This document shows, piece by piece, positions 1 through 64,000 of a stretch of DNA of 64,000 nucleotides. The position numbers and the translations under genes were made by a program. The stretch covers positions 108,457 through 172,456 of the forward strand of contig JACIWK010000001.1 in NCBI GenBank assembly GCA_014360985.1. The letters are read 5' to 3'. This DNA is from Candidatus Bipolaricaulota bacterium. GTDB taxonomy: Bacteria; Bipolaricaulota; Bipolaricaulia; Bipolaricaulales; Bipolaricaulaceae. A model generated the notes under the pieces. The model did not search any database. It saw nothing but the letters and a program-made list of their open reading frames with translations, and was not told the DNA's origin. Position 1 is the stretch's first letter. Each line of letters starts with the position of its first letter.

Positions 1-264
1 CTCTCGGTGCGCGACGACCTCGCCGTTGATGTCCACGAGGACGGGGACATCTTGGCCGTGGCGGCTCTTCAGGTGAAGGCAGGCTATTCGGGCGAGGGCG
101 GACCGGAACTGCGGATCCCCCGCCGGGAGATGGCGGAACCCGCCGCGGAGGTCCACGTATACCCCTCCCCCTTCGGCCCTCACCACGGCCTCGCCCCTCT
201 CCCCCACAACCCGGAGGAGCCCGAGGCAGAATCCGCGCACCTCTTCAAGGAGTCGGGGGTCCAT
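1..264 (-). CDS. khpB: Jag/KhpB-type RNA-binding protein (5' part only)
   Basis: The gene starts at the ATG whose complement ends at 264 and runs off the left edge, leaving 88 residues. The start MDPRLLEEVRGFCLG is followed about 65 residues later by VPVLVDINGEVVAHRE, which fits the Jag/KhpB pattern of a KH-like domain (an R3H domain would lie beyond the edge). KhpB proteins bind RNA and influence cell-envelope growth. The start overlaps the last 20 nt of yidC in another frame, so the two are translationally coupled. The yidC-jag pair is a classic arrangement, usually following rnpA and rpmH. The family call rests on the short motif and the neighbour. Confidence 0.7.
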   Translation of the reverse strand, partial: MDPRLLEEVRGFCLGLLRVVGERGEAVVRAEGGGVYVDLRGGFRHLPAGDPQFRSALARIACLHLKSRHGQDVPVLVDINGEVVAHRE

Positions 265-1717
265 CCGCAGCCGGGGCCCGGTTCGTCTCTCGCGCCATCT
301 CCAGATCGAAGATGAACTGCTGACCGATCTGGAGGAGGGTGGAGAGCAGCCAATACAGCCACAGCCCGGCGGGGAAGCTGAGGAAGAGGAGGGCCATCAC
401 GATCGGGAACACCCACCCCATCAGCTGACTCCCCCCGGTCGGGGGTTCGGGCATCCGGCGCTGGGTCAGCCACTGCTGGAGGAGCTGCGCCCCTGTGGCG
501 AGGATGATCATGATGTAGTACGGGTCCGGCTGCGACAGGTCGCGCAGCCAGAGGAACCCCGGCGAGATGTGGATCTGCTCCGCGGAGTGCATGATCGCCT
601 GCCAGAGGAGGATCAGGATCGGGAACTGGAGGATCAGGGGCAGGCACCCCCCGAGCGGGTTCACCTTCTCCTGGCGGTAGAGCTCCATCATCTGCTGCTG
701 CAGGGTCTGGCGATCGTCCTTGTACTTCTCCTGGAGCCGCTTCAGCTTGGGGGCCAGGCGCTGCATCTTCGCCATGGACCGGTACTGGTTGCGCATGAGG
801 GGATAGGTCACGATGCGGGTGATGATCGTGAACAGAATGATCGCCCAGCCGTAGTTCCCGGTGAAACGGTAGAGCCACTCGAAGAACTTCATCACCCACA
901 CCAGGAACTGGGAGAAGAAACCCACCGGCGCCACCACCCCCAGGCCCGCCTTCTCGAGGAGCACGTAGCGGTTACGGCCCGTGTATAGGATCCCCCGGAG
1001 CGCAATCTGGCCCGTTCCCTCGACGCCGAATACGGGATGCCCAGCCTCGTTCACGCCAAGGAAAGGAACTGCGTCCCCTCCGTCCAGACGGAGGAAGTAC
1101 ACCCGATCCTTGCCCACCAATCCCAATCCCTGGAACTGGGCGTAGCTCCCTGGTGCGAGGGGGGCAGTGGACGTCTTCCCATCGTAGAGGAACAAGAGTT
1201 CCATCTCGCTTCCACTCGGGCGGTGACCAAGGACAAGGCGAATCCTCTGGCCGGGGGCGCTAACGTCCACCACCACATCCATCGTGTACAGAGCGTCCCA
1301 CCGAACCAGAAACTCCTTGGTGGCGACGAGGTCATCCCCCGCATGGCTGAGAACGACCACTGCCTGATCGGCCCCACGCGTTTCGGCCGCAGCGACATAG
1401 GGTCGAGGGTCGAAGGTATCCCCCCCTACCCAGACCTCAAATGGCAGGCTCACCCGATACCCCAACGTCGGTTGAGCACCGCTGCTCCAGCCAGGGACAG
1501 CGTCGAGGACCGTTGTCCCGTACCCAGCGAAATGAACGAACGCGCTGCGTAACGTCCCACCCGCTTCGGAGAACCGGTAGCGAACGAGGCTCGTCGTGAC
1601 CTGAACGATCTCCGTCCCCTCCTCGACCATGCGGAGGATCTCCACCGGCTCCGCGACGGCGAGGAGGGAGCACGCGAGGGCGGCGAGGATGCCCAGGACC
1701 AGGATGCGCTGGTGCAT
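245..1717 (-). CDS. yidC: Membrane protein insertase YidC
   Basis: The 490-residue protein inserts and folds inner-membrane proteins, alone or with SecYEG. An N-terminal hydrophobic stretch (MHQRILVLGILAALACSLL) leads into a large periplasmic region of roughly residues 25-265, typical of diderm YidC. The conserved insertase core follows, with its first helix ending in TIITRIVTYPL. The arginine there is the conserved groove residue. The cytoplasmic helical hairpin KLKRLQEKYKDDRQ and the NPLGGCLPLILQFPI segment follow. The C terminus is short and weakly charged. The gene precedes khpB with a 20-nt overlap. No clear promoter is visible in the 80 bp shared with divergent ribE. Confidence 0.95.
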   Translation of the reverse strand: MHQRILVLGILAALACSLLAVAEPVEILRMVEEGTEIVQVTTSLVRYRFSEAGGTLRSAFVHFAGYGTTVLDAVPGWSSGAQPTLGYRVSLPFEVWVGGDTFDPRPYVAAAETRGADQAVVVLSHAGDDLVATKEFLVRWDALYTMDVVVDVSAPGQRIRLVLGHRPSGSEMELLFLYDGKTSTAPLAPGSYAQFQGLGLVGKDRVYFLRLDGGDAVPFLGVNEAGHPVFGVEGTGQIALRGILYTGRNRYVLLEKAGLGVVAPVGFFSQFLVWVMKFFEWLYRFTGNYGWAIILFTIITRIVTYPLMRNQYRSMAKMQRLAPKLKRLQEKYKDDRQTLQQQMMELYRQEKVNPLGGCLPLILQFPILILLWQAIMHSAEQIHISPGFLWLRDLSQPDPYYIMIILATGAQLLQQWLTQRRMPEPPTGGSQLMGWVFPIVMALLFLSFPAGLWLYWLLSTLLQIGQQFIFDLEMARETNRAPAADGPPTP

Positions 1718-1784
1718 AACCTCGCGACTTTACCGGGGAGATCTCCTCTCCTCAACGTGCCTTGGGGAAAACCAGCGGCGGACG

Positions 1785-1790
1785 TACACT
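1785..1790 (+). promoter_or_regulatory. -10 box of the rib-hisS operon, leaderless type
   Basis: TACACT lies 8 nt upstream of the ribE ATG, so transcription would begin at or just before the start codon. No Shine-Dalgarno sequence is present. The same geometry recurs at many genes in this window. No FMN riboswitch fits in the roughly 80-bp gap. Confidence 0.5.
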
Positions 1791-1798
1791 CGCCCACG

Positions 1799-2368
1799 AT
1801 GTTCACCGGAATCGTGCGCGTCCTGGGCGAGGTGGTGGAGCGGTCCCCCCACCGCCTCGTCGTGGACAGCCCCGATCTCACCCCCGCCCCAGGGGCGAGT
1901 GTGGCTGTGAACGGGGTGTGCCTGACCGTGACCGAATCAAGAGGGAGGAGAATGACGATGGACCTCTCCGCGGAGACGATCGCCCGCACCACGCTCGGCG
2001 ATCTCCGGCCGGGGGACCCCGTCAACCTCGAGCCGGCGCTGCGGGCCGGGGACGAACTGGGGGGGCACCTTCTCCTCGGCCATGTGGACACGGTGGGGAA
2101 GGTCGCTTTGATCGAGCGGAAGGGGGAGGACGTGCTCCTTGGGATCACGTTCGCCCCCCGCTACGCTGCCCTTCTCTCCGACAAGGGGTCGGTGGGGGTG
2201 GATGGGGTCAGTCTGACCCCGTTCGCGGTGGGTGACGGCACGTTCCGGTGCGCGATCGTCCCCTACACATGGGAGCACACCAACCTCTCCGCGCGGCGGG
2301 TGGGGGAGCGGGTGAACCTGGAGTTCGACATCTTGGCAAAATACGTGCACAAGTGGAGGGAGAGGTGA
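1799..2368 (+). CDS. ribE: Riboflavin synthase alpha chain
   Basis: The 189-residue enzyme dismutates two 6,7-dimethyl-8-ribityllumazine molecules to riboflavin. I chose the ATG at 1799 because the product then begins with the family-defining MFTGIV. The ORF-track extension to 1712 adds 29 unrelated residues. Two lumazine-binding repeats are visible. The first has SVAVNGVCLTV. The second starts at GGHLLLGHVDTVGKV and contains VGVDGVSLTP. It is the first gene of the ribE-ribBA-ribH-hisS operon. Its stop overlaps the ribBA start by 4 nt. Confidence 0.95.
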   Translation: MFTGIVRVLGEVVERSPHRLVVDSPDLTPAPGASVAVNGVCLTVTESRGRRMTMDLSAETIARTTLGDLRPGDPVNLEPALRAGDELGGHLLLGHVDTVGKVALIERKGEDVLLGITFAPRYAALLSDKGSVGVDGVSLTPFAVGDGTFRCAIVPYTWEHTNLSARRVGERVNLEFDILAKYVHKWRER

Positions 2369-3567
2369 CGCTGGCGACGGTCGAGGAGGCGGTGGAGGCG
2401 CTCCGCGCGGGCCGAATGATCATCGTCGTGGACGACGAGGATCGGGAGAACGAGGGCGACCTCGTGCTGGCGGCGGAGAAGGCAACTCCGGACGCGATCA
2501 ACTTCATGCTCCGCGAGGGGCGGGGCCTGCTGTGTGTCCCTCTGCCCCGGGAGTGGGCGAAGCGGCTGGAGCTCAGGCCGATGGTCGAGCCGCCGGAGGA
2601 CAGCCACGAAACGGCCTTCACGATCTCTGTCGACGCCCGCCGCGGCGTCTCCACCGGGATCTCCGCCGCCGACCGGACGCGGACGATCCTCGTCCTCGCC
2701 GATCCCACCAGCGGGCCGGAGGACCTCGCCCGCCCCGGGCACGTGTTCCCCCTCATCGCCCGCGAGGGGGGGGTCCTCCGTCGGGCCGGGCACACCGAAG
2801 CGGCGGTGGACCTGTGCCGCATCGCTGGACTCCAACCTGTGGGCGTGATCTGCGAGATCATGAACGACGACGGGACGATGGCCCGACTGCCCGAGCTCAC
2901 GGTTTTCGCCGAGCGACACGGCCTTCCCATCCTCACCATCGCTGACCTAATTGCGTACCGCAAGAAGCAGGAGAAGCTCGTGGAACGGGTCTGCGAGGCC
3001 GAGCTCCCCACGCGATACGGGCGGTTTCGGATCGTCACGTTTCGGGACATCCTCACCGGCCAGGAGCATATCGCCCTCACCAAGGGCGACCTGGGCGGAG
3101 ACGAGCCGGCCCTGGTGCGGGTGCACTCGGAGTGTTTGACCGGGGATGCGCTGGGGTCGCTCCGCTGCGACTGTGGGGACCAACTGCGCACTGCGCTGCA
3201 GATGATCGAGCGCGAGGGCCGGGGGGTCGTCCTCTACATGCGTCAGGAGGGGCGAGGGATCGGGCTCCTGGGGAAGCTGTGCGCGTACCAACTTCAGGAC
3301 CAAGGCCTGGACACGGTGGAGGCAAACCTGCGGCTCGGGTACCCGGCGGACCTGCGCGAGTACGGGATCGGGGCCCAGATCCTGGTCGACCTCGGGGTGA
3401 AGCGGATCCGACTCCTCACCAACAACCCGCGCAAGGTGGCCGGCCTCGCTGGATACGGCCTGGTGATCGTGGACACCGTGCCGATCGAGGTCGAGCCCAA
3501 CCCCTACAACGTGCGCTACCTCAAGGCGAAGAAGGAGAAGCTCGGCCACAAGCTGGACAAGGTCTAG
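2365..3567 (+). CDS. ribBA: Bifunctional DHBP synthase / GTP cyclohydrolase II
   Basis: The 400-residue fusion supplies both precursors of riboflavin synthesis. Residues about 1-200 are 3,4-dihydroxy-2-butanone 4-phosphate synthase (VVDDEDRENEGDLVLAAE acidic metal site). Residues about 205-400 are GTP cyclohydrolase II, with HSECLTGDALGSLRCDCGDQ supplying the zinc cysteines and RQEGRGIGLLGKL the catalytic loop. I chose the GTG at 2365. It overlaps the ribE stop as GTGA and follows GGAGGGAGAG. The ATG at 2248 would sit inside ribE. The gene is co-transcribed with ribE and ribH. Confidence 0.95.
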   Translation: MTLATVEEAVEALRAGRMIIVVDDEDRENEGDLVLAAEKATPDAINFMLREGRGLLCVPLPREWAKRLELRPMVEPPEDSHETAFTISVDARRGVSTGISAADRTRTILVLADPTSGPEDLARPGHVFPLIAREGGVLRRAGHTEAAVDLCRIAGLQPVGVICEIMNDDGTMARLPELTVFAERHGLPILTIADLIAYRKKQEKLVERVCEAELPTRYGRFRIVTFRDILTGQEHIALTKGDLGGDEPALVRVHSECLTGDALGSLRCDCGDQLRTALQMIEREGRGVVLYMRQEGRGIGLLGKLCAYQLQDQGLDTVEANLRLGYPADLREYGIGAQILVDLGVKRIRLLTNNPRKVAGLAGYGLVIVDTVPIEVEPNPYNVRYLKAKKEKLGHKLDKV

Positions 3568-3581
3568 CCAAGGAGGAGAAG

Positions 3582-4049
3582 ATGGCATCGTACGAAGGCA
3601 AGCTGGATGGCAAGGGCCTCAAGGTTGGGATCGCCGTGTCGCGGTTCAACGACCTCGTGACGAAGGAGCTTCTGGGTGGGGCGCTCGATCGGCTGCACCG
3701 GCTGGGGGTGGCGGAGAAGGACATCTCTATCGCATGGGTCCCGGGGGCGTTCGAGCTCCCGCGGGCGGTCCAGGATCTCGGGGCATCGGGGAAGTTCCAC
3801 GGCGTGCTCGCCCTTGCCGCCGTGGTGCGCGGGGCCACCCCCCACTTCGAGTACGTGGCCGCCGAGGCCGCCAAGGGCCTCGCCAAGCTCAACCTCGAAC
3901 TTCCCGTGCCGGTAGCGTTCGGGGTTCTCACCGCGGACACGATGGACCAGGCCCTGGAGCGGGCGGGCGGCAAGGTCGGGAACAAGGGCGCCCAGGCCGC
4001 CGAAGCCCTCGTGGAGATGATCAATCTCGAGCGGGCGATCGGCAAATGA
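3582..4049 (+). CDS. ribH: 6,7-dimethyl-8-ribityllumazine synthase
   Basis: The 155-residue lumazine synthase condenses the butanone phosphate made by RibB with the ribitylaminouracil intermediate. The ATG at 3582 follows an AGGAGGAGA ribosome site. Family motifs include FNDLVTKELLGGALD, WVPGAFELP and LAAVVRGATPHFEYV, with the catalytic histidine in that last segment. The tail has GVLTADTMDQALERAGGK. The stop overlaps the hisS start (ATGA). RibD (deaminase/reductase) is not in this operon and must be encoded elsewhere. Confidence 0.95.
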   Translation: MASYEGKLDGKGLKVGIAVSRFNDLVTKELLGGALDRLHRLGVAEKDISIAWVPGAFELPRAVQDLGASGKFHGVLALAAVVRGATPHFEYVAAEAAKGLAKLNLELPVPVAFGVLTADTMDQALERAGGKVGNKGAQAAEALVEMINLERAIGK

Positions 4050-5314
4050 AGGTGGAGAGCGTCCGCGGGATGCGCGACATCCTCCCCGAGGAGACCCCGC
4101 TCTGGCAGAAGCTGGAAGCGGAGATCCGCGCCGCGTTCGCCCTCTACGGGTACCGCGAGATCCGCGTCCCCCTCGTCGAGCGGGTCGAGCTCTTCTCCCG
4201 CGGGGTCGGCGAGGAGACCGAGGTCGTGGACAAGCAGATGTACGTGTTCCCCGACCGGAAGGGCCTCCCGCTCGCCCTGCGGCCCGAGGCGACGGCGTCC
4301 GTGGTCCGGGCCTACGTCGAGCACGGGCTCCACGCCAAGGGCGACCTCGCCAAGCTCTACTACCTGGGGGCGATGTTCCGCTACGAGAAGCCGCAACTGG
4401 GCCGCCAGCGCCAGTTCCACCAGTACGGGGTCGAGGCGATCGGGTCGCTCGATCCCGCCCTCGACGCCGAGGTGATGGACCTCGCCTGGCACCTCATGGA
4501 GCGCCTCGCCCTGCGGCGGGAGGGTCTTCTCCTCCGGCTGAACTCGATTGGGTGCCGGGACGACCGCCCCGTGTACCGCGAGGCCCTCCAGGGCTACTTC
4601 GCGGCCCGGGTGGGGGACCTGTGTCCGGAGTGCCGGAGGCGGCTCGAGACGAACCCCCTGCGGATCCTCGACTGCAAGGAGGAGGGGTGCCGCGCCCTCG
4701 CGCGGTCGGCCCCGCGCTCCGTGGACCACCTCTGCCCAGGGTGCCGTCAGCACTTCGCCGATGTCCAGGCCCACCTCGCGGACCTCGGGCTCGCCCACGA
4801 GTTTGACCCGACCCTCGTTCGGGGCCTCGACTACTACACCCGCACCGTATTCGAGCTCTGCTCGCGCGACCTCGGGGCCCAGGACGCTCTCCTCGGCGGC
4901 GGGCGGTACGACGATCTCGTGGAACTCCTCGGCGGCCCCCCTACCCCAGCCGTCGGGTTCGCGGGCGGGATGGAGCGGCTGGTCATCGTCCTTTCCGCCC
5001 AGCAGGGCGCGGAAGGGGCGTCGGCACCCGCGCTCGACCTGTACCTCGTCCCGATCGGGGACGACGCCAGGCGCGAGGGAGCGAAGCTTCTCGCCGCCGT
5101 GCGCCGGAGCGGCCTCTCCGTGGACACCGACTACATGGGGCGGTCCCTGCGCAAGGCGATGCAGGTGGCCGGCCGCACCGCACGTTACGCGGCGATCTTG
5201 GGCCCCGACGAACTCGCCCGCGGCGAGATCAAGCTCAAGAACCTTGCCACCGGGGAGGAGAAGGCGGTCCGCCTCCCGCAGTTTGCCGCCGACCCTCACA
5301 CCCTCATCCGCTGA
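4046..5314 (+). CDS. hisS: Histidyl-tRNA synthetase
   Basis: The 422-residue class II synthetase charges tRNA-His. The start MKVESVRGMRDILPEE matches the family. RPEATASVVRAY belongs to motif 2, RGLDYYTRTVFE is the histidine A signature, and GGGRYDDLVE follows it. An insertion carrying CPECRRRL and CPGC with a DCK element looks like the cysteine-rich insertion of many bacterial HisRS. The C-terminal anticodon-binding domain occupies about residues 330-422. The ATG overlaps the ribH stop by 4 nt, so an aminoacyl-tRNA synthetase is tied to the flavin operon. Confidence 0.95.
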   Translation: MKVESVRGMRDILPEETPLWQKLEAEIRAAFALYGYREIRVPLVERVELFSRGVGEETEVVDKQMYVFPDRKGLPLALRPEATASVVRAYVEHGLHAKGDLAKLYYLGAMFRYEKPQLGRQRQFHQYGVEAIGSLDPALDAEVMDLAWHLMERLALRREGLLLRLNSIGCRDDRPVYREALQGYFAARVGDLCPECRRRLETNPLRILDCKEEGCRALARSAPRSVDHLCPGCRQHFADVQAHLADLGLAHEFDPTLVRGLDYYTRTVFELCSRDLGAQDALLGGGRYDDLVELLGGPPTPAVGFAGGMERLVIVLSAQQGAEGASAPALDLYLVPIGDDARREGAKLLAAVRRSGLSVDTDYMGRSLRKAMQVAGRTARYAAILGPDELARGEIKLKNLATGEEKAVRLPQFAADPHTLIR

Positions 5315-5351
5315 CCTGCTGAAGCAGGTTCATACGGAAGACCCAAGCCGC

Positions 5352-5456
5352 ATCGCCGACCACGCCGAGGATGCCGAGAACGGCCGGTTCAGGTTTGGGT
5401 TAAACCCAAAGCTTCCCAGGTCTCCTCTGCGCTCTGGGCACGCTCGGCGTGCATAA
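5352..5456. repeat. Dispersed imperfect palindrome, copy 1
   Basis: The left arm CGCCGACCACGCCGAGGATG and the right arm with CTCTGCGCTCTGGGCACGCT are imperfect inverted copies. The motif family (CCGCCGAGCNCGCNGAGATC) recurs near 20.6, 46.1 and 57.3 kb. A local 8-bp inverted repeat, TTTGGGTT-A-AACCCAAA, lies at 5394-5410 between the arms. The element fills the gap between the convergent hisS and nucleotidyltransferase genes and carries no gene. Confidence 0.5.
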
Positions 5457-5553
5457 CCTTCTCCCCTTGGGGACCCACATCTTCTCCGCATGGCCGAACG
5501 TCCCACGGGCCATCCCCACACATCCTGTCCGCTCCTCATCCAGCGACGAATCG

Positions 5554-6471
5554 TCAATCCGTTCCCGAGTCCCCCCCCTCGCCGCGGATCGAAGCTCCCC
5601 TTCCAATGAGGACGTCCTTCAATCGAACATCCCGCACCGTGGCTCCCTCGTCCACCACAACTCCATCCAACACCGCTCCCTCAATGCGCCCTGGCCCCAT
5701 GATCACAGACCGCGTAATGGTGGACCCCACCACCTGTGCCTCGGGATGGACCCAGCTTTCGCCGCCCGTGTACCGCAGGTGGGCCTCGATATAACTCTCA
5801 CGGCTCCCAATGTCAAACCACTCCCCCTCAAAGAGGAACGCCTCGACGGGATGCTGGAATAGGAGCCACTCCAGGAAGTATCCCGGGCTGTCCTGATGGC
5901 CAACGGCCTGGTCCACGAAAGCCCTGAATAGGGGAAGAATGGACCGCGGGAACAAGAAACAAGCTGCGCTCACCAGGGTCGAGCAGGGACGATCAGGCTT
6001 TTCCTGGAAGGAGACTACCCGGTTCCCCTCGACCACGGCCACCCCATAGCGCCGGCGAGCGAGGTCGGGACGCTTCAGATCGTAGAGGGCAACCAGGGTC
6101 TGTCCCTGGAACGCGCGCCGGAAGTCCGCCAGGCTCAAGCTCAGTAGGTTATCCCCTCCAATCACCAACAGGTCATCATCGAGATGCAGCCTGTCTACGA
6201 GATAGGCAAGGGCCCCCACCGATCCCAGCTTTTCCTCCTCGGAGGCCGATGGCTCCACGACCACGTCCACCGCCCGCCCCTTGGCCCACGCCGCGAACTG
6301 GGCCTCGAACCGCCGGTTCACAGCGAGGATCGGCCGCTCTGGTCCCGATAGCTGATCCATGATGTAGTCCAGGATCGGCCTCCCAACCACAGGAAGGAGC
6401 GGCTTGGGACGGTCGCGGGTGATCGGCCAGAGGCGCTTTCCATACCCACCGGCGAGGATCACCGTTCGCAT
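5554..6471 (-). CDS. Sugar-phosphate nucleotidyltransferase (NDP-sugar pyrophosphorylase)
   Basis: The 305-residue protein is of the GlmU/RmlA/ManC-like type. It starts MRTVILAGGYGKRLWPITRD, the nucleotide-binding GG-x-G-x-RL loop, followed by RPKPLLPVVGRPI. GGDNLL supplies the metal-binding aspartate. WFDIGSRESYIEAH is the usual end of the catalytic domain. The C-terminal 60 residues look like a short left-handed beta-helix (VHPEAQVVGSTI, VVDEGATVRDV). The substrate is not readable from sequence. Because mannosylglycerate synthase lies nearby, GDP-mannose formation is an attractive inference. The start overlaps the upstream glycosyltransferase by 13 nt. Confidence 0.8.
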   Translation of the reverse strand: MRTVILAGGYGKRLWPITRDRPKPLLPVVGRPILDYIMDQLSGPERPILAVNRRFEAQFAAWAKGRAVDVVVEPSASEEEKLGSVGALAYLVDRLHLDDDLLVIGGDNLLSLSLADFRRAFQGQTLVALYDLKRPDLARRRYGVAVVEGNRVVSFQEKPDRPCSTLVSAACFLFPRSILPLFRAFVDQAVGHQDSPGYFLEWLLFQHPVEAFLFEGEWFDIGSRESYIEAHLRYTGGESWVHPEAQVVGSTITRSVIMGPGRIEGAVLDGVVVDEGATVRDVRLKDVLIGRGASIRGEGGDSGTD

Positions 6472-7832
6472 GGTTCACGTCCTGTCCCTGGCCGGCCCTG
6501 GAGGGCTCCGCTCACCAGACGGTCCAGTTTCTCTTTGAGGATCTCGAGGGAGAAGCGCGCTTTGCCGAGGGCATAATTGTGCTCAACGAGCTTGCGGTAC
6601 CGATCCGGCCTGGAGAGGAGATCGGCAACCTCTTGCGCCGCACGGCGGAGGGTGGGCTCAGGCACCCGAGCAAGACCGTCCTCATCTCGCTCATAACTGT
6701 GCCCGAGCGATACGTACTGAAACCCTGCCGGAGCGATGTCGGACCGGAACACGGGATATTCATAGACCGTCATCGGCAATCTCGCCCATACCGCCTCCAG
6801 GAACTGGTTGCCCCAGCCTTCCTGGAGTGACGGGTAAGTGACGAAGTCCGCGCACAGGTACGTGTCCCAAAGCGAGAGGCACCCTGGGCGACGCGTGGAG
6901 GCCACCTGGTCCGACACGAACCGGGCGTCGACGCCCAGACGAGCGGCACGCTCCCAGAGAGCCTCGCAGTACCCTGGGTCCTCGACGAGGTTGGGGAGGA
7001 GAACCACCGGCCGCCCGGAGAAGCCGCCCCCCCGCTCGCGGACGCGGCGATCAAGGGCGCCTCGGTGTTCGGGCAACCCCAGCCGCGCCACAAGCTCGAG
7101 CGCGATCTCAATACCCTTGCGACGGACGATCCGGGTCGCCTGGAGGAATACCACGTCAGCCAAGGAAAGACCCATATGCTCAAGCAAAGCCCAGCGGGAC
7201 TCCCCTTGGGTCGGCGAAGAACGAAAGTCGAACACATTGGGAACCACGGTCGACGGAATGCCCCGTCGGCGCAACTCCTCGTGCGCGATGCGGTTGATCA
7301 CGATGTGCGTCACGCGGGGACTACGGGGAGGGAAGTACTTGTCCACCAGGTCTCGTACCCACGCGGCAGTGGGACTTCGGTACTCGTCCCGCTCCCAGTG
7401 GAAATCATGGTGGTGGGCCAGCACGGGTAGCTGGAGCGCCTCGACCGCTCGCCACACACCCACCGTGGCAGGCAGGTTGAGCGGTAGTCCCCACAGGTTA
7501 TGCACTACGAGGAGATCGAGGCCGAACACGGAGGCGAACTCCTTCACCTCTACCTCGATCCGCGCCGCCACGTCCTCAAGATGATCTTCCAGGTCCCTTT
7601 CGGTACGGTAGTCCGCCAGGCGCTCAAACGCGTTCCGACGGATTTGCAGGACCTCCGGATGATCTAGGGACATCTCAGGGACGACGAAGGCTTCTTCCCC
7701 CGTCCCGCAGCGGCCCGTGCACACAAACGTCTGATGCCCCAACTGGTGCAAGACCTGCCGACTCTTATCGATCTCGAGCGAGACCCCATCAATGTCCCCG
7801 GTACGGAAATGGCAGATCCCAATGCGCCCCAT
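6459..7832 (-). CDS. GT4-family glycosyltransferase
   Basis: The 457-residue GT-B enzyme starts GRIGICHFRTGDIDGVSLEI, a Rossmann strand with a nucleotide-loop glycine. The C-terminal half has the GT4 donor site YPSLQEGWGNQFLEAVW (E-x7-E type). VVFLQATRIVRRKGIE marks the start of the second Rossmann domain. It forms a two-gene operon with the nucleotidyltransferase and is divergent from the GntR-SBP regulator. Given the neighbouring genes it may make a glycosylglycerate-type compatible solute or a derivative such as mannosylglucosylglycerate. That is a guess from context, since donor and acceptor cannot be read. Confidence 0.75.
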   Translation of the reverse strand: MGRIGICHFRTGDIDGVSLEIDKSRQVLHQLGHQTFVCTGRCGTGEEAFVVPEMSLDHPEVLQIRRNAFERLADYRTERDLEDHLEDVAARIEVEVKEFASVFGLDLLVVHNLWGLPLNLPATVGVWRAVEALQLPVLAHHHDFHWERDEYRSPTAAWVRDLVDKYFPPRSPRVTHIVINRIAHEELRRRGIPSTVVPNVFDFRSSPTQGESRWALLEHMGLSLADVVFLQATRIVRRKGIEIALELVARLGLPEHRGALDRRVRERGGGFSGRPVVLLPNLVEDPGYCEALWERAARLGVDARFVSDQVASTRRPGCLSLWDTYLCADFVTYPSLQEGWGNQFLEAVWARLPMTVYEYPVFRSDIAPAGFQYVSLGHSYERDEDGLARVPEPTLRRAAQEVADLLSRPDRYRKLVEHNYALGKARFSLEILKEKLDRLVSGALQGRPGTGREPCER

Positions 7833-7841
7833 CTGACCAAG

Positions 7842-7847
7842 ATTATA
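7842..7847 (-). promoter_or_regulatory. -10 box TATAAT of the glycosyltransferase operon
   Basis: On the minus strand, TATAAT is separated by 9 nt from the ATG at 7832, and no ribosome site is present. This predicts a leaderless mRNA. Confidence 0.55.
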
Positions 7848-7934
7848 CGGTACCCGCCGGGGTGGAGGTATCTCCCCGAGGATGCAGGGCCGTGCCTTCT
7901 CACAGACTGCTCATCGTGCCAGGCAAACACCCCG

Positions 7935-7964
7935 TTGAGCATCCTTGGGCAGGGGGTCTATAAT
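7935..7964 (+). promoter_or_regulatory. Promoter of the GntR-SBP regulator
   Basis: TTGAGC (7935-7940), an 18-nt spacer and a perfect TATAAT (7959-7964). The ATG is 11 nt downstream of the -10 box with no Shine-Dalgarno sequence, so the transcript is leaderless or nearly so. Confidence 0.6.
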
Positions 7965-7975
7965 CAATCAGCAAG

Positions 7976-9430
7976 ATGAGAATGAACCTAGATAAGAAGA
8001 TCGCGGTCCCGCTCTACCAACAGCTGAAGCAAATCCTGGAGGAGGGGATTGAGCGCGGAGACTACCGTCCCGGAGACCGTATCCCCACTGAAGAGGAGCT
8101 CTGCCGGCAGTTCGGCGTGAGCCGGGTCACGGTGCGCCAAGCCCTCGGCGCACTGGCCAACGAGGGACTTGTTCTTCGCCACCAGGGAAGTGGAACGTTC
8201 GTCAACCACCGTCTTCCCGCGAAGGTGGTTCCCCTGCGGGCCGTGGTTCCTGAAGAACATTGGGTTCCATCACTTAGGAAGGCGTTCCAGGTTCACAGAA
8301 GGCAGGGACGGGGCGGGGTACTCCAGCCCGACATCAAGGTCCTGGGACGCCCCGAGCTCCACGCTAAGATCGTCTCCGCGGTGGGCAGAGGCGTCGCCCC
8401 TGATCTAGCTCTTATCGACTGGGTATGGCTCACCGAGTTCGCCGATCTTCACTACCTCGCACCCCTGGATGAGATCGACAAGAAGTGGGCGGCAGCGTTC
8501 AAGGCTGACCTGCTTCCACTGTTTGTGGAGAACAACTGTTACCGGGGCCACCTCTACGGGATGCAGCCCGAGGCCAATGTCTCGCTCGTTTGGTATCGAA
8601 GGGACTGGTTCGAGGTCGAGGGGCTCTCCCCTCCCCGCACCTGGGACGAGCTTGTGGAAGCCGCACAGCACTTCAAGGGGGAGGACGTCCAGCAGCGATA
8701 CGGATTGGGCCCGTTCCCGCTCGCGTTCCCGGGAGGCCCAAACGCGGGTGAGACAACCACCTACATCCTAAGCTCTCTCATCTGGTCGGTAGGAGAGGAG
8801 ATCTGCACTGAAGACAGGATCATTCTCGGCGAGGGGGCCCGGCAGGCCGTTGGGTTTCTCTATGATCTGGTCCACACGTACCGGCTGGCATCACCCACTG
8901 CATCCCGGTACGGGTTCAACGAAGTTCCGCTCCTGTTCGCCAGCGGGACAGTGGCGCTGGCGTTCGGGGGAAGCTACGAAAAGGCCTTCATCCAGCAGGT
9001 CTCAGGGTGGGATGACAAGGCATTCCGGCAGAGGGTGGGGTTCGTCCCCATCCCTGCCGGGCCGGGCGGGAGACCTGCTGCCACAGTAGGTGGAATGGTG
9101 TACGTCGTCTTCCGCCAGTCGCCCCACCCAGAGGCGGCTCTGGAAGTCCTAAAGATCCTTGCCAGCCCCTCTCTGATGATGGAGATGTGCCGTCTGATAG
9201 GGCGCAAACCGACCAGGGTCTCGGTAGTGCGCTCTCTCGATCAGGAACGAGACTGGTTCATCTATGAGACCAGCCGGTTGCTGGAGATAGCTCATGTGCG
9301 GCCGATCATCCCTCGCTATGCTCAGGTATCGACTCAGCTACAGGAGATGATCGCCCAAACGCTGGAGAGAAGACGGTCACCCACCGAAGCCATCGCTCAG
9401 GCCCAGGCGATCATAGATTGCTTGGCGTAG
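7976..9430 (+). CDS. GntR-family regulator fused to an extracellular solute-binding-protein domain
   Basis: The 484-residue protein has two parts. Residues about 1-75 are a GntR winged helix (VPLYQQLKQILEEGI, CRQFGVSRVTVRQALGALA, HQGSGTFV). Residues about 80-484 are a complete family-1 solute-binding-protein fold of the maltose/sugar type (SLVWYRRDWFEVEG, PRTWDELVEAAQHF, FASGTVALAFGGSYEKAF, VGFVPIPAGPGG). There is no signal peptide, so the binding domain works in the cytoplasm as effector domain. It precedes a sugar-type ABC importer and probably senses the ligand that the importer carries, repressing or activating it through the palindrome at 9489. The start could also be the in-frame ATG at 7982. 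Confidence 0.85.
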   Translation: MRMNLDKKIAVPLYQQLKQILEEGIERGDYRPGDRIPTEEELCRQFGVSRVTVRQALGALANEGLVLRHQGSGTFVNHRLPAKVVPLRAVVPEEHWVPSLRKAFQVHRRQGRGGVLQPDIKVLGRPELHAKIVSAVGRGVAPDLALIDWVWLTEFADLHYLAPLDEIDKKWAAAFKADLLPLFVENNCYRGHLYGMQPEANVSLVWYRRDWFEVEGLSPPRTWDELVEAAQHFKGEDVQQRYGLGPFPLAFPGGPNAGETTTYILSSLIWSVGEEICTEDRIILGEGARQAVGFLYDLVHTYRLASPTASRYGFNEVPLLFASGTVALAFGGSYEKAFIQQVSGWDDKAFRQRVGFVPIPAGPGGRPAATVGGMVYVVFRQSPHPEAALEVLKILASPSLMMEMCRLIGRKPTRVSVVRSLDQERDWFIYETSRLLEIAHVRPIIPRYAQVSTQLQEMIAQTLERRRSPTEAIAQAQAIIDCLA

Positions 9431-9460
9431 CCTCCTTGACTCACTTGCACCAAGAAGAAC

Positions 9461-9490
9461 TTGACAACGCGCTCCTTGCCATGCTAAAGT
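9461..9490 (+). promoter_or_regulatory. Promoter of the ABC importer operon
   Basis: A perfect TTGACA at 9461-9466 is followed after 18 nt by TAAAGT (9485-9490), preceded by TGC as an extended -10. The -10 abuts the 14-bp palindrome at 9489-9502. Confidence 0.5.
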
Positions 9491-9502
9491 TGTTATAACA
9501 AC
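9489..9502. promoter_or_regulatory. Perfect palindromic operator candidate
   Basis: GTTGTTATAACAAC is a perfect 14-bp inverted repeat overlapping the end of the -10 region and the expected transcription start of the importer operon. Its size and place fit a GntR dimer acting as repressor, and the obvious candidate is the upstream GntR-SBP protein. Confidence 0.5.
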
Positions 9503-9766
9503 TCTCATCGCTGTTGGAGGAGGTAGCGAGGCGCGGTCCTGCAGAGAGGCGCCAGTGTTCACAGGTCCAACCGCGCACCCTGCACACTTCCCAGACCATT
9601 GGTGGGAGTGGGGGAGCGTGGAGCCGGGTTGACACAAGGATCGGAGATCAAAACCTGCTAGGAGTTAGGAACAGGAAGGAGGTGAGCATCGGGAGGAAAA
9701 TGTGAAGGTCTTCCAACCGAGAAGTGTGGGATCACCACCAGCAGTTGAAGAAGGAGGGAAGTTGAA
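9503..9766 (+). other. 264-nt leader upstream of the binding-protein gene
   Basis: No convincing gene or known riboswitch is visible. The 63-codon ORF at 9514-9705 begins with TTG and looks spurious. A second TTGACA occurs near 9629 without a good -10. The leader ends in AAGAAGGAGGGAAG, the ribosome site for the binding-protein gene. Confidence 0.3.
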
Positions 9767-11038
9767 ATGAGGCGGCTAAGTGTTCTTCTTCTCGCAGGGT
9801 TGGTGGCAAGCGCGGCGACGGTGGTTGCCGCGTCAGACCTGACGTTCATGTCGACGCAGATGCGGCCCATAACGGAGGCAGAATGGGTCCGCACAGTGCT
9901 TCTTCCCCCGTTCACGACGGCAACCGGTATTCCCGTTGTCTTCCTCGGGGCAGAGGAACCGGAACTGACGAACCGAATCCTCGCTGAGTTCGAAGCTCGC
10001 CGCGGCTCACTCGATCTCGTCGGCGACCTCCACGGCAACTTCCTCGTCTACTACAACGCCCTGAAGGATCTAGGGGCCGAGTTAGTCCAGCTCGAAGCCC
10101 TGGGCGATCGGACCCTAGCGAGGTCGTTCGTGGAGTTGGGGCGCATCGGAGGTGCCCAAGTCTACATCCCCTGGATGCAGGCCACCTACGTCCTCGTCGC
10201 CAACAAGAAGGCGCTCCAGTATCTTCCTTCGTGGGCCGACCCCACGACCCTGACCTATGACCAGCTCTACCTTTGGGCCAGGAACATCTTCGAGGCGACC
10301 GGGGAGCAGAAGCTTGGGATCCCGGCCGGACCTCGCGCCCTACTCCACCGCTTTCTCCATGGCTACCTCTACCCCTCGTTTACTGGGGCCCAGGTCACGA
10401 AGTTCACCTCGCCGGAGGCAGTCCTGATGTGGGAGTACCTGAAGGACCTCTGGCAGTACGTGACACCGTCGGCACCTCTTCTCGACTCGATGGACACCGC
10501 GCTCCTGTCCGAAGAGGTGTGGATCGCGTGGGATCACACGGCGCGGGTGAAGACAGCGGTGATGGAGCGACCGGACGACTTCGTGGTGCTGCCGGCCCCC
10601 GCTGGGCCCAAGGGTCGCGGCGTGATCACGGTCCTCGCGGGGCTCGCCATCCCCCAGACGGCGCCCGATCCAGCGAGGGCTTACCAGCTGATCGAGTACC
10701 TCACACGCCCGTCCAGCCAGGTGGCAATCCTGGAGGGCGTAGGGTTCTTCCCGGTGGTCGCCGAGGCAGCCGGTGCAGTCCCCACGGGGGGGCTGAAGGT
10801 CCTTGCTGACGGCGTCGCAGTCCAGTCGGCTTCGCCGGACCTCCTCGTCTCCATCATCCCCGGCGGGCTCGGTGCCCGAGGTGGGGAGTTCAACAAGGTC
10901 TATCTGGACTCGTTCACCGAGATCGTGATCCGCGGCAGGCCCATCCAAGAGGTGCTCGCCCAGCAAGGGGCGCTCCTTGATGCGCTGTTCCGGGAGACGG
11001 GTGCGCCAACCCCGGTGCCCGACGTGTATCTCCCATAA
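9767..11038 (+). CDS. ABC importer solute-binding protein
   Basis: The 423-residue exported binding protein is of the family-1 (carbohydrate) type. The signal peptide MRRLSVLLLAGLVASAATVVAA has no lipobox cysteine, so it is probably a free periplasmic protein cleaved near VAA-SD. FTTATGIPVVFLGAE is the usual domain-1 pattern. LPAPAGPKGRGVITVLAGLAI and AYQLIEYLTRP are the typical domain-2 motifs. The ATG follows AAGGAGGG. It is the first gene of a binding protein-permease-permease-ATPase operon. The ligand is not readable; a glycosylglycerate or related sugar is inferred from the downstream mannosylglycerate synthase. Confidence 0.85.
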   Translation: MRRLSVLLLAGLVASAATVVAASDLTFMSTQMRPITEAEWVRTVLLPPFTTATGIPVVFLGAEEPELTNRILAEFEARRGSLDLVGDLHGNFLVYYNALKDLGAELVQLEALGDRTLARSFVELGRIGGAQVYIPWMQATYVLVANKKALQYLPSWADPTTLTYDQLYLWARNIFEATGEQKLGIPAGPRALLHRFLHGYLYPSFTGAQVTKFTSPEAVLMWEYLKDLWQYVTPSAPLLDSMDTALLSEEVWIAWDHTARVKTAVMERPDDFVVLPAPAGPKGRGVITVLAGLAIPQTAPDPARAYQLIEYLTRPSSQVAILEGVGFFPVVAEAAGAVPTGGLKVLADGVAVQSASPDLLVSIIPGGLGARGGEFNKVYLDSFTEIVIRGRPIQEVLAQQGALLDALFRETGAPTPVPDVYLP

Positions 11039-11045
11039 GAGGAGT

Positions 11046-11075
11046 GCCGGGCCGGGGGCATGCCCCCGGCCCGGC
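11046..11075. terminator. Perfect 15-bp hairpin between binding protein and permease genes
   Basis: GCCGGGCCGGGGGCA is followed at once by its exact reverse complement. No U-tract follows. Such intercistronic stem-loops after binding-protein genes protect the 5' message or reduce read-through, giving more binding protein than permease. Confidence 0.6.
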
Positions 11076-11082
11076 TTCATTC

Positions 11083-11958
11083 ATGCCCTGTACTCGCCCG
11101 CTGCGCGCGCTGGCCTCCGAGAAGGCCCTCCCCTATTGGTTAATCCTCCCCACGATCGTCTACGTGGCCGTGTTCTTCCTGGTCCCGGTAGTCCAGGCTC
11201 TCCTCTTGGCATTCCGTACCCAGGATGGGCAGTGGACGACGCGCTTCCTCATGCGCATGGTCCAGGACATTCAGTTTGGCAGCGCCCTCCGGTTCACGTT
11301 GCTCCTCCTGGCGATCGTTGTCCCCCTACAGCTGGTGACAGCCCTCTTCATCGCCCTCCTCGTCAATACGAGGTTTCGCGGATCGCGAACCTTCCTCTAC
11401 ATGTGTGCCATCCCACTCGGCATCTCCGACCTCGCCGCGGGACTGATCTGGTTCTCCCTCTTCACCCAGCATGGATACATCAACTCCTTCTTGTACGGTC
11501 TAGGGATCATCGAGAGGCCGATCTTCTTCCTTTCGGCGCAGAACACCGGATGGGTCTTAGGGTCAATCGTGCTCGCTGAGCACTGGCGTGCCACCGCGAT
11601 CGTGCTCGTAATCCTCGTTGCCGGCCTGCAGATGATCTCCCGTGACTACCTCGAGGCTGCGGAGGTGTTCGGGGCTCGCCCCTGGCAGAGGCTGTGGCAC
11701 GTCACGTTGCCTCTCCTCAAGCCCTCGCTACAGTCGGCCCTCATCATCCGAACGATCCTCGCCCTGCAGATGTTCGCCGTTGTCGTCGCGATGGGGGGGC
11801 GAATGGTCCCTGTGTTGGCGGGCGAAGCCTACTACTGGTACTACCTCTATCGCAATGCGAATGTGGCTTCCGCTTATGCCCTTCTTCTCATGGTCATCTC
11901 GGCCTTGCTCGCCTGGGGATACCTGCGGTTCCTCCGCCCGCGGGAGGTACATTCGTGA
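11083..11958 (+). CDS. ABC importer permease, MalF-like
   Basis: An inner-membrane permease with six predicted helices (YWLILPTIVYVAVFFLVPVV first). The cytoplasmic EAA loop is YLEAAEVFGARPWQRLWHVT followed by LPLLKPSL, the site that docks the ATPase. I prefer the ATG at 11083 (291 residues). The GTG at 11044 given by the ORF track would translate through the strong intercistronic hairpin. No good ribosome site precedes 11083, so the start is uncertain. The stop overlaps the next permease (GTGA). Confidence 0.85.
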   Translation: MPCTRPLRALASEKALPYWLILPTIVYVAVFFLVPVVQALLLAFRTQDGQWTTRFLMRMVQDIQFGSALRFTLLLLAIVVPLQLVTALFIALLVNTRFRGSRTFLYMCAIPLGISDLAAGLIWFSLFTQHGYINSFLYGLGIIERPIFFLSAQNTGWVLGSIVLAEHWRATAIVLVILVAGLQMISRDYLEAAEVFGARPWQRLWHVTLPLLKPSLQSALIIRTILALQMFAVVVAMGGRMVPVLAGEAYYWYYLYRNANVASAYALLLMVISALLAWGYLRFLRPREVHS

Positions 11959-12776
11959 CGTTCCGTCAGCTCCAGCGCCGGTTTCTCCTGTACATGGTGG
12001 TGGTGGTAATCGCACTGTGGGTCCTCGTTCCGCTGGTCCTCATCGCCCTCGCGGCGTTCACACCTCGGCTCGAGCTGTACCGATGGCCACGGACGGTACT
12101 TCCCAGCGCTTTCTCCACGGCAACGATGGCGTTCTTCCTTCGATCGTACGGTACCCTCACCTCGCTGACGAACAGCGCGCTGGTGGCGCTACTGACCTTG
12201 GGGATGACCCTTGCCCTCGGCGCACCTGCTGGATACGCCGTGGCGCGGTACGTCTTCCGCGGTCGAGAAGCATTCCGCATCGGCATCCTCATGACCAGGA
12301 TGTTTCCCACGTCGTTGCTAGCTATCCCTCTCATCGTCACGTTCATCCGGTGGCAGCTCTACGATACGCTCATCGGTGTGGCGTTCATCCACACCGCGAT
12401 GGCTCTTCCTTTTGCTGTCCTCATTACCTCAGGCATTTTCTCGGGGGTTCCCAAGGAATTGGAGGAGGCAGCGATGACCTTGGGGTGCAGCCGATTGGGG
12501 GCGTTCGTGAGGGTGGCACTCCCGTTGGCCCTTCCAGGGCTGGCCGCAGCCGCCATGTTCACCTTTGTGATCTCCTGGAACGAGGTGTTCGCTGCAGCTA
12601 TTCTCACCGTCCGGAACCGGACCCTTCCTGCCCAGGTGCTGACATCGCTCGAGGTTGCTCCTCTCGACTTTCGGTTCGCGGGGGGGTTTTTCATGATCAT
12701 CCCCGCCTTGATCTTCATGGCCCTGGCCCGGAGGTATCTGTTCCAGATGTGGGGCGGTGCGATCTCAGAGAGGTGA
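11955..12776 (+). CDS. ABC importer permease, MalG-like
   Basis: The 273-residue partner permease starts FRQLQRRFLLYMVVVVIALW and has six predicted helices. Its EAA loop is ELEEAAMTLGCSRLGAFVRV followed by ALPLALPGL. The GTG start at 11955 overlaps the preceding stop by 4 nt and follows GGGAGGT at good spacing. The ORF-track start at 11694 lies inside the first permease and was rejected. With the previous gene it forms the heterodimeric membrane channel. Confidence 0.88.
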   Translation: MTFRQLQRRFLLYMVVVVIALWVLVPLVLIALAAFTPRLELYRWPRTVLPSAFSTATMAFFLRSYGTLTSLTNSALVALLTLGMTLALGAPAGYAVARYVFRGREAFRIGILMTRMFPTSLLAIPLIVTFIRWQLYDTLIGVAFIHTAMALPFAVLITSGIFSGVPKELEEAAMTLGCSRLGAFVRVALPLALPGLAAAAMFTFVISWNEVFAAAILTVRNRTLPAQVLTSLEVAPLDFRFAGGFFMIIPALIFMALARRYLFQMWGGAISER

Positions 12777-12779
12777 GCG

Positions 12780-13901
12780 GTGGCCGAGATTAGGCTCGAA
12801 CAAGTACGGAAGACGTTTGGCCGGGTGGTGGCTGTCCGCGACGTCGACTTGACGATCGAGGATGGGGAGTTCCTCGTCCTCCTCGGACCATCCGGCTGTG
12901 GGAAGACGACCACACTGCGGTGCATCGCCGGCCTCGAGCGGGCCAACAGCGGGAGAATCTTCATCGGCCGCCGTGACGTGACGGGACTGCCTCCTGCTCG
13001 GCGGGGGATCGCGATGGTCTTCCAGAGCTATGCCGTCTTCCCACACATGACCGTGGCACAGAACATCGGGTTCGGGCTCCGCATGCGCCACGTCCCCAGA
13101 CGACAGATCCAGAAAGATGTCGAGGAGGCAGCGGCGCTCCTTCGGATCGACGAACTCCTCCAGCGATACCCTGCCCAGCTCTCCGGCGGGCAGCGACAAC
13201 GGGTGGCCGTAGCGCGCGCCATCGTGATGAAACCCCAGGTCTTGCTCATGGATGAGCCGCTCTCCAACCTCGATGCCCTTCTCCGCCTTCAGATGCGCGC
13301 CGAGTTGAAACGACTCCATCGCGAAATCGGGACGACCACCGTGTACGTCACCCACGACCAGGTGGAGGCCCTTTCGCTTGGGGATCGCATCGCGGTGATG
13401 ATGGATGGGACCATCGTGCAGCTCGATCACCCCAGCGTTGTCTACGACAAGCCGGCATCAACGTTTGTCGCCGGGTTCATCGGCACCCCGCCAATGAACT
13501 TCCTCGAGGCCACCGTCGCTGCTCGCGACGAGAGCGTCGAGCTCGTGGTGGGAGACTTCACCCTGCTCGTACCGGCGATGTGGACGGATCAACTGAAAGA
13601 GAGGGCGGGCCAGACCGTGATCGTGGGCATCAGGGCTGAGAACATCACCGTCCATCACGGGCCGGTGCCGGGGTCTCTTGCCGCCACGGTGCTGGTGTCG
13701 GAGCCGCTGGGTTCTCAGCAGCTGCTGACGGTCCAGGTCGGCCAGGATGTCCTCAAGGTCGCCACCGCCCCCGAGCCGCTGTTGGCAGCAGGGCAGATGG
13801 TGGGGTTGACCCTCGTAGGTCAGAAGCTCCGCCTATTCGACAAGGAGACGGGGAAGGCCCTCCCTGTGCCAATTCCCCCGCCGTCCGAGGGAGGGACGTG
13901 A
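12780..13901 (+). CDS. ABC importer ATPase, MalK/UgpC type
   Basis: The 373-residue ATPase energises the importer. Walker A is GPSGCGKTT, the signature is LSGGQRQR, Walker B is [13 protein letters not shown] and the switch histidine is in VYVTHDQ. The C-terminal 130 residues are the TOBE/OB regulatory region of the MalK class ([15 protein letters not shown]). The GTG start follows AGAGGTGAG. Having the ATPase inside the operon suggests it is dedicated to this importer rather than shared. Its stop overlaps the mannosylglycerate synthase start. Confidence 0.92.
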
Positions 13902-15049
13902 TGAGTGCCGTAGTGTTCCCGTTCAAGCGCGAGGATCCCGACGTCCTGCTGAAGAACGTTCGCACAGCTTTGGCCCACCCGCGAGTGCGGCGCGTCGTGT
14001 GCGTAGGGGCGGAGGAGGATGAATGTTTCGCAACCGTGGCCCGCGCTGCCCCCAACATCGCTCGTTCGAGCGGCAAGGAAGTGGTGGTCATCGTTCAGGA
14101 GAGGATCGGCACCAAGAGGCCCGGAAAGGGCGACGGGATGAACAGCGCCCTCCGGTACCTCCTGACCAACACAGAGCACGACCGGATCCACTTCTACGAC
14201 GCCGACATCCTCTCCTTCTCCGAGGAGTGGATCGCGAAGGCGGAGGAAGCCGCGGACCAGGGGTACCAGGTTGTACGCCACTACTTCCCGCGGGCGAGCA
14301 CGGACGCGATGATCACCTGGTTCATCACCCGAACAGGGTTCGCCATCCTGTTTCCACGGTCCGAACTCCCGCGGATCGAGCAACCGTTGGGGGGCGAGCT
14401 TTTGGTGACGAGGAAAGTGGCGGAAGCGCTTCTCGCGGATCCGCGGGTCCAGGCCCAGAGCGACTGGGGAATCGACACGCTGTACACGTTCGCCACCGTC
14501 GCTCAGGGCTTCAGCATCTACGAGACGTACATGGGCGTGGGGAAGGTCCACAAGCTCTACGGTTCCCTGGGCGACCTACGCACGATGCTGATCGAGTGCT
14601 TCGAGGCCCTCTCGTCGCTGGCCGGGGCATCGGTCGCCGGAACCACATTGCACCACGTGGAGTACCAGGGCCCGGTGTCGGAGGCCATCAAGGCCAAGGT
14701 TGGGTACGACGTCGACGCGACGCTGGCCCTGCTCGCTGAGGGTTGGACGGAGCGTCAGGCGGAGCTCCTCGACCACTTCCCGCCTGAGGTCCGGGATGGG
14801 CTAAACCCATCGCGGCGGATCCCCCGGGTGGGGTGCATGGACGACAAAGCCTGGTACGACACGTATCGCGTTCTCCTTCGGGAATACCAGAGCGAGAATC
14901 CCGAGTGGCAAGATCTCCTGTTCCGACTTTGGGCAGCCCGGGTCCTGGCGTACACCTTCTCGGTGGCGCTCCGGGGGTACGACCTGGCGATGCACCACCT
15001 GCACCAGATGGTGGAGTGCTATTGCCGGCGCGCGGCGGGGGGGTCCTGA
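13901..15049 (+). CDS. mgs: Mannosylglycerate synthase (GT78)
   Basis: The 382-residue enzyme transfers mannose from GDP-mannose to D-glycerate in one step, giving the compatible solute 2-O-mannosylglycerate. From memory it closely matches the Rhodothermus marinus enzyme. Shared blocks include VVFPFKREDPDVLLKNVR, RPGKGDGMNSALRY, IHFYDADI (the DxD-like metal site), VRHYFPRASTDAMITW, EQPLGGELL and SDWGIDTLYTF. I chose the ATG at 13901, which overlaps the ATPase stop and gives MSAVVFPFK. The adjacent GTG would add one residue. The gene is translationally coupled to the importer, so uptake and synthesis share one transcript. Its 3' end overlaps the convergent oxidoreductase by 31 bp. Confidence 0.93.
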   Translation: MSAVVFPFKREDPDVLLKNVRTALAHPRVRRVVCVGAEEDECFATVARAAPNIARSSGKEVVVIVQERIGTKRPGKGDGMNSALRYLLTNTEHDRIHFYDADILSFSEEWIAKAEEAADQGYQVVRHYFPRASTDAMITWFITRTGFAILFPRSELPRIEQPLGGELLVTRKVAEALLADPRVQAQSDWGIDTLYTFATVAQGFSIYETYMGVGKVHKLYGSLGDLRTMLIECFEALSSLAGASVAGTTLHHVEYQGPVSEAIKAKVGYDVDATLALLAEGWTERQAELLDHFPPEVRDGLNPSRRIPRVGCMDDKAWYDTYRVLLREYQSENPEWQDLLFRLWAARVLAYTFSVALRGYDLAMHHLHQMVECYCRRAAGGS

Positions 15050-16323
15050 CGAGGGGTGAGAGGCATCCAGTCCCCCAAGTTCACCACCTTCCCGCTGATC
15101 CGAGCCTCCTCGGCCGCGAGGGCCCAGAGGTGACTGGCCAAGGACGCATCCAGGGAAGTAAGGGGGGGTGGAACAGGTCCGACTCGTGCCTCACGAACCC
15201 TCTTCAAGAAGGCCACCATCAGCCCATCATCGCCCCCCGCGTGCCCGCCACAAGCAGGGGTGCGGAATCGCCGTGGGGGAAGGCGGGAGAACGGGAGGAC
15301 GGAGACCTCACCCCGGCCGAGGTGCCCCCGGATCTCCCCGTGGGTGCCCATCAGCTTAACGGTGCGGGTGTTTTCGGCGGTGAAGGCGGAGACGACCAAC
15401 GTGGCCACCACGCCTCTCTCGAACTCCATCACCACGACCTGCTGGTCGGGGACGTCATTGTCACATCGGAAGACACAGCGGCTGTAGGGACTCTGGGCCA
15501 GCACCGATGCCCGCGCGGCCGGATCAGGGGAGATCACCGACCCAGGCCATCCCCTGTCCTCGCCGAACCGGCGCAGGTAGATCTCTACCGCTGAGTAGGG
15601 ACAAGCGGGCTCGTGTGGGCAGGGGTCGGTGCACCGTTCCGTGGCGGCGGGGGGGGCGTTCTCCGGTCGGAAGAAGGTCAGGCTTCCCACCGACCGCACG
15701 GACTGGCAGTTGCTCCCGACGAACCAACCGAGGAGGTCCAAGTCGTGACAGGCCTTGGCCAGGACCAGCGGGCAGGCGCGGTCAGCCCGTCGCCAGTGCC
15801 CGCGAACGTAGGAGTGGGCGAAGTGCCAGTACCCGATGTTCTCGACGTGGATCACGGACACGAGCTGGCCAACCGCCCCCTGATCCAGCAGATCCTTGAC
15901 CGTGCGGAAGAACGGCGTGTACCGGAGCACGTGGGCCACCGTCACCGATCCGGAGGAACGGTAGGCGGCTTCCCGGAGGCGAAGGAGGTCCTCCCTGGAC
16001 GTGGCGATTGGCTTCTCGAGGAGGACGTGGTAGCCGCGTTCCAGGGCAGCGAGGGCGGGCTCGGCGTGGAGGTTGTCTGGTGTGGCCACGATGAGCGCTT
16101 CTGCCAACTGGCCACGGGACAGGAGGTCGTCCCAGGAGGGGAACAGCCTGGTGGAGGGCACTCCGTGGGCGCGGCCGGCGGCAGCGCGGCGCGCGGGGTT
16201 CGGCTCCGCCACGGCCACAACCCTTGCTGAACGGGGGTGGGCGAGAATATAGCGCCCGTAGACATCATCTCCCCTTTGTCCCGCGCCCACGAGAGCCACC
16301 GTCACCGGACCAGCGCGTCCCAT
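15019..16323 (-). CDS. Gfo/Idh/MocA-family oxidoreductase
   Basis: The 434-residue NAD(P)-dependent sugar-type dehydrogenase has a Rossmann start TVALVGAGQRGDDVYGRYI and the family EKPIATS motif (lysine in HVLLEKPIATSREDL). A later segment has EPACPYSAVEIYLRR with several cysteines. The ATG at 16323 gives the right N terminus; the ORF-track start at 17130 runs through the divergent kinase gene and was rejected. It is convergent with mgs and divergent from glycerate kinase. The substrate is unknown. A role in oxidising sugars or glycerate-type compounds of this island is inference. Confidence 0.85.
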   Translation of the reverse strand: MGRAGPVTVALVGAGQRGDDVYGRYILAHPRSARVVAVAEPNPARRAAAGRAHGVPSTRLFPSWDDLLSRGQLAEALIVATPDNLHAEPALAALERGYHVLLEKPIATSREDLLRLREAAYRSSGSVTVAHVLRYTPFFRTVKDLLDQGAVGQLVSVIHVENIGYWHFAHSYVRGHWRRADRACPLVLAKACHDLDLLGWFVGSNCQSVRSVGSLTFFRPENAPPAATERCTDPCPHEPACPYSAVEIYLRRFGEDRGWPGSVISPDPAARASVLAQSPYSRCVFRCDNDVPDQQVVVMEFERGVVATLVVSAFTAENTRTVKLMGTHGEIRGHLGRGEVSVLPFSRLPPRRFRTPACGGHAGGDDGLMVAFLKRVREARVGPVPPPLTSLDASLASHLWALAAEEARISGKVVNLGDWMPLTPRQDPPAARRQ

Positions 16324-16354
16324 GTTCTCCCTTGCCCGTCTCCTCCCCTGCGGG

Positions 16355-16360
16355 AGTATA
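16355..16360 (-). promoter_or_regulatory. -10 box TATACT of the oxidoreductase gene
   Basis: On the minus strand TATACT lies 31 nt upstream of the ATG at 16323, with purine-rich GGGGAGGAG between. It sits in the 154-bp divergent region shared with glycerate kinase. Confidence 0.4.
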
Positions 16361-16477
16361 CCCACCTGCCCATCGCACGCCGCTCGTGAGAGGGGGCTGT
16401 CCGTCAGTTCAAGGACGGGGGTCCCTGGTGGCCCCTGGCGCAGGCGGACCGCGGGAACGATCATCGCAAGGACGATG

Positions 16478-17809
16478 ATGGAGGCTGAGGAATTGCGGCA
16501 AGCCGTGACCCAGATCGTGCAGGAAGCCATCGCTTCCGTGAACCCTGGTGTGTGTGTGAAGCGCGTCCTCGCCAAGGCAGGGGAGCAGGTACGGGTGGGG
16601 GCCCGCGGCTTCCCTGCGCGACGAGTGGTCGTGGTCGGTTGTGGGAAGGCGGCGGGGACCATGGCCCGGGCCATCGAAGCCGTTCTGGGGGAGAGGGTTG
16701 AAGCCGGGCTTGTGGTGACGGCAGACGGGTACGGGGTGGAGTGCGAGCGGATCGAGGTGGTGGAGGCGTCCCATCCGGTGCCCGACAGCCGTGGAGTAGA
16801 AGCAGCCCACCGCATCGCGGCCCTAGTCGATGCGGCCGAGGAAGGTGATCTGGTTCTGGTGGTCATTTCGGGTGGGGGCTCCGCCCTCCTCACCCTCCCT
16901 GCCGACGGCCTCACCTTGGACCACCTCCGGGAGACCAACGAGCTCTTGCTGCGCTCCGGGGCCCCGATCCAGGCGGTGAACGCTGTCCGGAAGCACCTCG
17001 ACCAGCTGAAGGGGGGCCAGCTCGCGCGCCGCGCCGCCCCAGCCCAGGTGGTATCCCTTATCCTGTCCGATGTCCCCGGGGACCCCCTCCACGTCATTGC
17101 CTCCGGCCCCACGGTTCCTGATCCGACCACGTTCCTCGATGCGCACCGCGTTCTTCAGAACTACCGGCTGTGGGAGATAGTCCCAGAGGCGGTCCGCGTC
17201 CGCATTGCTCAGGGGCTAGCGGGAGAGGCCCCCGAGACGCCAAAGCCGGGCGATCCGCTGTTTCACACGGTGCACAACGCAATTGTGGGCAGCGGGGTCA
17301 CCGCGGCCGAGGCCGCCCTGAAGGCGGGAGAGAGGTCAGGGTTCACAGGATTGATCCTTACCACCGAGCTGTGTGGAGAGGCCCGGGAGGTGGGGCAGGT
17401 CGTCGCTTCTCTGGCACGTGAGGTGGTGCGACGGGAGCGCCCCGTTCCCCGTCCTGGACTTCTCATCTTTGCCGGGGAGACCACGGTAACTGTGACGGGG
17501 AGCGGCAGAGGGGGGAGGAACCAGGAGGCCGCTCTGGCCGCTGCGTTGGGAATCGCTGAATTCAAGGATGTGGTCGTGTGCTTCGTGGGAACCGACGGGC
17601 GGGATGGCCCTACCGATGCTGCAGGTGGACTGGTGGATGGGGGGTCTATGGGACGGATGGTCGCGGGCGGGGTGGACCCCCGAGCAGCACTGCTCAACAA
17701 CGATGCCTACGCCGCCCTCAGCGCCTCGGGAGACCTCGTGATCACGGGACCCACAGGGACCAATGTCGCCGATCTGTGCCTAGTAGCAGTGGGAGCCAGG
17801 TCCCCGTAG
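16478..17809 (+). CDS. gck: Glycerate 2-kinase (MOFRL family)
   Basis: The 443-residue kinase phosphorylates D-glycerate to 2-phosphoglycerate. The N-terminal GckA domain shows VVVGCGKAAGTMARAIE, ASHPVPDSRGVEAA, the GGGSALL nucleotide loop and AVNAVRKHLDQLKGG. The C-terminal MOFRL domain has GGRNQEAALAAALGI and GTDGRDGPTDAAG. The ATG at 16478 (or 16475) follows AAGGA. The longer ORF to 16322 is not supported. Glycerate is the acceptor for mannosylglycerate synthase, so this enzyme either drains glycerate into glycolysis or recycles it after solute breakdown. Confidence 0.92.
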   Translation: MEAEELRQAVTQIVQEAIASVNPGVCVKRVLAKAGEQVRVGARGFPARRVVVVGCGKAAGTMARAIEAVLGERVEAGLVVTADGYGVECERIEVVEASHPVPDSRGVEAAHRIAALVDAAEEGDLVLVVISGGGSALLTLPADGLTLDHLRETNELLLRSGAPIQAVNAVRKHLDQLKGGQLARRAAPAQVVSLILSDVPGDPLHVIASGPTVPDPTTFLDAHRVLQNYRLWEIVPEAVRVRIAQGLAGEAPETPKPGDPLFHTVHNAIVGSGVTAAEAALKAGERSGFTGLILTTELCGEAREVGQVVASLAREVVRRERPVPRPGLLIFAGETTVTVTGSGRGGRNQEAALAAALGIAEFKDVVVCFVGTDGRDGPTDAAGGLVDGGSMGRMVAGGVDPRAALLNNDAYAALSASGDLVITGPTGTNVADLCLVAVGARSP

Positions 17810-18131
17810 CAGGCAAAACATGCCGTTCATCGTCGGAAAGCCTTCGTTGACTTCGCGCCTGACACGGATTTCCGCGGGATCGCAGTTCGAGGCGTCTCTG
17901 CTGAAGGAGAGAAAGCGGTTAGCTGCACTGTGCAGGCATACAAGACCCAAGTGCAGAACAGCCCAGGTCCATGGCACATGAATAGGCGAACTCCACCACG
18001 GGTGGTCCCCTTACCATAACCCTTTCCCCCGTTTGGGGGAGCCGTTCTCAACCACCCTACCAGCGACCGACGAACCGTCAAACGGCCGTCGGGAACAAGC
18101 GCCGGGGCTACGATACCCACTCACTCCGGGA
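17810..18131. other. 322-bp gap between convergent genes
   Basis: I see no gene, tRNA or known repeat. A CCCCC-GTTT-GGGGG hairpin at 18026-18039 without a U-tract may help end the converging transcripts. Confidence 0.3.
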
Positions 18132-18695
18132 CTACGCAGGGCCCGGAGCCTTGACCCGCTTCGCCATCAGGATATCGGGCTTGCCGAACCCGTTGGCGTC
18201 CAGGATCAGGCCCACCACCACGAACCCGCACTTCCGGTAGAACTCAAACGGGTGCCCTCCCACGTCCTCGATCCGCGCCGCCCACGAGAGGACGTCCGGG
18301 TAGAGGTCCACCCCGAAGAGGTTCGTCCGGCCATCCTCGTCGTCCGTGCCCACGAAGATCGTGTCCACACCCCGCTCGCGGGCGAGACGCTCCAGATCCG
18401 CGACCAGATCCCGGCCGATCCCCTGCCGCTGCCGGTCGGGCCGTACCACAAGCGGATGAAGCTCCCACACGTGGCCCCCGTAGGAGGGGATCGCCCCGAT
18501 CCAGCCGACCACATCGCCGTTTTCGTCCAGGGCGACGCGGCTCACCCGGTCCGGCGCCAGCGACTCCCGCACCTCCGCGAGCCACTCCTCCAATGTGTGC
18601 CACCCGCTCGGGATGTGGGCAAAGCAGCACACGAGCAGCTCCGCCGCCTGGCGGATCGCCCGTTCGCCCTGAGGACCAAGATCGGCGATCGTCAT
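18132..18695 (-). CDS. GNAT-family N-acetyltransferase
   Basis: The 187-residue acetyltransferase has the acetyl-CoA motif A, VRPDRQRQGIGRDLVADLE (R-x2-G-x-G/A), and the C-terminal GFYRKCGF-like segment FEFYRKCGFVVVG. It resembles aminoglycoside 6'-acetyltransferase-type GNATs in layout, but the substrate cannot be told. A TAGACT box lies 8 nt before the ATG, a leaderless arrangement, and the gene is divergent from pepF. Confidence 0.8.
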   Translation of the reverse strand: MTIADLGPQGERAIRQAAELLVCCFAHIPSGWHTLEEWLAEVRESLAPDRVSRVALDENGDVVGWIGAIPSYGGHVWELHPLVVRPDRQRQGIGRDLVADLERLARERGVDTIFVGTDDEDGRTNLFGVDLYPDVLSWAARIEDVGGHPFEFYRKCGFVVVGLILDANGFGKPDILMAKRVKAPGPA

Positions 18696-18703
18696 GGGGC
18701 CTC

Positions 18704-18709
18704 AGTCTA
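18704..18709 (-). promoter_or_regulatory. -10 box TAGACT of the GNAT gene
   Basis: On the minus strand TAGACT is 8 nt from the ATG at 18695. No Shine-Dalgarno sequence is present. Confidence 0.45.
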
Positions 18710-18739
18710 GCACCAACGCAGGCGTGGCGCCGAGCAGGG

Positions 18740-18745
18740 TATACT
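18740..18745 (+). promoter_or_regulatory. -10 box TATACT of pepF
   Basis: TATACT is 7 nt from the ATG at 18753, predicting a leaderless message. Confidence 0.5.
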
Positions 18746-18752
18746 CCCCTCC

Positions 18753-20501
18753 ATGACCGAGAAGAAGCTGCCCCATTGGGATCTATCGCCCCTGTTCCCG
18801 AGCCTCGACGCCCCCGAGTTCGAGGCCGCGTGGACGGACCTCCAGGCACGCCTCCAGGCGCTGGAACCGCTCTTCAACAAGCACGAGGTCGGCCCGCGGC
18901 CGATGCGCGACTCGGACGCCGCCGCGTTCGAGGAGATCACGACCGCGATCAACGGCTTGCTCGAGGCGTTCCTGCCCGTGCGCGCGTTCGTGTCGGGTCA
19001 GGTGGACACGGACAGCACGAACCAGGCCGCGCAGGCCAAGCTATCCGAACTCCAGCGAATGTTCCTCCTCTACGAGCGGCTCCGGCCGCGGCTCACGGCG
19101 TGGCTGGCGCGGCTCGACCCGAAGGCGATCAACGCCGGCCCGTACACGCTGATGCTCGACGAGGCCCGCGTCCAGGCCGAGCACATGATGAGCGAGCCGG
19201 AGGAGATCCTCGCCGCGGAACTGCGCCTCTCCGGCGGAAGCGCGTGGACGAAGCTCCACGGCAACGTCTCCAGCCTCATCACGGCCACCGTGGGGGGCAA
19301 AGAGCTCCCGATCACCGCGGTCCGCAACCTCGCCCACAACCCGGACCCCGAGGTCCGCAAGGAGGCCTACGACGCGGAGCTCGCGGCGTGGAAGGCGCAC
19401 GAGGTGCCGCTCGCCGCGGCGTTGAACGGGGTCAAGGGCGAGGCGTCGACCCTCAACCGCAAGCGGAAGTGGGGCGATGATCTTGAGCCCGTGCTCGTCC
19501 GCAACCGAATCTCCCCCCAGGTGCTCGCGGCGATGCAGGAGGCGGTTGTGGCGAGCTTCCCGCTGTGGAGGAGGTACTTCGTGGCCAAGGCCCGGCTCCT
19601 GGGGAAGCCCAAGCTCGACTGGTGGGACCTCGCCGCGCCGGTGGGCAGAAGCGAGAAGACCTGGACGTGGGACGAGGGGGCGGCGTTCATCGTGGAGCAG
19701 CTCAGGACGTTCTCCTCCTCCGACGCAGCGGTGGCGGAGACGGCGTTCGCCGAGCGGTGGATCGACGCCGAACCGAGGAAGGGCAAGCGCGGCGGGGCGT
19801 ACTGCATGCCGATCGGCGGGGGGAAGAGCCGGATCCTCGCCAACTTCGAGGAGAGCTTCGACTCGGTCTCGACGCTTGCCCACGAGCTCGGCCACGCCTA
19901 CCACAACCACTGTCTGCGGGAGAGGCCGCCGCTCCTCCGCATGTACCCGATGACCCTCGCCGAGACGGCGAGCATCATGAACGAGACGATCGTGGTCCAG
20001 GCCGCGCTCAAGACGCTTCCCAAGAAGGAACAGCTCCCGATCCTCGAAGCGGACCTCCAGGGGGCGGCCCAGGTGGTGGTCGACATCCACTCCCGGTTCC
20101 TGTTCGAGAAGGCGGTGTTCGAGAAGCGGGCGAGCCGCGAGCTTTCGGCCGACGAGTTCTGTGCGCTCATGCTCGACGCCCAGAGGGCAACCTACGGCGA
20201 CGCGCTGGCGACCTACCACCCCTACATGTGGGCGGTGAAGCCGCACTACTACGGGACGGACTTCTACAACTTCCCGTACACGTTCGGGCTCCTGTTCGGG
20301 CTCGCCCTGTACCAGAAGTACGTCCAGGAGAGGGAGGCGTTCGTGGCCCGCTACGACGACCTCCTCGCCTCGGTGGGGATCTACCCAGCCCAGGAGCTTG
20401 CGGGGCGGTTCGGGTTCGACCTCGAGTCGCGGTCGTTCTGGGAGGGGGGATTGGCCGTGCTCGGGGAGCGGGTCGCCCGGTTCGAGGGGCTCGCGAAGTA
20501 G
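18753..20501 (+). CDS. pepF: M3-family oligoendopeptidase, PepF type
   Basis: The 582-residue cytoplasmic zinc peptidase trims short peptides. The zinc site is STLAHELGHAYHNH (HExxH), and the third ligand is expected in LAETASIMNETIV. The N-terminal region (about residues 100-190) is the oligopeptidase F helical domain. YPFTFGLLFGLALYQ-type sequence (NFPYTFGLLFGLALYQKY) near the C terminus is characteristic of PepF/M3B. No signal peptide. It stands alone, divergent from the acetyltransferase. Confidence 0.93.
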   Translation: MTEKKLPHWDLSPLFPSLDAPEFEAAWTDLQARLQALEPLFNKHEVGPRPMRDSDAAAFEEITTAINGLLEAFLPVRAFVSGQVDTDSTNQAAQAKLSELQRMFLLYERLRPRLTAWLARLDPKAINAGPYTLMLDEARVQAEHMMSEPEEILAAELRLSGGSAWTKLHGNVSSLITATVGGKELPITAVRNLAHNPDPEVRKEAYDAELAAWKAHEVPLAAALNGVKGEASTLNRKRKWGDDLEPVLVRNRISPQVLAAMQEAVVASFPLWRRYFVAKARLLGKPKLDWWDLAAPVGRSEKTWTWDEGAAFIVEQLRTFSSSDAAVAETAFAERWIDAEPRKGKRGGAYCMPIGGGKSRILANFEESFDSVSTLAHELGHAYHNHCLRERPPLLRMYPMTLAETASIMNETIVVQAALKTLPKKEQLPILEADLQGAAQVVVDIHSRFLFEKAVFEKRASRELSADEFCALMLDAQRATYGDALATYHPYMWAVKPHYYGTDFYNFPYTFGLLFGLALYQKYVQEREAFVARYDDLLASVGIYPAQELAGRFGFDLESRSFWEGGLAVLGERVARFEGLAK

Positions 20502-20564
20502 GCCCTGCGGGCCGTGGTCCGGGGGCCGTGAGGACACGGGGCGCCTTCCTGACCGGGGCCTTCG

Positions 20565-20726
20565 GACAGCCGCATGCCAAGGGCACAGAGTTACCAAGGG
20601 ATCTGAAGGGTCCCGAAACAGGGAGCTTCTGGATCCGCCGGTCCCCACTTCGTGTCCTTGGGCCTTCGCGGCCGATTTGGAGTTGGCCGTCCTCGGCGAT
20701 CTCCGCGTGCTCGGCGGTGAGAGCTC

Positions 20727-20735
<9 letters not shown>
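20565..20735. repeat. Dispersed imperfect palindrome, copy 2
   Basis: Between pepF and glmS. The left part has CCAAGGGCACAGAGTTACCA. The right part has CACTTCGTGTCCTTGG and then CTCCGCGTGCTCGGCGGTGA. The same two-part palindromic design occurs at 57.2-57.4 kb. The right edge overlaps the last codons of glmS by a few bases. Confidence 0.5.
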
Positions 20736-22517
<1,782 letters not shown>

Positions 22518-22622
22518 CCTAGCTCCCGAGGGGACGATGATGGGCTGAGGCCACGCGGTAACCACGATTCACGACAGATATTCTACCGTCCTCTCCCCTA
22601 GATCGCAGCCGATCCCGGCGGA

Positions 22623-23702
22623 TCAGGATCGTACCCAGCGGCGGTGGGAAGAGAGGAGGACCGGAACCAGCACAGGACAGATCCAGCCCTGATGGCTGGC
22701 GACACCCGGCCCGAAGAGGAGAGCCCGGTCGCCCCGGCTGACCCGCTCGATCCCGCTCACGTCGGCAGCGACGCTGTCCATCCCGAGCTTGCCGAGGAGC
22801 TCTGCGACCTGATCGTGGATCACCACCCGCTTGAGCTCGGGCCGGAGGCCGTCCCCGTACCCAGCGGCGAGGATCGCCACCTTCCGCGCATCCGGCGTCA
22901 CGTACCCCCGACCGTAGCCTATCGGCCAGCGGCGAGGCAGGTCCCGCACCGCCGCGACCTCGGTCCACACCTGCGCCGCGGGGACGAGCTCCACTGGCGG
23001 GGGCACCGGGCCCTCCGGATAACCGTAGGCTGCGGTCCCCACCCGAACCATGTTCAACGGGGCCGCGGTTGCCTCATCGAACGCGAGCACGGCCGCTGAG
23101 TTGGCGAGGTGCCGCCATGGGATTTCGATCCCCCGCCGCTCCCACTCCTCGAGCACCTTGCGGAACCACCACACCTGAGCGCGGGTGAAGTGGAGGTCCT
23201 CGGCACTGCAGCCGTTGGCCGAAGAGAGGTGGGAGTAGACGCCCGCGATCTCGATCCGGTTCCGATCGATCCTCTGGAGGGCCCCTTCCGCCTCCTCCGG
23301 GAGGAGGCCGAATCGGCCCATCCCCGTGTCCACCTCGATGTGAACGAGGGCCCGCCGGCCCGCGCGGAGCGCCGCCGCCTCGAGCTCGGGGATCATCCCG
23401 CTGTCCCCAACGGGCAGGTGGTACCCCTCGCGGATCGCCTGGACGAGGGGATGGCCCACCGGAGGAGTCATGATGAAGATCGGCTGCGCGAACCCCGCCC
23501 GGCGCAACGCTCGGGCTTCACCTAGGTAGGCAACACCGAACCAGTCCGCTATTCCCTGGGCGGCGCGCGCCACGGGGAGGAGCCCATGGCCGTAGGCATC
23601 CTCCTTCACCACGAGCAGGATGGACAGGCGGCGGGGAAGCCATTCCCGGATCCGCTCCAGGTTCTCCCGCACCACCCCCGTGTCCACGCTCGCCCTTACC
23701 AT
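22623..23702 (-). CDS. alr: Alanine racemase
   Basis: The 359-residue PLP enzyme makes D-alanine for peptidoglycan. The PLP lysine is in LLVVKEDAYGHG, the second catalytic tyrosine region is VGTAAYGYPEG, and GYGRGYVTP and ILAAGYGDGL are family blocks. I chose the ATG at 23702, starting MVRASVDTG. The upstream ATG at 23744 would add 14 residues and is possible. It is followed by glmS and divergent from hypF. Confidence 0.92.
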   Translation of the reverse strand: MVRASVDTGVVRENLERIREWLPRRLSILLVVKEDAYGHGLLPVARAAQGIADWFGVAYLGEARALRRAGFAQPIFIMTPPVGHPLVQAIREGYHLPVGDSGMIPELEAAALRAGRRALVHIEVDTGMGRFGLLPEEAEGALQRIDRNRIEIAGVYSHLSSANGCSAEDLHFTRAQVWWFRKVLEEWERRGIEIPWRHLANSAAVLAFDEATAAPLNMVRVGTAAYGYPEGPVPPPVELVPAAQVWTEVAAVRDLPRRWPIGYGRGYVTPDARKVAILAAGYGDGLRPELKRVVIHDQVAELLGKLGMDSVAADVSGIERVSRGDRALLFGPGVASHQGWICPVLVPVLLSSHRRWVRS

Positions 23703-23800
23703 GCGCCCCCCATTCCACCCCTCGACCTCCCCTGCTCCAACCACCCTCGTCCGTCCGCGGCGGGACAGAGGGGAGGCCCAGGGGACGCGCCAGAGCCAGG

Positions 23801-23806
23801 TATACT
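23801..23806 (+). promoter_or_regulatory. -10 box TATACT of hypF
   Basis: TATACT is 9 nt from the ATG at 23816. There is no ribosome site, so the mRNA is probably leaderless. Confidence 0.5.
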
Positions 23807-23815
23807 CGCCTCCCG

Positions 23816-26053
23816 ATGGCAGACCGCGTCCGGCAGAGGATTCACGTGGTGGGGACCGTCCAAGGGGTCGGGTTCCGCCCGTTCGTGTACCGCACCGCGG
23901 TCGGGCAGGGCCTGGCGGGGCACGTGCGCAACCTTGGGGATGCCGGGGTGGAGATCGAGGTCGAAGGCGACCCCGCCTCCCTCGCCCGGTTCATCACCGC
24001 GCTCCGTCATGAGGCGCCCCCCCTCGCCGAGATCGAAGACCTGGAGCTGACGGAACTTTCCCCCAACGGCGACAGGGAGTTCCGCATCGCCCCCTCTCTG
24101 GGCGGGGGAGGGGGGAGAGGCACGATCCCCCCCGACGTCGCCACCTGCGCCGCTTGCCTGGCGGACATCGCTGCCCCCGAGAGCCGCTACCGCGGGTACT
24201 GGGCCACGAGCTGCACCGACTGCGGCCCACGGTTCACGGTGATCGAGGGGCTCCCTTATGACCGGCCGCGGACCGCGTTCCGAGAATTCCCGATGTGCCC
24301 GGACTGCCAGCGCGAGTACACGGACCCCCTCAACCGCCGCTACCACGCCCAGACGATCGCCTGCCCGAGGTGCGGCCCGCGCCTGCGCTACGTCGAGGCC
24401 GGCCACGAGGCGATCGAGGACCCGATAGCGCGGGTCGCAGTGGCTCTCTGCGCCGGGAAGGTAGTTGCGATCAAGGGCCTCGGTGGAACCCACCTCGCGT
24501 GCGATGCGACGCGGGAGGAGGTCGTGGCCGAGCTCCGGCGGAGGCTCGGTCGCCCCGGCCAGCCGTTCGCCCTCATGGCCCGGGAGGACCAGGTCGAGCG
24601 GTTCGCCCGCCCCAACCCTGAGGAATGGGCCCTCCTCCGCTCGCCGCGGCGGCCGATCGTCGTCCTCCCTCTCAAGCCAGGAACCCTCGCCCCATCGGTC
24701 GCCCCAGGGCTGGACACGGTGGGGGTGATGCTCCCCTACACCGGGCTCCACCACCTCCTGCTGGAAAGGTCGCCGTTCCCGCTCGTGATGACGAGCGCGA
24801 ACTACCCCGGGCGGCCGATGCTCATCGACGACGCGCGGATCTTGGGCGAGCTCTCCAACGTGGCCGACAGCTTCCTCCTCCACAACCGGCGGATCGTGGC
24901 CCGCTGCGACGACTCGGTGCTGCGCCTCACGGGTGGGGCCCCGACCTTCCTCCGCCGGTCGCGGGGCTGGGTCCCGGAGCCGATCGCCGTCGACCTCGGG
25001 GAGGACCCCCTCCTCGCCTTGGGCGGGGACCTCAACGTAACCCTCGCCGTCTACCGCCAGGGCAAGGCCTACCTCTCCCAGCACATCGGAAACACGGAGC
25101 ACCTTGACACCCTCGAGTTCCTGCGCCGGGCGCTCGACCATCTCCTTCACCTCGCGGGCATCCCTCTCCCCACGCGGATCGCGTGCGACCTCCACCCTCG
25201 GTTCGCCACGACCCGCCTCGCTCAGGAGCTGGGGGAAGCAATCCCGATGCAGCACCACGTGGCCCACGTCGCCGGGCTCGCCGGGGAGCACGGGGTCGAG
25301 GAGCTGGTGGGGATCGCCGTCGATGGGTACGGGTACGGGACCGACGGCGAGGCGTGGGGTGGAGAGGTCATCGTGTGGAAGGGGGGGGAGTGGGAACGGG
25401 TGGGGTCGCTCGCTCCGGTACCGATGCCTGGTGGGGACCTGGCGACCCTCCGCCCCGGGCGGATGGCGGCGAGCTACCTCCTTGCCGCCGGGCTCGACCC
25501 TGCGGCATCGGGCCTGCGACCAGAGGAGACCGAGGCGGTGCGGATCCAGATCGAGCGGGGGGTGAACTGCCCCCGGACCACGAGCGCGGGACGGTTCCTC
25601 GACGCGGTGGCGGCGTGGCTGGGGATCTGCCGCGAACGAACCTACGAGGGGGAGCCGGCGATGCGGCTCGAGGCCGCGGCAGCCGGGGGGACGGCAGCAG
25701 AACTCCCCCTTCTGCTTCGAGAACGGGACGGGCGACGGATCCTCGACACGGTCGATCTGTTCCGAGCGCTCGACGCGCTACGGGCCGAGGGAACGAGCAC
25801 AGGCGACCTCGCGGCGACGGCCCAGGATGCCCTCGCGCGGGGCCTGGCCCGGATCGCAGTCGAGGCCGCCCAGGAGCGGGGGATTGCGGCGGTCGGGCTC
25901 ACTGGGGGGGTGGCGGTGAACGACGCGATCGCCACGGCAACGCGGTCCGTCGTTGAGAAGGCTGGCCTGCGGTTCCTCGCCCACCGGCTCGTCCCGCCCG
26001 GGGACGGCGGGCTCGCGTTCGGGCAGCTCGTCCACGCTGCCTGCCAGGGGTAG
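23816..26053 (+). CDS. hypF: Carbamoyltransferase HypF
   Basis: The 745-residue enzyme uses carbamoyl phosphate and ATP to supply the cyanide ligands of [NiFe]-hydrogenase. Domains in order: acylphosphatase (VVGTVQGVGFRPFVYR, about 1-90), two zinc fingers (CAACLADI, CTDCGPRF, CPDCQREY, CPRCGPRL, about 100-185), a YrdC-like domain (about 195-370) and a Kae1-like domain (HHVAHVAGLAGEH, VDGYGYGTDGEAWGGE). Length matches the family. No other hyp or hydrogenase genes lie in the window, so the partners are elsewhere. Confidence 0.95.
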   Translation: MADRVRQRIHVVGTVQGVGFRPFVYRTAVGQGLAGHVRNLGDAGVEIEVEGDPASLARFITALRHEAPPLAEIEDLELTELSPNGDREFRIAPSLGGGGGRGTIPPDVATCAACLADIAAPESRYRGYWATSCTDCGPRFTVIEGLPYDRPRTAFREFPMCPDCQREYTDPLNRRYHAQTIACPRCGPRLRYVEAGHEAIEDPIARVAVALCAGKVVAIKGLGGTHLACDATREEVVAELRRRLGRPGQPFALMAREDQVERFARPNPEEWALLRSPRRPIVVLPLKPGTLAPSVAPGLDTVGVMLPYTGLHHLLLERSPFPLVMTSANYPGRPMLIDDARILGELSNVADSFLLHNRRIVARCDDSVLRLTGGAPTFLRRSRGWVPEPIAVDLGEDPLLALGGDLNVTLAVYRQGKAYLSQHIGNTEHLDTLEFLRRALDHLLHLAGIPLPTRIACDLHPRFATTRLAQELGEAIPMQHHVAHVAGLAGEHGVEELVGIAVDGYGYGTDGEAWGGEVIVWKGGEWERVGSLAPVPMPGGDLATLRPGRMAASYLLAAGLDPAASGLRPEETEAVRIQIERGVNCPRTTSAGRFLDAVAAWLGICRERTYEGEPAMRLEAAAAGGTAAELPLLLRERDGRRILDTVDLFRALDALRAEGTSTGDLAATAQDALARGLARIAVEAAQERGIAAVGLTGGVAVNDAIATATRSVVEKAGLRFLAHRLVPPGDGGLAFGQLVHAACQG

Positions 26054-26056
26054 ACT
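26051..26056 (+). promoter_or_regulatory. -10 box TAGACT of the thioredoxin-like gene
   Basis: TAGACT overlaps the hypF stop codon and is 6 nt from the next ATG. A leaderless promoter here would let the gene be expressed apart from hypF. Confidence 0.35.
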
Positions 26057-26062
26057 GAGGGG

Positions 26063-26605
26063 ATGGACCTCCGCGTGTTGGGCCTCGCCCTCGCCGTGCT
26101 CCTCGTGGCCGGACTCCTCCTCGCCCCGCGGGATGGGCGGCCGGGCGAAGGGACGTTCCCCATCGTCGGGCAGAGGGCGCCGGAGTTCACCCTCTCCGGC
26201 CTCGGGCCGTTCAGCACGGCTGACGCGCGGGAAAGCCCGATCGTGATCGCGTTTTGGACCACGTGGTGCGGGGTGTGCAAGCATGACCTGGTCGTACTGG
26301 AGGAGTTCCACCGCCGCTACGGAAACCAGATTGCGGTGGTCGGGGTGTGCCCGGAGAGGTGGCCCGAGGTCCCGGCGATCGCGTTCGAGCGCGGGATCAC
26401 GTTCCCGGTCGTCCACGACCCGGGGGCAGTCGTCACGCGCCGCTACCAGCTCTCGGAGAACCTCCGCTACCCGTTCACGGTGTTCGTCGACGAGCGCGGC
26501 GAGGTGGTCGGGGTGTGGGCGGTCGCGATCCGCGACCTCGATCACCTCCAGGAGCTCCTCTCCCAGTCGGGGATCGCCCTCCCCAACCCTGTCGACCTAA
26601 GGTGA
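26063..26605 (+). CDS. TlpA/ResA-like membrane-anchored thioredoxin
   Basis: The 180-residue protein has an uncleaved signal anchor (VLGLALAVLLVAGLLLA) and a thioredoxin fold facing the periplasm. The active site is FWTTWCGVCKHDLVVLEEF (CxxC = CGVC). The cis-proline loop is near RYPFTVFVDERGEVVGVW. Such proteins reduce disulfides during cytochrome c or cofactor maturation. The gene lies 9 bp after hypF, and its last 9 bp overlap the convergent lipoprotein gene. Confidence 0.88.
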   Translation: MDLRVLGLALAVLLVAGLLLAPRDGRPGEGTFPIVGQRAPEFTLSGLGPFSTADARESPIVIAFWTTWCGVCKHDLVVLEEFHRRYGNQIAVVGVCPERWPEVPAIAFERGITFPVVHDPGAVVTRRYQLSENLRYPFTVFVDERGEVVGVWAVAIRDLDHLQELLSQSGIALPNPVDLR

Positions 26606-27232
26606 CAGGGGATGATCGCTGTGGATGACCTCGGTGTAGATCGAGTGGTGGGGTGCACCGCCGATCTCCACCGGTCGGAGATCAGTCGTGATCTCGAAGA
26701 TCTGCTCTTGTCCCGGGGCGAGATCACCCAGGATCTTTGACCTCTCACGAATGAGGTTCCAGTCCTTGTCGTAAAACCGGACCGCCACGCGGCCCTCGTT
26801 GATCCTCCGATCGCCGATGTTGCGCACCCGGCCAGTGACCTTCGTCCCGAAGTAGACCTCCTCCACCCCCCATTCGATCACGTCCAGGGGGTAGGAGACG
26901 CCCACGATCACCGGAACCTGGGCTCTCCCCGTCCGCCCCCGGTCCGACGTCACGGTCAAGGTGACGAGGTGAGTCTTCTCCTCCCGAAACCAGTGCGAGG
27001 CGACCGGGCCTGAGGCCACCGCCCCATCGCCGAACTCCCACCGGTACTCGACGATCGTGCCCCCGGGGACGGTCGATAGCGTGGCGTCGAACCCCACCTT
27101 GAGCGGTGCCTCTCCCTGCACGGGGCTGTACGTCACCACGGCCACCGGCGCCTCCCCACCAGGTTGAGGAGCACACCCAACCAACGCTGCCAGCAACCCA
27201 AGCAGACAAAACCCGAAGATCCTGTGCCTCAT
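26597..27232 (-). CDS. PKD-domain lipoprotein
   Basis: The 211-residue protein has a lipoprotein signal, FGFCLLGLLAALVGC, with the lipobox LVGC. A PKD domain follows at about residues 30-115 (FDATLSTVPGGTIVEYRWEF, GDG, HLVTLTVTSD). The C-terminal half is a second beta-sandwich (VTGRVRNIGDRRINEGRVAV), like domains seen in proteins that display at the cell surface. The ATG at 27232 overlaps the MBL hydrolase stop by 4 nt, so the two are co-expressed. The longer ORF to 27973 is a shadow. Confidence 0.8.
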   Translation of the reverse strand: MRHRIFGFCLLGLLAALVGCAPQPGGEAPVAVVTYSPVQGEAPLKVGFDATLSTVPGGTIVEYRWEFGDGAVASGPVASHWFREEKTHLVTLTVTSDRGRTGRAQVPVIVGVSYPLDVIEWGVEEVYFGTKVTGRVRNIGDRRINEGRVAVRFYDKDWNLIRERSKILGDLAPGQEQIFEITTDLRPVEIGGAPHHSIYTEVIHSDHPLSP

Positions 27233-28050
27233 GATCCCCCCTTGGTTCCACCGTGCCCATCCCTCCATCCAGCTCGATCGAACCACGCCTCCGCCGGTAC
27301 GGTGAGCCCATCCGCCGCGGCGATGATCTCGACCCCCACCTTCTCGGAAAGCCCCTGGGCGAGCTCGCGGGGATTGCCCCGCAGCATCGTAGTTCCGAAA
27401 TGGGTAAGGACTGCAAGGTTCGGCCGCACAGCAGCGACGATCTCCCCCGCCTGAGGAAGGGACAGGTGATCGATATCCGGTTTCCAATCCTTCATCACCA
27501 CGTTGAGGACGAGGAGCTGACAACCCACGTAGTTGCCGGCGAGGTCGGAGGTGAATCGGCAGTCGGTGACGAAGCCAATCCGTCCCGCGGCGGAGTCCAG
27601 GACGAGGCCGTACGTCTCCACCGCACCATGGAGGTGCGGCACGGGGCGGATTCTCATGCCCTTGACCTCGTGCTCGTCCCCAGCCTGCCAGGTCTCGATC
27701 CGTTCCAGGAACGGACGGACGTAGCGGAGCACCACCGGGTCGTCGCCCTCCAGCGCGTCGGCGGGGGCGAGGAGCACCCCCCGCCTCTTGTACCCCCCGT
27801 CGGCCATCGCCTCGACCATGATGTTCACGTCCGTCGAGTGGTCGAGGTGCTTGTGGGAAAGGAGGATCGCGTCGAGCTTCGTCGGATCGAGGGGCGGCCG
27901 GCTCTTGCGGAGGCGAAGGAGCGTCCCCGGGCCGGGGTCGAGGAGAAGCCGGGTCCCCCCGAGCTCGATCCACGTCCCGGCCGAGAACCGGAGCTGGCGG
28001 GCGACGACGAACCGCGCCCCGGCCGTGCCGAGGAACTTCACGTGCCCCAT
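27229..28050 (-). CDS. MBL-fold metallo-hydrolase
   Basis: The 273-residue protein has the metallo-beta-lactamase fold. It starts KFLGTAGARFVVARQ. The metal site is AILLSHKHLDHSTDVNIM (H-x-H-x-DH), later ligands are in VPHLHGAVETYGLV and FVTDCRF, and the final histidine is in AVLTHFGTTM. It resembles the ribonuclease Z/lactonase-like cytoplasmic group. There is no signal peptide, and the substrate is unknown. It is first in an operon with the PKD lipoprotein. A TAGGAT box is 7 nt from the ATG. Confidence 0.82.
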   Translation of the reverse strand: MGHVKFLGTAGARFVVARQLRFSAGTWIELGGTRLLLDPGPGTLLRLRKSRPPLDPTKLDAILLSHKHLDHSTDVNIMVEAMADGGYKRRGVLLAPADALEGDDPVVLRYVRPFLERIETWQAGDEHEVKGMRIRPVPHLHGAVETYGLVLDSAAGRIGFVTDCRFTSDLAGNYVGCQLLVLNVVMKDWKPDIDHLSLPQAGEIVAAVRPNLAVLTHFGTTMLRGNPRELAQGLSEKVGVEIIAAADGLTVPAEAWFDRAGWRDGHGGTKGGS

Positions 28051-28057
28051 GACTGTG

Positions 28058-28063
28058 ATCCTA
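28058..28063 (-). promoter_or_regulatory. -10 box TAGGAT of the MBL-lipoprotein operon
   Basis: On the minus strand TAGGAT is 7 nt from the ATG at 28050, again a leaderless layout. Confidence 0.4.
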
Positions 28064-28135
28064 TCCCCGAAAGAGGGGACCGTGAAACCAACCTGGTTAC
28101 CCCTGTGTACATGTCCGTGTCAGGGGGTGGTCTGC

Positions 28136-30268
28136 ATGCGAAAGGGCGCGCTGCCGTTCGTTCTGTTCCTGTCGTTGGTTCTCCCGGTTCTCCCCGGGCT
28201 GGCGGACGGGATCATCATCCCCATCCCGGGGCCGGAGATCCCCAGTGCTCCCCTGCGCTGGCTCACCATCGTCTACCACCACGTGACGGTGACGATCCAG
28301 GACGGGGTGGCGACGACGAAGGTGGACCAGGCGTTCCGCAACGAGACCCGGTTCCCCATCGAGGGGACGTACGTGTTCCCCCTCCCGCCGGGGGCCGTAA
28401 TCCAGGGATTCACCCTGTGGGTCGATGGGGAGCCCGTAGCCGGCGAACTCCACCCCGCCGACGAGGCGCGGGAGATCTACCTCTCCTACCTCCGGCAGAA
28501 CCGCGACCCGGCGCTTCTTGAGTACATCGGGGAGGGGGCGTTCCGAGCGCAGGTGTTCCCGATCGACCCTGGAGAGACGCGGCGGATTGCCCTCGAGTAC
28601 GTGGAGCTCCTCTCCCCGGAAGGGGGCGTGTTCGGGTACCGGTACCCGCTGGCGCCGGAGCGGTTCTCGGCGCAACCCCTCGAGGAGGTGTCCGTCACGG
28701 TGGTGATCGAGGGCACCCGGCCTGTGGGGAGCGTGTACTCCCCCACCCACACCGTGGCCGTGACCCGAGGGGCCCCCACATCTGCCCAGGCCCTCTACGC
28801 CGAGAAGAACGTGCTTCCGGACCGTGACTTCCTCCTCTACTACGCCCTCACCGGCGAGGCAGTGGGGGCGAGCCTCCTCACCCACCGGTCCCCGGGCGAG
28901 GACGGGTGGTTCCTCCTCCTTCTTTCCCCGCCCGCAGTGCGGGACGAGGCGCCGCTTCCCAAGGACGTCGTCCTCGTCATCGACCGCTCCGGCTCCATGG
29001 GGTGGGATGGCGGAGAAAAGATGGTCCAGGCCAGGGAGGCGGCGGCGTTCATCGTGCGCCACCTTGGGCCCGCGGACCGGTTCGGCGTGATCGCCTTCGA
29101 CAGCTCGGTCTCCGATCTCACCCCCGGCCTCGTCCCCGCGACGGGAGAAAACGTAGCAAACGCGCTCCGGGCGATCGCGGCCCTGGTGGCGTCGGGCGGG
29201 ACGAACATCCACGAATCCCTCCTCCGGGCGATGGGCTGGCTCGAGCCGGCCGACCGGCCGCAGTACGTCCTGTTCCTCACCGACGGAGAGGCGACCTCCA
29301 GTGTCACGGACACCGACCGGATCGTCCGTGAGGTGACCGCGGCCAACAAGGCCCAGGCCCGTCTGTTCACGTTCGGGGTGGGGTACGACGTGAACGCCCA
29401 CCTCCTCGACCTCCTCGCCGAGAACAACCAAGGCGCAACGACCTACGTCAAGCCCGACGAGAACCTCGAGGCGGCCCTGTCGAGCTTCTACACGAAGATC
29501 GCCAAGCCGGCCCTGTCCCACCTAGGCCTCGCCGTGGACGGGGTGACCGTGGGCGAGACGTTCCCCGTCCGGCTTCCGGACCTGTTCTACGGCTCGCAGA
29601 TCGTCCTCTTCGGCCGGTACGCGGGTGCGGGTCCGGCCGTGGTGACCCTCACCGGTCGGCGGGGGGCGGACGAAGTGAAGTTCGCGTTCGAGGTCAAGTT
29701 CCCCGCGGAGGAGCCGGGCGCGGAGTTCCTCCCCCGGCTATGGGCCGCGCGGAAGATCGGGCACCTCCTCAACATCATCCGGTTCGAGGGAGAGACCGAG
29801 GAGATCAAGAACGAGATCATCGCGCTGGCCACGAAGTACGGGATCGCCACCCCCTACACCTCGTTCCTCGTGCGCGAGGAGGAGCGGACCGCAGCCTACT
29901 ACGCGGACCCATTGGCGATGATGGTCCGCACCGGACCAGCCGCGGTCGGGACAGCCCAGGCCACCCAGGCCCTGACCGAGGCCGAGACCGTGCAGCGGGC
30001 GGACCACGTCCGCGAGGTTTCCGGACGGGTGTTCCTGCTCCTGGACGGGGTGTGGCAGGAGAGCACGTACGAGAAGAACACGCCCACGGTGGCCATCGTG
30101 TACCTGAGCGAGGCTTACTTCCACCTCCTGGACGAGTTCCCGGAGATCGGCCCGATCCTCGCCCTGGGTGAGGTGGTCATCTTCAAGCTCGGCCAGGTCT
30201 GGGTACAGATCGGCGAGGAAGGACTCACCGAGCTTACCCCGGAGGTTCTGGAGACCTTCCGCCGCTGA
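28136..30268 (+). CDS. VIT and von Willebrand A domain protein, exported
   Basis: The 710-residue protein resembles inter-alpha-trypsin-inhibitor heavy chains. The signal peptide KGALPFVLFLSLVLPVLPGLA is followed by a VIT domain (about residues 35-165, with VDQAFRNETRFPIEGTYVFP and VFPIDPGETRRI). The VWA domain (about 270-450) has a complete metal-ion-dependent adhesion site: DRSGSMGWDG, a threonine in SGGTNIHESL, and FLTDGEAT. The C-terminal third has mixed folds. The ATG at 28136 follows AGGGGGTGG. A stem-loop after the stop suggests a monocistronic unit. The role is probably calcium- or protein-dependent adhesion at the envelope. Confidence 0.88.
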   Translation: MRKGALPFVLFLSLVLPVLPGLADGIIIPIPGPEIPSAPLRWLTIVYHHVTVTIQDGVATTKVDQAFRNETRFPIEGTYVFPLPPGAVIQGFTLWVDGEPVAGELHPADEAREIYLSYLRQNRDPALLEYIGEGAFRAQVFPIDPGETRRIALEYVELLSPEGGVFGYRYPLAPERFSAQPLEEVSVTVVIEGTRPVGSVYSPTHTVAVTRGAPTSAQALYAEKNVLPDRDFLLYYALTGEAVGASLLTHRSPGEDGWFLLLLSPPAVRDEAPLPKDVVLVIDRSGSMGWDGGEKMVQAREAAAFIVRHLGPADRFGVIAFDSSVSDLTPGLVPATGENVANALRAIAALVASGGTNIHESLLRAMGWLEPADRPQYVLFLTDGEATSSVTDTDRIVREVTAANKAQARLFTFGVGYDVNAHLLDLLAENNQGATTYVKPDENLEAALSSFYTKIAKPALSHLGLAVDGVTVGETFPVRLPDLFYGSQIVLFGRYAGAGPAVVTLTGRRGADEVKFAFEVKFPAEEPGAEFLPRLWAARKIGHLLNIIRFEGETEEIKNEIIALATKYGIATPYTSFLVREEERTAAYYADPLAMMVRTGPAAVGTAQATQALTEAETVQRADHVREVSGRVFLLLDGVWQESTYEKNTPTVAIVYLSEAYFHLLDEFPEIGPILALGEVVIFKLGQVWVQIGEEGLTELTPEVLETFRR

Positions 30269-30286
30269 TCTTATGTCGATCCACAG

Positions 30287-30324
30287 AGGGAAGGGGAGCG
30301 CGTCCTGTCGCGCCCCCCTTCCCT
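30287..30324 (+). terminator. Stem-loop downstream of the VIT/VWA gene
   Basis: AGGGAAGGGGAGCGCG pairs with CGCGCCCCCCTTCCCT with one mismatch and a 6-nt loop. Only a short T-rich stretch follows. Confidence 0.6.
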
Positions 30325-30424
30325 TGTTCGTGAGCGCATCTTGGAGCAGGTTGTTAGTCAGGATCCCCTTCTCGACGTACAATGTCGTGTGTCCGCGGAC
30401 GAACCTGCGGACGAGGGAGGAACG

Positions 30425-31551
30425 ATGATCAGACGAATCGGAGTCTTGACCATGGTGGGGGTGGCCTTCGCGGCCTGAGCGCGGCGGGGGCCGTGGAGAT
30501 CTGCGACTACAGGCCGCCGCAGACGGACCTGACGAACCTCTGGCTCGCAGGGAACTACCGCTACTTCAATGACCCGGCCACTCCAGACGTGGACGTGAAC
30601 GCGGGTCGGGCGACGCTGACGCTCAACAAACTGTTCGACTCCCCAATGTTCGGGTACAGCCTGTCCGGCCTCGGCGAGCTCGGCCTGGTCAACCTCGGCC
30701 TGGCGAGCATCGCCGCCCAGGGAGCAGGCACGGCGCGGTATTACTTCGTCCACGGCGAACCACTGTTCGGGTTCGGCGGGCTCAACGTGGGCTACGCCAC
30801 GGGACAGCCCCAGCCGGGGATCACCCTCAGCGTGGGCGCGGGCTACGGGCGGTTCGCCGACGTGACGCCCCTCGCCAAGGCGTTCCGCATCGAGAAGCTC
30901 CTCTTGGACCGAAAGGTGATCACCCAAGGTCTGCCCGACAGCGTGCTCCTCGCCGTGGGCGAGGAGATCGGCCGCTGGGAGGAGTACGCCGTGGGAAAGA
31001 CCCCTGCCGATGCGGCGAAGGACCTCGCGGCCGCGGTGGTGCTCCGGATCCAAGGGGCAACCGGGGCCACCGTGGACCCGCGAACCGTACTGGCGATCGA
31101 GGACGAGATCCTCGCCACCGGCGCTGAACGCTACTGCGGATGGGCGCTTCAGGCTGGGCTCGGCTACGAGCTCGTCGACCCGTACGGCAACCCCCAGGAC
31201 GTGGTGGTGACCGTGTCCGCCGACGCGGCGTACGCACCCGCACCTGGGGCCCAGCTCTTGTTCCGGGCGCTGGCGTTCGGTCCGTTCGACATCGTGAACC
31301 AGCACACGCTCACCGTCACCCTGGCCTACGAACAGGAGCTAAGCGCAACCTCGGCGCTCCAGGCGAACGCGATGTTCCACCGGGTGAACCGGCTTGACCT
31401 CGATCCAGAAGACTCGCTCTCCGCGAGCGCCCAGCTCGCGTTCACGCTGGGGAAGGCAAGCCTCGGGATCGGACTCGCCCTGGGCAAGGCCGCGGACGCC
31501 ACGGGGTGGTCGGTGGACTTCAGCCTGTCCGTCTCGATGAAGATCCTCTAG
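30425..31551 (+). pseudogene. Exported barrel-like protein with a frameshifted signal peptide
   Basis: A strong ribosome site (GAGGGAGGAACG) precedes the ATG at 30425. This opens the signal peptide MIRRIGVLTMVGVAFAA, but a TGA at 30476 stops that frame. The remaining 350-odd residues continue in the next frame as LSAAGAVEICDYRPP. Restoring one C at GCGGCC would give a normal signal peptide ending AALSAAGA. The mature protein is rich in alternating hydrophobic and glycine strands (FGYSLSGLGELGLVNLGLAS, SVDFSLSVSMKIL), like an outer-membrane beta-barrel. It is either a recent single-base deletion or a sequencing error. The function is not recognised. Confidence 0.65.
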
Positions 31552-31559
31552 GCGCGGCG

Positions 31560-31955
31560 CTACCCTTCGAGGTCGGAAGGACCGAACGCGCGGGGGAGGA
31601 GTTCGGGAAGCGATGTCACTTCCCAGCTCCTCCCCTCTCCATCGGCGAGGATCACCTTCAGGTCCGGCGCGAACTCGTTCAGCGCCTGGCGGCAGGCCCC
31701 GCACGGGGAACAGGGGGCATCGCCGCAGGCGACGGCGATCGCCTCGAACTCCCGCACCCCCTCGGACACGGCCTTGAACAGGGCCACCCGCTCCGCGCAC
31801 ACGGTTAGGCCGTAGCTGGCGTTCTCCACGTTGCACCCCGTGAACAGGCGCCCGCCCTTGGAGAGGAGGGCTGCCCCCACCGGGAACCCGGAATAGGGCG
31901 CGTACGCCCGGCGCCGGGCCTCCGCCGCGGCCGCCACAAGTCTCGACTCGTCCAT
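31560..31955 (-). CDS. cdd: Cytidine deaminase
   Basis: The 131-residue zinc enzyme deaminates cytidine and deoxycytidine for pyrimidine salvage. It has PYSGFPVGAALL, the active site TGCNVENASYGLTVCAERVA (C-x-E-N, then CAE) and PCSPCGACRQALNEF, which provides the other zinc cysteines. Length fits the small tetrameric class. A good ribosome site (AGAAGGAGGTTGTC) precedes the ATG. It lies 25 bp downstream of the acyl-CoA synthetase gene on the same strand. Confidence 0.95.
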   Translation of the reverse strand: MDESRLVAAAAEARRRAYAPYSGFPVGAALLSKGGRLFTGCNVENASYGLTVCAERVALFKAVSEGVREFEAIAVACGDAPCSPCGACRQALNEFAPDLKVILADGEGRSWEVTSLPELLPRAFGPSDLEG

Positions 31956-31980
31956 GACAACCTCCTTCTCTGCTGGAGGC

Positions 31981-33597
31981 TCAGGCTGTCTGACGGCGTT
32001 CGTGGTCGCGCTTCCGCAGCTCGGCCCGCTTGATCTTGCCGCTTGAGGTCTTGGGAAGCTCGGACACGAACTCGATCTCCCGCGGGTACTTGTAGGGGGC
32101 AGTCACCTTCTTCACGTGGTCCTGGAGCTCGGCCACGAGCGCTTCGGACGGCTGGTACCCCTGGGCGAGGACGACGAACGCCTTCACGATCTGGCCCCGC
32201 ACGGGGTGGTTCGCTCCGATCACCGCGGCCTCGACCACCGCGGGGTGGGAGACGAGCGCGTCCTCGACCTCGAACGGCCCGATCCGGTACCCGGAGGCCT
32301 TGATCACGTCGTCGGCCCGGCCCTCGAAGAAGAAGTACCCGTCCTCGTCCACGCGGACGAGGTCCCCGGTTCGGTACCACTTGCCGGACAGGACCTGGGC
32401 GGTGAGCGCGGGATCCTTCCAGTACCCGTCGAAGATCCCCGGGTTCCCCACCTCGACGGCGATCTCCCCGATCTCGCCTGGCTTCACGGGAACCCCGTGC
32501 TCATCGATCGGGGTCGCGTTGGGACCCGGCGTGGGAAGGCCCATCGACCCCGGCTTCACCGGAAGGCCCGGCGGGTTGCAGGCCAGACACACGGATTCCG
32601 TCTGGCCGTACCCGTCGCGGATCGTGATCCCAAACGCTTGCCTGAACACCTCGATCGCCTCGGCGTTGAGGGGTTCCCCGGCGGAGACGGCGTCGCGCAG
32701 GGCCACCTTCCACTTCCCAAGGTCGGGAACCTGGATCAGGAGCCGGTACTCGGTGGGGGTGGCGCAGAGCTTGGTGACCGGGTACCGGGCGAGGAGGTCG
32801 AGGTACCGCTCGGCGTCGAACCGGCCGTGGTACATGAGCTGGGTGCATCCGGTGGTCAGCCCCACCCCCATCGGCGCCCAGTACCACTTCGCCCACCCCG
32901 GGGCGGTGGTGGCCCAGATCACGTCGTCGGGCTCCGCGCCCCAGAAGTAGCGGGCGGTGATCCGAGAGTGGCCGTACATCCAGCGGTGGCGGTGCATGAC
33001 AGGCTTGGGGTTCCCGGTGGTTCCCGAGGTGAAGTTGATCGTCAGGGGGTCGTGGGCGGTGAGGGGGATCGGCGCCACGGGTCGGGCGCTCTTCATCGCC
33101 TTCTCGAACGACGTCCACCCCGGCTTCTCTCCCCCGATGAGGATGAACTGCTCCAAGGGGCACTTCCCCCGCACCTCCTCCACCTCGCCGATCGTCGAGA
33201 CGTGGGCGATCACCGTGCGTGCCCCGGCTGTTTCAGCCCGATAGATGATGTCCTTGGCGCGGAGCATGTCGGTGCCGGGCACGGCCACCCCGCCCGCCTT
33301 GAACGTACCGATCTGGGCCACGAACGCCTCGGGGATCCGCGGGAAGATGTGCATCACCGGGTCGCCCTTCCTCACCCCGAGGGCCATCAAGACCGAGGCG
33401 AACCGGCTCGACTGGTCCGAGAGCTCGCCCCACGTCATCGTCCGCCTCTCGCCCTTCTCCGACTCCCACAGGACGCACGCCTTGTCTGGATGGGCGCGGG
33501 CGTGACTGTCCACCGCCCCGGCGATCGTGTACCCGGCGGGGATCTCCCACCGGAACTCCCGCTTCTCCCGTTCGTACTCTTCGCGTGTGAAAACCAT
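31981..33597 (-). CDS. AMP-forming acyl-CoA synthetase (acetyl/medium-chain type)
   Basis: The 538-residue ANL-superfamily enzyme activates a carboxylic acid with ATP and CoA. The P-loop is INFTSGTTGNPKPVMH. The A5 motif is DGYGQTES. The hinge and A8 region is YRTGDLVRVDEDGYFFFEGR followed by ADDVIKASGYRIGPFEVE. The catalytic lysine is in KTSSGKIKRAELRKRD. The layout is closest to medium-chain acyl-CoA ligases. Chain length cannot be decided. The gene has a good ribosome site (AAGGAGTG) and an extended -10 (TGCTATAAC) in the 46-bp divergent gap. Confidence 0.9.
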   Translation of the reverse strand: MVFTREEYEREKREFRWEIPAGYTIAGAVDSHARAHPDKACVLWESEKGERRTMTWGELSDQSSRFASVLMALGVRKGDPVMHIFPRIPEAFVAQIGTFKAGGVAVPGTDMLRAKDIIYRAETAGARTVIAHVSTIGEVEEVRGKCPLEQFILIGGEKPGWTSFEKAMKSARPVAPIPLTAHDPLTINFTSGTTGNPKPVMHRHRWMYGHSRITARYFWGAEPDDVIWATTAPGWAKWYWAPMGVGLTTGCTQLMYHGRFDAERYLDLLARYPVTKLCATPTEYRLLIQVPDLGKWKVALRDAVSAGEPLNAEAIEVFRQAFGITIRDGYGQTESVCLACNPPGLPVKPGSMGLPTPGPNATPIDEHGVPVKPGEIGEIAVEVGNPGIFDGYWKDPALTAQVLSGKWYRTGDLVRVDEDGYFFFEGRADDVIKASGYRIGPFEVEDALVSHPAVVEAAVIGANHPVRGQIVKAFVVLAQGYQPSEALVAELQDHVKKVTAPYKYPREIEFVSELPKTSSGKIKRAELRKRDHERRQTA

Positions 33598-33635
33598 CCA
33601 TCACTCCTTTGCCGTGGTCGGCCTCGTTGGCTAGT

Positions 33636-33641
33636 GTTATA
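33636..33641 (-). promoter_or_regulatory. Extended -10 of the acyl-CoA synthetase gene
   Basis: On the minus strand TGC-TATAAC lies about 38 nt from the ATG at 33597, with AAGGAG between. This gene therefore uses a normal leader, unlike many neighbours. Confidence 0.45.
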
Positions 33642-33643
33642 GC

Positions 33644-34420
33644 ATGCCCAACGACCGGAACGCAACCGAACGACGGGCGATCGTGGTCCTGCCCCCCGGC
33701 GCGGCGCGCCGCCTCATCGCCCGCGGCGTGGCGCGCCTCCCCTCCGCGCAGCACGCCCTCCGGGAGGGCCTCGTCGTCGTCACCCTCGGCACGACGAACG
33801 CCTACGTGGCCGAGGAGCTCCTGGGAGCGCCGATCGAGCGGGAGCGGTTCTGCGCGGGGTACATCGGCGAGACCCTGACCTGGGTCCCCCCCGAGCGGCA
33901 GGCGCATCCCCTCGTTCTCGACAAGGGGACACGCGTGGACTTGTCCCTCGACGAGGCTGTGACCCAACTGAAGGCGGGCGACGTAGTCGTCAAGGGGGCG
34001 AACGTCCTCGACCCGTCGGGGGTGTGCGGGGTGTTCATGGCCTCCCCGGCGGGGGGAACGGTGGGGAAGCTTGCGGTCCCCGCCCTCGCCCGGGGCGTGG
34101 AGGTCGTGATCCCGATCTCGGCTGCAAAGTCGATCCACGGGTTCGTGGCCGACCTCGCCCCCGAGGTGGGGATCGGCAGGGTGGGCGACGCGACCGGGTT
34201 CCCGATCGGGCTCTTCCCGCTCACGGGCACCGTGGTGACCGAGGCCGAGGCGATCGCGCTCCTGTACGGCGTGCGGGCCGAGCACCTCGCGACCGGAGGC
34301 GTGGGGCCGGGCGCTGGCGGCGTGACCCTCCTCCTCGTCGGCGAGGAGGCGAACGTCCGCCGAGCGTTCGCGGAGCTCTCCGCCCTCGCCCGGACCGAAC
34401 CCCCGCCCGAGGTGGGATGA
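33644..34420 (+). CDS. Conserved-looking protein of unknown function
   Basis: The 258-residue cytoplasmic protein has no signal peptide and I do not recognise the family. Glycine-rich and Rossmann-like segments are visible: REGLVVVTLGTTNAYVAEEL, AGDVVVKGANVLDPSGVCGV, ASPAGGTVGKLAVPALARGV, VVIPISAAKSIHG and GVGPGAGGVTLLLVGEEANV. This suggests a folded enzyme or nucleotide binder. It starts an operon-like run with yigZ, ruvA and ruvX, overlapping yigZ by 4 nt (ATGA). No clear ribosome site is visible. The start could be leaderless from an unclear box. Confidence 0.7.
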   Translation: MPNDRNATERRAIVVLPPGAARRLIARGVARLPSAQHALREGLVVVTLGTTNAYVAEELLGAPIERERFCAGYIGETLTWVPPERQAHPLVLDKGTRVDLSLDEAVTQLKAGDVVVKGANVLDPSGVCGVFMASPAGGTVGKLAVPALARGVEVVIPISAAKSIHGFVADLAPEVGIGRVGDATGFPIGLFPLTGTVVTEAEAIALLYGVRAEHLATGGVGPGAGGVTLLLVGEEANVRRAFAELSALARTEPPPEVG

Positions 34421-35001
34421 ACGGGATCTCCCGACCGGCCGAGGCGAAGCTTGTCCGCGAGCGGTCGCGGTTCCTCGCCTACGCCGTTCCGGTGACCACC
34501 CCTGCGGAGGCGGAAGGCGCCCTCGATCGCCTCCGCAAGGAGCACCACACCGCGCGCCACGTCCCGTACGCGTACCGGCTTCGTTCGGGCGAGGGCCGGG
34601 CAAGCGACGACGGGGAGCCGTCTGGCTCGGCCGGACGACCGATTCTGAGCCTGCTCGAGGGCGAGGACCTCGGGGACGTCCTCGTCGCCGTGGTCCGCTA
34701 CTTCGGCGGGGTGAAGCTCGGGGTGGGGGGCCTCGCCCGGGCGTACCGCGATGCGGCCCGGGAGGCCCTCACCGCCGCGGGAAGCCGCCCCCTCGTCCCC
34801 GAGGCGCGGATCGTCGTGGCCACAGACCTCGCCCACCTTGGGGCCCTCCTCGCCGCGGCGCGCCGGAGCGAAGCACGCGTCGTTGCCCAACGGTTCAACG
34901 ACCGGGCGGAGGCGGAGCTTATCCTTCCCAAAGCGAACGTTAGACTGTTCCAGACCGCGGTCGCCCCGTGGGGAGAGGTCCAGGAGGTGGGCGATGCTTG
35001 A
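34417..35001 (+). CDS. yigZ: YigZ/IMPACT-family protein
   Basis: The 194-residue protein starts MNGISRPAEAKLVRERSRFL at the ATG overlapping the previous stop. IMPACT N-terminal motifs are clear: HTARHVPYAYRL, GRASDDGEPSGSAGRPIL and VVRYFGGVKLGVGGLARAY. The C-terminal 65 residues match the DUF1949 ferredoxin-like extension. The family binds nucleic acids or ribosomes and is linked to translation control. The stop overlaps the ruvA start region by 8 nt. Confidence 0.92.
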   Translation: MNGISRPAEAKLVRERSRFLAYAVPVTTPAEAEGALDRLRKEHHTARHVPYAYRLRSGEGRASDDGEPSGSAGRPILSLLEGEDLGDVLVAVVRYFGGVKLGVGGLARAYRDAAREALTAAGSRPLVPEARIVVATDLAHLGALLAAARRSEARVVAQRFNDRAEAELILPKANVRLFQTAVAPWGEVQEVGDA

Positions 35002-35581
35002 GTTCGTGGAGGGGCCGGTGATCGAGGCCGGCGAGGAGTCCCTCGTGATCGCGGTGGGGGGGATCGGACTGAGGGTCGCCGTTCCGGCGCGGACGGTGAA
35101 CGAGCTTCGCTCGAACGACACGGCGCGGCTCCTCACCCACCTCATCCTCCGCGAGGACGGGATCGAGCTGTGGGGGTTCGCGACCCGGGAGGAGCGGGAG
35201 ATGTTCGTGGCCCTCCTCTCCGTCCCCCAGGTCGGTCCGAAGCTCGCGTTCCGGCTCGTGTCCGCGCTGCCGCCGGCCGAGCTCTCGGCCGCGGTGCGAC
35301 AGGGGGACCTCTCCGTCCTCGACGGGGTGAAGGGGATCGGCCGCCGCACCGCACAGCGGGTGATGGTCGAGCTCTCGGGGAAGCTCGCCCAGTGGGCTCC
35401 CGTGGGGCCGTCCCCGGCGTCGGAGAAGGCCCAGGTCGTGGTCAAGGCCCTCACGTCGAAGGTCCTCGGGTTCCCCGAGGCCGAGGCCCGCCGGGCGGTG
35501 GAGAAGCTCATGCGGGAGGCCCCCGACGCCTCGGTGGAGGAACTCATCCGGCGGGCGCTCACCCTGCTCGCCAAGGGGTGA
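34994..35581 (+). CDS. ruvA: Holliday junction DNA helicase subunit RuvA
   Basis: The 195-residue protein binds Holliday junctions and loads RuvB. Domain I (OB fold) is residues 1-62, starting MLEFVEGPVIEAGEESLVI. Domain II has the helix-hairpin-helix motifs (LLSVPQVGPKLAFRLVSAL, LDGVKGIGRRTAQRVMVEL). The C-terminal domain III (EAEARRAVEKLMREA) touches RuvB. The ATG at 34994 follows AGGAGGTG. ruvB and ruvC are not in the window. Confidence 0.95.
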   Translation: MLEFVEGPVIEAGEESLVIAVGGIGLRVAVPARTVNELRSNDTARLLTHLILREDGIELWGFATREEREMFVALLSVPQVGPKLAFRLVSALPPAELSAAVRQGDLSVLDGVKGIGRRTAQRVMVELSGKLAQWAPVGPSPASEKAQVVVKALTSKVLGFPEAEARRAVEKLMREAPDASVEELIRRALTLLAKG

Positions 35582-35634
35582 CAACCCGTGACGGGTAACG
35601 GGCAACGAGTGACGGGTGAGACGGAGAGGGGCGG

Positions 35635-36051
35635 ATGAGGGTTCTGGGGTTGGACATCGGGGACCGGCGGGTGGGGATCGCCCTCTCCGACGAGACGGGG
35701 ACGATCGCCAGTCCCCATGGGGTCCATACCCGGAGGTCTGCACGGCAGGATGCGGTCTGCCTCGCCCAGCTTGTCCGGGATCTGGGGGCCACGGCCATCG
35801 TGGTGGGGCTCCCGTTGAACATGGACGGCACCGAGGGCGAGCAGGCGCGGAGGACCCGCGCCCTCGCGGAGGCCGTCGCCCGGGAGGCGGGGCTTCCGCT
35901 TCACTACATGGATGAGCGCCTGACCTCAGCCGAGGCCGACCGGGCGATGATCGAGGGCGGGCTGTCCCGGAGGGCCCGCAAGGAGCGGGAAGACGCGCTC
36001 TCCGCCGTGCTCATCCTCCAGGCGTGGCTCGACCGCGGGGTACCGCCCTAG
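35635..36051 (+). CDS. ruvX: Holliday-junction resolvase-like RuvX/YqgF
   Basis: The 138-residue RNase H-fold protein has the acidic motif GLDIGDRRVGIALSDE. It also has ATAIVVGLPLNMDGTEGEQA, a later MDERLTSAEADRAM and a C-terminal EDALSAVLILQAWLD. The family acts in pre-16S rRNA 5'-end maturation. A ribosome site (GGAGAGGGGCGG) precedes the ATG. The 53-bp gap after ruvA holds short direct repeats of GTGACGGGTAACGGG. The last 4 bp overlap the convergent membrane-protein gene. Confidence 0.93.
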   Translation: MRVLGLDIGDRRVGIALSDETGTIASPHGVHTRRSARQDAVCLAQLVRDLGATAIVVGLPLNMDGTEGEQARRTRALAEAVAREAGLPLHYMDERLTSAEADRAMIEGGLSRRARKEREDALSAVLILQAWLDRGVPP

Positions 36052-36530
36052 TCCTCTCGGGTCCTCCGCCAGGCCTCCACGGCTTGGGTCACTCCTGGCA
36101 GCCACCGCCTTCGGGTGAAGACGAGCACCCCCACGAGGATCTGCACAGCGGGCCGCACGATCTCGCGCCAGAGCGGCCCCCCAAAGTAGGGCTGAGGAAC
36201 AAGCGCCCCCACCAGAGACGGAACGCCCAGGATGATCAGGTAGAACCCAATGGCGGAGAAGAGGACGGACTGGAGATCGTCCGCTCCCAATCCCAGGGCG
36301 AGGCTCTTCTCGCCGTCCTCGCGGACCAGCCACCGCGCGATCGCCCGCGGGTGTCTGAGAAGGAGAAACGCCGTGGTCCCGTACACAACGAGCGCCAGCG
36401 CCCAGGGAAGGAGAAATGCAACGCTGGCTGCGCCAGCGAACGCGGTGAGGTAGATGATCCCGTAGAACGCCAACCGCACGCCGACAAGCCGCACCACGAG
36501 CACGTACAGGTCCAGGAGCTGCATCCTCAT
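36048..36530 (-). CDS. Small integral membrane protein, unknown function
   Basis: The 160-residue protein has about four predicted helices. They are VVRLVGVRLAFYGIIYLTAF, AASVAFLLPWALALVVYGTT, LFSAIGFYLIILGVPSLVGA and AVQILVGVLVFT. No motif that I recognise. It begins at MRMQLLDLYV after AAGGGGGG, although the second ATG (36524) is equally likely. The gene lies 37 bp after trmD on the same strand and may share its operon. The ORF track start at 37076 is a shadow of trmD. Confidence 0.7.
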   Translation of the reverse strand: MRMQLLDLYVLVVRLVGVRLAFYGIIYLTAFAGAASVAFLLPWALALVVYGTTAFLLLRHPRAIARWLVREDGEKSLALGLGADDLQSVLFSAIGFYLIILGVPSLVGALVPQPYFGGPLWREIVRPAVQILVGVLVFTRRRWLPGVTQAVEAWRRTRED

Positions 36531-36567
36531 CCCCCCTTGCAGCGTGGATTCGCCGCAAGGAGTGTAG

Positions 36568-37275
36568 CTAGGTTGTGTGGGTTGTGGAAGCGAGGTCGAG
36601 CCCCACGAGGTCGGGGCGGTTGCGGAGGGTCTTCCGCCACGCCTCCCGCTCGCGCCAGCGGCGGATCCTCTCGTGATCGCCGGAGAGAAGGACCTCCGGG
36701 ACCTCCATCCCCTGGAACACGCGGGGACGGGTGTACTGCGGGTACCCCAGCTTCGGTCCGGAGTAGAACGAGTCCGTGGCCGCGGATTCGTGGCGGCCCA
36801 CGACCCCGGGGACCATCCGCGCCGTCGTCTCCAGGACCACGGCCGCGGCGAGCTCGCCCCCCGCGAGGACGTAGTCGCCAATCGAGAGCTCGAGGTCGCA
36901 CAGGGCGGCGACGCGCTCGTCCACCCCCTCGTACCGGCCGCAGAGGAGCGCCACCGCCCCCCGCCGCGCCAGATCGTGGGCAACGGCCTGGGTGAACCGG
37001 ACGCCCTGTGGGGAAAGGAGAACGGCGTACGGACGGCGGCCCGCTGCGGCTGCGATGGCCTCCAGCGCGCGCGCAAACGGCTCGGGGCGCATCACCATCC
37101 CCGCCCCCCCCCCGAACGGCCGGTCGTCCACGATCCCATGCGCGTCGGGTGAGAACAGCCGCAGGTCGTGGAGGTGGACCTCGATTAGGCCCTTGTCCTG
37201 CGCCCCGCGGAGGATGCCCTCGGATGCGAAGGGAACGAGCATCTCCGGATGGAGGGTGACGAGGTCGAACCTCAT
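36568..37275 (-). CDS. trmD: tRNA (guanine37-N1)-methyltransferase
   Basis: The 235-residue SPOUT enzyme makes m1G37 in tRNAs to prevent frameshifting. The N-terminal MRFDLVTLHPEML is typical. The knot region has FSPDAHGIVDDRPFGGGAGM, LLCGRYEGVDERV and SIGDYVLAGGELAA. The C-terminal helical domain (GVVGRHESAATDSF) follows. It is the last of the ffh-rpsP-khpA-trmD set, overlapping khpA by 4 nt. RimM, which normally sits between, is missing here. Confidence 0.95.
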   Translation of the reverse strand: MRFDLVTLHPEMLVPFASEGILRGAQDKGLIEVHLHDLRLFSPDAHGIVDDRPFGGGAGMVMRPEPFARALEAIAAAAGRRPYAVLLSPQGVRFTQAVAHDLARRGAVALLCGRYEGVDERVAALCDLELSIGDYVLAGGELAAAVVLETTARMVPGVVGRHESAATDSFYSGPKLGYPQYTRPRVFQGMEVPEVLLSGDHERIRRWREREAWRKTLRNRPDLVGLDLASTTHTT

Positions 37276-37511
37276 CTCCAGTCGACGATCACGGTCCGCC
37301 CCGCCTGCCCCCCGATCGTCTCGATGACCCTACACAGCGCCTCCCGATCGCGGGAGGTAAGGGCGTCTCTCTCGTGGCCAGGGACGCGGAGGAACAGGAG
37401 GTCCACCGGGCCGGATTGGATGTGCTCCACCTGGACCTCGCCCGGCCGCGAGGTCACCGCGCGGAGGAGGTACCGCGCGAGATCAGCCAGCATCTCCTTC
37501 GCCTGGCGCAC
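37272..37511 (-). CDS. khpA: KH-domain RNA-binding protein KhpA
   Basis: The 79-residue protein is a single KH domain. It shows MLADLARYLLRAV at the start and VIETIGGQAGRTVIVDW at the end, which is the usual tail of KhpA (YlqC). KhpA pairs with KhpB/Jag, whose gene begins this window. The ATG at 37511 would overlap rpsP by 29 nt. The internal ATG at 37493 (MLADLARYL) reduces the overlap to 11 nt and may be the true start. The GxxG loop is not obvious. Confidence 0.85.
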   Translation of the reverse strand: MRQAKEMLADLARYLLRAVTSRPGEVQVEHIQSGPVDLLFLRVPGHERDALTSRDREALCRVIETIGGQAGRTVIVDWR

Positions 37512-37782
37512 CCTCCCGCCCGGAGCGAGCCTCGCCCAATGCCTTGAGGACGCCGCTCTTGGCCAGGATGCGCCGCGCGGCCGGCGACGGTTGGGCCCCT
37601 CGGTTGAGCCAGGACAGGGCGGCCGCAGTGTCCACCGTGACCTCCGCGGGCTCGGCGAGCGGGTTGTAGTGACCGATCGTTGCCACCGCCCGCCCCCCTT
37701 GCTTGTCCGCCCCCTCCATCACCACGATCCGGTAGCTGGGCTGCTTGCGCTTGCCCACCCTCATGAGCCTGATCTTGACCAT
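37483..37782 (-). CDS. rpsP: 30S ribosomal protein S16
   Basis: The 99-residue ribosomal protein has MVKIRLMRVGKRKQPSYRIV, IGHYNPLAEPAEVTV, and ALSWLNRGAQPSPAARRIL. All are hallmark S16 blocks. The C terminus (SGREGAPGEGDAG) is a short acidic extension that overlaps khpA. It lies 4 nt downstream of ffh. Confidence 0.96.
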   Translation of the reverse strand: MVKIRLMRVGKRKQPSYRIVVMEGADKQGGRAVATIGHYNPLAEPAEVTVDTAAALSWLNRGAQPSPAARRILAKSGVLKALGEARSGREGAPGEGDAG

Positions 37783-37786
37783 TCCA

Positions 37787-39097
37787 TCACCTCGTCGCCT
37801 GAGGGCCTCCGCCCCACCCGGGGGGCATCCGCCTTTTCCCGAACCCGCGCACGAGTCGCCGCGCTTGCTCGTATTGGGACAGAAGCTGGTTCACTTCCTG
37901 AACGGTGGTTCCCGAGCCACGGGCGATCCGCCGCTTCCGGCTGGCCCCGATTATATGGGGGGCACGCCGCTCCTCAACCGTCATCGATTGGATGATGGCT
38001 CGCGTGCGCCGGAACTCGTCCTCGATCTTCCCCTCCTGGGCGAACTTCCCCAGTCCAGGGATCCGGGAGAGGAGCTGGTCCAGGGGACCGGCACGGCTCA
38101 TCGCCTCGATCTGGGTGAGGAAATCCTCGAGGGTGAACGAGCCCTCCCGCACCCGCGCCGCCACCGCTGCCACCCTCTCCCCTCCCGCCTCCTCGAGCTT
38201 CTCCGCCAACCCGGCGAGGTCGCCGAACCCCAGGATCCGGTCCGCCATCCGTTCGGGGTCAAACGGCTCGAGGTCATCCAGCCTCTCCCCGACCCCCACG
38301 AACACGACCGGACGCGCAAGCCGGGTGGGGAGCGAGAGGGCCGCTCCCCCACGGGCGTCCCCGTCGAGCTTGGTGAGGACGAGCCCCGTGAACCCAACCG
38401 GCACGAACGCCTCCCCCAGCCGCACCGCTTCCTGGCCCACAAGCGCGTCGAGGACGAGGAGCACATCGCTCGCCCCCCCCGCGGCCGCGATCTCCCCCAC
38501 GAACGGGGGCGGGGCCACGCCCGGAGGGGGCCCTGGTGTGTCCACAACGAGGACGTCGCGGAGCTCCCTCCGCGCCATCTCCGCGGCGCGCTCCACGTCC
38601 TCTCGCGGAGCCCCCACTGCCGACACGAACGGGATTTCAAGGCGGCAAGCGAGGGCCGAAAGCTGCTCCTCTGCGGCGGGGCGTTGCGGGTCAGCACATA
38701 CCAGAACGGGCTTCCGCCCCTTGCGCAGGAGATGGCGGGCGACCTTGCCCGCGGTCGTCGTCTTCCCCGACCCGGCCGGCCCCACGAGGAGGACGATCGC
38801 CGGCCGACCGGAGAGGCGAAGCTTGGCTGCCTCGCCCCCCATCGCCCGTGCTATCTCGCTCCGCACGATCCCCAGAAGCTGCTCAGCGGGGACGAGCGAT
38901 TCCACCACCCTCTCCCCCACCGCGCGTTCCTCGACCCGTGCCAGGATCTCCCGCACCACCCCGTAGTGCACGTCCGCGGCGAGGAGCGCCTGGCGGATCT
39001 CGCGCAGCCCGGCCTGCACGTCGGCCGGGGTGAGCCGCCCTGGGGCACGGAGCTTCCGGAACGCCTGCGAGAGCCGCTCGGTCAGGGACTCGAACAC
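37787..39097 (-). CDS. ffh: Signal recognition particle GTPase Ffh
   Basis: The 436-residue protein binds signal sequences and the 4.5S RNA to target proteins to the membrane. The N domain starts MFESLTERLSQAFRKL. The G domain has the P-loop LVGPAGSGKTTTAGKVA, VVDTPGPP (usual DTAGR, here altered) and LTKLDGDARGGAAL. The M domain (about 290-436) carries the RNA-binding helix GASRKRRIARGSGTTVQEVN. A short methionine-poor M domain and the DTPG variant are mild departures from the norm. It is first in the ffh-rpsP-khpA-trmD operon. Confidence 0.94.
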   Translation of the reverse strand: MFESLTERLSQAFRKLRAPGRLTPADVQAGLREIRQALLAADVHYGVVREILARVEERAVGERVVESLVPAEQLLGIVRSEIARAMGGEAAKLRLSGRPAIVLLVGPAGSGKTTTAGKVARHLLRKGRKPVLVCADPQRPAAEEQLSALACRLEIPFVSAVGAPREDVERAAEMARRELRDVLVVDTPGPPPGVAPPPFVGEIAAAGGASDVLLVLDALVGQEAVRLGEAFVPVGFTGLVLTKLDGDARGGAALSLPTRLARPVVFVGVGERLDDLEPFDPERMADRILGFGDLAGLAEKLEEAGGERVAAVAARVREGSFTLEDFLTQIEAMSRAGPLDQLLSRIPGLGKFAQEGKIEDEFRRTRAIIQSMTVEERRAPHIIGASRKRRIARGSGTTVQEVNQLLSQYEQARRLVRGFGKRRMPPGWGGGPQATR

Positions 39098-39172
39098 GAA
39101 GAGAGTCTACGGCCCACGGATCCCGATCACAACGGCACGAGCAGACCGGGACGAGGATGGGGCAAGCTAGAC

Positions 39173-39178
39173 TATAAT
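39173..39178 (+). promoter_or_regulatory. -10 box TATAAT upstream of the CNNM/CorC gene
   Basis: A perfect TATAAT 21 nt upstream of the GTG start. No matching -35 is seen at the expected distance. AAGAGGTGAG overlaps the start as ribosome site. Confidence 0.45.
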
Positions 39179-39199
39179 GTTGGTTGAGGTGATGAAGAG

Positions 39200-40504
39200 G
39201 TGAGCATAGAGTCGCAAAGTATCATCCTCTTTCTTCTTCTCTTGTTGTCGGCTTTTTTCTCCGCTTCCGAGACAGCCCTCTCATCAATTTCTGAGCTGCG
39301 GGCCTCCCATCTCCTTCGCCGGGCCGCCGCGAAGCAGAAGAAGCGGGCCCTTGAGCACCTGTTGCATGACCCCAACGACTTTCTCACCTGCATCGTGATC
39401 TACAACAACCTCGTGAACGTGGGGGCATCGAGCTTGGCCACGCTCCTCTTCCTGCGTCTCCTTCCCGCACCGCTTCCCTCGTACGTGACCAGCATTGTCA
39501 CCACCCTCGTGTTGACCACGTTCCTCCTCCTCATCGGGGAGATCACCCCCAAGAACCTCGCCCGCAACCGGCCGGAGGCCCTCACGATGGCGGTGATCGT
39601 TCCCATGTGGCGACTCACCCGCGCGACCCACCCCATCGTGCGGCTGTTCCGGTGGACAGGGGCACAGATCGTCAAACCCTTCGGGGTCGAGTTCTTCACC
39701 CGGGAGCGGACGCCCCTGTCCAAGGACGAGCTCGTGTCCATCATCGAGATGGGGGAGGAACGGGGGGCCCTCTCCCCTGAACACGGGGACATGGTGCGGC
39801 GGATCCTCGCCTTGGACGCGATCACGGCCGAGGAGATCATGGTCCCCCGCACCGACATGAAGACGATTGAGGTGAACACACCGCTGGCGGAGGTGGCGAG
39901 ATTCGTCGTCTCCGATGGCCACTCCCGCTATCCTGTGTACCAAGGAAGCCAGGACAATGTGGTCGGACTCCTCCATGCCAAGGACCTCCTCTCCCACTTC
40001 GGGGAGCCACGGGCGGACGTGTCGTTGGCCGCGCTCCTCCGCCCCGTGTCGTTCGCTCCAACCACGAAGCCCATCAGCGCCCTCCTCCAGGAGTTCCAGC
40101 GCGAGCGATCCCACATGGCGGTGGTCGTGGACGAGTACGGCGGGGTGGCGGGGATCGTAACCCTGGAGGACATCCTCGAGGAGATCGTGGGGGAGATCGA
40201 GGATGAGTACGATCGGCGACGGCCACGGCCCCTCATCCGCCGTCTGTCCCCCACCGAGGCGATCGTGGGCGGCGATGCTGAGGTACGGACGGTGAACCGA
40301 AGCCTCGGGGCGGAGCTGCCCGAGGACGAAGCGGTGACGATCGCCGGGCTCGTGTTGGAACGGCTGGGCGACATCCCCGAGACCGGGACCAAGTTTCGCA
40401 TCGGCCGAGCCGAGATCGCGATCGAGCAGGCGAGCGCCCGCGAGATCACGGCGGTCCGCCTCACCCTCCACCCTGAGCCGCCACCCGAAGAGAAGTCGAA
40501 CTAA
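39200..40504 (+). CDS. CNNM/CorC-family membrane protein with CBS domains
   Basis: The 434-residue protein is of the HlyC/CorC (TlyC, YfjD) type. Residues about 1-185 are the CNNM/DUF21 membrane domain (SIILFLLLLLSAFFSASETA, IVTTLVLTTFLLLIGEITPK). Two CBS domains follow (IMVPRTDMKTIEVN, ERSHMAVVVDEYGGVAGIVT). The C-terminal CorC/HlyC domain binds the CBS pair (AIVGGDAEVRTVNRSLGAEL). Such proteins export or sense magnesium and similar ions. The start is GTG. A GTG-started peptidase gene follows 11 bp later. Confidence 0.92.
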   Translation: MSIESQSIILFLLLLLSAFFSASETALSSISELRASHLLRRAAAKQKKRALEHLLHDPNDFLTCIVIYNNLVNVGASSLATLLFLRLLPAPLPSYVTSIVTTLVLTTFLLLIGEITPKNLARNRPEALTMAVIVPMWRLTRATHPIVRLFRWTGAQIVKPFGVEFFTRERTPLSKDELVSIIEMGEERGALSPEHGDMVRRILALDAITAEEIMVPRTDMKTIEVNTPLAEVARFVVSDGHSRYPVYQGSQDNVVGLLHAKDLLSHFGEPRADVSLAALLRPVSFAPTTKPISALLQEFQRERSHMAVVVDEYGGVAGIVTLEDILEEIVGEIEDEYDRRRPRPLIRRLSPTEAIVGGDAEVRTVNRSLGAELPEDEAVTIAGLVLERLGDIPETGTKFRIGRAEIAIEQASAREITAVRLTLHPEPPPEEKSN

Positions 40505-40515
40505 AAGGAGAATCC

Positions 40516-43152
40516 GTGCGTATCCTCTCCGTATGTGGTGCGTTGACCGTCGCGGCAGGGGCCCTCGCTGCCCCGATCCAGATCGAGGCCACGTTCCTCC
40601 CCGAGGAGCACGTCATCGCGGGGGCGATGCGCGTGAGTTGGGACGATTCCCCAACGGAAGCGTGGTTCGCCCTCCTCGCCAACCTCGGGCGGGAGCCGAA
40701 CCCGTACCTTTCCCCGCTGGCGCAGGATGGAACCTATGTCGCCGGGTTCGACCCGGCGTGGACGGTGATCGAGCGGGTGGCGTGGTCCGCCGGTGCCGGG
40801 GAAGAGGAGATCCCGTTCGAGCTCCTCCCCGCTCCGCCCTCCCTCCAGACCTATTCCCTGGACGACGTGCTCCTCCGCGTGCCCCTTCCCCCGGGGGGTG
40901 GAGAACTCGCGATCGAGTTCCAAACAAGGTTCCCTCACACCTGGGCCGGGGAACCGGGGAGGCTGGGGGACCTCTACACATGGCGGTTCGGGTGGCATCC
41001 TCTTCCGTTCTCCCCGCCCGAGGATGGGCGGTGGCCGTTCCTCCTGCCGGCCCACGACTACCGGGTGGCGCTCAGGGTCCCCGCGGGATGGGATGCAGCG
41101 TTGCCCGGAGAGGTGGGTCGAGCGGAAGATCGCGAGGGGACCCTGTTCACGGTTCGCTTCGCCGCGCCTGTGCGGTCGGTGTCGCTCTTCCTCGCCCCAA
41201 AGGGGACCCTCCGCCGGGCGGTGTTCTCGTTCGCGGGGATCACCGTTGAGGCGGTCGCCCTGCCGGGAGACGAGGACAAGGCCCGGGCCCTGGCGACCTA
41301 CGTCCCAGAGATCCTCGCCTCCTACGCCGAGCGGTACGGCCCCTACCCCGAGGGGCGGGTCCTCCTCGTCGAGCACCCCAACGAGGTCGGGGTTGCCATG
41401 ACCGCCGATGGGGTCGTGTACCTTCCCCGGTGGTTCTTCCGCCGCCTCGATCTCACCGCAGGGGGAATCCTGTCCCGCTACGGGCGGTACATCCTCGCCC
41501 ACGAGCTTGCCCACCTGTGGTGGGGGATCGGGATCGGGGTGGACCTCGACGCGGAGAACTGGCTCTCGGAGGGGATGGCCCAGTACATGGCCATTCGCTG
41601 GTACGAGGACCCGTTCGGAGCCGAGGGGGGAAACGTGTTCCGATTCGAGAACAAGGGGCTTGGCGAGGAGATGGCAACCCATCTTGTGGGGTTCATCAAC
41701 CTCCGCCAGCACTTGACCGAGCTTCCCTACCTCTCCACCGCGTTCGAGGGGTTCGATGAGGCGGTGGTCAAGCCTTCGGCCGAGGTGCGGTACGAGCAAG
41801 CGTCGGCGGTGCGCCTGTACGACAAGGGATACCTCGTCCTCCGCGCCGCGGCGTCCCTGACGGGAGAAGACGCGTTCGACGGCGTGCTGCGCGCAGCCCA
41901 CGCCGTGGCCCGGGGGGGGACGTTCACCGCGGCTGACCTCCAGGAACTCCTCGAACGGACAACAGGTGAAAGTTGGGAGCCGTTCTTCTCGCAGTGGGTG
42001 TACGGTGAGGCGTGGGCCGATTACGCGGTGGCGGGATGGACGCAGGCCCAAGACGGGGAGGAGCATCTGACAGCGGTCCACCTCACACGGAAGGGAACAG
42101 GGTCGATGCCCGTGATCGTGGAGGTCCGGGCTGGGGCGGGGGAGCGCGCGTCCCAGATCTGGGGAGCGGAGAGCACAGATGCCACGATCGAGTTCCGTAC
42201 ACCGTTCGCGGTCCGCGAGGCCGTGGTCGATCCCGACCACCGTGCCCTCGACACGGACCGGCTCAACAACACCTGGCCGCGGAAGTTCGTCGTGGCCCTC
42301 GACCGCAACGAGTTGCCCCTCGACGCGTACCTCATCGAGCCCGATCTCTCCTCGGAGGGGATGACAATCCGCTATCTCGACCGGTTCGGGTGGGGGGTGT
42401 ACCCCCAGGAGATGGCGGTGAGCGGCTGGGTCCGCTACGGCCGGGAGTGGGCGCTGTCGGGATGGGCCGCAGTGGGGGAGACGCTGGTGGGGGCCTTGTC
42501 CCTCACCCGCTACCTGTGGGCGACACCCCACCTCGGATCCCCGGGGACGTATTGGGAAGCGGTAGGTGACCTCACCCTCACCGTGGCCCGCCGCCCGGAG
42601 TGGACGGTCGGGGCCGATCTCGGCTGGCGCGAATCCCTCACCCGGGCCCACAGCGGAGGGCTGTCCCTCCTCTGGGTTTCCCCGACAGGGTGGCGGGCCG
42701 AGGTCCGCCACACCGAGCTCTTCGGGATCGCCCCCCACGCCTACCTGACCCTGACCGGAGGGGTTGGCGTGACCAGCCCAGGGTTGCCCCCCCGGTTCTT
42801 GCCCACCCTGACCGAGTTCCGGACGAAGTCGCTTGCCGACCTCCCCCGGGGGGAGCGGAAGCTCTTCGCCTCCGGAGGGATCTGGCTCCCGCCGTTCCGA
42901 CCCGACTACTCCCTCGGCGGAGCGGCGCTCGTGACCGAGGTTCGGCCCCGGCTCTACGCCGCGCTCGCCCGCCTGTGGATGGAAGGGGAACGAGAAGAGA
43001 TAATCCCGACCTACATCGAGGCCGGTGCCGAGGCGACGATCCAGGTCGAGGCGTTGGGGGGGCTCCTCGGGTTCACGGTGGTGGTGGGGATCGGCTGGCC
43101 CCTGCTCCCCAGCGGGAACGGCATCCTCTACTTCGGCATCCTTGGCCTCTAG
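40516..43152 (+). CDS. Exported M1-family aminopeptidase-like protein with a barrel-like C-terminal half
   Basis: The 878-residue protein has a signal peptide (ILSVCGALTVAAGALAAP). The M1 zinc site is YILAHELAHLWWGIGIG (HExxH), with the third ligand in NWLSEGMAQYMA about 18 residues on. Residues about 30-520 follow an M1/gluzincin layout, but the usual GAMEN exopeptidase motif is not obvious, since VGVAMTADGVVYLP stands there. Residues about 615-878 are amphipathic strands (EWALSGWAAVGETLVGALSL, EWTVGADLGWRESLT) ending GILYFGILGL, like a small outer-membrane beta-barrel. It is probably a surface-anchored peptidase. The GTG start follows AAGGAG. Confidence 0.8.
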   Translation: MRILSVCGALTVAAGALAAPIQIEATFLPEEHVIAGAMRVSWDDSPTEAWFALLANLGREPNPYLSPLAQDGTYVAGFDPAWTVIERVAWSAGAGEEEIPFELLPAPPSLQTYSLDDVLLRVPLPPGGGELAIEFQTRFPHTWAGEPGRLGDLYTWRFGWHPLPFSPPEDGRWPFLLPAHDYRVALRVPAGWDAALPGEVGRAEDREGTLFTVRFAAPVRSVSLFLAPKGTLRRAVFSFAGITVEAVALPGDEDKARALATYVPEILASYAERYGPYPEGRVLLVEHPNEVGVAMTADGVVYLPRWFFRRLDLTAGGILSRYGRYILAHELAHLWWGIGIGVDLDAENWLSEGMAQYMAIRWYEDPFGAEGGNVFRFENKGLGEEMATHLVGFINLRQHLTELPYLSTAFEGFDEAVVKPSAEVRYEQASAVRLYDKGYLVLRAAASLTGEDAFDGVLRAAHAVARGGTFTAADLQELLERTTGESWEPFFSQWVYGEAWADYAVAGWTQAQDGEEHLTAVHLTRKGTGSMPVIVEVRAGAGERASQIWGAESTDATIEFRTPFAVREAVVDPDHRALDTDRLNNTWPRKFVVALDRNELPLDAYLIEPDLSSEGMTIRYLDRFGWGVYPQEMAVSGWVRYGREWALSGWAAVGETLVGALSLTRYLWATPHLGSPGTYWEAVGDLTLTVARRPEWTVGADLGWRESLTRAHSGGLSLLWVSPTGWRAEVRHTELFGIAPHAYLTLTGGVGVTSPGLPPRFLPTLTEFRTKSLADLPRGERKLFASGGIWLPPFRPDYSLGGAALVTEVRPRLYAALARLWMEGEREEIIPTYIEAGAEATIQVEALGGLLGFTVVVGIGWPLLPSGNGILYFGILGL

Positions 43153-43167
43153 GGAAGAGGAGGAGCA

Positions 43168-45534
43168 GTGCGGGCATCCCTGAACTGGCTTTCCGAGTAC
43201 GTGGACCTCCCGGAGATCCCGGCCGAGGCCCTCGCCGAGCGACTGACGTTGGCTGGGCTCGAGGTGGAGCGGATCGAGGATCTCGTCGCGGAAGGGGTGA
43301 TCGTGGCCCGGGTGGCGTCGATCGAGCCCCACCCTCAGGCGGGGAACCTCGCCGTGTGCCAGGTCGAGACGGGGCAGAAGCACCGGACGGTGGTCTGCGG
43401 TGCTGGCAACGTCCGAGCAGGAGGCCTCTTCCCTCTCGCCCTCCCCGGAGCGCGCCTTCCCGGGGGGGAGGTGTCCGTGGCCAAGATCCGCGGCGTGAAG
43501 AGCGCGGGGATGCTCCTCTCCCGGAAGGAACTCGGCCTGGAGGCGAGATCGACCGGGGTGTGGGACCTCCCCGCGGACCTCCCGGTGGGGGCGGATCTGG
43601 CACCCCTGATCGGGTTCCCGGACATCCTCCTCTCCCTGAAGATCACGTCCAACCGCCCCGACCTCCTCGGCATCCTGGGGATCGCCCGCGAGATCTCCGC
43701 CTTGTACCGGGTCCCGCTCCGCGACCCGGAGATCTCGTACCCGGAAGCGGAGCCCGCTGCGGCCACCCTCACCGCAGTCGAGATCGAGGACCCGGCGGAC
43801 TGCCCCCGCTACGTGGCCCGGGTCATCCAGGGAATCGTTGACCGGCCGTCGCCGCTCCTGATCGAGGCTCGGCTCCTCAAGGCCGGGATGCGCCCCTTAT
43901 CGCTCGTGGTGGACGTTACGAACTACGTCCTCCTCGAGGTGGGGCACCCCCTCCACGCGTTCGACCAACGGAACCTCGCCGAGGGACGGATCGTCGTGCG
44001 GAGAGCGAGGCCCGGGGAGCGGATCCGGACCCTGGACGGGGTAGACCGGGACCTCTCCCCCGAGGTGCTCGTGATCGCCGACGCGCAGCGGCCGGTGGCG
44101 GTGGCCGGAGTGATGGGCGGGGCGGAGACCGAGGTCAGTCCCGACACCCGCGACATCCTCCTCGAGGCGGCCGCGTTCTCCCCGGTTCGAGTGCGGCGGT
44201 CCTCGCGGGCGGTCGGGTTGCGCACCGAGGCGAGCCTGCGCTTCGAGCGGGGATTGTGCCCCGAGACGGCGGACCTCGCATCCCGCCGCTGCTGCACCCT
44301 TCTCGCCCGCCATGCCCCCGTGCGCATCGCCCACGGGGCGGTCGACAACTACCCCTCGCCCGCGAAGGCATGGGTGATCCCCCTCCGCAAGCGACGCATG
44401 GCGGAGGTCCTCGGGGTCGAGGTCCCGCCGGCCGAGGTCGAAGACGGCCTCACCCGCCTCGGCCTCACCACCCACGACCAAGGAGGGAGTTGGAAGATCG
44501 TGGTCCCGCCGTTCCGACAGGACCTCGCGCGGGAGATCGACCTCATCGAGGAGGTGGCTCGTCTGTACGGGTACGACCGGGTTCCCACCCTCCCCCCTCG
44601 GGTCGAGCCGCGGATCGGAAAGAAAGATCCCGGGGAAGCGTTCGCCGATCGGGTGCGGGATATCCTCGCCGCGCTGGGACTCCTGGAGGCCTATAGCCCC
44701 GTCCTCGTCCCAGCAGCAGAGGCGGAGGTGAAGTTGCGGAACCCCCTCGCCCAGGGGGGGGACGGGCTGAGGGCGGATCTCCTGCCAGGGCTCCTTGGTG
44801 CGGTGCAGGAGAACCTCGCCGCCCAGGCTCCGGGCGTCGCCATGTTCGAGGTCGGACGGGTGTTCCGAAGGCGGGACGGCCACGTGATGGAGGAGGACCG
44901 TCTCGGGATCGTCCTCGCTGGCCGCCCCCCCCTCCCCCTCTCCGGAAAGGGGGAATACTCCCCAGCTGACCTAAAGGGAATTCTCGATGCCCTGCTCGAC
45001 GCGCTGCGGGTCGAGGGTATCGCGCTGGGGGAGGTCGAGGATGCCCGGTTTCACCCCCAGCGTCGGGCCGGCATCTACCTGACCTCCCGTGAACCATCGC
45101 CCACGGACCGCGGATCACGGATGCTGATCGGATGGCTCGGCGAGCTCTCCCCCTCCTTGAGGGCAACCCTGCCTGGGGAGCGGCGGGTGCTGGTGCTGGA
45201 GCTGGCCCTCTCCCCGCTCCGCGCGGTGGCCCGCCCTCCCGCTCACCGTCCCCTTTCCCGTTCCCCGGCCTCGAAACGCGACCTGTCCCTCCTTGTCCCG
45301 GAGAGGGTTCCCGAGGGGAGCGTGCGGGCGGCGATCCTCGCCGAGCGTCTGGTGGAAAGCGCGTTCCTCTACGACCTCTACAAGGGCGAAGGGGTCCCCG
45401 CTGGCTCCGTCAGCCTGACCTACGAGGTCGTTTTCCGCCACCCGGAACGGACCTTGTCCTCGGAAGAGGTCGAGGAGGCGGTGGGGAGGATCCTCGCCCG
45501 CCTCGCTCCCCGCGGGGTGCGGATCCGGACCTAG
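43168..45534 (+). CDS. pheT: Phenylalanyl-tRNA synthetase beta subunit
   Basis: The 788-residue subunit pairs with PheS. It starts MRASLNWLSEYVDLPEIPAE. A tRNA-binding OB domain follows (about 40-150, IVARVASIEPHPQAGNLAVC). Next are the B3/B4 editing domain (about 210-390), the B5 domain (about 400-470) and the catalytic-like core (DLIEEVARLYGYDRVP). A C-terminal FDX-ACB anticodon domain ends the protein (SPASKRDLSLLVPERVPEGS). pheS is not adjacent, an unusual split. A GTG start follows AAGAGGAGGAGC. The stop abuts the tsaE start. Confidence 0.95.
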   Translation: MRASLNWLSEYVDLPEIPAEALAERLTLAGLEVERIEDLVAEGVIVARVASIEPHPQAGNLAVCQVETGQKHRTVVCGAGNVRAGGLFPLALPGARLPGGEVSVAKIRGVKSAGMLLSRKELGLEARSTGVWDLPADLPVGADLAPLIGFPDILLSLKITSNRPDLLGILGIAREISALYRVPLRDPEISYPEAEPAAATLTAVEIEDPADCPRYVARVIQGIVDRPSPLLIEARLLKAGMRPLSLVVDVTNYVLLEVGHPLHAFDQRNLAEGRIVVRRARPGERIRTLDGVDRDLSPEVLVIADAQRPVAVAGVMGGAETEVSPDTRDILLEAAAFSPVRVRRSSRAVGLRTEASLRFERGLCPETADLASRRCCTLLARHAPVRIAHGAVDNYPSPAKAWVIPLRKRRMAEVLGVEVPPAEVEDGLTRLGLTTHDQGGSWKIVVPPFRQDLAREIDLIEEVARLYGYDRVPTLPPRVEPRIGKKDPGEAFADRVRDILAALGLLEAYSPVLVPAAEAEVKLRNPLAQGGDGLRADLLPGLLGAVQENLAAQAPGVAMFEVGRVFRRRDGHVMEEDRLGIVLAGRPPLPLSGKGEYSPADLKGILDALLDALRVEGIALGEVEDARFHPQRRAGIYLTSREPSPTDRGSRMLIGWLGELSPSLRATLPGERRVLVLELALSPLRAVARPPAHRPLSRSPASKRDLSLLVPERVPEGSVRAAILAERLVESAFLYDLYKGEGVPAGSVSLTYEVVFRHPERTLSSEEVEEAVGRILARLAPRGVRIRT

Positions 45535-45954
45535 ATGGAACGTATCGTCATCACCCACGGCCCGGAGGAGACGGAAGAGGTGGGGTTCGGCCTCGCCGAA
45601 ACCGTTCGGGACGGGGACGTGGTAGCCCTCGTCGGCGAGCTCGGGGCGGGGAAGACCACGTTTGTGAAGGGCCTCGCCCGCGGCTTGTTCGTGAAGGACC
45701 TGGTCCTGTCGCCGAGCTTCCTCCTCGCCCGGAGCTACGAGGGCCGGATCCCGTTCCACCACCTCGATGCCTACCGGATCGTTGATCCCGACGAGCTCTC
45801 CGAGGTCGGCCTGCGGGGCCTGCTCCCCCCCGAGACGGGGGTGACGGCGGTGGAGTGGGCGGATCGGATCCCCGGCCTCATCCCGCGGGGAGCGGTCTGG
45901 GTCAAGCTCGAGCACGCCGGGAACGACCGCCGCCGGATCACCCTCCGCCGCTAG
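45535..45954 (+). CDS. tsaE: tRNA t6A biosynthesis ATPase TsaE
   Basis: The 139-residue P-loop protein supports TsaD/TsaB in making N6-threonylcarbamoyl-adenosine in tRNA. Walker A is LVGELGAGKTTFVKGLARGL. SPSFLLARSYEG and FHHLDAYRI are family blocks, with the last holding the Walker-B-like aspartate region. VTAVEWADRIPGLIP is the usual C-terminal motif. The ATG directly follows the pheT stop, so the two are coupled. Confidence 0.94.
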   Translation: MERIVITHGPEETEEVGFGLAETVRDGDVVALVGELGAGKTTFVKGLARGLFVKDLVLSPSFLLARSYEGRIPFHHLDAYRIVDPDELSEVGLRGLLPPETGVTAVEWADRIPGLIPRGAVWVKLEHAGNDRRRITLRR

Positions 45955-46044
45955 CTGAGAGGGAGTTCTGGGTCCGAGAGACCTCTGACACGCGAGCCTC
46001 TGGCATGGCTCCCGCCTCTCCGCAACGCCATCCCTACCCGCACA

Positions 46045-46163
46045 GCTCTTCACCGCCGGGAGCGCCGAGATCGCAGAGAAACTGTTCTGGAGTATGGGTT
46101 CCTGTCTGTCAGTGAGTGCGCTCCGGGTTCCCTCGGCGAACTCTGCGTGCTCGGCGGGGGAGC
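46045..46163. repeat. Dispersed imperfect palindrome, copy 3
   Basis: The left arm CACCGCCGGGAGCGCCGAGA runs into TCGCAGAGAA. The right arm has CTCGGCGAACTCTGCGTGCT followed by CGGCGGGG, an imperfect reverse complement. It lies between convergent tsaE and amrS. The rest of the 279-bp gap shows no gene. Confidence 0.55.
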
Positions 46164-46233
46164 CCCTGCCTCCCGCGCGGATCCGGTCCTCTCCGCGTAG
46201 GGGAGGACTCCGCGGCGAGTCCTCTCCCAGGCC

Positions 46234-47244
46234 CTACGACCAGACGCCGGCCACGACCTCTCCACAGCCGGGACAGCGGCCGTCGGCGAGCTGGTTCTCC
46301 ACGACGCGGAACCCCTCTCGCCGGATGACCGTCTTCCCGCACGATGGGCAGGCCGTGTCCTCGCCCTCCCCCGGGACGTTCCCCAGGTACACGAAGCGCA
46401 GTCCCACCTCGCGCCCAATCTCCCGGGCGCGGCGCAGGGTCGCGACCGGAGTGGGGGGGACGTCGTGGACGAGGTACGACGGGACGAACCGCGACACGTG
46501 CCAGGGGAGGTCGGGGGAGATCCCCGCCAGGAACTGGGCGATCCACCCCAGCTCCTCGTCGGAGTCGTTTCGGCCGGGGATGACGAGGGTCGTCACCTCG
46601 ACCCACAGCCCGAGTTCCGTCATCCGCTTGATCGCGTCGAGCACCGGCTGGAGCGACCCCCCGCAGTAACGGCGGTAGAAGTCGTCGGAGAACGCCTTGA
46701 GGTCCACGTTGGCCGCGTCGAGCCACCCCCGGGCGTCGTCGAGCGCCTCGCCGGTCATGTACCCATTCGTGACGAAGGCGTTGCGGATCCCCTGCTCCCG
46801 GGCCCGAACCCCGACGTCACGGCAGGTCTCGAAGAACACGGTCGGCTCGGTGTAGGTGTAGGCGATCGTCGGCGCGCCCGCTCCCTTCGCTCCCCGCACG
46901 ACCTCCTCCGGTGCGATCGGCTCTCCGGGGATCCCGCCCCGGTGCTCGCGCGGGTACTGCGAGATCGCGTGGTTTTGGCAGAAGTCACAGCGCAGGTTGC
47001 AGCCCACCGTCGCGACCGAGAGGGCCAGGGAACCGGGGAGGAAGTGGAATAGGGGCTTCTTCTCAATCGGGTCGAGGGCCTGCGACACGAGGCGTCCGTA
47101 GACGAGCGAGTACAGGGTGCCCCCCCGGTTCTCCCGGACCCCGCACACCCCGCGGCCATCGGGGGCGATGAGGCAACGGTGCGCGCACAGGGCGCACCGC
47201 ACGCGCCCCTCGCCGGCCGGCTCCCACAGGACGGCCTCGTGCAT
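46234..47244 (-). CDS. amrS: AmmeMemoRadiSam-system radical SAM protein AmrS
   Basis: The 336-residue radical SAM enzyme has an N-terminal cysteine cluster (CALCAHRCLIAPDGRGVCGV). The SAM cluster is TVGCNLRCDFCQNHAIS (CxxxCxxC). IAYTYTEPTVFFE is the family block, and a C-terminal zinc-ribbon-like CPSCG...CPGCG follows. The ATG at 47244 gives MHEAVLWEPAGEG. The extension to 47445 is unsupported. The usual AmmeMemo partner proteins are not nearby. The reaction in vivo is not well established. Confidence 0.9.
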   Translation of the reverse strand: MHEAVLWEPAGEGRVRCALCAHRCLIAPDGRGVCGVRENRGGTLYSLVYGRLVSQALDPIEKKPLFHFLPGSLALSVATVGCNLRCDFCQNHAISQYPREHRGGIPGEPIAPEEVVRGAKGAGAPTIAYTYTEPTVFFETCRDVGVRAREQGIRNAFVTNGYMTGEALDDARGWLDAANVDLKAFSDDFYRRYCGGSLQPVLDAIKRMTELGLWVEVTTLVIPGRNDSDEELGWIAQFLAGISPDLPWHVSRFVPSYLVHDVPPTPVATLRRAREIGREVGLRFVYLGNVPGEGEDTACPSCGKTVIRREGFRVVENQLADGRCPGCGEVVAGVWS

Positions 47245-47253
47245 CACGGTTCG

Positions 47254-47259
47254 ATCGTA
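47254..47259 (-). promoter_or_regulatory. -10 box TACGAT of amrS
   Basis: On the minus strand TACGAT is 9 nt from the ATG at 47244, and no ribosome site is seen. Confidence 0.35.
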
Positions 47260-47301
47260 CGACGCGGAGTCCCGATCTGGCAAGGGGCTCTGTCTTCGCG
47301 G

Positions 47302-47307
47302 TATCCT
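47302..47307 (+). promoter_or_regulatory. -10 box TATCCT of yggS
   Basis: TATCCT is 7 nt from the ATG at 47315, a leaderless layout divergent from amrS. Confidence 0.4.
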
Positions 47308-47314
47308 CCCCGCG

Positions 47315-47980
47315 ATGGCGGCCGAAGCGATTGCCGAACGTTGCCGGGCCGTTCTGCGGAGGGTCCCAAGCGGGGTGACCGTGGTCGCGGCCACGAAGGG
47401 AAGGTCCCCCGACGAGATCCGGGCCGCGCTCCGTGCCGGGGTCACCCACCTCGGGGAGAACTACGTCCAGGACGCGGAGGCAAAGCGCCCCCACGTTCCC
47501 GAGCCGGCCGTGTGGCACATGATTGGGCACCTCCAGCGCAACAAGGCAGGGAAGGCGGCCCGCCTGTTCGACTGGGTCCAGACCGTGGACACCCCCGAGC
47601 TCGGCCGGAGGCTCGCCGCGGCGCGTCCCCCCGGAGCGCCCCCCCTCCCCGTGCTCGTCGAGGTGAACATCGGGCGGGAAGAGCATCGGCCGGGTGTTCT
47701 CCCCGAAGGGGTGCTCCCGCTCGTCCAGGACCTGGCCCGTCATCCCGAGCTCTCGGTGCGGGGGTTGATGGCCGTCCCGCCTGTCCCCGAGAGGCGGGAG
47801 GACTCGCGGCCCCACTTCCGCGCCCTGCGGCACCTCCTCGAGGAGCTGAACCGCGAGCGAGTCGTCGATCCGGCTTTGGACGTCCTCTCGATGGGGATGA
47901 GCGAAGACTGGGAGGTCGCCGTGGAGGAGGGAGCGACGATGATCCGCCTGGGGACCCTCCTCTTCGGCCCCCGGCCGTAG
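47315..47980 (+). CDS. yggS: YggS/PLPBP-family pyridoxal phosphate homeostasis protein
   Basis: The 221-residue single-domain protein binds PLP and buffers vitamin B6 pools. The PLP lysine is in VTVVAATKGRSPDEIRAAL. HLGENYVQDAEAK and WHMIGHLQRNKAGKAA are family signatures. LSMGMSEDWEVAVEEGATM precedes the final LGTLLFGPRP. The ATG at 47315 is chosen; the upstream extension is unsupported. It is convergent with feoB, 6 bp apart. Confidence 0.94.
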   Translation: MAAEAIAERCRAVLRRVPSGVTVVAATKGRSPDEIRAALRAGVTHLGENYVQDAEAKRPHVPEPAVWHMIGHLQRNKAGKAARLFDWVQTVDTPELGRRLAAARPPGAPPLPVLVEVNIGREEHRPGVLPEGVLPLVQDLARHPELSVRGLMAVPPVPERREDSRPHFRALRHLLEELNRERVVDPALDVLSMGMSEDWEVAVEEGATMIRLGTLLFGPRP

Positions 47981-47986
47981 CGGGGT

Positions 47987-49882
47987 TCAGGCGCGGAGGG
48001 CGGCCCGCGCGAGGAGAGCGAGGACAAGTCCGAGCCCCGTTGTCCCCAAGATCACGATCCCCGTCCGCCGCCACCCCAGTTCCCGCCCCAACGCCCCCAC
48101 AGTGGCCAAGCACGGAACGTAGAACAAGACGAACACGGTGAACACGATCATCTGGGCCCAGGACAGGGTCTCCACCCCGCCCGGGAGCGCCCCGTCGAGC
48201 ATCACGAGGGACAGCTCCTTCCGGAGGATCCCTAGGACGAGGGGGACCCCGGCCTCGGCAGGGAGCCCCATCGGCCAGGTGAGGAACCGGACGGCCGCGT
48301 TGAACCCTCGTGCCCACCCCAACGCCTCGGCCAAGGCGAGGAACGCGCTCGACACGGCGAGGAGGGGCAACGCGAGCATCACGAACCCCCGCAGCCGGAG
48401 CCACGTCTTCCCCACGAGATTCCTCCCCCGCGGCCAGCGGTAGGGGGGGATTTCGAGGATCAGCCCCGGCCCCACCCCGGGGAGGACCTTCGTGAGCGCC
48501 CATCCTGCCAGCGCGATCACGAGGACGTTCCCAAGGTAGAGAAGGAAGGCGACGACCGGACCCACGTACCTTCCCACGAGGCCCATGATGACGATCGTCC
48601 GCCCCGCACAGGGGACCATCACCGCCAGGGCCGCGGTGACGAGCCGGTCCCGCTCGTCGTCGAGGATGCGCGTGGCCAGCACCGCAGGGACCGTGCACCC
48701 GTAGCCCAGCAGGAACGGGATCACGCTCTTGCCGTGGAGGCCGATCCGGTGCATCAGGCCGTCGAGGAGGTACCCCACCCGCGGCATGTACCCCACGTCC
48801 TCGAGGAACGCGAGGAGGAACAGGAACGGGATCAAGTAGGGGAGGACGAGCGCGACTCCGGCCGCCAGGCCGTCCCAGGCACCCAGAAGAACGGCCGCGA
48901 GGGGTCCTGTGCCAAGCGCAGCGCTGATCTGGCCCGATACGGCATCGAGGAGCGGGGAGAGGAGACCCTCGAGCGCATCCCCGACCACGAACACGGCCGC
49001 GAACAGGCCGAGGAGCGCGAGAAGGAGGAACGGATACCCGAGGAAGGGGTGCATGAGGACGTCATCGAGCCTCTCCCTCCACCCGATGTGGGGCTGGCCG
49101 ACCCGAGCCACCGCCTCGAACAGGCGCATCGCCTGGGCATGGCGCTCGTCGGCGAGGATCACCCCCGGGTCCTCCCCCCTCCCCCGAGCAAGCGCGGCGC
49201 GGGCTTCCTCGACCGCTTGAGCCATTTCTGCGTCAAGCACCGCGTCCGCCCCCGCGAGGAGCTGGGCCGCCCGATGGATGGGGGACGGGCCTTGGAAATC
49301 AGGATTTCTGGTGATCGCCTCCACGATCCGGGCCAGGGCCCGCTCCACATCAGGGGTATAGGGAGGGCGCCGCACCGGCCGCGCTTGGGGAAGGGCGGCG
49401 AGGAGCTCCACCACCCCCTGCCCCCGGCTGGCGATCGCGGCCACGACCGGGATCCCGAGGAGAGACGACAGGGCCTCCCGATCGATCGCGATCCCCTTGT
49501 GCTCCGCCTCATCCATCATGTTGAGGCAGAGGACGGCCGGGATCCCGAGCTCGGCGAGTTCGAGCGTCAGCTCGAGCGACCGGCCGAGGAGCGAGCTATC
49601 CACCACCTGGACGATCGCGTCTGCCTCCCCAGCGAGGAGGAAGTCTCGCGTTACCCGCTCCGCGACGTCGCCACCGAGGAGGGAGTACGTCCCCGGCAGG
49701 TCCACGACTTCAGCCCGTTCTCCATCGATGCTCGCCTGGCCGCGCAGCGCCTCGACCGTGGTGCCAGGGAAGTTCGCTGCCACGGCCCGGTACCCGACGA
49801 TCGCGTTGAACAGGGTAGATTTGCCGGCGTTGGGCTGCCCGACGAGGGCCACCCGGCGGATCCTAGCGGGTCCCGTGACCAC
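47987..49882 (-). CDS. feoB: Ferrous iron transporter FeoB
   Basis: The roughly 631-residue inner-membrane Fe(II) transporter has an N-terminal G domain: G1 VALVGQPNAGKSTLFNAIVG, G3 VVDLPGTYSLLG, G4 LNMMDEAEHKG. About ten membrane helices follow, with the Gate motifs (LLGYGCTVPAVLATRIL, FVLFYVPCLATVGALGREL). The start is probably GTG at 49882 or 49891, both just inside the feoA 3' end. The ORF-track start at 50134 reads the feoA gene out of frame. Transport is anaerobic Fe2+ uptake. Confidence 0.93.
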   Translation of the reverse strand: MVTGPARIRRVALVGQPNAGKSTLFNAIVGYRAVAANFPGTTVEALRGQASIDGERAEVVDLPGTYSLLGGDVAERVTRDFLLAGEADAIVQVVDSSLLGRSLELTLELAELGIPAVLCLNMMDEAEHKGIAIDREALSSLLGIPVVAAIASRGQGVVELLAALPQARPVRRPPYTPDVERALARIVEAITRNPDFQGPSPIHRAAQLLAGADAVLDAEMAQAVEEARAALARGRGEDPGVILADERHAQAMRLFEAVARVGQPHIGWRERLDDVLMHPFLGYPFLLLALLGLFAAVFVVGDALEGLLSPLLDAVSGQISAALGTGPLAAVLLGAWDGLAAGVALVLPYLIPFLFLLAFLEDVGYMPRVGYLLDGLMHRIGLHGKSVIPFLLGYGCTVPAVLATRILDDERDRLVTAALAVMVPCAGRTIVIMGLVGRYVGPVVAFLLYLGNVLVIALAGWALTKVLPGVGPGLILEIPPYRWPRGRNLVGKTWLRLRGFVMLALPLLAVSSAFLALAEALGWARGFNAAVRFLTWPMGLPAEAGVPLVLGILRKELSLVMLDGALPGGVETLSWAQMIVFTVFVLFYVPCLATVGALGRELGWRRTGIVILGTTGLGLVLALLARAALRA

Positions 49883-50141
49883 GGGTGACACCGGGTGGAT
49901 TGAGGGGCTCAACGAGGATGTGCCGGGCGAGGCCCCGGCCGACGGCGACCCGGCAGCCATCCACCTCCACGAGGACCGGGCCGCCCCATCCCCCCGCGGC
50001 CACGATGCGGACGAGGGCCCCTGGCCGCAACCCCAACCGCCGCAGGCGAAGGGCTTGACCTCGACCGCCATGGATCGCCACCAGCCTCCCCGCTCCCCCC
50101 GGGGGAAGGGAGGCCAAGGACACAGGGAAATCAAAACTCAT
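49863..50141 (-). CDS. feoA: FeoA-domain protein
   Basis: The 92-residue SH3-like protein assists FeoB. It starts MSFDFPVSLASLPPGGAGRL, continues LRLRRLGLRPGALVRIV (the FeoA L-x2-LGL-PG pattern) and ends with GRGLARHILVEPL. It overlaps feoB by about 20 nt. A TAGATT box lies about 13 nt upstream of the ATG, and the TTGAGAATGAG around the start is weakly reminiscent of half a Fur site. Confidence 0.88.
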   Translation of the reverse strand: MSFDFPVSLASLPPGGAGRLVAIHGGRGQALRLRRLGLRPGALVRIVAAGGWGGPVLVEVDGCRVAVGRGLARHILVEPLNPPGVTRGHGTR

Positions 50142-50244
50142 TCTCAACGTGAGGAATCTACTCCACAGGTCGTGTCCTGTCAAGGGTCGCAGAACGGGCA
50201 CCCGCCAAGGGACATCCGCCCCGCCGCACCTCCGTCCTCTCCCC

Positions 50245-50250
50245 TATCCT
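50245..50250 (+). promoter_or_regulatory. -10 box TATCCT of the amidase gene
   Basis: TATCCT is 6 nt from the GTG start, the tightest leaderless example in the window. Confidence 0.4.
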
Positions 50251-50256
50251 CCCGCT

Positions 50257-50889
50257 GTGCCCAAGCCGGCCATCGTCCTCCTCCTGTTCAGCCTCGTCAT
50301 CGTCCTCACGGTGGCGATCGTGGCGACCCTGCCCCGAGCTCCGCTCGAAGCGGTGGTCATCGTGATCGACCCCGGCCACGGCGGGCACGACCCCGGAGCC
50401 GTCGTCGCCGGAGTCCAGGAGAAGGATGTGACCCTCGCCCTCGCCCTCCGCGTCCTGAGGAAGGCCCAAGACCGCGCCGATCTCCGGGTGATCCTCACCC
50501 GAACGACCGATCTCTATGTGGATCTCGTCGACCGAGTGCGGATCGCCGAGGAAGCGGGCGCCCACCTCTACCTCTCCATCCACGCCAACTACTACCGCGA
50601 CCCCACCGTGTGCGGGATCGAGACGTGGGTGGACACAGGTGCTGAGGGGGAGAGCCTGCGGCTGGCACAGATGGTGCAGGGGGCAGTCACTGCCACGACC
50701 GGAGCCCCCGACCGGGGGGTCCACCGCCAGACCCTGTACCTCCGCCACACATCGCTGCCCACCGCACTCCTGGAGGTGGGATACCTCTCCTGCCCCGCGG
50801 AGCGGACGAAGCTCCTCAACCCGGCGTACCAGGACAAGATCGCCGCCGGGATCCTTACTGGAATCCTCGCCTTCCTCCAGGCTCCGTAG
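50257..50889 (+). CDS. N-acetylmuramoyl-L-alanine amidase (Amidase_3)
   Basis: The 210-residue protein cleaves the amide bond between MurNAc and the stem peptide. A signal anchor (AIVLLLFSLVIVLTVAIVA) exports it. The zinc site is IDPGHGGHDPGAVV with its paired EKD glutamate. LSIHANYYRDP brings the third ligand, and ALLEVGYLSCPAE holds the catalytic glutamate. The GTG at 50257 gives the short cytoplasmic start MPKPAIV. The ORF-track start at 50149 overlaps feoA. It is the last chromosomal-core gene before the accessory array. Confidence 0.92.
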   Translation: MPKPAIVLLLFSLVIVLTVAIVATLPRAPLEAVVIVIDPGHGGHDPGAVVAGVQEKDVTLALALRVLRKAQDRADLRVILTRTTDLYVDLVDRVRIAEEAGAHLYLSIHANYYRDPTVCGIETWVDTGAEGESLRLAQMVQGAVTATTGAPDRGVHRQTLYLRHTSLPTALLEVGYLSCPAERTKLLNPAYQDKIAAGILTGILAFLQAP

Positions 50890-50927
50890 GCGGCAGATTC
50901 TCGCCAATTGGCGCGGCGCGGGGTCAC

Positions 50928-51102
50928 GGGGTCAGGTCTTGCAATCCAACATCGCTGGACCGCCCGTTTTGTCGCTGGCAATGCGGAACACGGATTCGGG
51001 GCACAGCACCACCCGGGAGCGGACTCTGAGCTGTCACGCCATGGCGGGAGCATCTTGAGCCGCCTGAACGACTGCAGGCTGTATGATTGCAAGACCTGAC
51101 CC
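50928..51102. mobile_element. 175-bp MITE with 18-bp terminal inverted repeats
   Basis: The left end GGGTCAGGTCTTGCAATC and the right end GATTGCAAGACCTGACCC are perfect inverted repeats. The same ends bound the transposase-carrying element at 60188-61079. The inside holds no ORF that I credit. It is most simply a non-autonomous derivative moved by that transposase. The 171 bp from here to cassette 1 hold a poorly defined hairpin before GCGTTTTTT near 51150. Confidence 0.8.
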
Positions 51103-51217
51103 TAACGCTCCTAACGCTCTCAAACCCTGGCACCAGGTTCTGGCGTTTTTTCACCCCTCGGTGCGATCCCGTCTGCGTTCTAGCCCCTGGCACCGCCGGG
51201 AACTGTAGAAGATGGGC

Positions 51218-51246
51218 TTGAGAGGGGGGGTAGGTGCCTATATAAA
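51218..51246 (+). promoter_or_regulatory. Cassette 1 promoter, 7-G tract in spacer
   Basis: TTGAGA (51218-51223) and TATAAA (51241-51246) are 17 nt apart. The spacer holds a run of seven G followed by TAGGTGCC, which all five cassettes share. Confidence 0.65.
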
Positions 51247-51253
51247 TAGGAGT

Positions 51254-51276
51254 CATCATCACGGGGGGTGATGATG
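51254..51276 (+). promoter_or_regulatory. Cassette 1 start-codon hairpin
   Basis: CATCATCAC and GTGATGATG form a perfect 9-bp stem with a five-G loop. The right arm contains the start codon and flanks the G-rich ribosome site. The structure would block initiation until opened. Confidence 0.55.
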
Positions 51277-51639
51277 TCAAAGTGGATGCAGGTGCTGGCG
51301 GTGGCCCTCGCGGCCGTGGTCGGTTTGGTTCCCGTGTTTGCGCCGCTCGGTTACGCTCAGGTGCTCCCCTCTCCCTCAGTAGTTCTGCCGGTTGGCGACG
51401 AACTGGAAGAGGAAGATCTCCTCGATGCCGAAGGGGAGTTCTGGCACTGGATCGTCGCTGGTTGCCTTGGACTCGCCCATGCGATCGCTTGGACGATCTA
51501 CGATGCTTTCTTCGACGGGGAACCCGGATTCCAGCACACCCGTATGATGGTCGGTGGTTCCTTGCTGCTCTATGCCGGGACTTTCGCTTTGGGCGCCCAG
51601 ATTAGCACTGCGATCACCGTTCTGAGCTGGTTCCGATGA
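51274..51639 (+). CDS. Cassette 1 exported leader-type protein
   Basis: The 121-residue protein starts at the ATG at 51274. The signal peptide SKWMQVLAVALAAVVGLVP ends APLGYAQ, almost identical to the four other cassettes. The propeptide then has LPVGDELEEEDLLDAEGE, a GG-leader-like element (E-L-x3-D-L-x-D-A-x-G-E). After GE comes a hydrophobic domain unique to this cassette (WHWIVAGCLGLAHAIAWTI and LLLYAGTFALGAQISTAI). I do not recognise a family. It may be a bacteriocin-like precursor. Confidence 0.75.
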   Translation: MSKWMQVLAVALAAVVGLVPVFAPLGYAQVLPSPSVVLPVGDELEEEDLLDAEGEFWHWIVAGCLGLAHAIAWTIYDAFFDGEPGFQHTRMMVGGSLLLYAGTFALGAQISTAITVLSWFR

Positions 51640-51717
51640 TCGGATGAAGGGGGCTTACTCAGGCCTGTTCTGTCGGATTCGGATGATGGTTGTACAAGCG
51701 CAGGCAGTTGGGCCTTC

Positions 51718-52224
51718 ATGTATGTGCGCTCGGAAAGAACGGTGAGAACCCCGAAGGAGTTGTGGCGGACGCTTGTGCTTGCCCTGGCACTCAGCGTGTT
51801 GCTGTTCGTATGGTCCGTCGTCGTGTTGCCAGCTGTGAGTGGGGAGGCAAGAAGCCAGCGGCTTGTCCTGTACTGGGCAGTGGCGTCTCCGATCGCAGGC
51901 ACTGTCGTAGCAGTGGTCATCCGTGCAGTGGGGCGAAGATGGCCAGGGCGAGCACCGGCACGGCCACGTTCTACCCGAGCGATCGTCCTCAGGAGCTTGG
52001 CCTTTGGCGCTCCGGGAGCCCTTGGGGTCATGCTCTTGTGGGTTATCCCGCGCGAGGTCACGCTCTCTGATCTTGTCTGGTGGCGAGTTGCAGGATGGAT
52101 TGCGACCTTCGTCGGATTGACGATTGCGATCGGGTTTCTCGGAGGAGTCCTCCCGGAGCTGACGGCGCGCTGGGGAAGGAGGAAACGGGCAGCGCGGGAG
52201 GATGAGGCTGATCCGAAACGGTGA
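51718..52224 (+). CDS. Cassette 1 membrane protein
   Basis: The 168-residue protein has four predicted helices (LVLALALSVLLFVWSVVVL, WAVASPIAGTVVAVVI, APGALGVMLLWVIP, VAGWIATFVGLTIAIGFLGG). It has a charged tail (RRKRAAREDEADPKR). No homolog recognised, and it differs from the membrane proteins of the other cassettes. Position directly after the exported protein suggests an immunity or transport partner, which is inference. The start codon could lie slightly downstream. Confidence 0.65.
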   Translation: MYVRSERTVRTPKELWRTLVLALALSVLLFVWSVVVLPAVSGEARSQRLVLYWAVASPIAGTVVAVVIRAVGRRWPGRAPARPRSTRAIVLRSLAFGAPGALGVMLLWVIPREVTLSDLVWWRVAGWIATFVGLTIAIGFLGGVLPELTARWGRRKRAAREDEADPKR

Positions 52225-52270
52225 GCTGGTGCCCCACCGGGACCTGCGCTACGAGTGGGTGGTGGGGCAG
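52223..52270 (+). pseudogene. C39 peptidase 5' remnant after cassette 1
   Basis: The reading frame ELVPHRDLRYEWVVGQ matches the intact peptidases at 54711 and 63714 up to the glutamine. It then breaks into unrelated RACARARPH just before the catalytic cysteine would appear. The same break point occurs at 53346 and 62595. Confidence 0.7.
52239..52270 (+). repeat. 32-bp direct repeat, recombination-junction candidate
   Basis: The repeat contains CTACGAGTGGGTGGTGGGGC and recurs at 53315-53346, 54763-54794 (one mismatch), 62564-62595 and 63766-63797. In three copies it is followed by AGAG and the next cassette's upstream block. In two it continues into a C39 peptidase catalytic domain. Confidence 0.75.
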
Positions 52271-52358
52271 AGGGCATGCGCACGCGCCAGACCCCATGCT
52301 GCGCTGATTCCGCGCGCGCGCTTCGGTAGGAGGGGACGAGCGTCCATCGTCGGAGGAC

Positions 52359-52388
52359 GTGACAGAGAGGGGGGTAGGTGCCTATAAT
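52359..52388 (+). promoter_or_regulatory. Cassette 2 promoter, 6-G tract in spacer
   Basis: GTGACA and TATAAT are 18 nt apart, with GAGA then six G then TAGGTGCC between. This is the shortest G run and the weakest -35 of the set. Confidence 0.65.
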
Positions 52389-52397
52389 AGGAGCCAT

Positions 52398-52414
52398 CAT
52401 CACAGGGGGTGATG
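52398..52414 (+). promoter_or_regulatory. Cassette 2 ribosome-site hairpin
   Basis: CATCAC-AGGGG-GTGATG, with the G-rich ribosome site in the loop and right arm, 3 nt before the ATG. Confidence 0.45.
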
Positions 52415-52417
52415 GGG

Positions 52418-52930
52418 ATGTCAAGGTGGATGCAGATGGTGGCGGTGGCCCTCGCGGCCGTAGTCGGTTTGGTTCCCGCGTTCGCTCAGCTGGGCTATGC
52501 CCAGGCGGTTCCGGCGCAACAGCCCTTGGTCGTACTCCCTCATGGTGAGGAGCTGTCAGATACAGAGCTTCTCGACGTCGATGGAGACGCCGGCCCGCTC
52601 GCCAAGGAGGCGGTCGAGCGGCTCGCATCGGCAGTGGTTATTGGCGGAATCGCGGTGGCAGGCGATCTGGCGCTACAACAGTACGAGATCGCACGGGGAG
52701 ACAGATCGTCCCTGGATCCGGTGCGACTCTCAATCGTTGGGCTGACGGGCTTCACTTACGGTGCGTTGTCACCGTTCAAAGGGGCTGACACAGTTGCAGA
52801 GAAAGCCATACAGACAGCACACAAGGTCCACGGGGGTCTCCACACAATCCATGTAGGCCTCCACACCCATGTACGGATGCCCGTGCAGAACGCCGTCACC
52901 ACTGCCTGGAACTGGATCTGGCGTCGCTGA
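52418..52930 (+). CDS. Cassette 2 exported leader-type protein
   Basis: The 170-residue protein has the shared signal peptide (RWMQMVAVALAAVVGLVPAF, AQLGYAQA). The leader-like element is GEELSDTELLDVDGDAG, the closest of the five to a classical double-glycine leader (ELSxxEL-x2-V-x-G). The downstream domain is unique: ASAVVIGGIAVAGDLAL, a middle charged part and a tail rich in histidine (HKVHGGLHTIHVGLHTH). The ATG at 52418 follows AGGGGGTGATGGGG. The ORF-track start three codons earlier reads through the ribosome site. Confidence 0.75.
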   Translation: MSRWMQMVAVALAAVVGLVPAFAQLGYAQAVPAQQPLVVLPHGEELSDTELLDVDGDAGPLAKEAVERLASAVVIGGIAVAGDLALQQYEIARGDRSSLDPVRLSIVGLTGFTYGALSPFKGADTVAEKAIQTAHKVHGGLHTIHVGLHTHVRMPVQNAVTTAWNWIWRR

Positions 52931-52956
52931 TCGTCCTCGCGCTGAAGGATAGCCGG

Positions 52957-53217
52957 ATGAGCGCGATGCTGAAGTTCCTTGGTAGCGCTGTCTGCTGGAT
53001 AGTACTGATGTTTGGCACCATCCACGTGGTCTTCAGACCCCTAAGGGAAGGGATAGGGGTTGCCGAATCGGTACGGTCCGGGCTTGCCGCCTGGGCCGAT
53101 CCGGTGGTTCCGGCTGTCTACATAGGTAGTGCAGTTGTGATAGCAGCACTGCACCGAGGGATGGTAGTATCCCTTGTACGCGGGCTTGGGCGCTGCCTAA
53201 GAGGGAAGGGGAAGTAG
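52957..53217 (+). CDS. Cassette 2 small membrane protein
   Basis: The 86-residue protein has two predicted helices (FLGSAVCWIVLMFGTIHVVF and VVPAVYIGSAVVIAALHRGM) and a basic tail (RGLGRCLRGKGK). Small, two-helix and basic, it resembles bacteriocin immunity proteins in general form only. No homology recognised. It follows the exported protein gene by 26 bp. Confidence 0.6.
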   Translation: MSAMLKFLGSAVCWIVLMFGTIHVVFRPLREGIGVAESVRSGLAAWADPVVPAVYIGSAVVIAALHRGMVVSLVRGLGRCLRGKGK

Positions 53218-53314
53218 CGACCCTGAGAGTGGGTACGATCAGCAGCGGAAGCCGGGGGCGAGCGTCTTTGCTCGTAACAGTGGCGGTCCGCAGCCAACAG
53301 GCGTACTCCTCTGC

Positions 53315-53346
53315 GGGACCTGCGCTACGAGTGGGTGGTGGGGCAG
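53315..53346 (+). pseudogene. C39 peptidase remnant after cassette 2
   Basis: This is the 32-bp junction repeat alone (RDLRYEWVVGQ in one frame), followed by AGAGGGCATGCGCACGCGCC, which is shared with the cassette 1-2 junction. Confidence 0.6.
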
Positions 53347-53434
53347 AGGGCATGCGCACGCGCCAGGCCCCATGGTGCGCTGTTTCCGCGCGCGAGGTGC
53401 CGCAGGATGGGACGAGTGTCCACCATCGAAGGAC

Positions 53435-53465
53435 TTGACAGGGGGGGGGGGTAGGTGCCTATAAT
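53435..53465 (+). promoter_or_regulatory. Cassette 3 promoter, 11-G tract in spacer
   Basis: Consensus TTGACA (53435-53440) and consensus TATAAT (53460-53465) are separated by 19 nt that begin with eleven G. Two more G than ideal for 17-nt spacing, so slippage could tune strength. Confidence 0.75.
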
Positions 53466-53474
53466 AGGAGCCAT

Positions 53475-53491
53475 CATCACAGGGGGTGATG
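53475..53491 (+). promoter_or_regulatory. Cassette 3 ribosome-site hairpin
   Basis: CATCAC-AGGGG-GTGATG, identical to cassette 2, 3 nt before the ATG. Confidence 0.45.
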
Positions 53492-53494
53492 GGG

Positions 53495-54022
53495 ATGTCA
53501 AAGTGGATGCAGATGGTGGCGGTGGCCCTCGCGGCCGTGGTCAGTTTGGTTCCCACGTTCGCCCAACTCAGCTATGCCCAGGCGGTTCCGGGTGCATGGA
53601 CCGCGCCTGTTCTTCCCATCGGCGAGGAGATGGACGACGCAGAGCTGGCAGAGGCGGACGGGGAAGCGGTTCTCGCCGCCCTCTTCTTCCTTGGGTGGAA
53701 GCTTGGGAAAGCTGCCGCATTGGCGGGTGCCGGAGCAGCAGCGCTGATGCAGAGAGGATGCGATGTGGCCCTGCAAGTCGGTACTCGCGCAGGACACGTC
53801 GTGCAGCACATTACAATGAGAGGTCTCTCGTTTACAGCGCAGCACCCCCTGGCAACCAGTGTCGGCCTGGGCGCAGGAGTAGGGGGTCTTAGGGGTGGGC
53901 TCGCGTCAGACGCGCCCACGCTGTCAGGGAGGCTGATCGACGCTGCGAAGGAAGCTGGAATAGGGGTTGGCCTTGGCTTGGTGGGATATGGCTTGACACA
54001 CCCGCGGTGGCGCAATCCCTGA
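53495..54022 (+). CDS. Cassette 3 exported leader-type protein
   Basis: The 175-residue protein has the shared signal peptide (KWMQMVAVALAAVVSLVPTF, AQLSYAQA). The propeptide element is GEEMDDAELAEADGE. After it comes AVLAALFFLGWKLGKAAALA followed by GAGAAALM, a small-residue-rich helix typical of membrane-inserting peptides. A later glycine-rich stretch is SVGLGAGVGGLRGGL. This protein shares its leader and first core helix pattern with cassette 4, so the two are the closest pair. One cysteine (QRGCDVAL) is conserved between them. Confidence 0.75.
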   Translation: MSKWMQMVAVALAAVVSLVPTFAQLSYAQAVPGAWTAPVLPIGEEMDDAELAEADGEAVLAALFFLGWKLGKAAALAGAGAAALMQRGCDVALQVGTRAGHVVQHITMRGLSFTAQHPLATSVGLGAGVGGLRGGLASDAPTLSGRLIDAAKEAGIGVGLGLVGYGLTHPRWRNP

Positions 54023-54042
54023 CCGCGGAGTTGACTTTGGAC

Positions 54043-54068
54043 GGGGTTGGAACCCCGGTTCCAGCCCC
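54043..54068 (+). terminator. Intra-cassette stem-loop, cassette 3
   Basis: GGGGTTGGAA-CCCCGG-TTCCAGCCCC forms a 10-bp stem with one G-T pair. No U-tract follows, so it is likely an mRNA-stability element or weak attenuator between the exported protein and the membrane-protein genes. Confidence 0.45.
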
Positions 54069-54087
54069 TTCCGTTCGGGGTTAGGTG

Positions 54088-54327
54088 ATGAGGAAAACCA
54101 CAGCAGCTGTGCTGGGCGCAACGGTGTGGCTCGGGGCAAGTTTTGCCACGTCGTCGTCATGGCAGAACCGCTTGAGCAGCGACCCGTGGTGGCACAACCT
54201 GCTGTGGTCTGTACTCTGGTGGGGAGTATCATTCCTCACGCTTTTTCTTGGCCTTAGCATCCCTGAGTGGGCCAAGCGCAGAACGCAGAAACCAGAGGGG
54301 CCAGAGAAACCAAAGGGAAGGATTTGA
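54088..54327 (+). CDS. Cassette 3 small membrane protein A
   Basis: The 79-residue protein has two hydrophobic segments (TTAAVLGATVWLGASFATSS and WHNLLWSVLWWGVSFLTLFL). The tryptophan-rich second helix is notable. A charged, proline-rich tail follows (KRRTQKPEGPEKPKGRI). GTTAGGTG precedes the ATG. Not recognised. Confidence 0.6.
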   Translation: MRKTTAAVLGATVWLGASFATSSSWQNRLSSDPWWHNLLWSVLWWGVSFLTLFLGLSIPEWAKRRTQKPEGPEKPKGRI

Positions 54328-54408
54328 CGCTTGTGTAGAGCAAGGAATAGTATGCTGGTCCCTGTTCCCGACCCGCCAGTCGAATTGGCACCGGAAAGGA
54401 GCGCCAGG

Positions 54409-54663
54409 ATGAAACCGATTGGCCCACTGCTCAAGGACAGCGCACGGTTCGCTACGACTCTTACCCCGTGGATCTTCGTCGTGCTGGGGATTCTGGGAAA
54501 GGTTGACTTCTCAGAGCGCTGGGAGCTGGTCGGGCGACTGGCGATCGCGTGGGGGGCGGTCGCGCTTGTCGGCATACCGTTCGACATCGTGATCTACGCC
54601 CTGGAAGAGAGGCTGAAGCGGAAGAAAGCAGAGCAACAGGCCGATCGGGGATCTGAGACCTAG
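54409..54663 (+). CDS. 84-residue conserved cassette membrane protein, copy 1
   Basis: It starts MKPIGPLLKDSARF. Two helices follow (TLTPWIFVVLGILGKV and LAIAWGAVALVGIPFDIVIY), with a basic tail LKRKKAEQQADRGSET. It is almost identical to the copy at 62213-62467 (differences such as A/V, E/G, D/N), while the neighbouring membrane proteins are unrelated. Together with the C39 peptidase it forms a constant 3' block of the cassette. The ATG after AGGAGCGCCAGG is preferred to the ORF-track start at 54331. Confidence 0.75.
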   Translation: MKPIGPLLKDSARFATTLTPWIFVVLGILGKVDFSERWELVGRLAIAWGAVALVGIPFDIVIYALEERLKRKKAEQQADRGSET

Positions 54664-54710
54664 GGCTCGCCGCTGCGGCTCGCGGGGACGGCCCGAGAGA
54701 GGGAGGGGAG

Positions 54711-55151
54711 TTGGCGGAACTGCTCTTGCTCGTGGAACTCCTGTTCCAGCCCCTGCCGCACCGGGATCTGCGCTACGAGTGGGTGGTGGGGCAGGCGGAC
54801 TGGTACACATGTGGGCCAGCGGCGGTGGCGACGCTGCTCACGCACTACTACGACATTGCCACCACGGAGGCCGAGGCACTGGAACTCGCCGAAGGGTTCA
54901 TGGTCGCGGCGGGCCGCGAGCCCGGACAGGCGCTCACCGCCCTCGCCCTCCGGCAGACCCTGGAAGCCAAGGGCATCCCCACCCGAGGGTACCGAGTGTC
55001 TCCCGAGGCGCTGGCTGATTACTTCGCCCGCGGCGGGCTGCCGGTGATCCTCCACCTCACCGAGCCCCAGAGGCACTTCGTGGTCGGCGTGGGGATGGTG
55101 GGAGACCACATCGTCCTTGCCGATCCGTCGTGGGGGCAGACCCGACTTTGA
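54711..55151 (+). CDS. Stand-alone C39-type cysteine peptidase, copy 1
   Basis: The 146-residue protein starts at TTG 54711 after GGGAGGGGAG. The nucleophile region is DWYTCGPAAVATLLTHYYDI (Cys34). His122 is in RHFVVGVGMVGDHIVLADP and Asp138 in ADPSWG, giving the papain-like C39 triad. The usual C39 glutamine is probably Q28, six residues before the cysteine. No ABC transporter is fused, unlike bacteriocin exporters. The first 12 residues are hydrophobic (ELLLLVELLF) and could anchor it. It ends soon after the Asp, shorter than many C39 domains, perhaps trimmed when the IS arrived. Confidence 0.8.
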   Translation: MAELLLLVELLFQPLPHRDLRYEWVVGQADWYTCGPAAVATLLTHYYDIATTEAEALELAEGFMVAAGREPGQALTALALRQTLEAKGIPTRGYRVSPEALADYFARGGLPVILHLTEPQRHFVVGVGMVGDHIVLADPSWGQTRL

Positions 55152-55157
55152 ACTTCT

Positions 55158-55178
55158 GAGGGCGGTTTCCCGCCCCTC
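55158..55178 (+). terminator. Hairpin after C39 peptidase copy 1
   Basis: GAGGGCGG-TTTC-CCGCCCCTC, with one bulged C. No U-tract. Confidence 0.35.
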
Positions 55179-55228
55179 GGTTCCATCGTGACGATGTTAG
55201 CGTAGTGTTGGGTTGCAGTCCAGGGCCC

Positions 55229-56904
55229 CGATGTGGTGCCACGAAGGTGACGTATGTCTCCTTTTCAGGATCTGGGATGTGCTGTACACTGCGGTGTCAT
55301 GTTCGTCCGCGAGAAGAAGCGCCGGAACCAGGACGGGTCCGTGGTCACCTACCTCCAGCTCGTCGAGAACAAGCGGGTCGAGGGCAAGACCCGCCAGCGG
55401 GTGCTCTGCACCCTGGGCCGGGCTGACGACCCCAAGCTCAGGGCCGACCTCGGGCGGCTCGTCTCCACCGCCCGCCGGTACGCCGAAGAAGAGGCCCTGG
55501 TGGTGGACGCAAGCACCCGGGTCGAGACCAAGACCTGGGGGGAGCACCTCGTGTGGGGGAGGCTGTGGGAGGAGACGTTGGGGCCGGTTCTGCGGGAGGC
55601 CCTGTTCCCGGAGCGGCTGGCGAAGGCCGTCTACCTGATGGTCTTGGGGCGGCTCGCCTCCCCGAGGTCGAAGTGCGCGACCCACGCCTGGTCGGGTGAC
55701 GTGTACGGCGCGGGGTTCGAGGAAGTCGAGCTCCACGATCTCTACCGGGCGCTCGATGTCCTCTCCGAGAGGAAGGAGGTTCTGGAGCAGGGGTGGTTTG
55801 AGCGGCACCGGGACCTGTTCACGGACACGGACCTTCTCTACTTCGACACAACGTCGACCTACTTCGAGGGGGAGCACCCCGAGGATCTCGCCCAGTTCGG
55901 CTACTCCCGGGACAAGCGGGGGGACCGCCGCCAGCTCGCCCTCGGGGTGGCGGTGACCCGGGACGGGTTGCCGGTGGCGCACCTCCTCCTTCCCGGCAAC
56001 ACCGCGGATCCGGCGGCGTTCCGGGAGGCGCTCCTCTACCTCCAGCGGGTCCTGGGGGTGAGGCGGGCGGTCGTGTGCTGCGATCGGGGGATGGTGTCGG
56101 AGGGGAACCTCGAAGCGATGCGGGAGGCGGGGCTCCCCTACATCGTGGCCACGCGCCTGCGGGGGAGCAAGCTGGTCACGGAGGAGGTCCTGGCCCGTGC
56201 GGGGCGCTACCAGGCTGTGGCGGACAACCTCCGGGTGAAGGAAGTGAAGCTTGAGGACGCCCAGGACCGGTACATCGTGTGCCTGAACCCCCTGCGGGCG
56301 GAAGAGGACCGCCGTAACCGGGAGGGGATCTTGGCGCACCTGGAGGAGAAGCTTGCTCATGGGACGGCAAAGGGTCTTCTCCGGGGGGCGGCGCGCCGGT
56401 ACGTGCGGGTGACAGGGGAGCGAGTGACCCTCGACCGGGCGAAGATCGCCCACGATGCTCGCTACGATGGGAAGTGGGTGTTGCGAACGAACACCGACCT
56501 TCCGTCCCGGGATGTGGCGCTTGCCTACAAGGGCCTCTGGCAGGTTGAGGAGGCGTTCCGGGTCCTGAAGACCCCGCTTGAGCTACGGCCGATCTACCAC
56601 TGGACCGAGGGTCGGATCCGGGGGCACGTGATGGTCTGTTTCCTGGCGTTCGTGTTGCGGCAACTTCTGCGGGCGAGGCTCGACAAGCTGGGCTGGGAGG
56701 GATCGTTCACGGAACTTCTCGCGTCCCTGGGGCGGGTGCGGGTGAGCGTGTTGCGGGGCAAGTGCGGGCAGACGTTCCGGCTGCGGGACGAGATCCCGGC
56801 CTGGGCGATGCCGGCGTTCCATGCTGTTGGGATGAGAGCGCCTCGCCGCCTGGAGCGGCTCGACTGAACCCACCCTCGACCGCCCCCCCCGTAGTGCCAC
56901 ATCG
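55229..56904 (+). mobile_element. IS1634-family insertion sequence
   Basis: About 1.68 kb. The left end CGATGTGGTGCCACG and the right end, on the reverse strand, CGATGTGGCACTACG are imperfect inverted repeats sharing CGATGTGG. A single transposase ORF fills the inside. The exact ends and target duplication are not certain. Confidence 0.7.
55299..56867 (+). CDS. IS1634-family transposase
   Basis: The 522-residue DDE transposase of the IS4/IS1634 group has an N-terminal region VREKKRRNQDGSVVTYLQLV. The first acidic residue is in LLYFDTTSTYFEGE, the second in AVVCCDRGMVSEGNLEAM and the YREK-like third motif in YDGKWVLRTNTDL ... YKGLWQVEEAFRVLKTPLEL. The ATG at 55299 starts MFVREKKRRN. The ORF appears intact, so the element may still move. 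Confidence 0.9.
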   Translation: MFVREKKRRNQDGSVVTYLQLVENKRVEGKTRQRVLCTLGRADDPKLRADLGRLVSTARRYAEEEALVVDASTRVETKTWGEHLVWGRLWEETLGPVLREALFPERLAKAVYLMVLGRLASPRSKCATHAWSGDVYGAGFEEVELHDLYRALDVLSERKEVLEQGWFERHRDLFTDTDLLYFDTTSTYFEGEHPEDLAQFGYSRDKRGDRRQLALGVAVTRDGLPVAHLLLPGNTADPAAFREALLYLQRVLGVRRAVVCCDRGMVSEGNLEAMREAGLPYIVATRLRGSKLVTEEVLARAGRYQAVADNLRVKEVKLEDAQDRYIVCLNPLRAEEDRRNREGILAHLEEKLAHGTAKGLLRGAARRYVRVTGERVTLDRAKIAHDARYDGKWVLRTNTDLPSRDVALAYKGLWQVEEAFRVLKTPLELRPIYHWTEGRIRGHVMVCFLAFVLRQLLRARLDKLGWEGSFTELLASLGRVRVSVLRGKCGQTFRLRDEIPAWAMPAFHAVGMRAPRRLERLD

Positions 56905-57147
56905 ATCCATCACAAGGTGGTTGTCGCCTTCTGTCTTACGTTCTTCTTGGTGACGATGTCAAAGTCGGGGCAGAGCAGCCTCCCGTTCTCGACCTTCGTG
57001 GATGAGCGAGGCTACAGCGAGGTCGTGTTGGTCCCGATCCCGCCGCTGGAGCTGTCTTTCCTGGTTCAGGAGCGGCAACAGGAAGCGCTTCGCCGCGCGG
57101 AGGAACGCCTTGCGGCCCTGGCTCGGCTCCGGGAGAGGTTGCCGTGA
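56905..57147 (+). pseudogene. 3' gene fragment truncated by the IS
   Basis: The frame is open through the IS right end with no credible start. The visible 76-80 residues are FLVTMSKSGQSSLPFSTFVD and a C-terminal heptad-like helix (VQERQQEALRRAEERLAAL). I do not recognise the parent. The helical tail is of the kind found in restriction-enzyme specificity and similar proteins, which is only a hint. Confidence 0.45.
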
Positions 57148-57208
57148 GGGCGTGGCCCTCCCCCTGTCCCCTCCCAGCCGCGGGAGGGTTGAAGGGGAAA
57201 GGCTCAGA

Positions 57209-57417
57209 GGCTCTCACCGCCGAGCGCGCCGAGATCGCAGAGCAACCCCGAACTACACCACCAAGGGCACGAAGGACGGCACAAGGAGCTCGAAGGGATT
57301 TTGGGGTTCCAACCTCAGAGTTCATGCTTGTTGTTCTTCGTGTCCTGGGTGCCCGTTGTGGTGGGCGCCTCAGTCGGCCGGCTGTCCTCGGCGGCCCCGG
57401 CGTGCTCAGGGGTGAAG
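57209..57417. repeat. Dispersed imperfect palindrome, copy 4 (longest)
   Basis: The outer left arm CTCTCACCGCCGAGCGCGCC and outer right arm CTCGGCGGCCCCGGCGTGCT, and the inner left arm ACCACCAAGGGCACGAAGG and inner right arm CTTCGTGTCCTGGGTGCCC, are nested imperfect inverted repeats. This is the fullest version of the element seen at 5.4, 20.6 and 46.1 kb. The right arm runs up to the start of the next gene. Confidence 0.55.
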
Positions 57418-58223
57418 TGCGCTCGTGGCGGTACCCTCTCTCCCTCGGGCGTGGGGCGAGGGGAATTGTAGCTGCCCTCATTCTCCTCTCCGTCACGGCG
57501 TGGGCCCAGACCCCGATTGATCCCCTGAAGCGGCCGGACGAGGCCACGGGGGAGTACACCTGGCAGCTCGGGCTCGGCTACACCCCGTCCGGCCGGGAAG
57601 GGTTCGGAGTGGACGCGTTCGGCCAACCCTACGGCTTCACCCTCCTCTCGCACGAGTGGCGGCTGAGCTTGACGGGAACCGTCCACTTCGGCAGCGGATG
57701 GAAGACAGGGATCGCGGTCTCGCAGAGCACGACCACTCTGGACGAGGTCCGGCGGTACCCGTGGGGCGAGGAACGCCTGTCGAGCAGCGAGCGTGGAATG
57801 GCGTACTCGGTGTTCCAGGAGTGGCGGATCGATCCGAAGAACCCGTGGGATCCCCGCGTCTCGATGTCGCTTGGGCACCCGTGGAAAGGCGGGATCGGAG
57901 TGGCGGCGAGCTTCTTGCGCGACCCGATGGTGCTTGTGGGGGAGGTCGGCCTGCGGAGCCAAGAGGAGGAACCCCACGCGTGGTTCACCCTGGGTCTGGG
58001 AGCGGGGTTCGTGGCCAACGCCTGGATCAGCGTCAGCACCTCCGGGAGCCTGGCCGTGCCCGTGCTCGGGGTGGGTGTTCCGGTGACGTCGCTCGGCGTG
58101 CGACTTCGCTACGCGCTGGACCCGCGGGGCAAGGGGGAACTCGGGGTGCGCGCCACGCTGTCCCTTCGCGGGGATCGGGCGTGGGTGTCGCTGGAGGCGG
58201 AGTGGACCGGGCGAGGGCCGTAG
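57417..58223 (+). CDS. Exported barrel-like protein, unknown function
   Basis: About 268 residues. A signal peptide (ARGIVAALILLSVTAWAQ) is followed by alternating amphipathic strands (YTWQLGLGYTPSGREGFGVD, WRLSLTGTVHFGSGWKTGIA, AWFTLGLGAGFVANAWISVS, WVSLEAEWTGRG). The pattern suggests an outer-membrane beta-barrel. The GTG at 57417 is a guess. An alternative GTG at 57402 exists, and there is no strong ribosome site. It lies 41 bp upstream of the LRR gene. Confidence 0.6.
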   Translation: MRSWRYPLSLGRGARGIVAALILLSVTAWAQTPIDPLKRPDEATGEYTWQLGLGYTPSGREGFGVDAFGQPYGFTLLSHEWRLSLTGTVHFGSGWKTGIAVSQSTTTLDEVRRYPWGEERLSSSERGMAYSVFQEWRIDPKNPWDPRVSMSLGHPWKGGIGVAASFLRDPMVLVGEVGLRSQEEEPHAWFTLGLGAGFVANAWISVSTSGSLAVPVLGVGVPVTSLGVRLRYALDPRGKGELGVRATLSLRGDRAWVSLEAEWTGRGP

Positions 58224-58237
58224 CGGGTCGGTCCTGC

Positions 58238-58243
58238 TATACT
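58238..58243 (+). promoter_or_regulatory. Extended -10 of the LRR gene
   Basis: TGC-TATACT followed by GAACTGC and the ribosome site GGAGGAGGTG, a leader-bearing promoter. Confidence 0.45.
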
Positions 58244-58264
58244 GAACTGCGGAGGAGGTGCGCG

Positions 58265-59635
58265 ATGAGGACGATGGTCGTGGTGGCGCTGGCGCTCGTG
58301 TGGGGTCTCGTCGGGTTGGGATCGGAGACGGTCGTCGTCCCTGATCCCGGGCTGGAGGGAGCGATCCGTGCCGCGCTCGGGAAGCCCGAGGGCGATCTCA
58401 CGGTGGGTGACCTGGCGGGCCTCACGGAACTCGAGGCCATGGGACTGGACATCGAGGACCTCACAGGACTGGAGCACGCGGTGAACCTGAGGAAGCTCGC
58501 CCTCGTCGATAACCAGGTGTCCGACCTGTCCCCTATCTCTGGCCTCTCGGCGCTGGAGGAGCTCTCGATCGGGTGGAACCGCGTGCGCGATCTTTCCCCG
58601 GTGTCCAACCTCCCCCGGCTCAGGACGTTGGAGGCCGCGTTCAACGAGATCGAGGACCTTTCCCCTCTGGCCGGACTCACCAGGCTCTCCCACTTGGGCC
58701 TCGGCCACAACCGGATCCGGAACGTCGCTCCTTTGGCTTCGCTCCACGCCCTCGAGTGGCTGGACCTCACCTTCAACGAGGTCTTGGACCTCGCGCCCCT
58801 GGCGGGGCTCAAGAACCTGAAGTGGCTCATGCTGATGGCGAACAACGTGTTCGACCTCTCCCCTCTCTCCGGCCTGGTCAGCCTGCGCTGGCTGTGGATC
58901 GACATGAACGCGGTCACGGACCTGTCGCCGCTCGCGACCCTCACGGAGCTTCGGGAGGTCTCCGCGATGCAGAACGCTATCGCCGACGTCAGCCCGCTTG
59001 CCGGTCTTCGTAACCTTGAGAAGCTCGTTCTCTTGGGGAATGGAGTCTCCGACCTGCGCCCTCTGTCCGAGCTTGGCCGCCTCCGGTACCTGGACCTGGG
59101 CCACAACGCCGTGGCGGACCTCTCGCCTCTCGCCTCCCTCTCCGATCTCCGGTACCTGGACCTGAGCGGGAACCGGGTGGCCACCCTCGAACCGCTGGCC
59201 GGGCTCGCGAGGCTCGAGACGGTGGCGATCTCGGGGAACCCGGTGCGCGACCTCGCACCTTTGGCCGGGCTGAGGGAGCTGAGAGCGCTCGTCGCCGCCG
59301 GGGCGCGGATCGCCGACCTCTCTCCGGTTGCAGGTTCAACGAAGCTCGCGACCTTGAACGTTCAGGGAAACACGATTCGATCCGTCGAACCCCTCGCCAG
59401 CCTCGTCAGCCTGCGGGATCTCCTCCTTGGAGGGAACAACGTGTCCGACATCGGACCGCTGGCAGGGCTCCCCCTGGAGATCCTCGACCTGTCGGCCAAT
59501 CCGGTGGCGAGCTTCAGCCCACTCGTGGAGATCGCTTCCCTGCGTGTGGTGAACGTGATGCGGATCCTTCTCAAGCCCGAGGCGCGGGAGCTGCTGGACG
59601 AGTTGGAGAAGCGCGGGGTCCGCGTCCTGCGCTGA
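58265..59635 (+). CDS. Exported leucine-rich-repeat protein (internalin-like SDS22 repeats)
   Basis: The 456-residue protein has a signal peptide (TMVVVALALVWGLVGLGS) and an N-cap (VVVPDPGLEGAIRAALGKP). About 17 tandem 22-residue repeats follow with the pattern L-x2-L-x-L-x2-N-x-(I/V)-x-DLSPL-x2-L (for example LRKLALVDNQVSDLSPISGL). It ends KPEARELLDELEKRGVRVLR. Such proteins bind other proteins at the cell surface. The ATG follows GGAGGAGGTG. The repeat register is regular with no frameshift. Confidence 0.9.
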   Translation: MRTMVVVALALVWGLVGLGSETVVVPDPGLEGAIRAALGKPEGDLTVGDLAGLTELEAMGLDIEDLTGLEHAVNLRKLALVDNQVSDLSPISGLSALEELSIGWNRVRDLSPVSNLPRLRTLEAAFNEIEDLSPLAGLTRLSHLGLGHNRIRNVAPLASLHALEWLDLTFNEVLDLAPLAGLKNLKWLMLMANNVFDLSPLSGLVSLRWLWIDMNAVTDLSPLATLTELREVSAMQNAIADVSPLAGLRNLEKLVLLGNGVSDLRPLSELGRLRYLDLGHNAVADLSPLASLSDLRYLDLSGNRVATLEPLAGLARLETVAISGNPVRDLAPLAGLRELRALVAAGARIADLSPVAGSTKLATLNVQGNTIRSVEPLASLVSLRDLLLGGNNVSDIGPLAGLPLEILDLSANPVASFSPLVEIASLRVVNVMRILLKPEARELLDELEKRGVRVLR

Positions 59636-59795
59636 CACGCGACCCAGGGCGAGCCGAAAGGTAGGGGTCCCGGCCGGGGCTCACCACAGCGACCCCGTTC
59701 GGGCCCGCTCAGCGGGCAAGCCCTGACCACGAGGCCTGCCCCACGGGCGCCCACAGCGTCTCGCCGGGGGTCCGGGCAACGGGATGCGCGACGAA

Positions 59796-60188
59796 CTACG
59801 CCTTCTGCGGAGCCTGGCCCGCCTCCAGCCAGGACCAGATGAACGGCCACAGCTCGCCGTCGAGCACGGCCTGGACGTTCCCCACCTCGACCTCGGTGCG
59901 GTGGTCCTTCACCAGTTGATACGGCTGCAGGACGTAGGATCGGATCTGGTGCCCCCACTCAATGTCCGCCAGTTCCCCGCGCAGCTCGTCCAGCTTCCGC
60001 GCCTGCTCCTGCTCCATCAGGGCCCGAAGCTTCGCCCGCAGCATCCGCATCGCGGTCAGCTTGTTCTGCATCTGGGAACGCTCATTCTGGCACCCGACCA
60101 CGATCCCGGTCGGGAGGTGGGTGATCCGGATCGCGGTCTCGTTCTTCTGCATGTGCTGCCCGCCCGGCCCCCCGGCGCGGAACCTCTG
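59796..60188 (-). pseudogene. prfB: 3' fragment of peptide chain release factor 2
   Basis: The frame begins at the edge of the transposon and reads [20 protein letters not shown] (the GGQ peptidyl-hydrolysis motif). It continues [20 protein letters not shown] and ends in the RF2 tail ([20 protein letters not shown]). Only the last 130 residues remain. The N-terminal two-thirds, including the stop-codon-recognition domain, is not found on the far side of the element. The window therefore holds a truncated copy, and an intact prfB should exist elsewhere if UGA is a stop codon, as it is in many genes here. Confidence 0.85.
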
Positions 60189-61079
60189 GGGTCAGGTCTT
60201 GCAATCACACAAGCCCCAGGGCACACTCCCGCCGTGGCCCGACCGCTGAGAATCGAGTACCCAGGTGCGCTCTACCACGTGACCTCCCGCGGCAACGCCC
60301 GCCAGGAGGTCTTCTGGGACGACGTGGACCGGCGGGCGTTCCTCGAGGTTCTGTCCCAAGTGATCGAGCGGTTCGGCTGGCTGTGCCACGCCTACTGCCT
60401 CATGCCCAACCACTACCACTTGCTGATTGAGACCCTGCAGCCCAACCTGTCCCGGGGGATGCGCCAGCTGAACGGGGTCTACACCCAGGCGTTCAACCGC
60501 CGTCACCGCCGGGTCGGCCACCTGTTCGGAGGGCGGTTCAAGGCGATCGTGGTCCAGAAGGAGAGCTACCTCCTCGAGCTCGCCCGCTACGTCGTGCTCA
60601 ACCCGGTGCGGGCGGGACGGGTCCGTGCGGCCAAGGACTGGCCGTGGTCGAGCTACCGGGCGACGGTGGGGATGTCTCCCGTCCCCTCGTTCCTGACCAC
60701 GGAGTGGATCCTCTCGCACTTCGCGAGGAGCCGAACGAAGGCCCACGGAGCGTACCGACGGTTCGTGAGCGCGGGGAAGGGAGCCCGGCCGTGGGAGGAA
60801 CTCCCGGGCCAGATCTACCTGGGAAGCAACGAGTTCGTGCGCAATCTTCCCAAGGGGGGGCGGGGGCTAAGCGAGGTCCCCCGGGCCCAACGCGAGGGGG
60901 TGCGACCTTCCTTGGAGGATCTCCTCGGCGAGAACGCGGCGGCCGGGATGGTTGCGGCGTACCGGACCCATGGGTACGCGATGCGGGAGATCGCGGAGTT
61001 CCTCGGGGTGCACTACGCCACGGTAAGTCGGCGGATCCGGCGGTACGAGCAGGACCTGTTGGATTGCAAGACCTGACCC
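60188..61079 (+). mobile_element. 892-bp Y1-transposase element with 18-bp terminal inverted repeats
   Basis: It is bounded by GGGTCAGGTCTTGCAATC (60189-60206) and GATTGCAAGACCTGACCC (62 to 79 of 61.0 kb). The ends are identical to the MITE at 50928-51102. One end lies within prfB and the other joins the cassette 4 upstream block. Confidence 0.85.
60234..61076 (+). CDS. IS200/REP-associated tyrosine transposase (Y1, RAYT-like)
   Basis: The 280-residue protein starts at GTG 60234 (MARPLRIEYPGALYHVTSRG). The HUH metal site is CHAYCLMPNHYHLLIETLQ (HYH). The catalytic tyrosine region is SYLLELARYVVLNPVRAG. The C-terminal 100 residues have a helix-turn-helix (MREIAEFLGVHYATVSRRIR), common in this family. 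The stop codon lies in the right terminal repeat. The ORF appears intact. Confidence 0.9.
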   Translation: MARPLRIEYPGALYHVTSRGNARQEVFWDDVDRRAFLEVLSQVIERFGWLCHAYCLMPNHYHLLIETLQPNLSRGMRQLNGVYTQAFNRRHRRVGHLFGGRFKAIVVQKESYLLELARYVVLNPVRAGRVRAAKDWPWSSYRATVGMSPVPSFLTTEWILSHFARSRTKAHGAYRRFVSAGKGARPWEELPGQIYLGSNEFVRNLPKGGRGLSEVPRAQREGVRPSLEDLLGENAAAGMVAAYRTHGYAMREIAEFLGVHYATVSRRIRRYEQDLLDCKT

Positions 61080-61122
61080 TGTATGCGTAGACCCTGCATG
61101 CGAGTGTCCACCATCGAAGGAC

Positions 61123-61153
61123 TTGACAGGGGGGGGGGGTAGGTGCCTATAAT
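61123..61153 (+). promoter_or_regulatory. Cassette 4 promoter, 11-G tract in spacer
   Basis: Consensus TTGACA and TATAAT with a 19-nt spacer that begins with eleven G, the same as cassette 3. Confidence 0.75.
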
Positions 61154-61162
61154 AGGAGCCGT

Positions 61163-61178
61163 CATCAGGGGGGTGATG
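61163..61178 (+). promoter_or_regulatory. Cassette 4 ribosome-site hairpin
   Basis: CATCA-GGGGGG-TGATG, a shorter version of the hairpin of cassettes 1-3. Confidence 0.4.
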
Positions 61179-61181
61179 GGG

Positions 61182-61850
61182 ATGCCAAGGTGGACGCAGA
61201 TGGTGGCGGTGGCCCTCGCGGCTGTGGTCGGTCTCGTTCCCGCGTTCGCTCAGCTCAGCTATGCCCAGACGGTTCCGGTTTCACAGACCGCGCCTGTTCT
61301 TCCCAGCGGTGAGGAGATGGACGACGCAGAGCTGGCAGAGGTGGACGGGGAAGTCCTACTTACAAGCGTTTTCATCCTTGGGCTCAAACTGGCGAAGGTG
61401 GCAAAGCTGGCACTCATGGCAGGAACCGTTGCAGCGACCAGCGTGCAGAAGGGATGCGAGCGAGCATCAGAGGCGGTCACTTCCCTGGCTATGAGGGGCC
61501 AGAGCTTCGCCCAGATGCATCCGCTGGCCACGAACGTGGTGGGAAGTGGGGTCGCAAGCGCAGGGATGACAGCTGCGCAGGGAGGACGCGTTCAAGACGT
61601 TCTTGTCGCAGGAGCCTCAGGTGCGCTCGGAGGTGCGACTGGCCACGCGGTGGGCAAGCTTCCGATCGCTCAGCAGAACCCATTCCCAGCGGCGGCAACG
61701 ACGGGGTTCGTCACGGGCGCAGGGTTTGAGGCGATCTACCGGGCTGTGGACCCTTCGAGACCGGTAACCCTACGGGACGTGACTGTGGCTGGACTTGGTA
61801 GCGCCACAGGAAGCCTGGGTGTTGACTGGCTCATCCGTGGGGGGCGCTAG
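61182..61850 (+). CDS. Cassette 4 exported leader-type protein
   Basis: The 222-residue protein has the shared signal peptide (RWTQMVAVALAAVVGLVPAF, AQLSYAQT) and leader element GEEMDDAELAEVDGE. The core starts VLLTSVFILGLKLAKVAKLA, followed by a glycine/alanine-rich region (VVGSGVASAGMTAAQGG, VAGASGALGGATGHAVG) with glycine-zipper character. A cysteine (QKGCERAS) matches that in cassette 3. It is the longest cassette protein. The ATG at 61182 follows GGGGGGTGATGGGG. Confidence 0.75.
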   Translation: MPRWTQMVAVALAAVVGLVPAFAQLSYAQTVPVSQTAPVLPSGEEMDDAELAEVDGEVLLTSVFILGLKLAKVAKLALMAGTVAATSVQKGCERASEAVTSLAMRGQSFAQMHPLATNVVGSGVASAGMTAAQGGRVQDVLVAGASGALGGATGHAVGKLPIAQQNPFPAAATTGFVTGAGFEAIYRAVDPSRPVTLRDVTVAGLGSATGSLGVDWLIRGGR

Positions 61851-61859
61851 AGGACCCTG

Positions 61860-62198
61860 ATGCTGACGAGGTTCTTGCAGCGGCACGGATGGTGGGCAGT
61901 GGCCTTCAGTGTTGGGATGACCATGTTCATCGGGTTCCGGCCCTGGAGTTCCGAGGGGCCTCTGCTGACGTCCCCTCTCCAGTGGGTCGTGACCTTCGTC
62001 GGGCTGGTGCTGAGCCAGCTCGGGATCCGGGCCCTGGTGGACCCGGAGGTGGGCGCAAAGCTGCGGGAGAAGCTGGAGAGCCGACAGGCCCGACATAAGG
62101 CGCGCCGCGAGAGCTTGGAGCGGAAGGATGAGGAGGCGAGAAGACGCCTGAAGGAAGCATGGCGGGAGCTGAAGGGGGAGAGAACGACGAAACCGTGA
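61860..62198 (+). CDS. Cassette 4 membrane protein with coiled-coil tail
   Basis: The 112-residue protein has two helices (WWAVAFSVGMTMFIGFRPWS and LLTSPLQWVVTFVGLVLSQL). A long, highly charged helix follows (LREKLESRQARHKARRESLE, RKDEEARRRLKEAWRELKGE). Not recognised. It is the variable membrane gene of cassette 4 and follows the exported protein by 9 bp. Confidence 0.65.
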   Translation: MLTRFLQRHGWWAVAFSVGMTMFIGFRPWSSEGPLLTSPLQWVVTFVGLVLSQLGIRALVDPEVGAKLREKLESRQARHKARRESLERKDEEARRRLKEAWRELKGERTTKP

Positions 62199-62212
62199 CA
62201 GGGAGCGCCAGG

Positions 62213-62467
62213 ATGAAGCCGATTGGCCCACTGCTCAAGGACAGCGCACGGTTCGCCACGACCCTTACGCCGTGGATCTTCGTCGTGCTGGGGATTCTGG
62301 GAAAGGTTGACTTCTCAGAGCGCTGGGAGCTGGTCGGGCGACTGGCGATCGCGTGGGGGGCGGTCGTGCTTGTCGGCATACCGTTCGATATCGTGATCTA
62401 CGCCCTGGAAGGGAGGCTGAAGCGGAAGAAAGCAGAGCAACAGGCCAATCGGGGATCTGAGACCTAG
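62213..62467 (+). CDS. 84-residue conserved cassette membrane protein, copy 2
   Basis: Near-identical paralog of 54409-54663, also starting MKPIGPLLKDSARF. Two helices (TLTPWIFVVLGILGKV and LAIAWGAVVLVGIPFDIVIY) and a basic tail LKRKKAEQQANRGSET. The high identity, against unrelated flanking genes, points to recent duplication or gene conversion. Confidence 0.75.
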   Translation: MKPIGPLLKDSARFATTLTPWIFVVLGILGKVDFSERWELVGRLAIAWGAVVLVGIPFDIVIYALEGRLKRKKAEQQANRGSET

Positions 62468-62511
62468 GGCTCGCCGCTGCGGCTCGCGGGGACGGCCCGA
62501 GATGGGGGGAG

Positions 62512-62595
62512 TTGGCGGAACTGCTCTTGCTCGTTGAACTTCTGTTCCAGCCTCTGCCGCACCGGGACCTGCGCTACGAGTGGGTGGTGGGGCAG
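62512..62595 (+). pseudogene. C39 peptidase 5' remnant after cassette 4
   Basis: It starts TTG like the intact copies and reads MAELLLLVELLFQPLPHRDL and RYEWVVGQ. It breaks at the 32-bp repeat into RASARPRPHGALIP and loses the catalytic cysteine. Confidence 0.75.
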
Positions 62596-62683
62596 AGAGC
62601 GAGCGCACGCCCCAGACCTCATGGTGCACTGATTCCATGTGCGATCTTCCGCAGGAGGGGACGAGTGTCCACCATCGAAGGGC

Positions 62684-62715
62684 TTGACAGGGAGGGGGGG
62701 GTAGGTGCCTATAAT
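62684..62715 (+). promoter_or_regulatory. Cassette 5 promoter, interrupted G tract
   Basis: TTGACA and TATAAT with a 20-nt spacer of GGG-A-GGGGGGGG-TAGGTGCC. It has the longest spacing of the set. The A interruption would slow slippage. Confidence 0.7.
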
Positions 62716-62745
62716 GGGAGCCATCATTAATAGGAGGTGATCGGG

Positions 62746-63147
62746 ATGCCAAGGTGGATGCAGATGGTGGCGGTGGCCCTCGCGGCCGTGGTCGGTTTGG
62801 TTCCCGCTTTCGCCCAGCTGGGCTATGCCCAGGCGGTTCCTGAATCTGGGCTAGTCACTCCTGTTGGAGAGGAACTTCTGGACGAGGAACTATGGATTGT
62901 GGGCGAAGCCTACCCGGGTTTCACGAAGGACCTCTTCATAGGTGCCACGGTGGGAATAACCACAGGGTTTATTGCATCTCAGTCAGGTGCTTCTCTAAAG
63001 ACCTCAATCACCGCCGGAATCCTTACGTTTTTTGGCTACCTAGCAGGCGTATGGCCTCGTCCGCCAACGTCTCCAAGCTTCCTCCAGTTCTTCTTGATGG
63101 ACATGTTGGACCCAATGTGGAAGCTTCGAAACCTGCGCCCGGTGTGA
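62746..63147 (+). CDS. Cassette 5 exported leader-type protein
   Basis: The 133-residue protein has the shared signal peptide (RWMQMVAVALAAVVGLVPAF, AQLGYAQA). The leader element is GEELLDEELWIVGEAYPG. The core has LFIGATVGITTGFIASQSGA and ITAGILTFFGYLAGVW. It differs from the rest in having a perfect ribosome site (AGGAGGTGATC) and no stable start hairpin. The core is shorter and has fewer charges. Confidence 0.75.
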   Translation: MPRWMQMVAVALAAVVGLVPAFAQLGYAQAVPESGLVTPVGEELLDEELWIVGEAYPGFTKDLFIGATVGITTGFIASQSGASLKTSITAGILTFFGYLAGVWPRPPTSPSFLQFFLMDMLDPMWKLRNLRPV

Positions 63148-63185
63148 GCCATTGTGTGCGGGGGGAGTGAGACAATAGGCCAAGT

Positions 63186-63587
63186 ATGTTAACGATGCCC
63201 AGGCTTCTAAAGTGGGGTCTCATACTACCACTCGCGCTCCTTCCCCTTGTGTTGCTGGAGCAACACGGATGGTGGAGGGCTTTGGTGCTCCTTGTAGGGA
63301 GTTATGGTGTTCTAGTCCTCGGTACCATAACCGGGTGGATATTGACAGACCTGGCGGAGAGGTGGGGTGCTACAGCTCGCCTGGCCGTGCGAGCTTGCGT
63401 CGGGATGGCCCTGCTTTACGCCATATTCGCCTTGATCTGGATTGCTGAACCGCCTACGAGGAAGATTGTTCATTTCTTAGCAGATTGGAAAGTCCTTCTG
63501 GCTGCGGTAGTTTTCGGCGTGTGCTATGCAATTCCTCCGCCTAGTAGATGGGGCAGGAGGCAACACAAAGGGAACGGTGACAGCTAG
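63186..63587 (+). CDS. Cassette 5 membrane protein
   Basis: The 133-residue protein (ATG 63186, or 63195) has about four helices (WGLILPLALLPLVLLEQHGW, ALVLLVGSYGVLVLGTITGW, ACVGMALLYAIFALIWIAEP, VLLAAVVFGVCYAIPPP). Not recognised and unlike the membrane genes of the other cassettes. Confidence 0.65.
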   Translation: MLTMPRLLKWGLILPLALLPLVLLEQHGWWRALVLLVGSYGVLVLGTITGWILTDLAERWGATARLAVRACVGMALLYAIFALIWIAEPPTRKIVHFLADWKVLLAAVVFGVCYAIPPPSRWGRRQHKGNGDS

Positions 63588-63639
63588 CGACTCTCTTCCT
63601 TTATCTGTCTCTTGCTGTCCTGACGCATAGAGGGCCAGT

Positions 63640-63690
63640 ACGGGAAAGCAGAGCGACAGCCCGATCGGGAATCCAAGGCCTGCGGCTCGG
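63640..63690 (+). pseudogene. Relic of the 84-residue gene 3' end
   Basis: GGGAAAGCAGAGCGACAGCC and the following bases match the 3' end of the 84-residue gene (at 54640 and 62440) with substitutions, and continue into the same pre-C39 spacer. The 5' part is missing, so cassette 5 has lost this gene. Confidence 0.6.
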
Positions 63691-63713
63691 GGGACGGCCC
63701 GAGATGGGGGGAG

Positions 63714-64000
63714 TTGGTGGAACTGCTCTTGCTCGTTGAACTCCTGTTCCAGCCCCTGCCGTACCGGGACCTGCGCTACGAGTGGGTGGTGGGGCAGGCG
63801 GACTGGTACACGTGCGGGCCGGCGGCGGTGGCGACGCTCCTTACCCACTACTACGGCATTGCCACCACTGAGGCTGAGGCACTGGAACTCGCCGAAGGGT
63901 TCATGGTCGCCGCGGGCCGCGAGCCCGGACAGGCACTCACCGCGCTTGCCCTCCGGCAGACCCTAGAAGCTAAGGGCATCCCCACCAAAGGATACCGGGT
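63714..64000 (+). CDS. Stand-alone C39-type cysteine peptidase, copy 2 (cut by window edge)
   Basis: The TTG start follows GATGGGGGGAG. The first 95 residues are nearly identical to copy 1 (VELLLLVELLFQPLPYRDLR, DWYTCGPAAVATLLTHYYGI). The nucleophilic cysteine is present. The His/Asp part lies beyond the edge. It may be the intact, full-length version of the peptidase, since no insertion is seen. Confidence 0.75.
   Translation, partial: MVELLLLVELLFQPLPYRDLRYEWVVGQADWYTCGPAAVATLLTHYYGIATTEAEALELAEGFMVAAGREPGQALTALALRQTLEAKGIPTKGYR

Follow-up and report, generated by a model that had tools for sequence, protein, structure and literature searches.

The fusion gene and its product

The window analysed here, a 64,000-nucleotide stretch of a Candidatus Bipolaricaulota genome, carries at 7976..9430 on the forward strand an ATG-initiated gene for a 484-amino-acid regulator in which a GntR domain is fused to a solute-binding protein (SBP), as delineated by open reading frame calling, Pfam, AlphaFold2 and comparison with relatives. 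Residues 13-76 (8012..8203, +) form a winged helix-turn-helix (wHTH) DNA-binding domain of the HutC/YvoA-like kind (Pfam GntR, PF00392, E 1.6e-23, 82.6 bits against a cut-off of 27). Residues 84-484 (8225..9427, +) form a complete type-II periplasmic-binding-protein (PBP) effector domain resembling MalE3 and the trehalose/maltose-binding protein (TMBP) according to Pfam, the structural model and Foldseek. Within it, SBP_bac_1 is matched at residues 126-399 (E 2.5e-28, 100.4 bits against a cut-off of 26) and SBP_bac_8 at residues 125-420 (E 1.8e-18). The single-chain AlphaFold2 model, computed from a 27-row alignment of relatives, has a mean pLDDT of 92.4 and a pTM of 0.80 and depicts a wHTH with a wing reaching residue 76, followed without a long linker by an entire SBP fold whose first strand spans residues 84-91. 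Foldseek aligned this model over about 410 columns with T. maritima MalE3 and T. litoralis TMBP (TMt 0.84-0.87) and also with the sulfoquinovosyl-glycerol-binding SmoF, the three matches together spanning TMt 0.81-0.87. The ligands of the nearest solved relatives are trehalose, maltose, sucrose and sulfoquinovosyl glycerol, and among the solved structures searched no PDB chain contains both domains. An earlier note on this DNA had described a GntR repressor fused to a full sugar-binding-protein domain; Pfam, the model and Foldseek bear out the architecture, while the start of the second domain moves from residue 80 to about residue 84.

The same note had remarked on the missing signal peptide, and here it was right, as the N-terminus is the wHTH and holds no hydrophobic stretch. 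The maximum 13-residue hydropathy within the first 90 amino acids is 1.04, compared with 2.37 at residue 4 of the SBP encoded at 9767, an obvious signal sequence. Because a signal peptide is lacking, a cytoplasmic location of the fusion protein is supported.

Gene neighbourhood

Downstream of the fusion gene and on the same strand lies an importer operon, comprising an SBP with a signal peptide (9767..11038, from Pfam and hydropathy), ABC permease A (11044..11958, Pfam), ABC permease B (11955..12776, from Pfam and an open reading frame that mechanically begins at 11694, so that the start is approximate), a MalK/UgpC-type ATPase (12780..13901, profile matches) and, as last gene, a mannosylglycerate synthase with MGS_GT and MGS_C domains (13898..15049, Pfam). 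A GT4 enzyme related to mannosylglucosylglycerate synthase (MggS) is encoded divergently from the regulator (6459..7832, -; 348 bits against a cut-off of 640), next to a sugar-1-phosphate nucleotidyltransferase (5554..6471, -; profile matches). A glycerate 2-kinase-like gene of uncertain start (16322..17809, +; 234 bits against a cut-off of 550) is linked as a separate unit. Across 5554-17809, mannosylglycerate synthase thus closes the importer operon, with the MggS-like enzyme, the nucleotidyltransferase and the glycerate-kinase-like gene close by, and synthesis and uptake of glycosylglycerates appear to be linked at this locus, judging from gene content.

Similar contexts recur in relatives. 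Genomes of family f1 carry a module in which a nucleotidyltransferase and an MggS-like glycosyltransferase sit beside an SBP, two permeases, MalK and mannosylglycerate synthase, and the fusion gene is found either between the two halves or convergent at the module end. Outside f1, importer genes accompany the fusion together with MggS-like enzymes, an MGH1-like glycoside hydrolase (GH), GH130 and glycerate kinase. Also found there are a GH38 enzyme whose best match is mannosylglycerate hydrolase (538 bits against a cut-off of 1138), and a sucrose-phosphorylase-family (GH13_18-like) enzyme. The latter could be a glucosylglycerate phosphorylase, a family known from earlier work (PMC11009771). 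Glycerate glycosides are the common theme that these annotations suggest, with homologies below the family cut-offs that leave the exact substrates unfixed. The earlier note had proposed a glycosylglycerate or sugar as the imported compound, and the mannosylglycerate synthase, MggS-like, mannosylglycerate-hydrolase-like and glycerate-kinase genes found across relatives strengthen the glycosylglycerate context.

Conservation and origin of the fusion

Near-full-length, in-frame fusions were found in 22 of 100 Bipolaricaulota genomes (26 copies, 42-90% identical to the query over its length). These genomes belong to families f1 and f9; in f2 and f8 the copies are partial or broken. The alignment of relatives contains 43 invariant columns spread across both domains, and the GntR/SBP junction is conserved without a linker. 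The earlier note had named a frameshift or assembly join between two genes in relatives as the finding that would speak against a true fusion. Two relatives do have copies broken by stops or a frameshift (L045, 8766-10216 in G039:C36; L044, 1075-2155 in G066:C54). However, with 26 near-full-length in-frame copies in 22 separately assembled genomes, a conserved linkerless junction and a confident single-chain model, an artefactual joining of two genes is so improbable that it can be set aside.

Beyond the phylum, no fusion was detected in 297 Bacteroidota genomes at E<=1e-40, and among the best matches listed from 72,556 plasmid records none covers the GntR part. Within this sampling, the fusion is best described as an old, conserved feature of Bipolaricaulota, though not necessarily one confined to that phylum. 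A search of the open-access literature found no described case of a GntR-SBP fusion. Domain databases may, however, list such architectures for some Firmicutes, and the fusion is therefore not called categorically new.

The origin of the fused domain was addressed with a tree that combined 25 fused domains with 26 free SBPs drawn from the same genomes, including the SBP of the neighbouring importer. The fused domains separate from every free SBP sampled (support 100/99), and since they are monophyletic, a single fusion event would suffice for the sample. The earlier note had suggested a domain borrowed from an exported binding protein, and for the neighbouring one this is not supported: the SBP at 9767 falls outside the fused clade, matches the fused domain with 27.7 bits across 57 amino acids in BLASTP and reaches a probability of 18% in profile-profile comparison, which together argue against its derivation from that SBP. 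The AlphaFold2 model of the SBP at 9767 was poor (pLDDT 52, from 6 sequences) and was left out of the comparisons.

The importers behind the fusion have SBPs of at least three unrelated types, namely the type at 9767, a 447-residue type in f9 and a type shared by L053 and L054, which indicates that importers were replaced while the regulator was retained. It could be speculated, with chances that we judge about even, that the protein represents a separate GntR subfamily, ancestral in Bipolaricaulota, in which an entire importer-type SBP was internalised once as a glycosylglycerate sensor and kept that role as the importer's own SBPs were swapped for unrelated ones. In another genome (G041; L077, 8671-10747), the genes for a free SBP and permeases come immediately after that of a normal GntR-FCD regulator, an arrangement that could give rise to such a fusion.

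A candidate operator at the importer promoter

The gap between the regulator stop and the importer start contains a promoter-like site, TTGACA-18-TAAAGT (9461..9490, +), identified from the sequence and with the TTGACA conserved in relatives. Overlapping its -10 element is a perfect 16-bp palindrome, AGTTGTTATAACAACT (9488..9503, +), which covers the -10 and start region and is proposed as operator on the grounds of symmetry and conservation. A search of 100 genomes of the phylum for exact copies of the inner 14-mer yielded one in this genome and one in G008; both belong to the window's genus, and no other genome searched carries it. A de novo scan of relatives recovered, in the corresponding gap of about 15 genomes, the family consensus ATTTGTTATAACAAAT or sequences close to it. 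In 12 loci the palindrome follows a TTGACA at 26-27 bp, a spacing at which it covers the -10 and start site. The consensus fits the GT-N4-AC rule of HutC-type regulators and the palindromic pattern NyGTNxACNy described for operators of the GntR superfamily (PMC4494728).

Allowing up to two mismatches, the 16-mer turns up in 16 of the 20 genomes that have a fusion of clade A (defined below), compared with 4 of the 80 others (Fisher p 1.4e-11, a value that overstates independence because the genomes are related). The four clade-A carriers without it comprise the two with broken copies, one in which the contig ends (G073) and one with a divergent protein (G032). In G090 the gene for an importer-type SBP is preceded by a perfect palindrome although no fusion gene was found on that contig, and the position of the palindrome hence reflects more than inherited adjacency. 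The overlap of the candidate operator with the importer promoter favours the earlier view of the fusion protein as regulator of the adjacent importer.

The regulator itself has a promoter-like site, TTGAGC-18-TATAAT (7935..7964, +; promoter scan), with the ATG 11 nt past the -10, which predicts a near-leaderless mRNA. No operator was found at this promoter (7935-7978), and there is hence no sign of autoregulation. Several clade-B relatives have a TATATT at a similarly short distance before the start codon. In G039 and G066, the genomes with broken fusion genes, the operator is absent at up to two mismatches; decay of regulator and operator may go together there.

Specificity residue 40 and two clades

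Residue 40, a Glu in this protein, corresponds to Arg35 of FadR and Asn53 of AraR, that is, to position 28 in the numbering of PMC4494728, where Arg is reported to prefer G/C in the TKGT box. The fusion proteins divide into clade A, with E, M, Y, F or H at this residue and TTGT half-sites, and clade B (L065, L068, L069, L071, L072 and others), with Arg. In clade-B loci no TTGT palindrome was found by scanning; instead, AATGGT...CCATT dyads with TGGT-like half-sites occupy the same promoter position, recognised after the fact by alignment and imperfect in most members, although the L065 core, TGGTCTGGACCA, has perfect 5-bp arms. The type of residue 40 and the type of half-site would fit a protein-DNA match, with clade A versus clade B counting as one evolutionary contrast. 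Within clade A, L060 (ATTTGGTATAACAAAT) and L063 (ATTTGGTATACCAAAT) show single TTGT-to-TGGT-like changes, and both proteins have Tyr at residue 40.

Proposed mechanism and alternative explanations

Taken from sequence and model, the fusion protein is probably a cytoplasmic one-component repressor of the importer operon that is released by a glycosylglycerate or a related sugar. The GntR/HutC-type wHTH, presumably as a dimer, would bind the palindrome at 9488-9503 and thereby block RNA polymerase at the -10 and start of the promoter that drives the genes for the SBP, the two permeases, the MalK-type ATPase and mannosylglycerate synthase. The C-terminal half, a Venus-flytrap sugar-binding domain related to TMBP and held in the cytoplasm, would close on a ligand that is either taken up or produced in the cell, the DNA-binding domains would move and the operator would be released. 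The ligand would most likely be a glycosylglycerate (mannosyl- or glucosylglycerate) or the sugar part of one, and it is plausible that the fused domain senses the same ligand as the importer. Mannosylglycerate synthase within the operon could, on the other hand, mean osmotic rather than substrate control.

The reading as a repressor rests on the overlap of the operator with the -10 and start region at a fixed spacing to TTGACA. A site over this region is the position of a steric repressor, whereas an activator site would be expected upstream of the -35. An activator or dual regulator of the importer operon is therefore unlikely, even if a title cited by PMC13060122 calls SgrR, which likewise combines an HTH with a solute-binding domain, a transcriptional activator.

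Regarding the ligand, E93, D148, Y334 and K336 are invariant, and R442 is present in 26 of 27 rows, the remaining row ending before it. In the alignment, E93, D148 and Y334 line up with the sugar cleft of TMBP. Such conservation of candidate cleft residues is what a functional binding site would show, possibly one for an acidic ligand, which the invariant K336 would suit. Several typical carbohydrate-contact positions differ from TMBP in the alignments, as might be expected if the domain had lost ligand binding and served as a dimerisation scaffold or bound another protein, e.g., the importer ATPase. Yet the likely cleft residues are strongly conserved across 42-57% identity and the two-lobe fold is intact, making such a loss improbable. 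A somewhat better case, though still the lesser possibility, is that the same repressor answers to another effector, either a sugar phosphate or a simple sugar or oligosaccharide such as mannose, mannobiose or a trehalose-like compound, with the solute genes as only one output. The ligands of the nearest solved relatives and the GH130 mannobiose-phosphorylase-like enzymes in several linked operons point in this direction. Against it, the glycerate-specific genes (for mannosylglycerate synthase, the mannosylglycerate-hydrolase-like GH38, the MGH1-like GH and glycerate kinase) are repeatedly found next to the fusion, across different families and with different importers, and the Lys at 336 would favour an acidic effector.

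Relation to known regulators

By its effector domain the fusion protein fits none of the FadR, HutC, MocR and AraR definitions. Pfam detected neither a UTRA domain (HutC) nor a class I aminotransferase domain (MocR) in it, the all-helical FCD domain of FadR is absent from a model that displays a mixed alpha/beta PBP fold, and the PBP domain is SBP_bac_1 of type II, not the type I LacI/GalR domain of AraR. Likewise, Pfam did not find the SgrR-type HTH with SBP_bac_5, and the protein lacks the export signal or lipoprotein anchor of an SBP_bac_1 importer subunit.

The closest system in concept is AraR of Bacillus subtilis, which also joins a GntR wHTH to a periplasmic-binding-protein-like sugar sensor and controls sugar uptake. 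The AraR operator, ATTTGTACGTACAAAT, is close to the candidate operator found here. The HutC subfamily (YvoA/NagR, DasR, MngR) shares the most similar DNA-binding domain and the GT-N4-AC operator, and its member MngR governs mannosylglycerate use; unlike these proteins, the fusion has a 400-residue solute-binding protein in place of UTRA. AraR further resembles the fusion in having a non-Arg residue, Asn53, at the equivalent of residue 40 (PMC4494728), but its sensor is a LacI/GalR-like type I PBP, whereas the domain here is of type II and homologous to the binding proteins of ABC importers. The earlier note had listed only FadR, HutC and MocR types as GntR effector domains, a list that omits AraR with its GntR domain on a LacI/GalR-type domain (PMC4494728). 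SgrR and DsvR are also cytoplasmic HTH regulators with a C-terminal solute-binding-protein domain (SBP_bac_5; PMC13060122), but differ in HTH family, SBP family and regulon. Finally, LysR-type regulators have a type-II PBP-like effector domain (PMC5882156), which is the short LysR substrate domain behind another wHTH and not a full importer-type SBP.

GntR proteins are among the largest families of bacterial regulators, and the fusion would bring them a further class of sensor, in which a whole ABC-importer binding domain acts as a natural allosteric switch. Designers of biosensors based on solute-binding proteins may find a natural template in it. For a phylum with few cultured members, compatible-solute uptake gains a predicted regulator and operator together with a candidate effector, and the two clades (Arg/TGGT versus non-Arg/TTGT) could serve as a natural experiment on DNA recognition by GntR proteins.

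Two fusion copies, L038 (7980-9437 in G089:C8) and L067 (12053-13138 in G090:C127), lie downstream of a gene for a GT4-domain protein of about 820 amino acids, with neither importer nor operator. The copy in G089 is the second in that genome, and these GT4-adjacent copies possibly represent a paralogue with another regulon.
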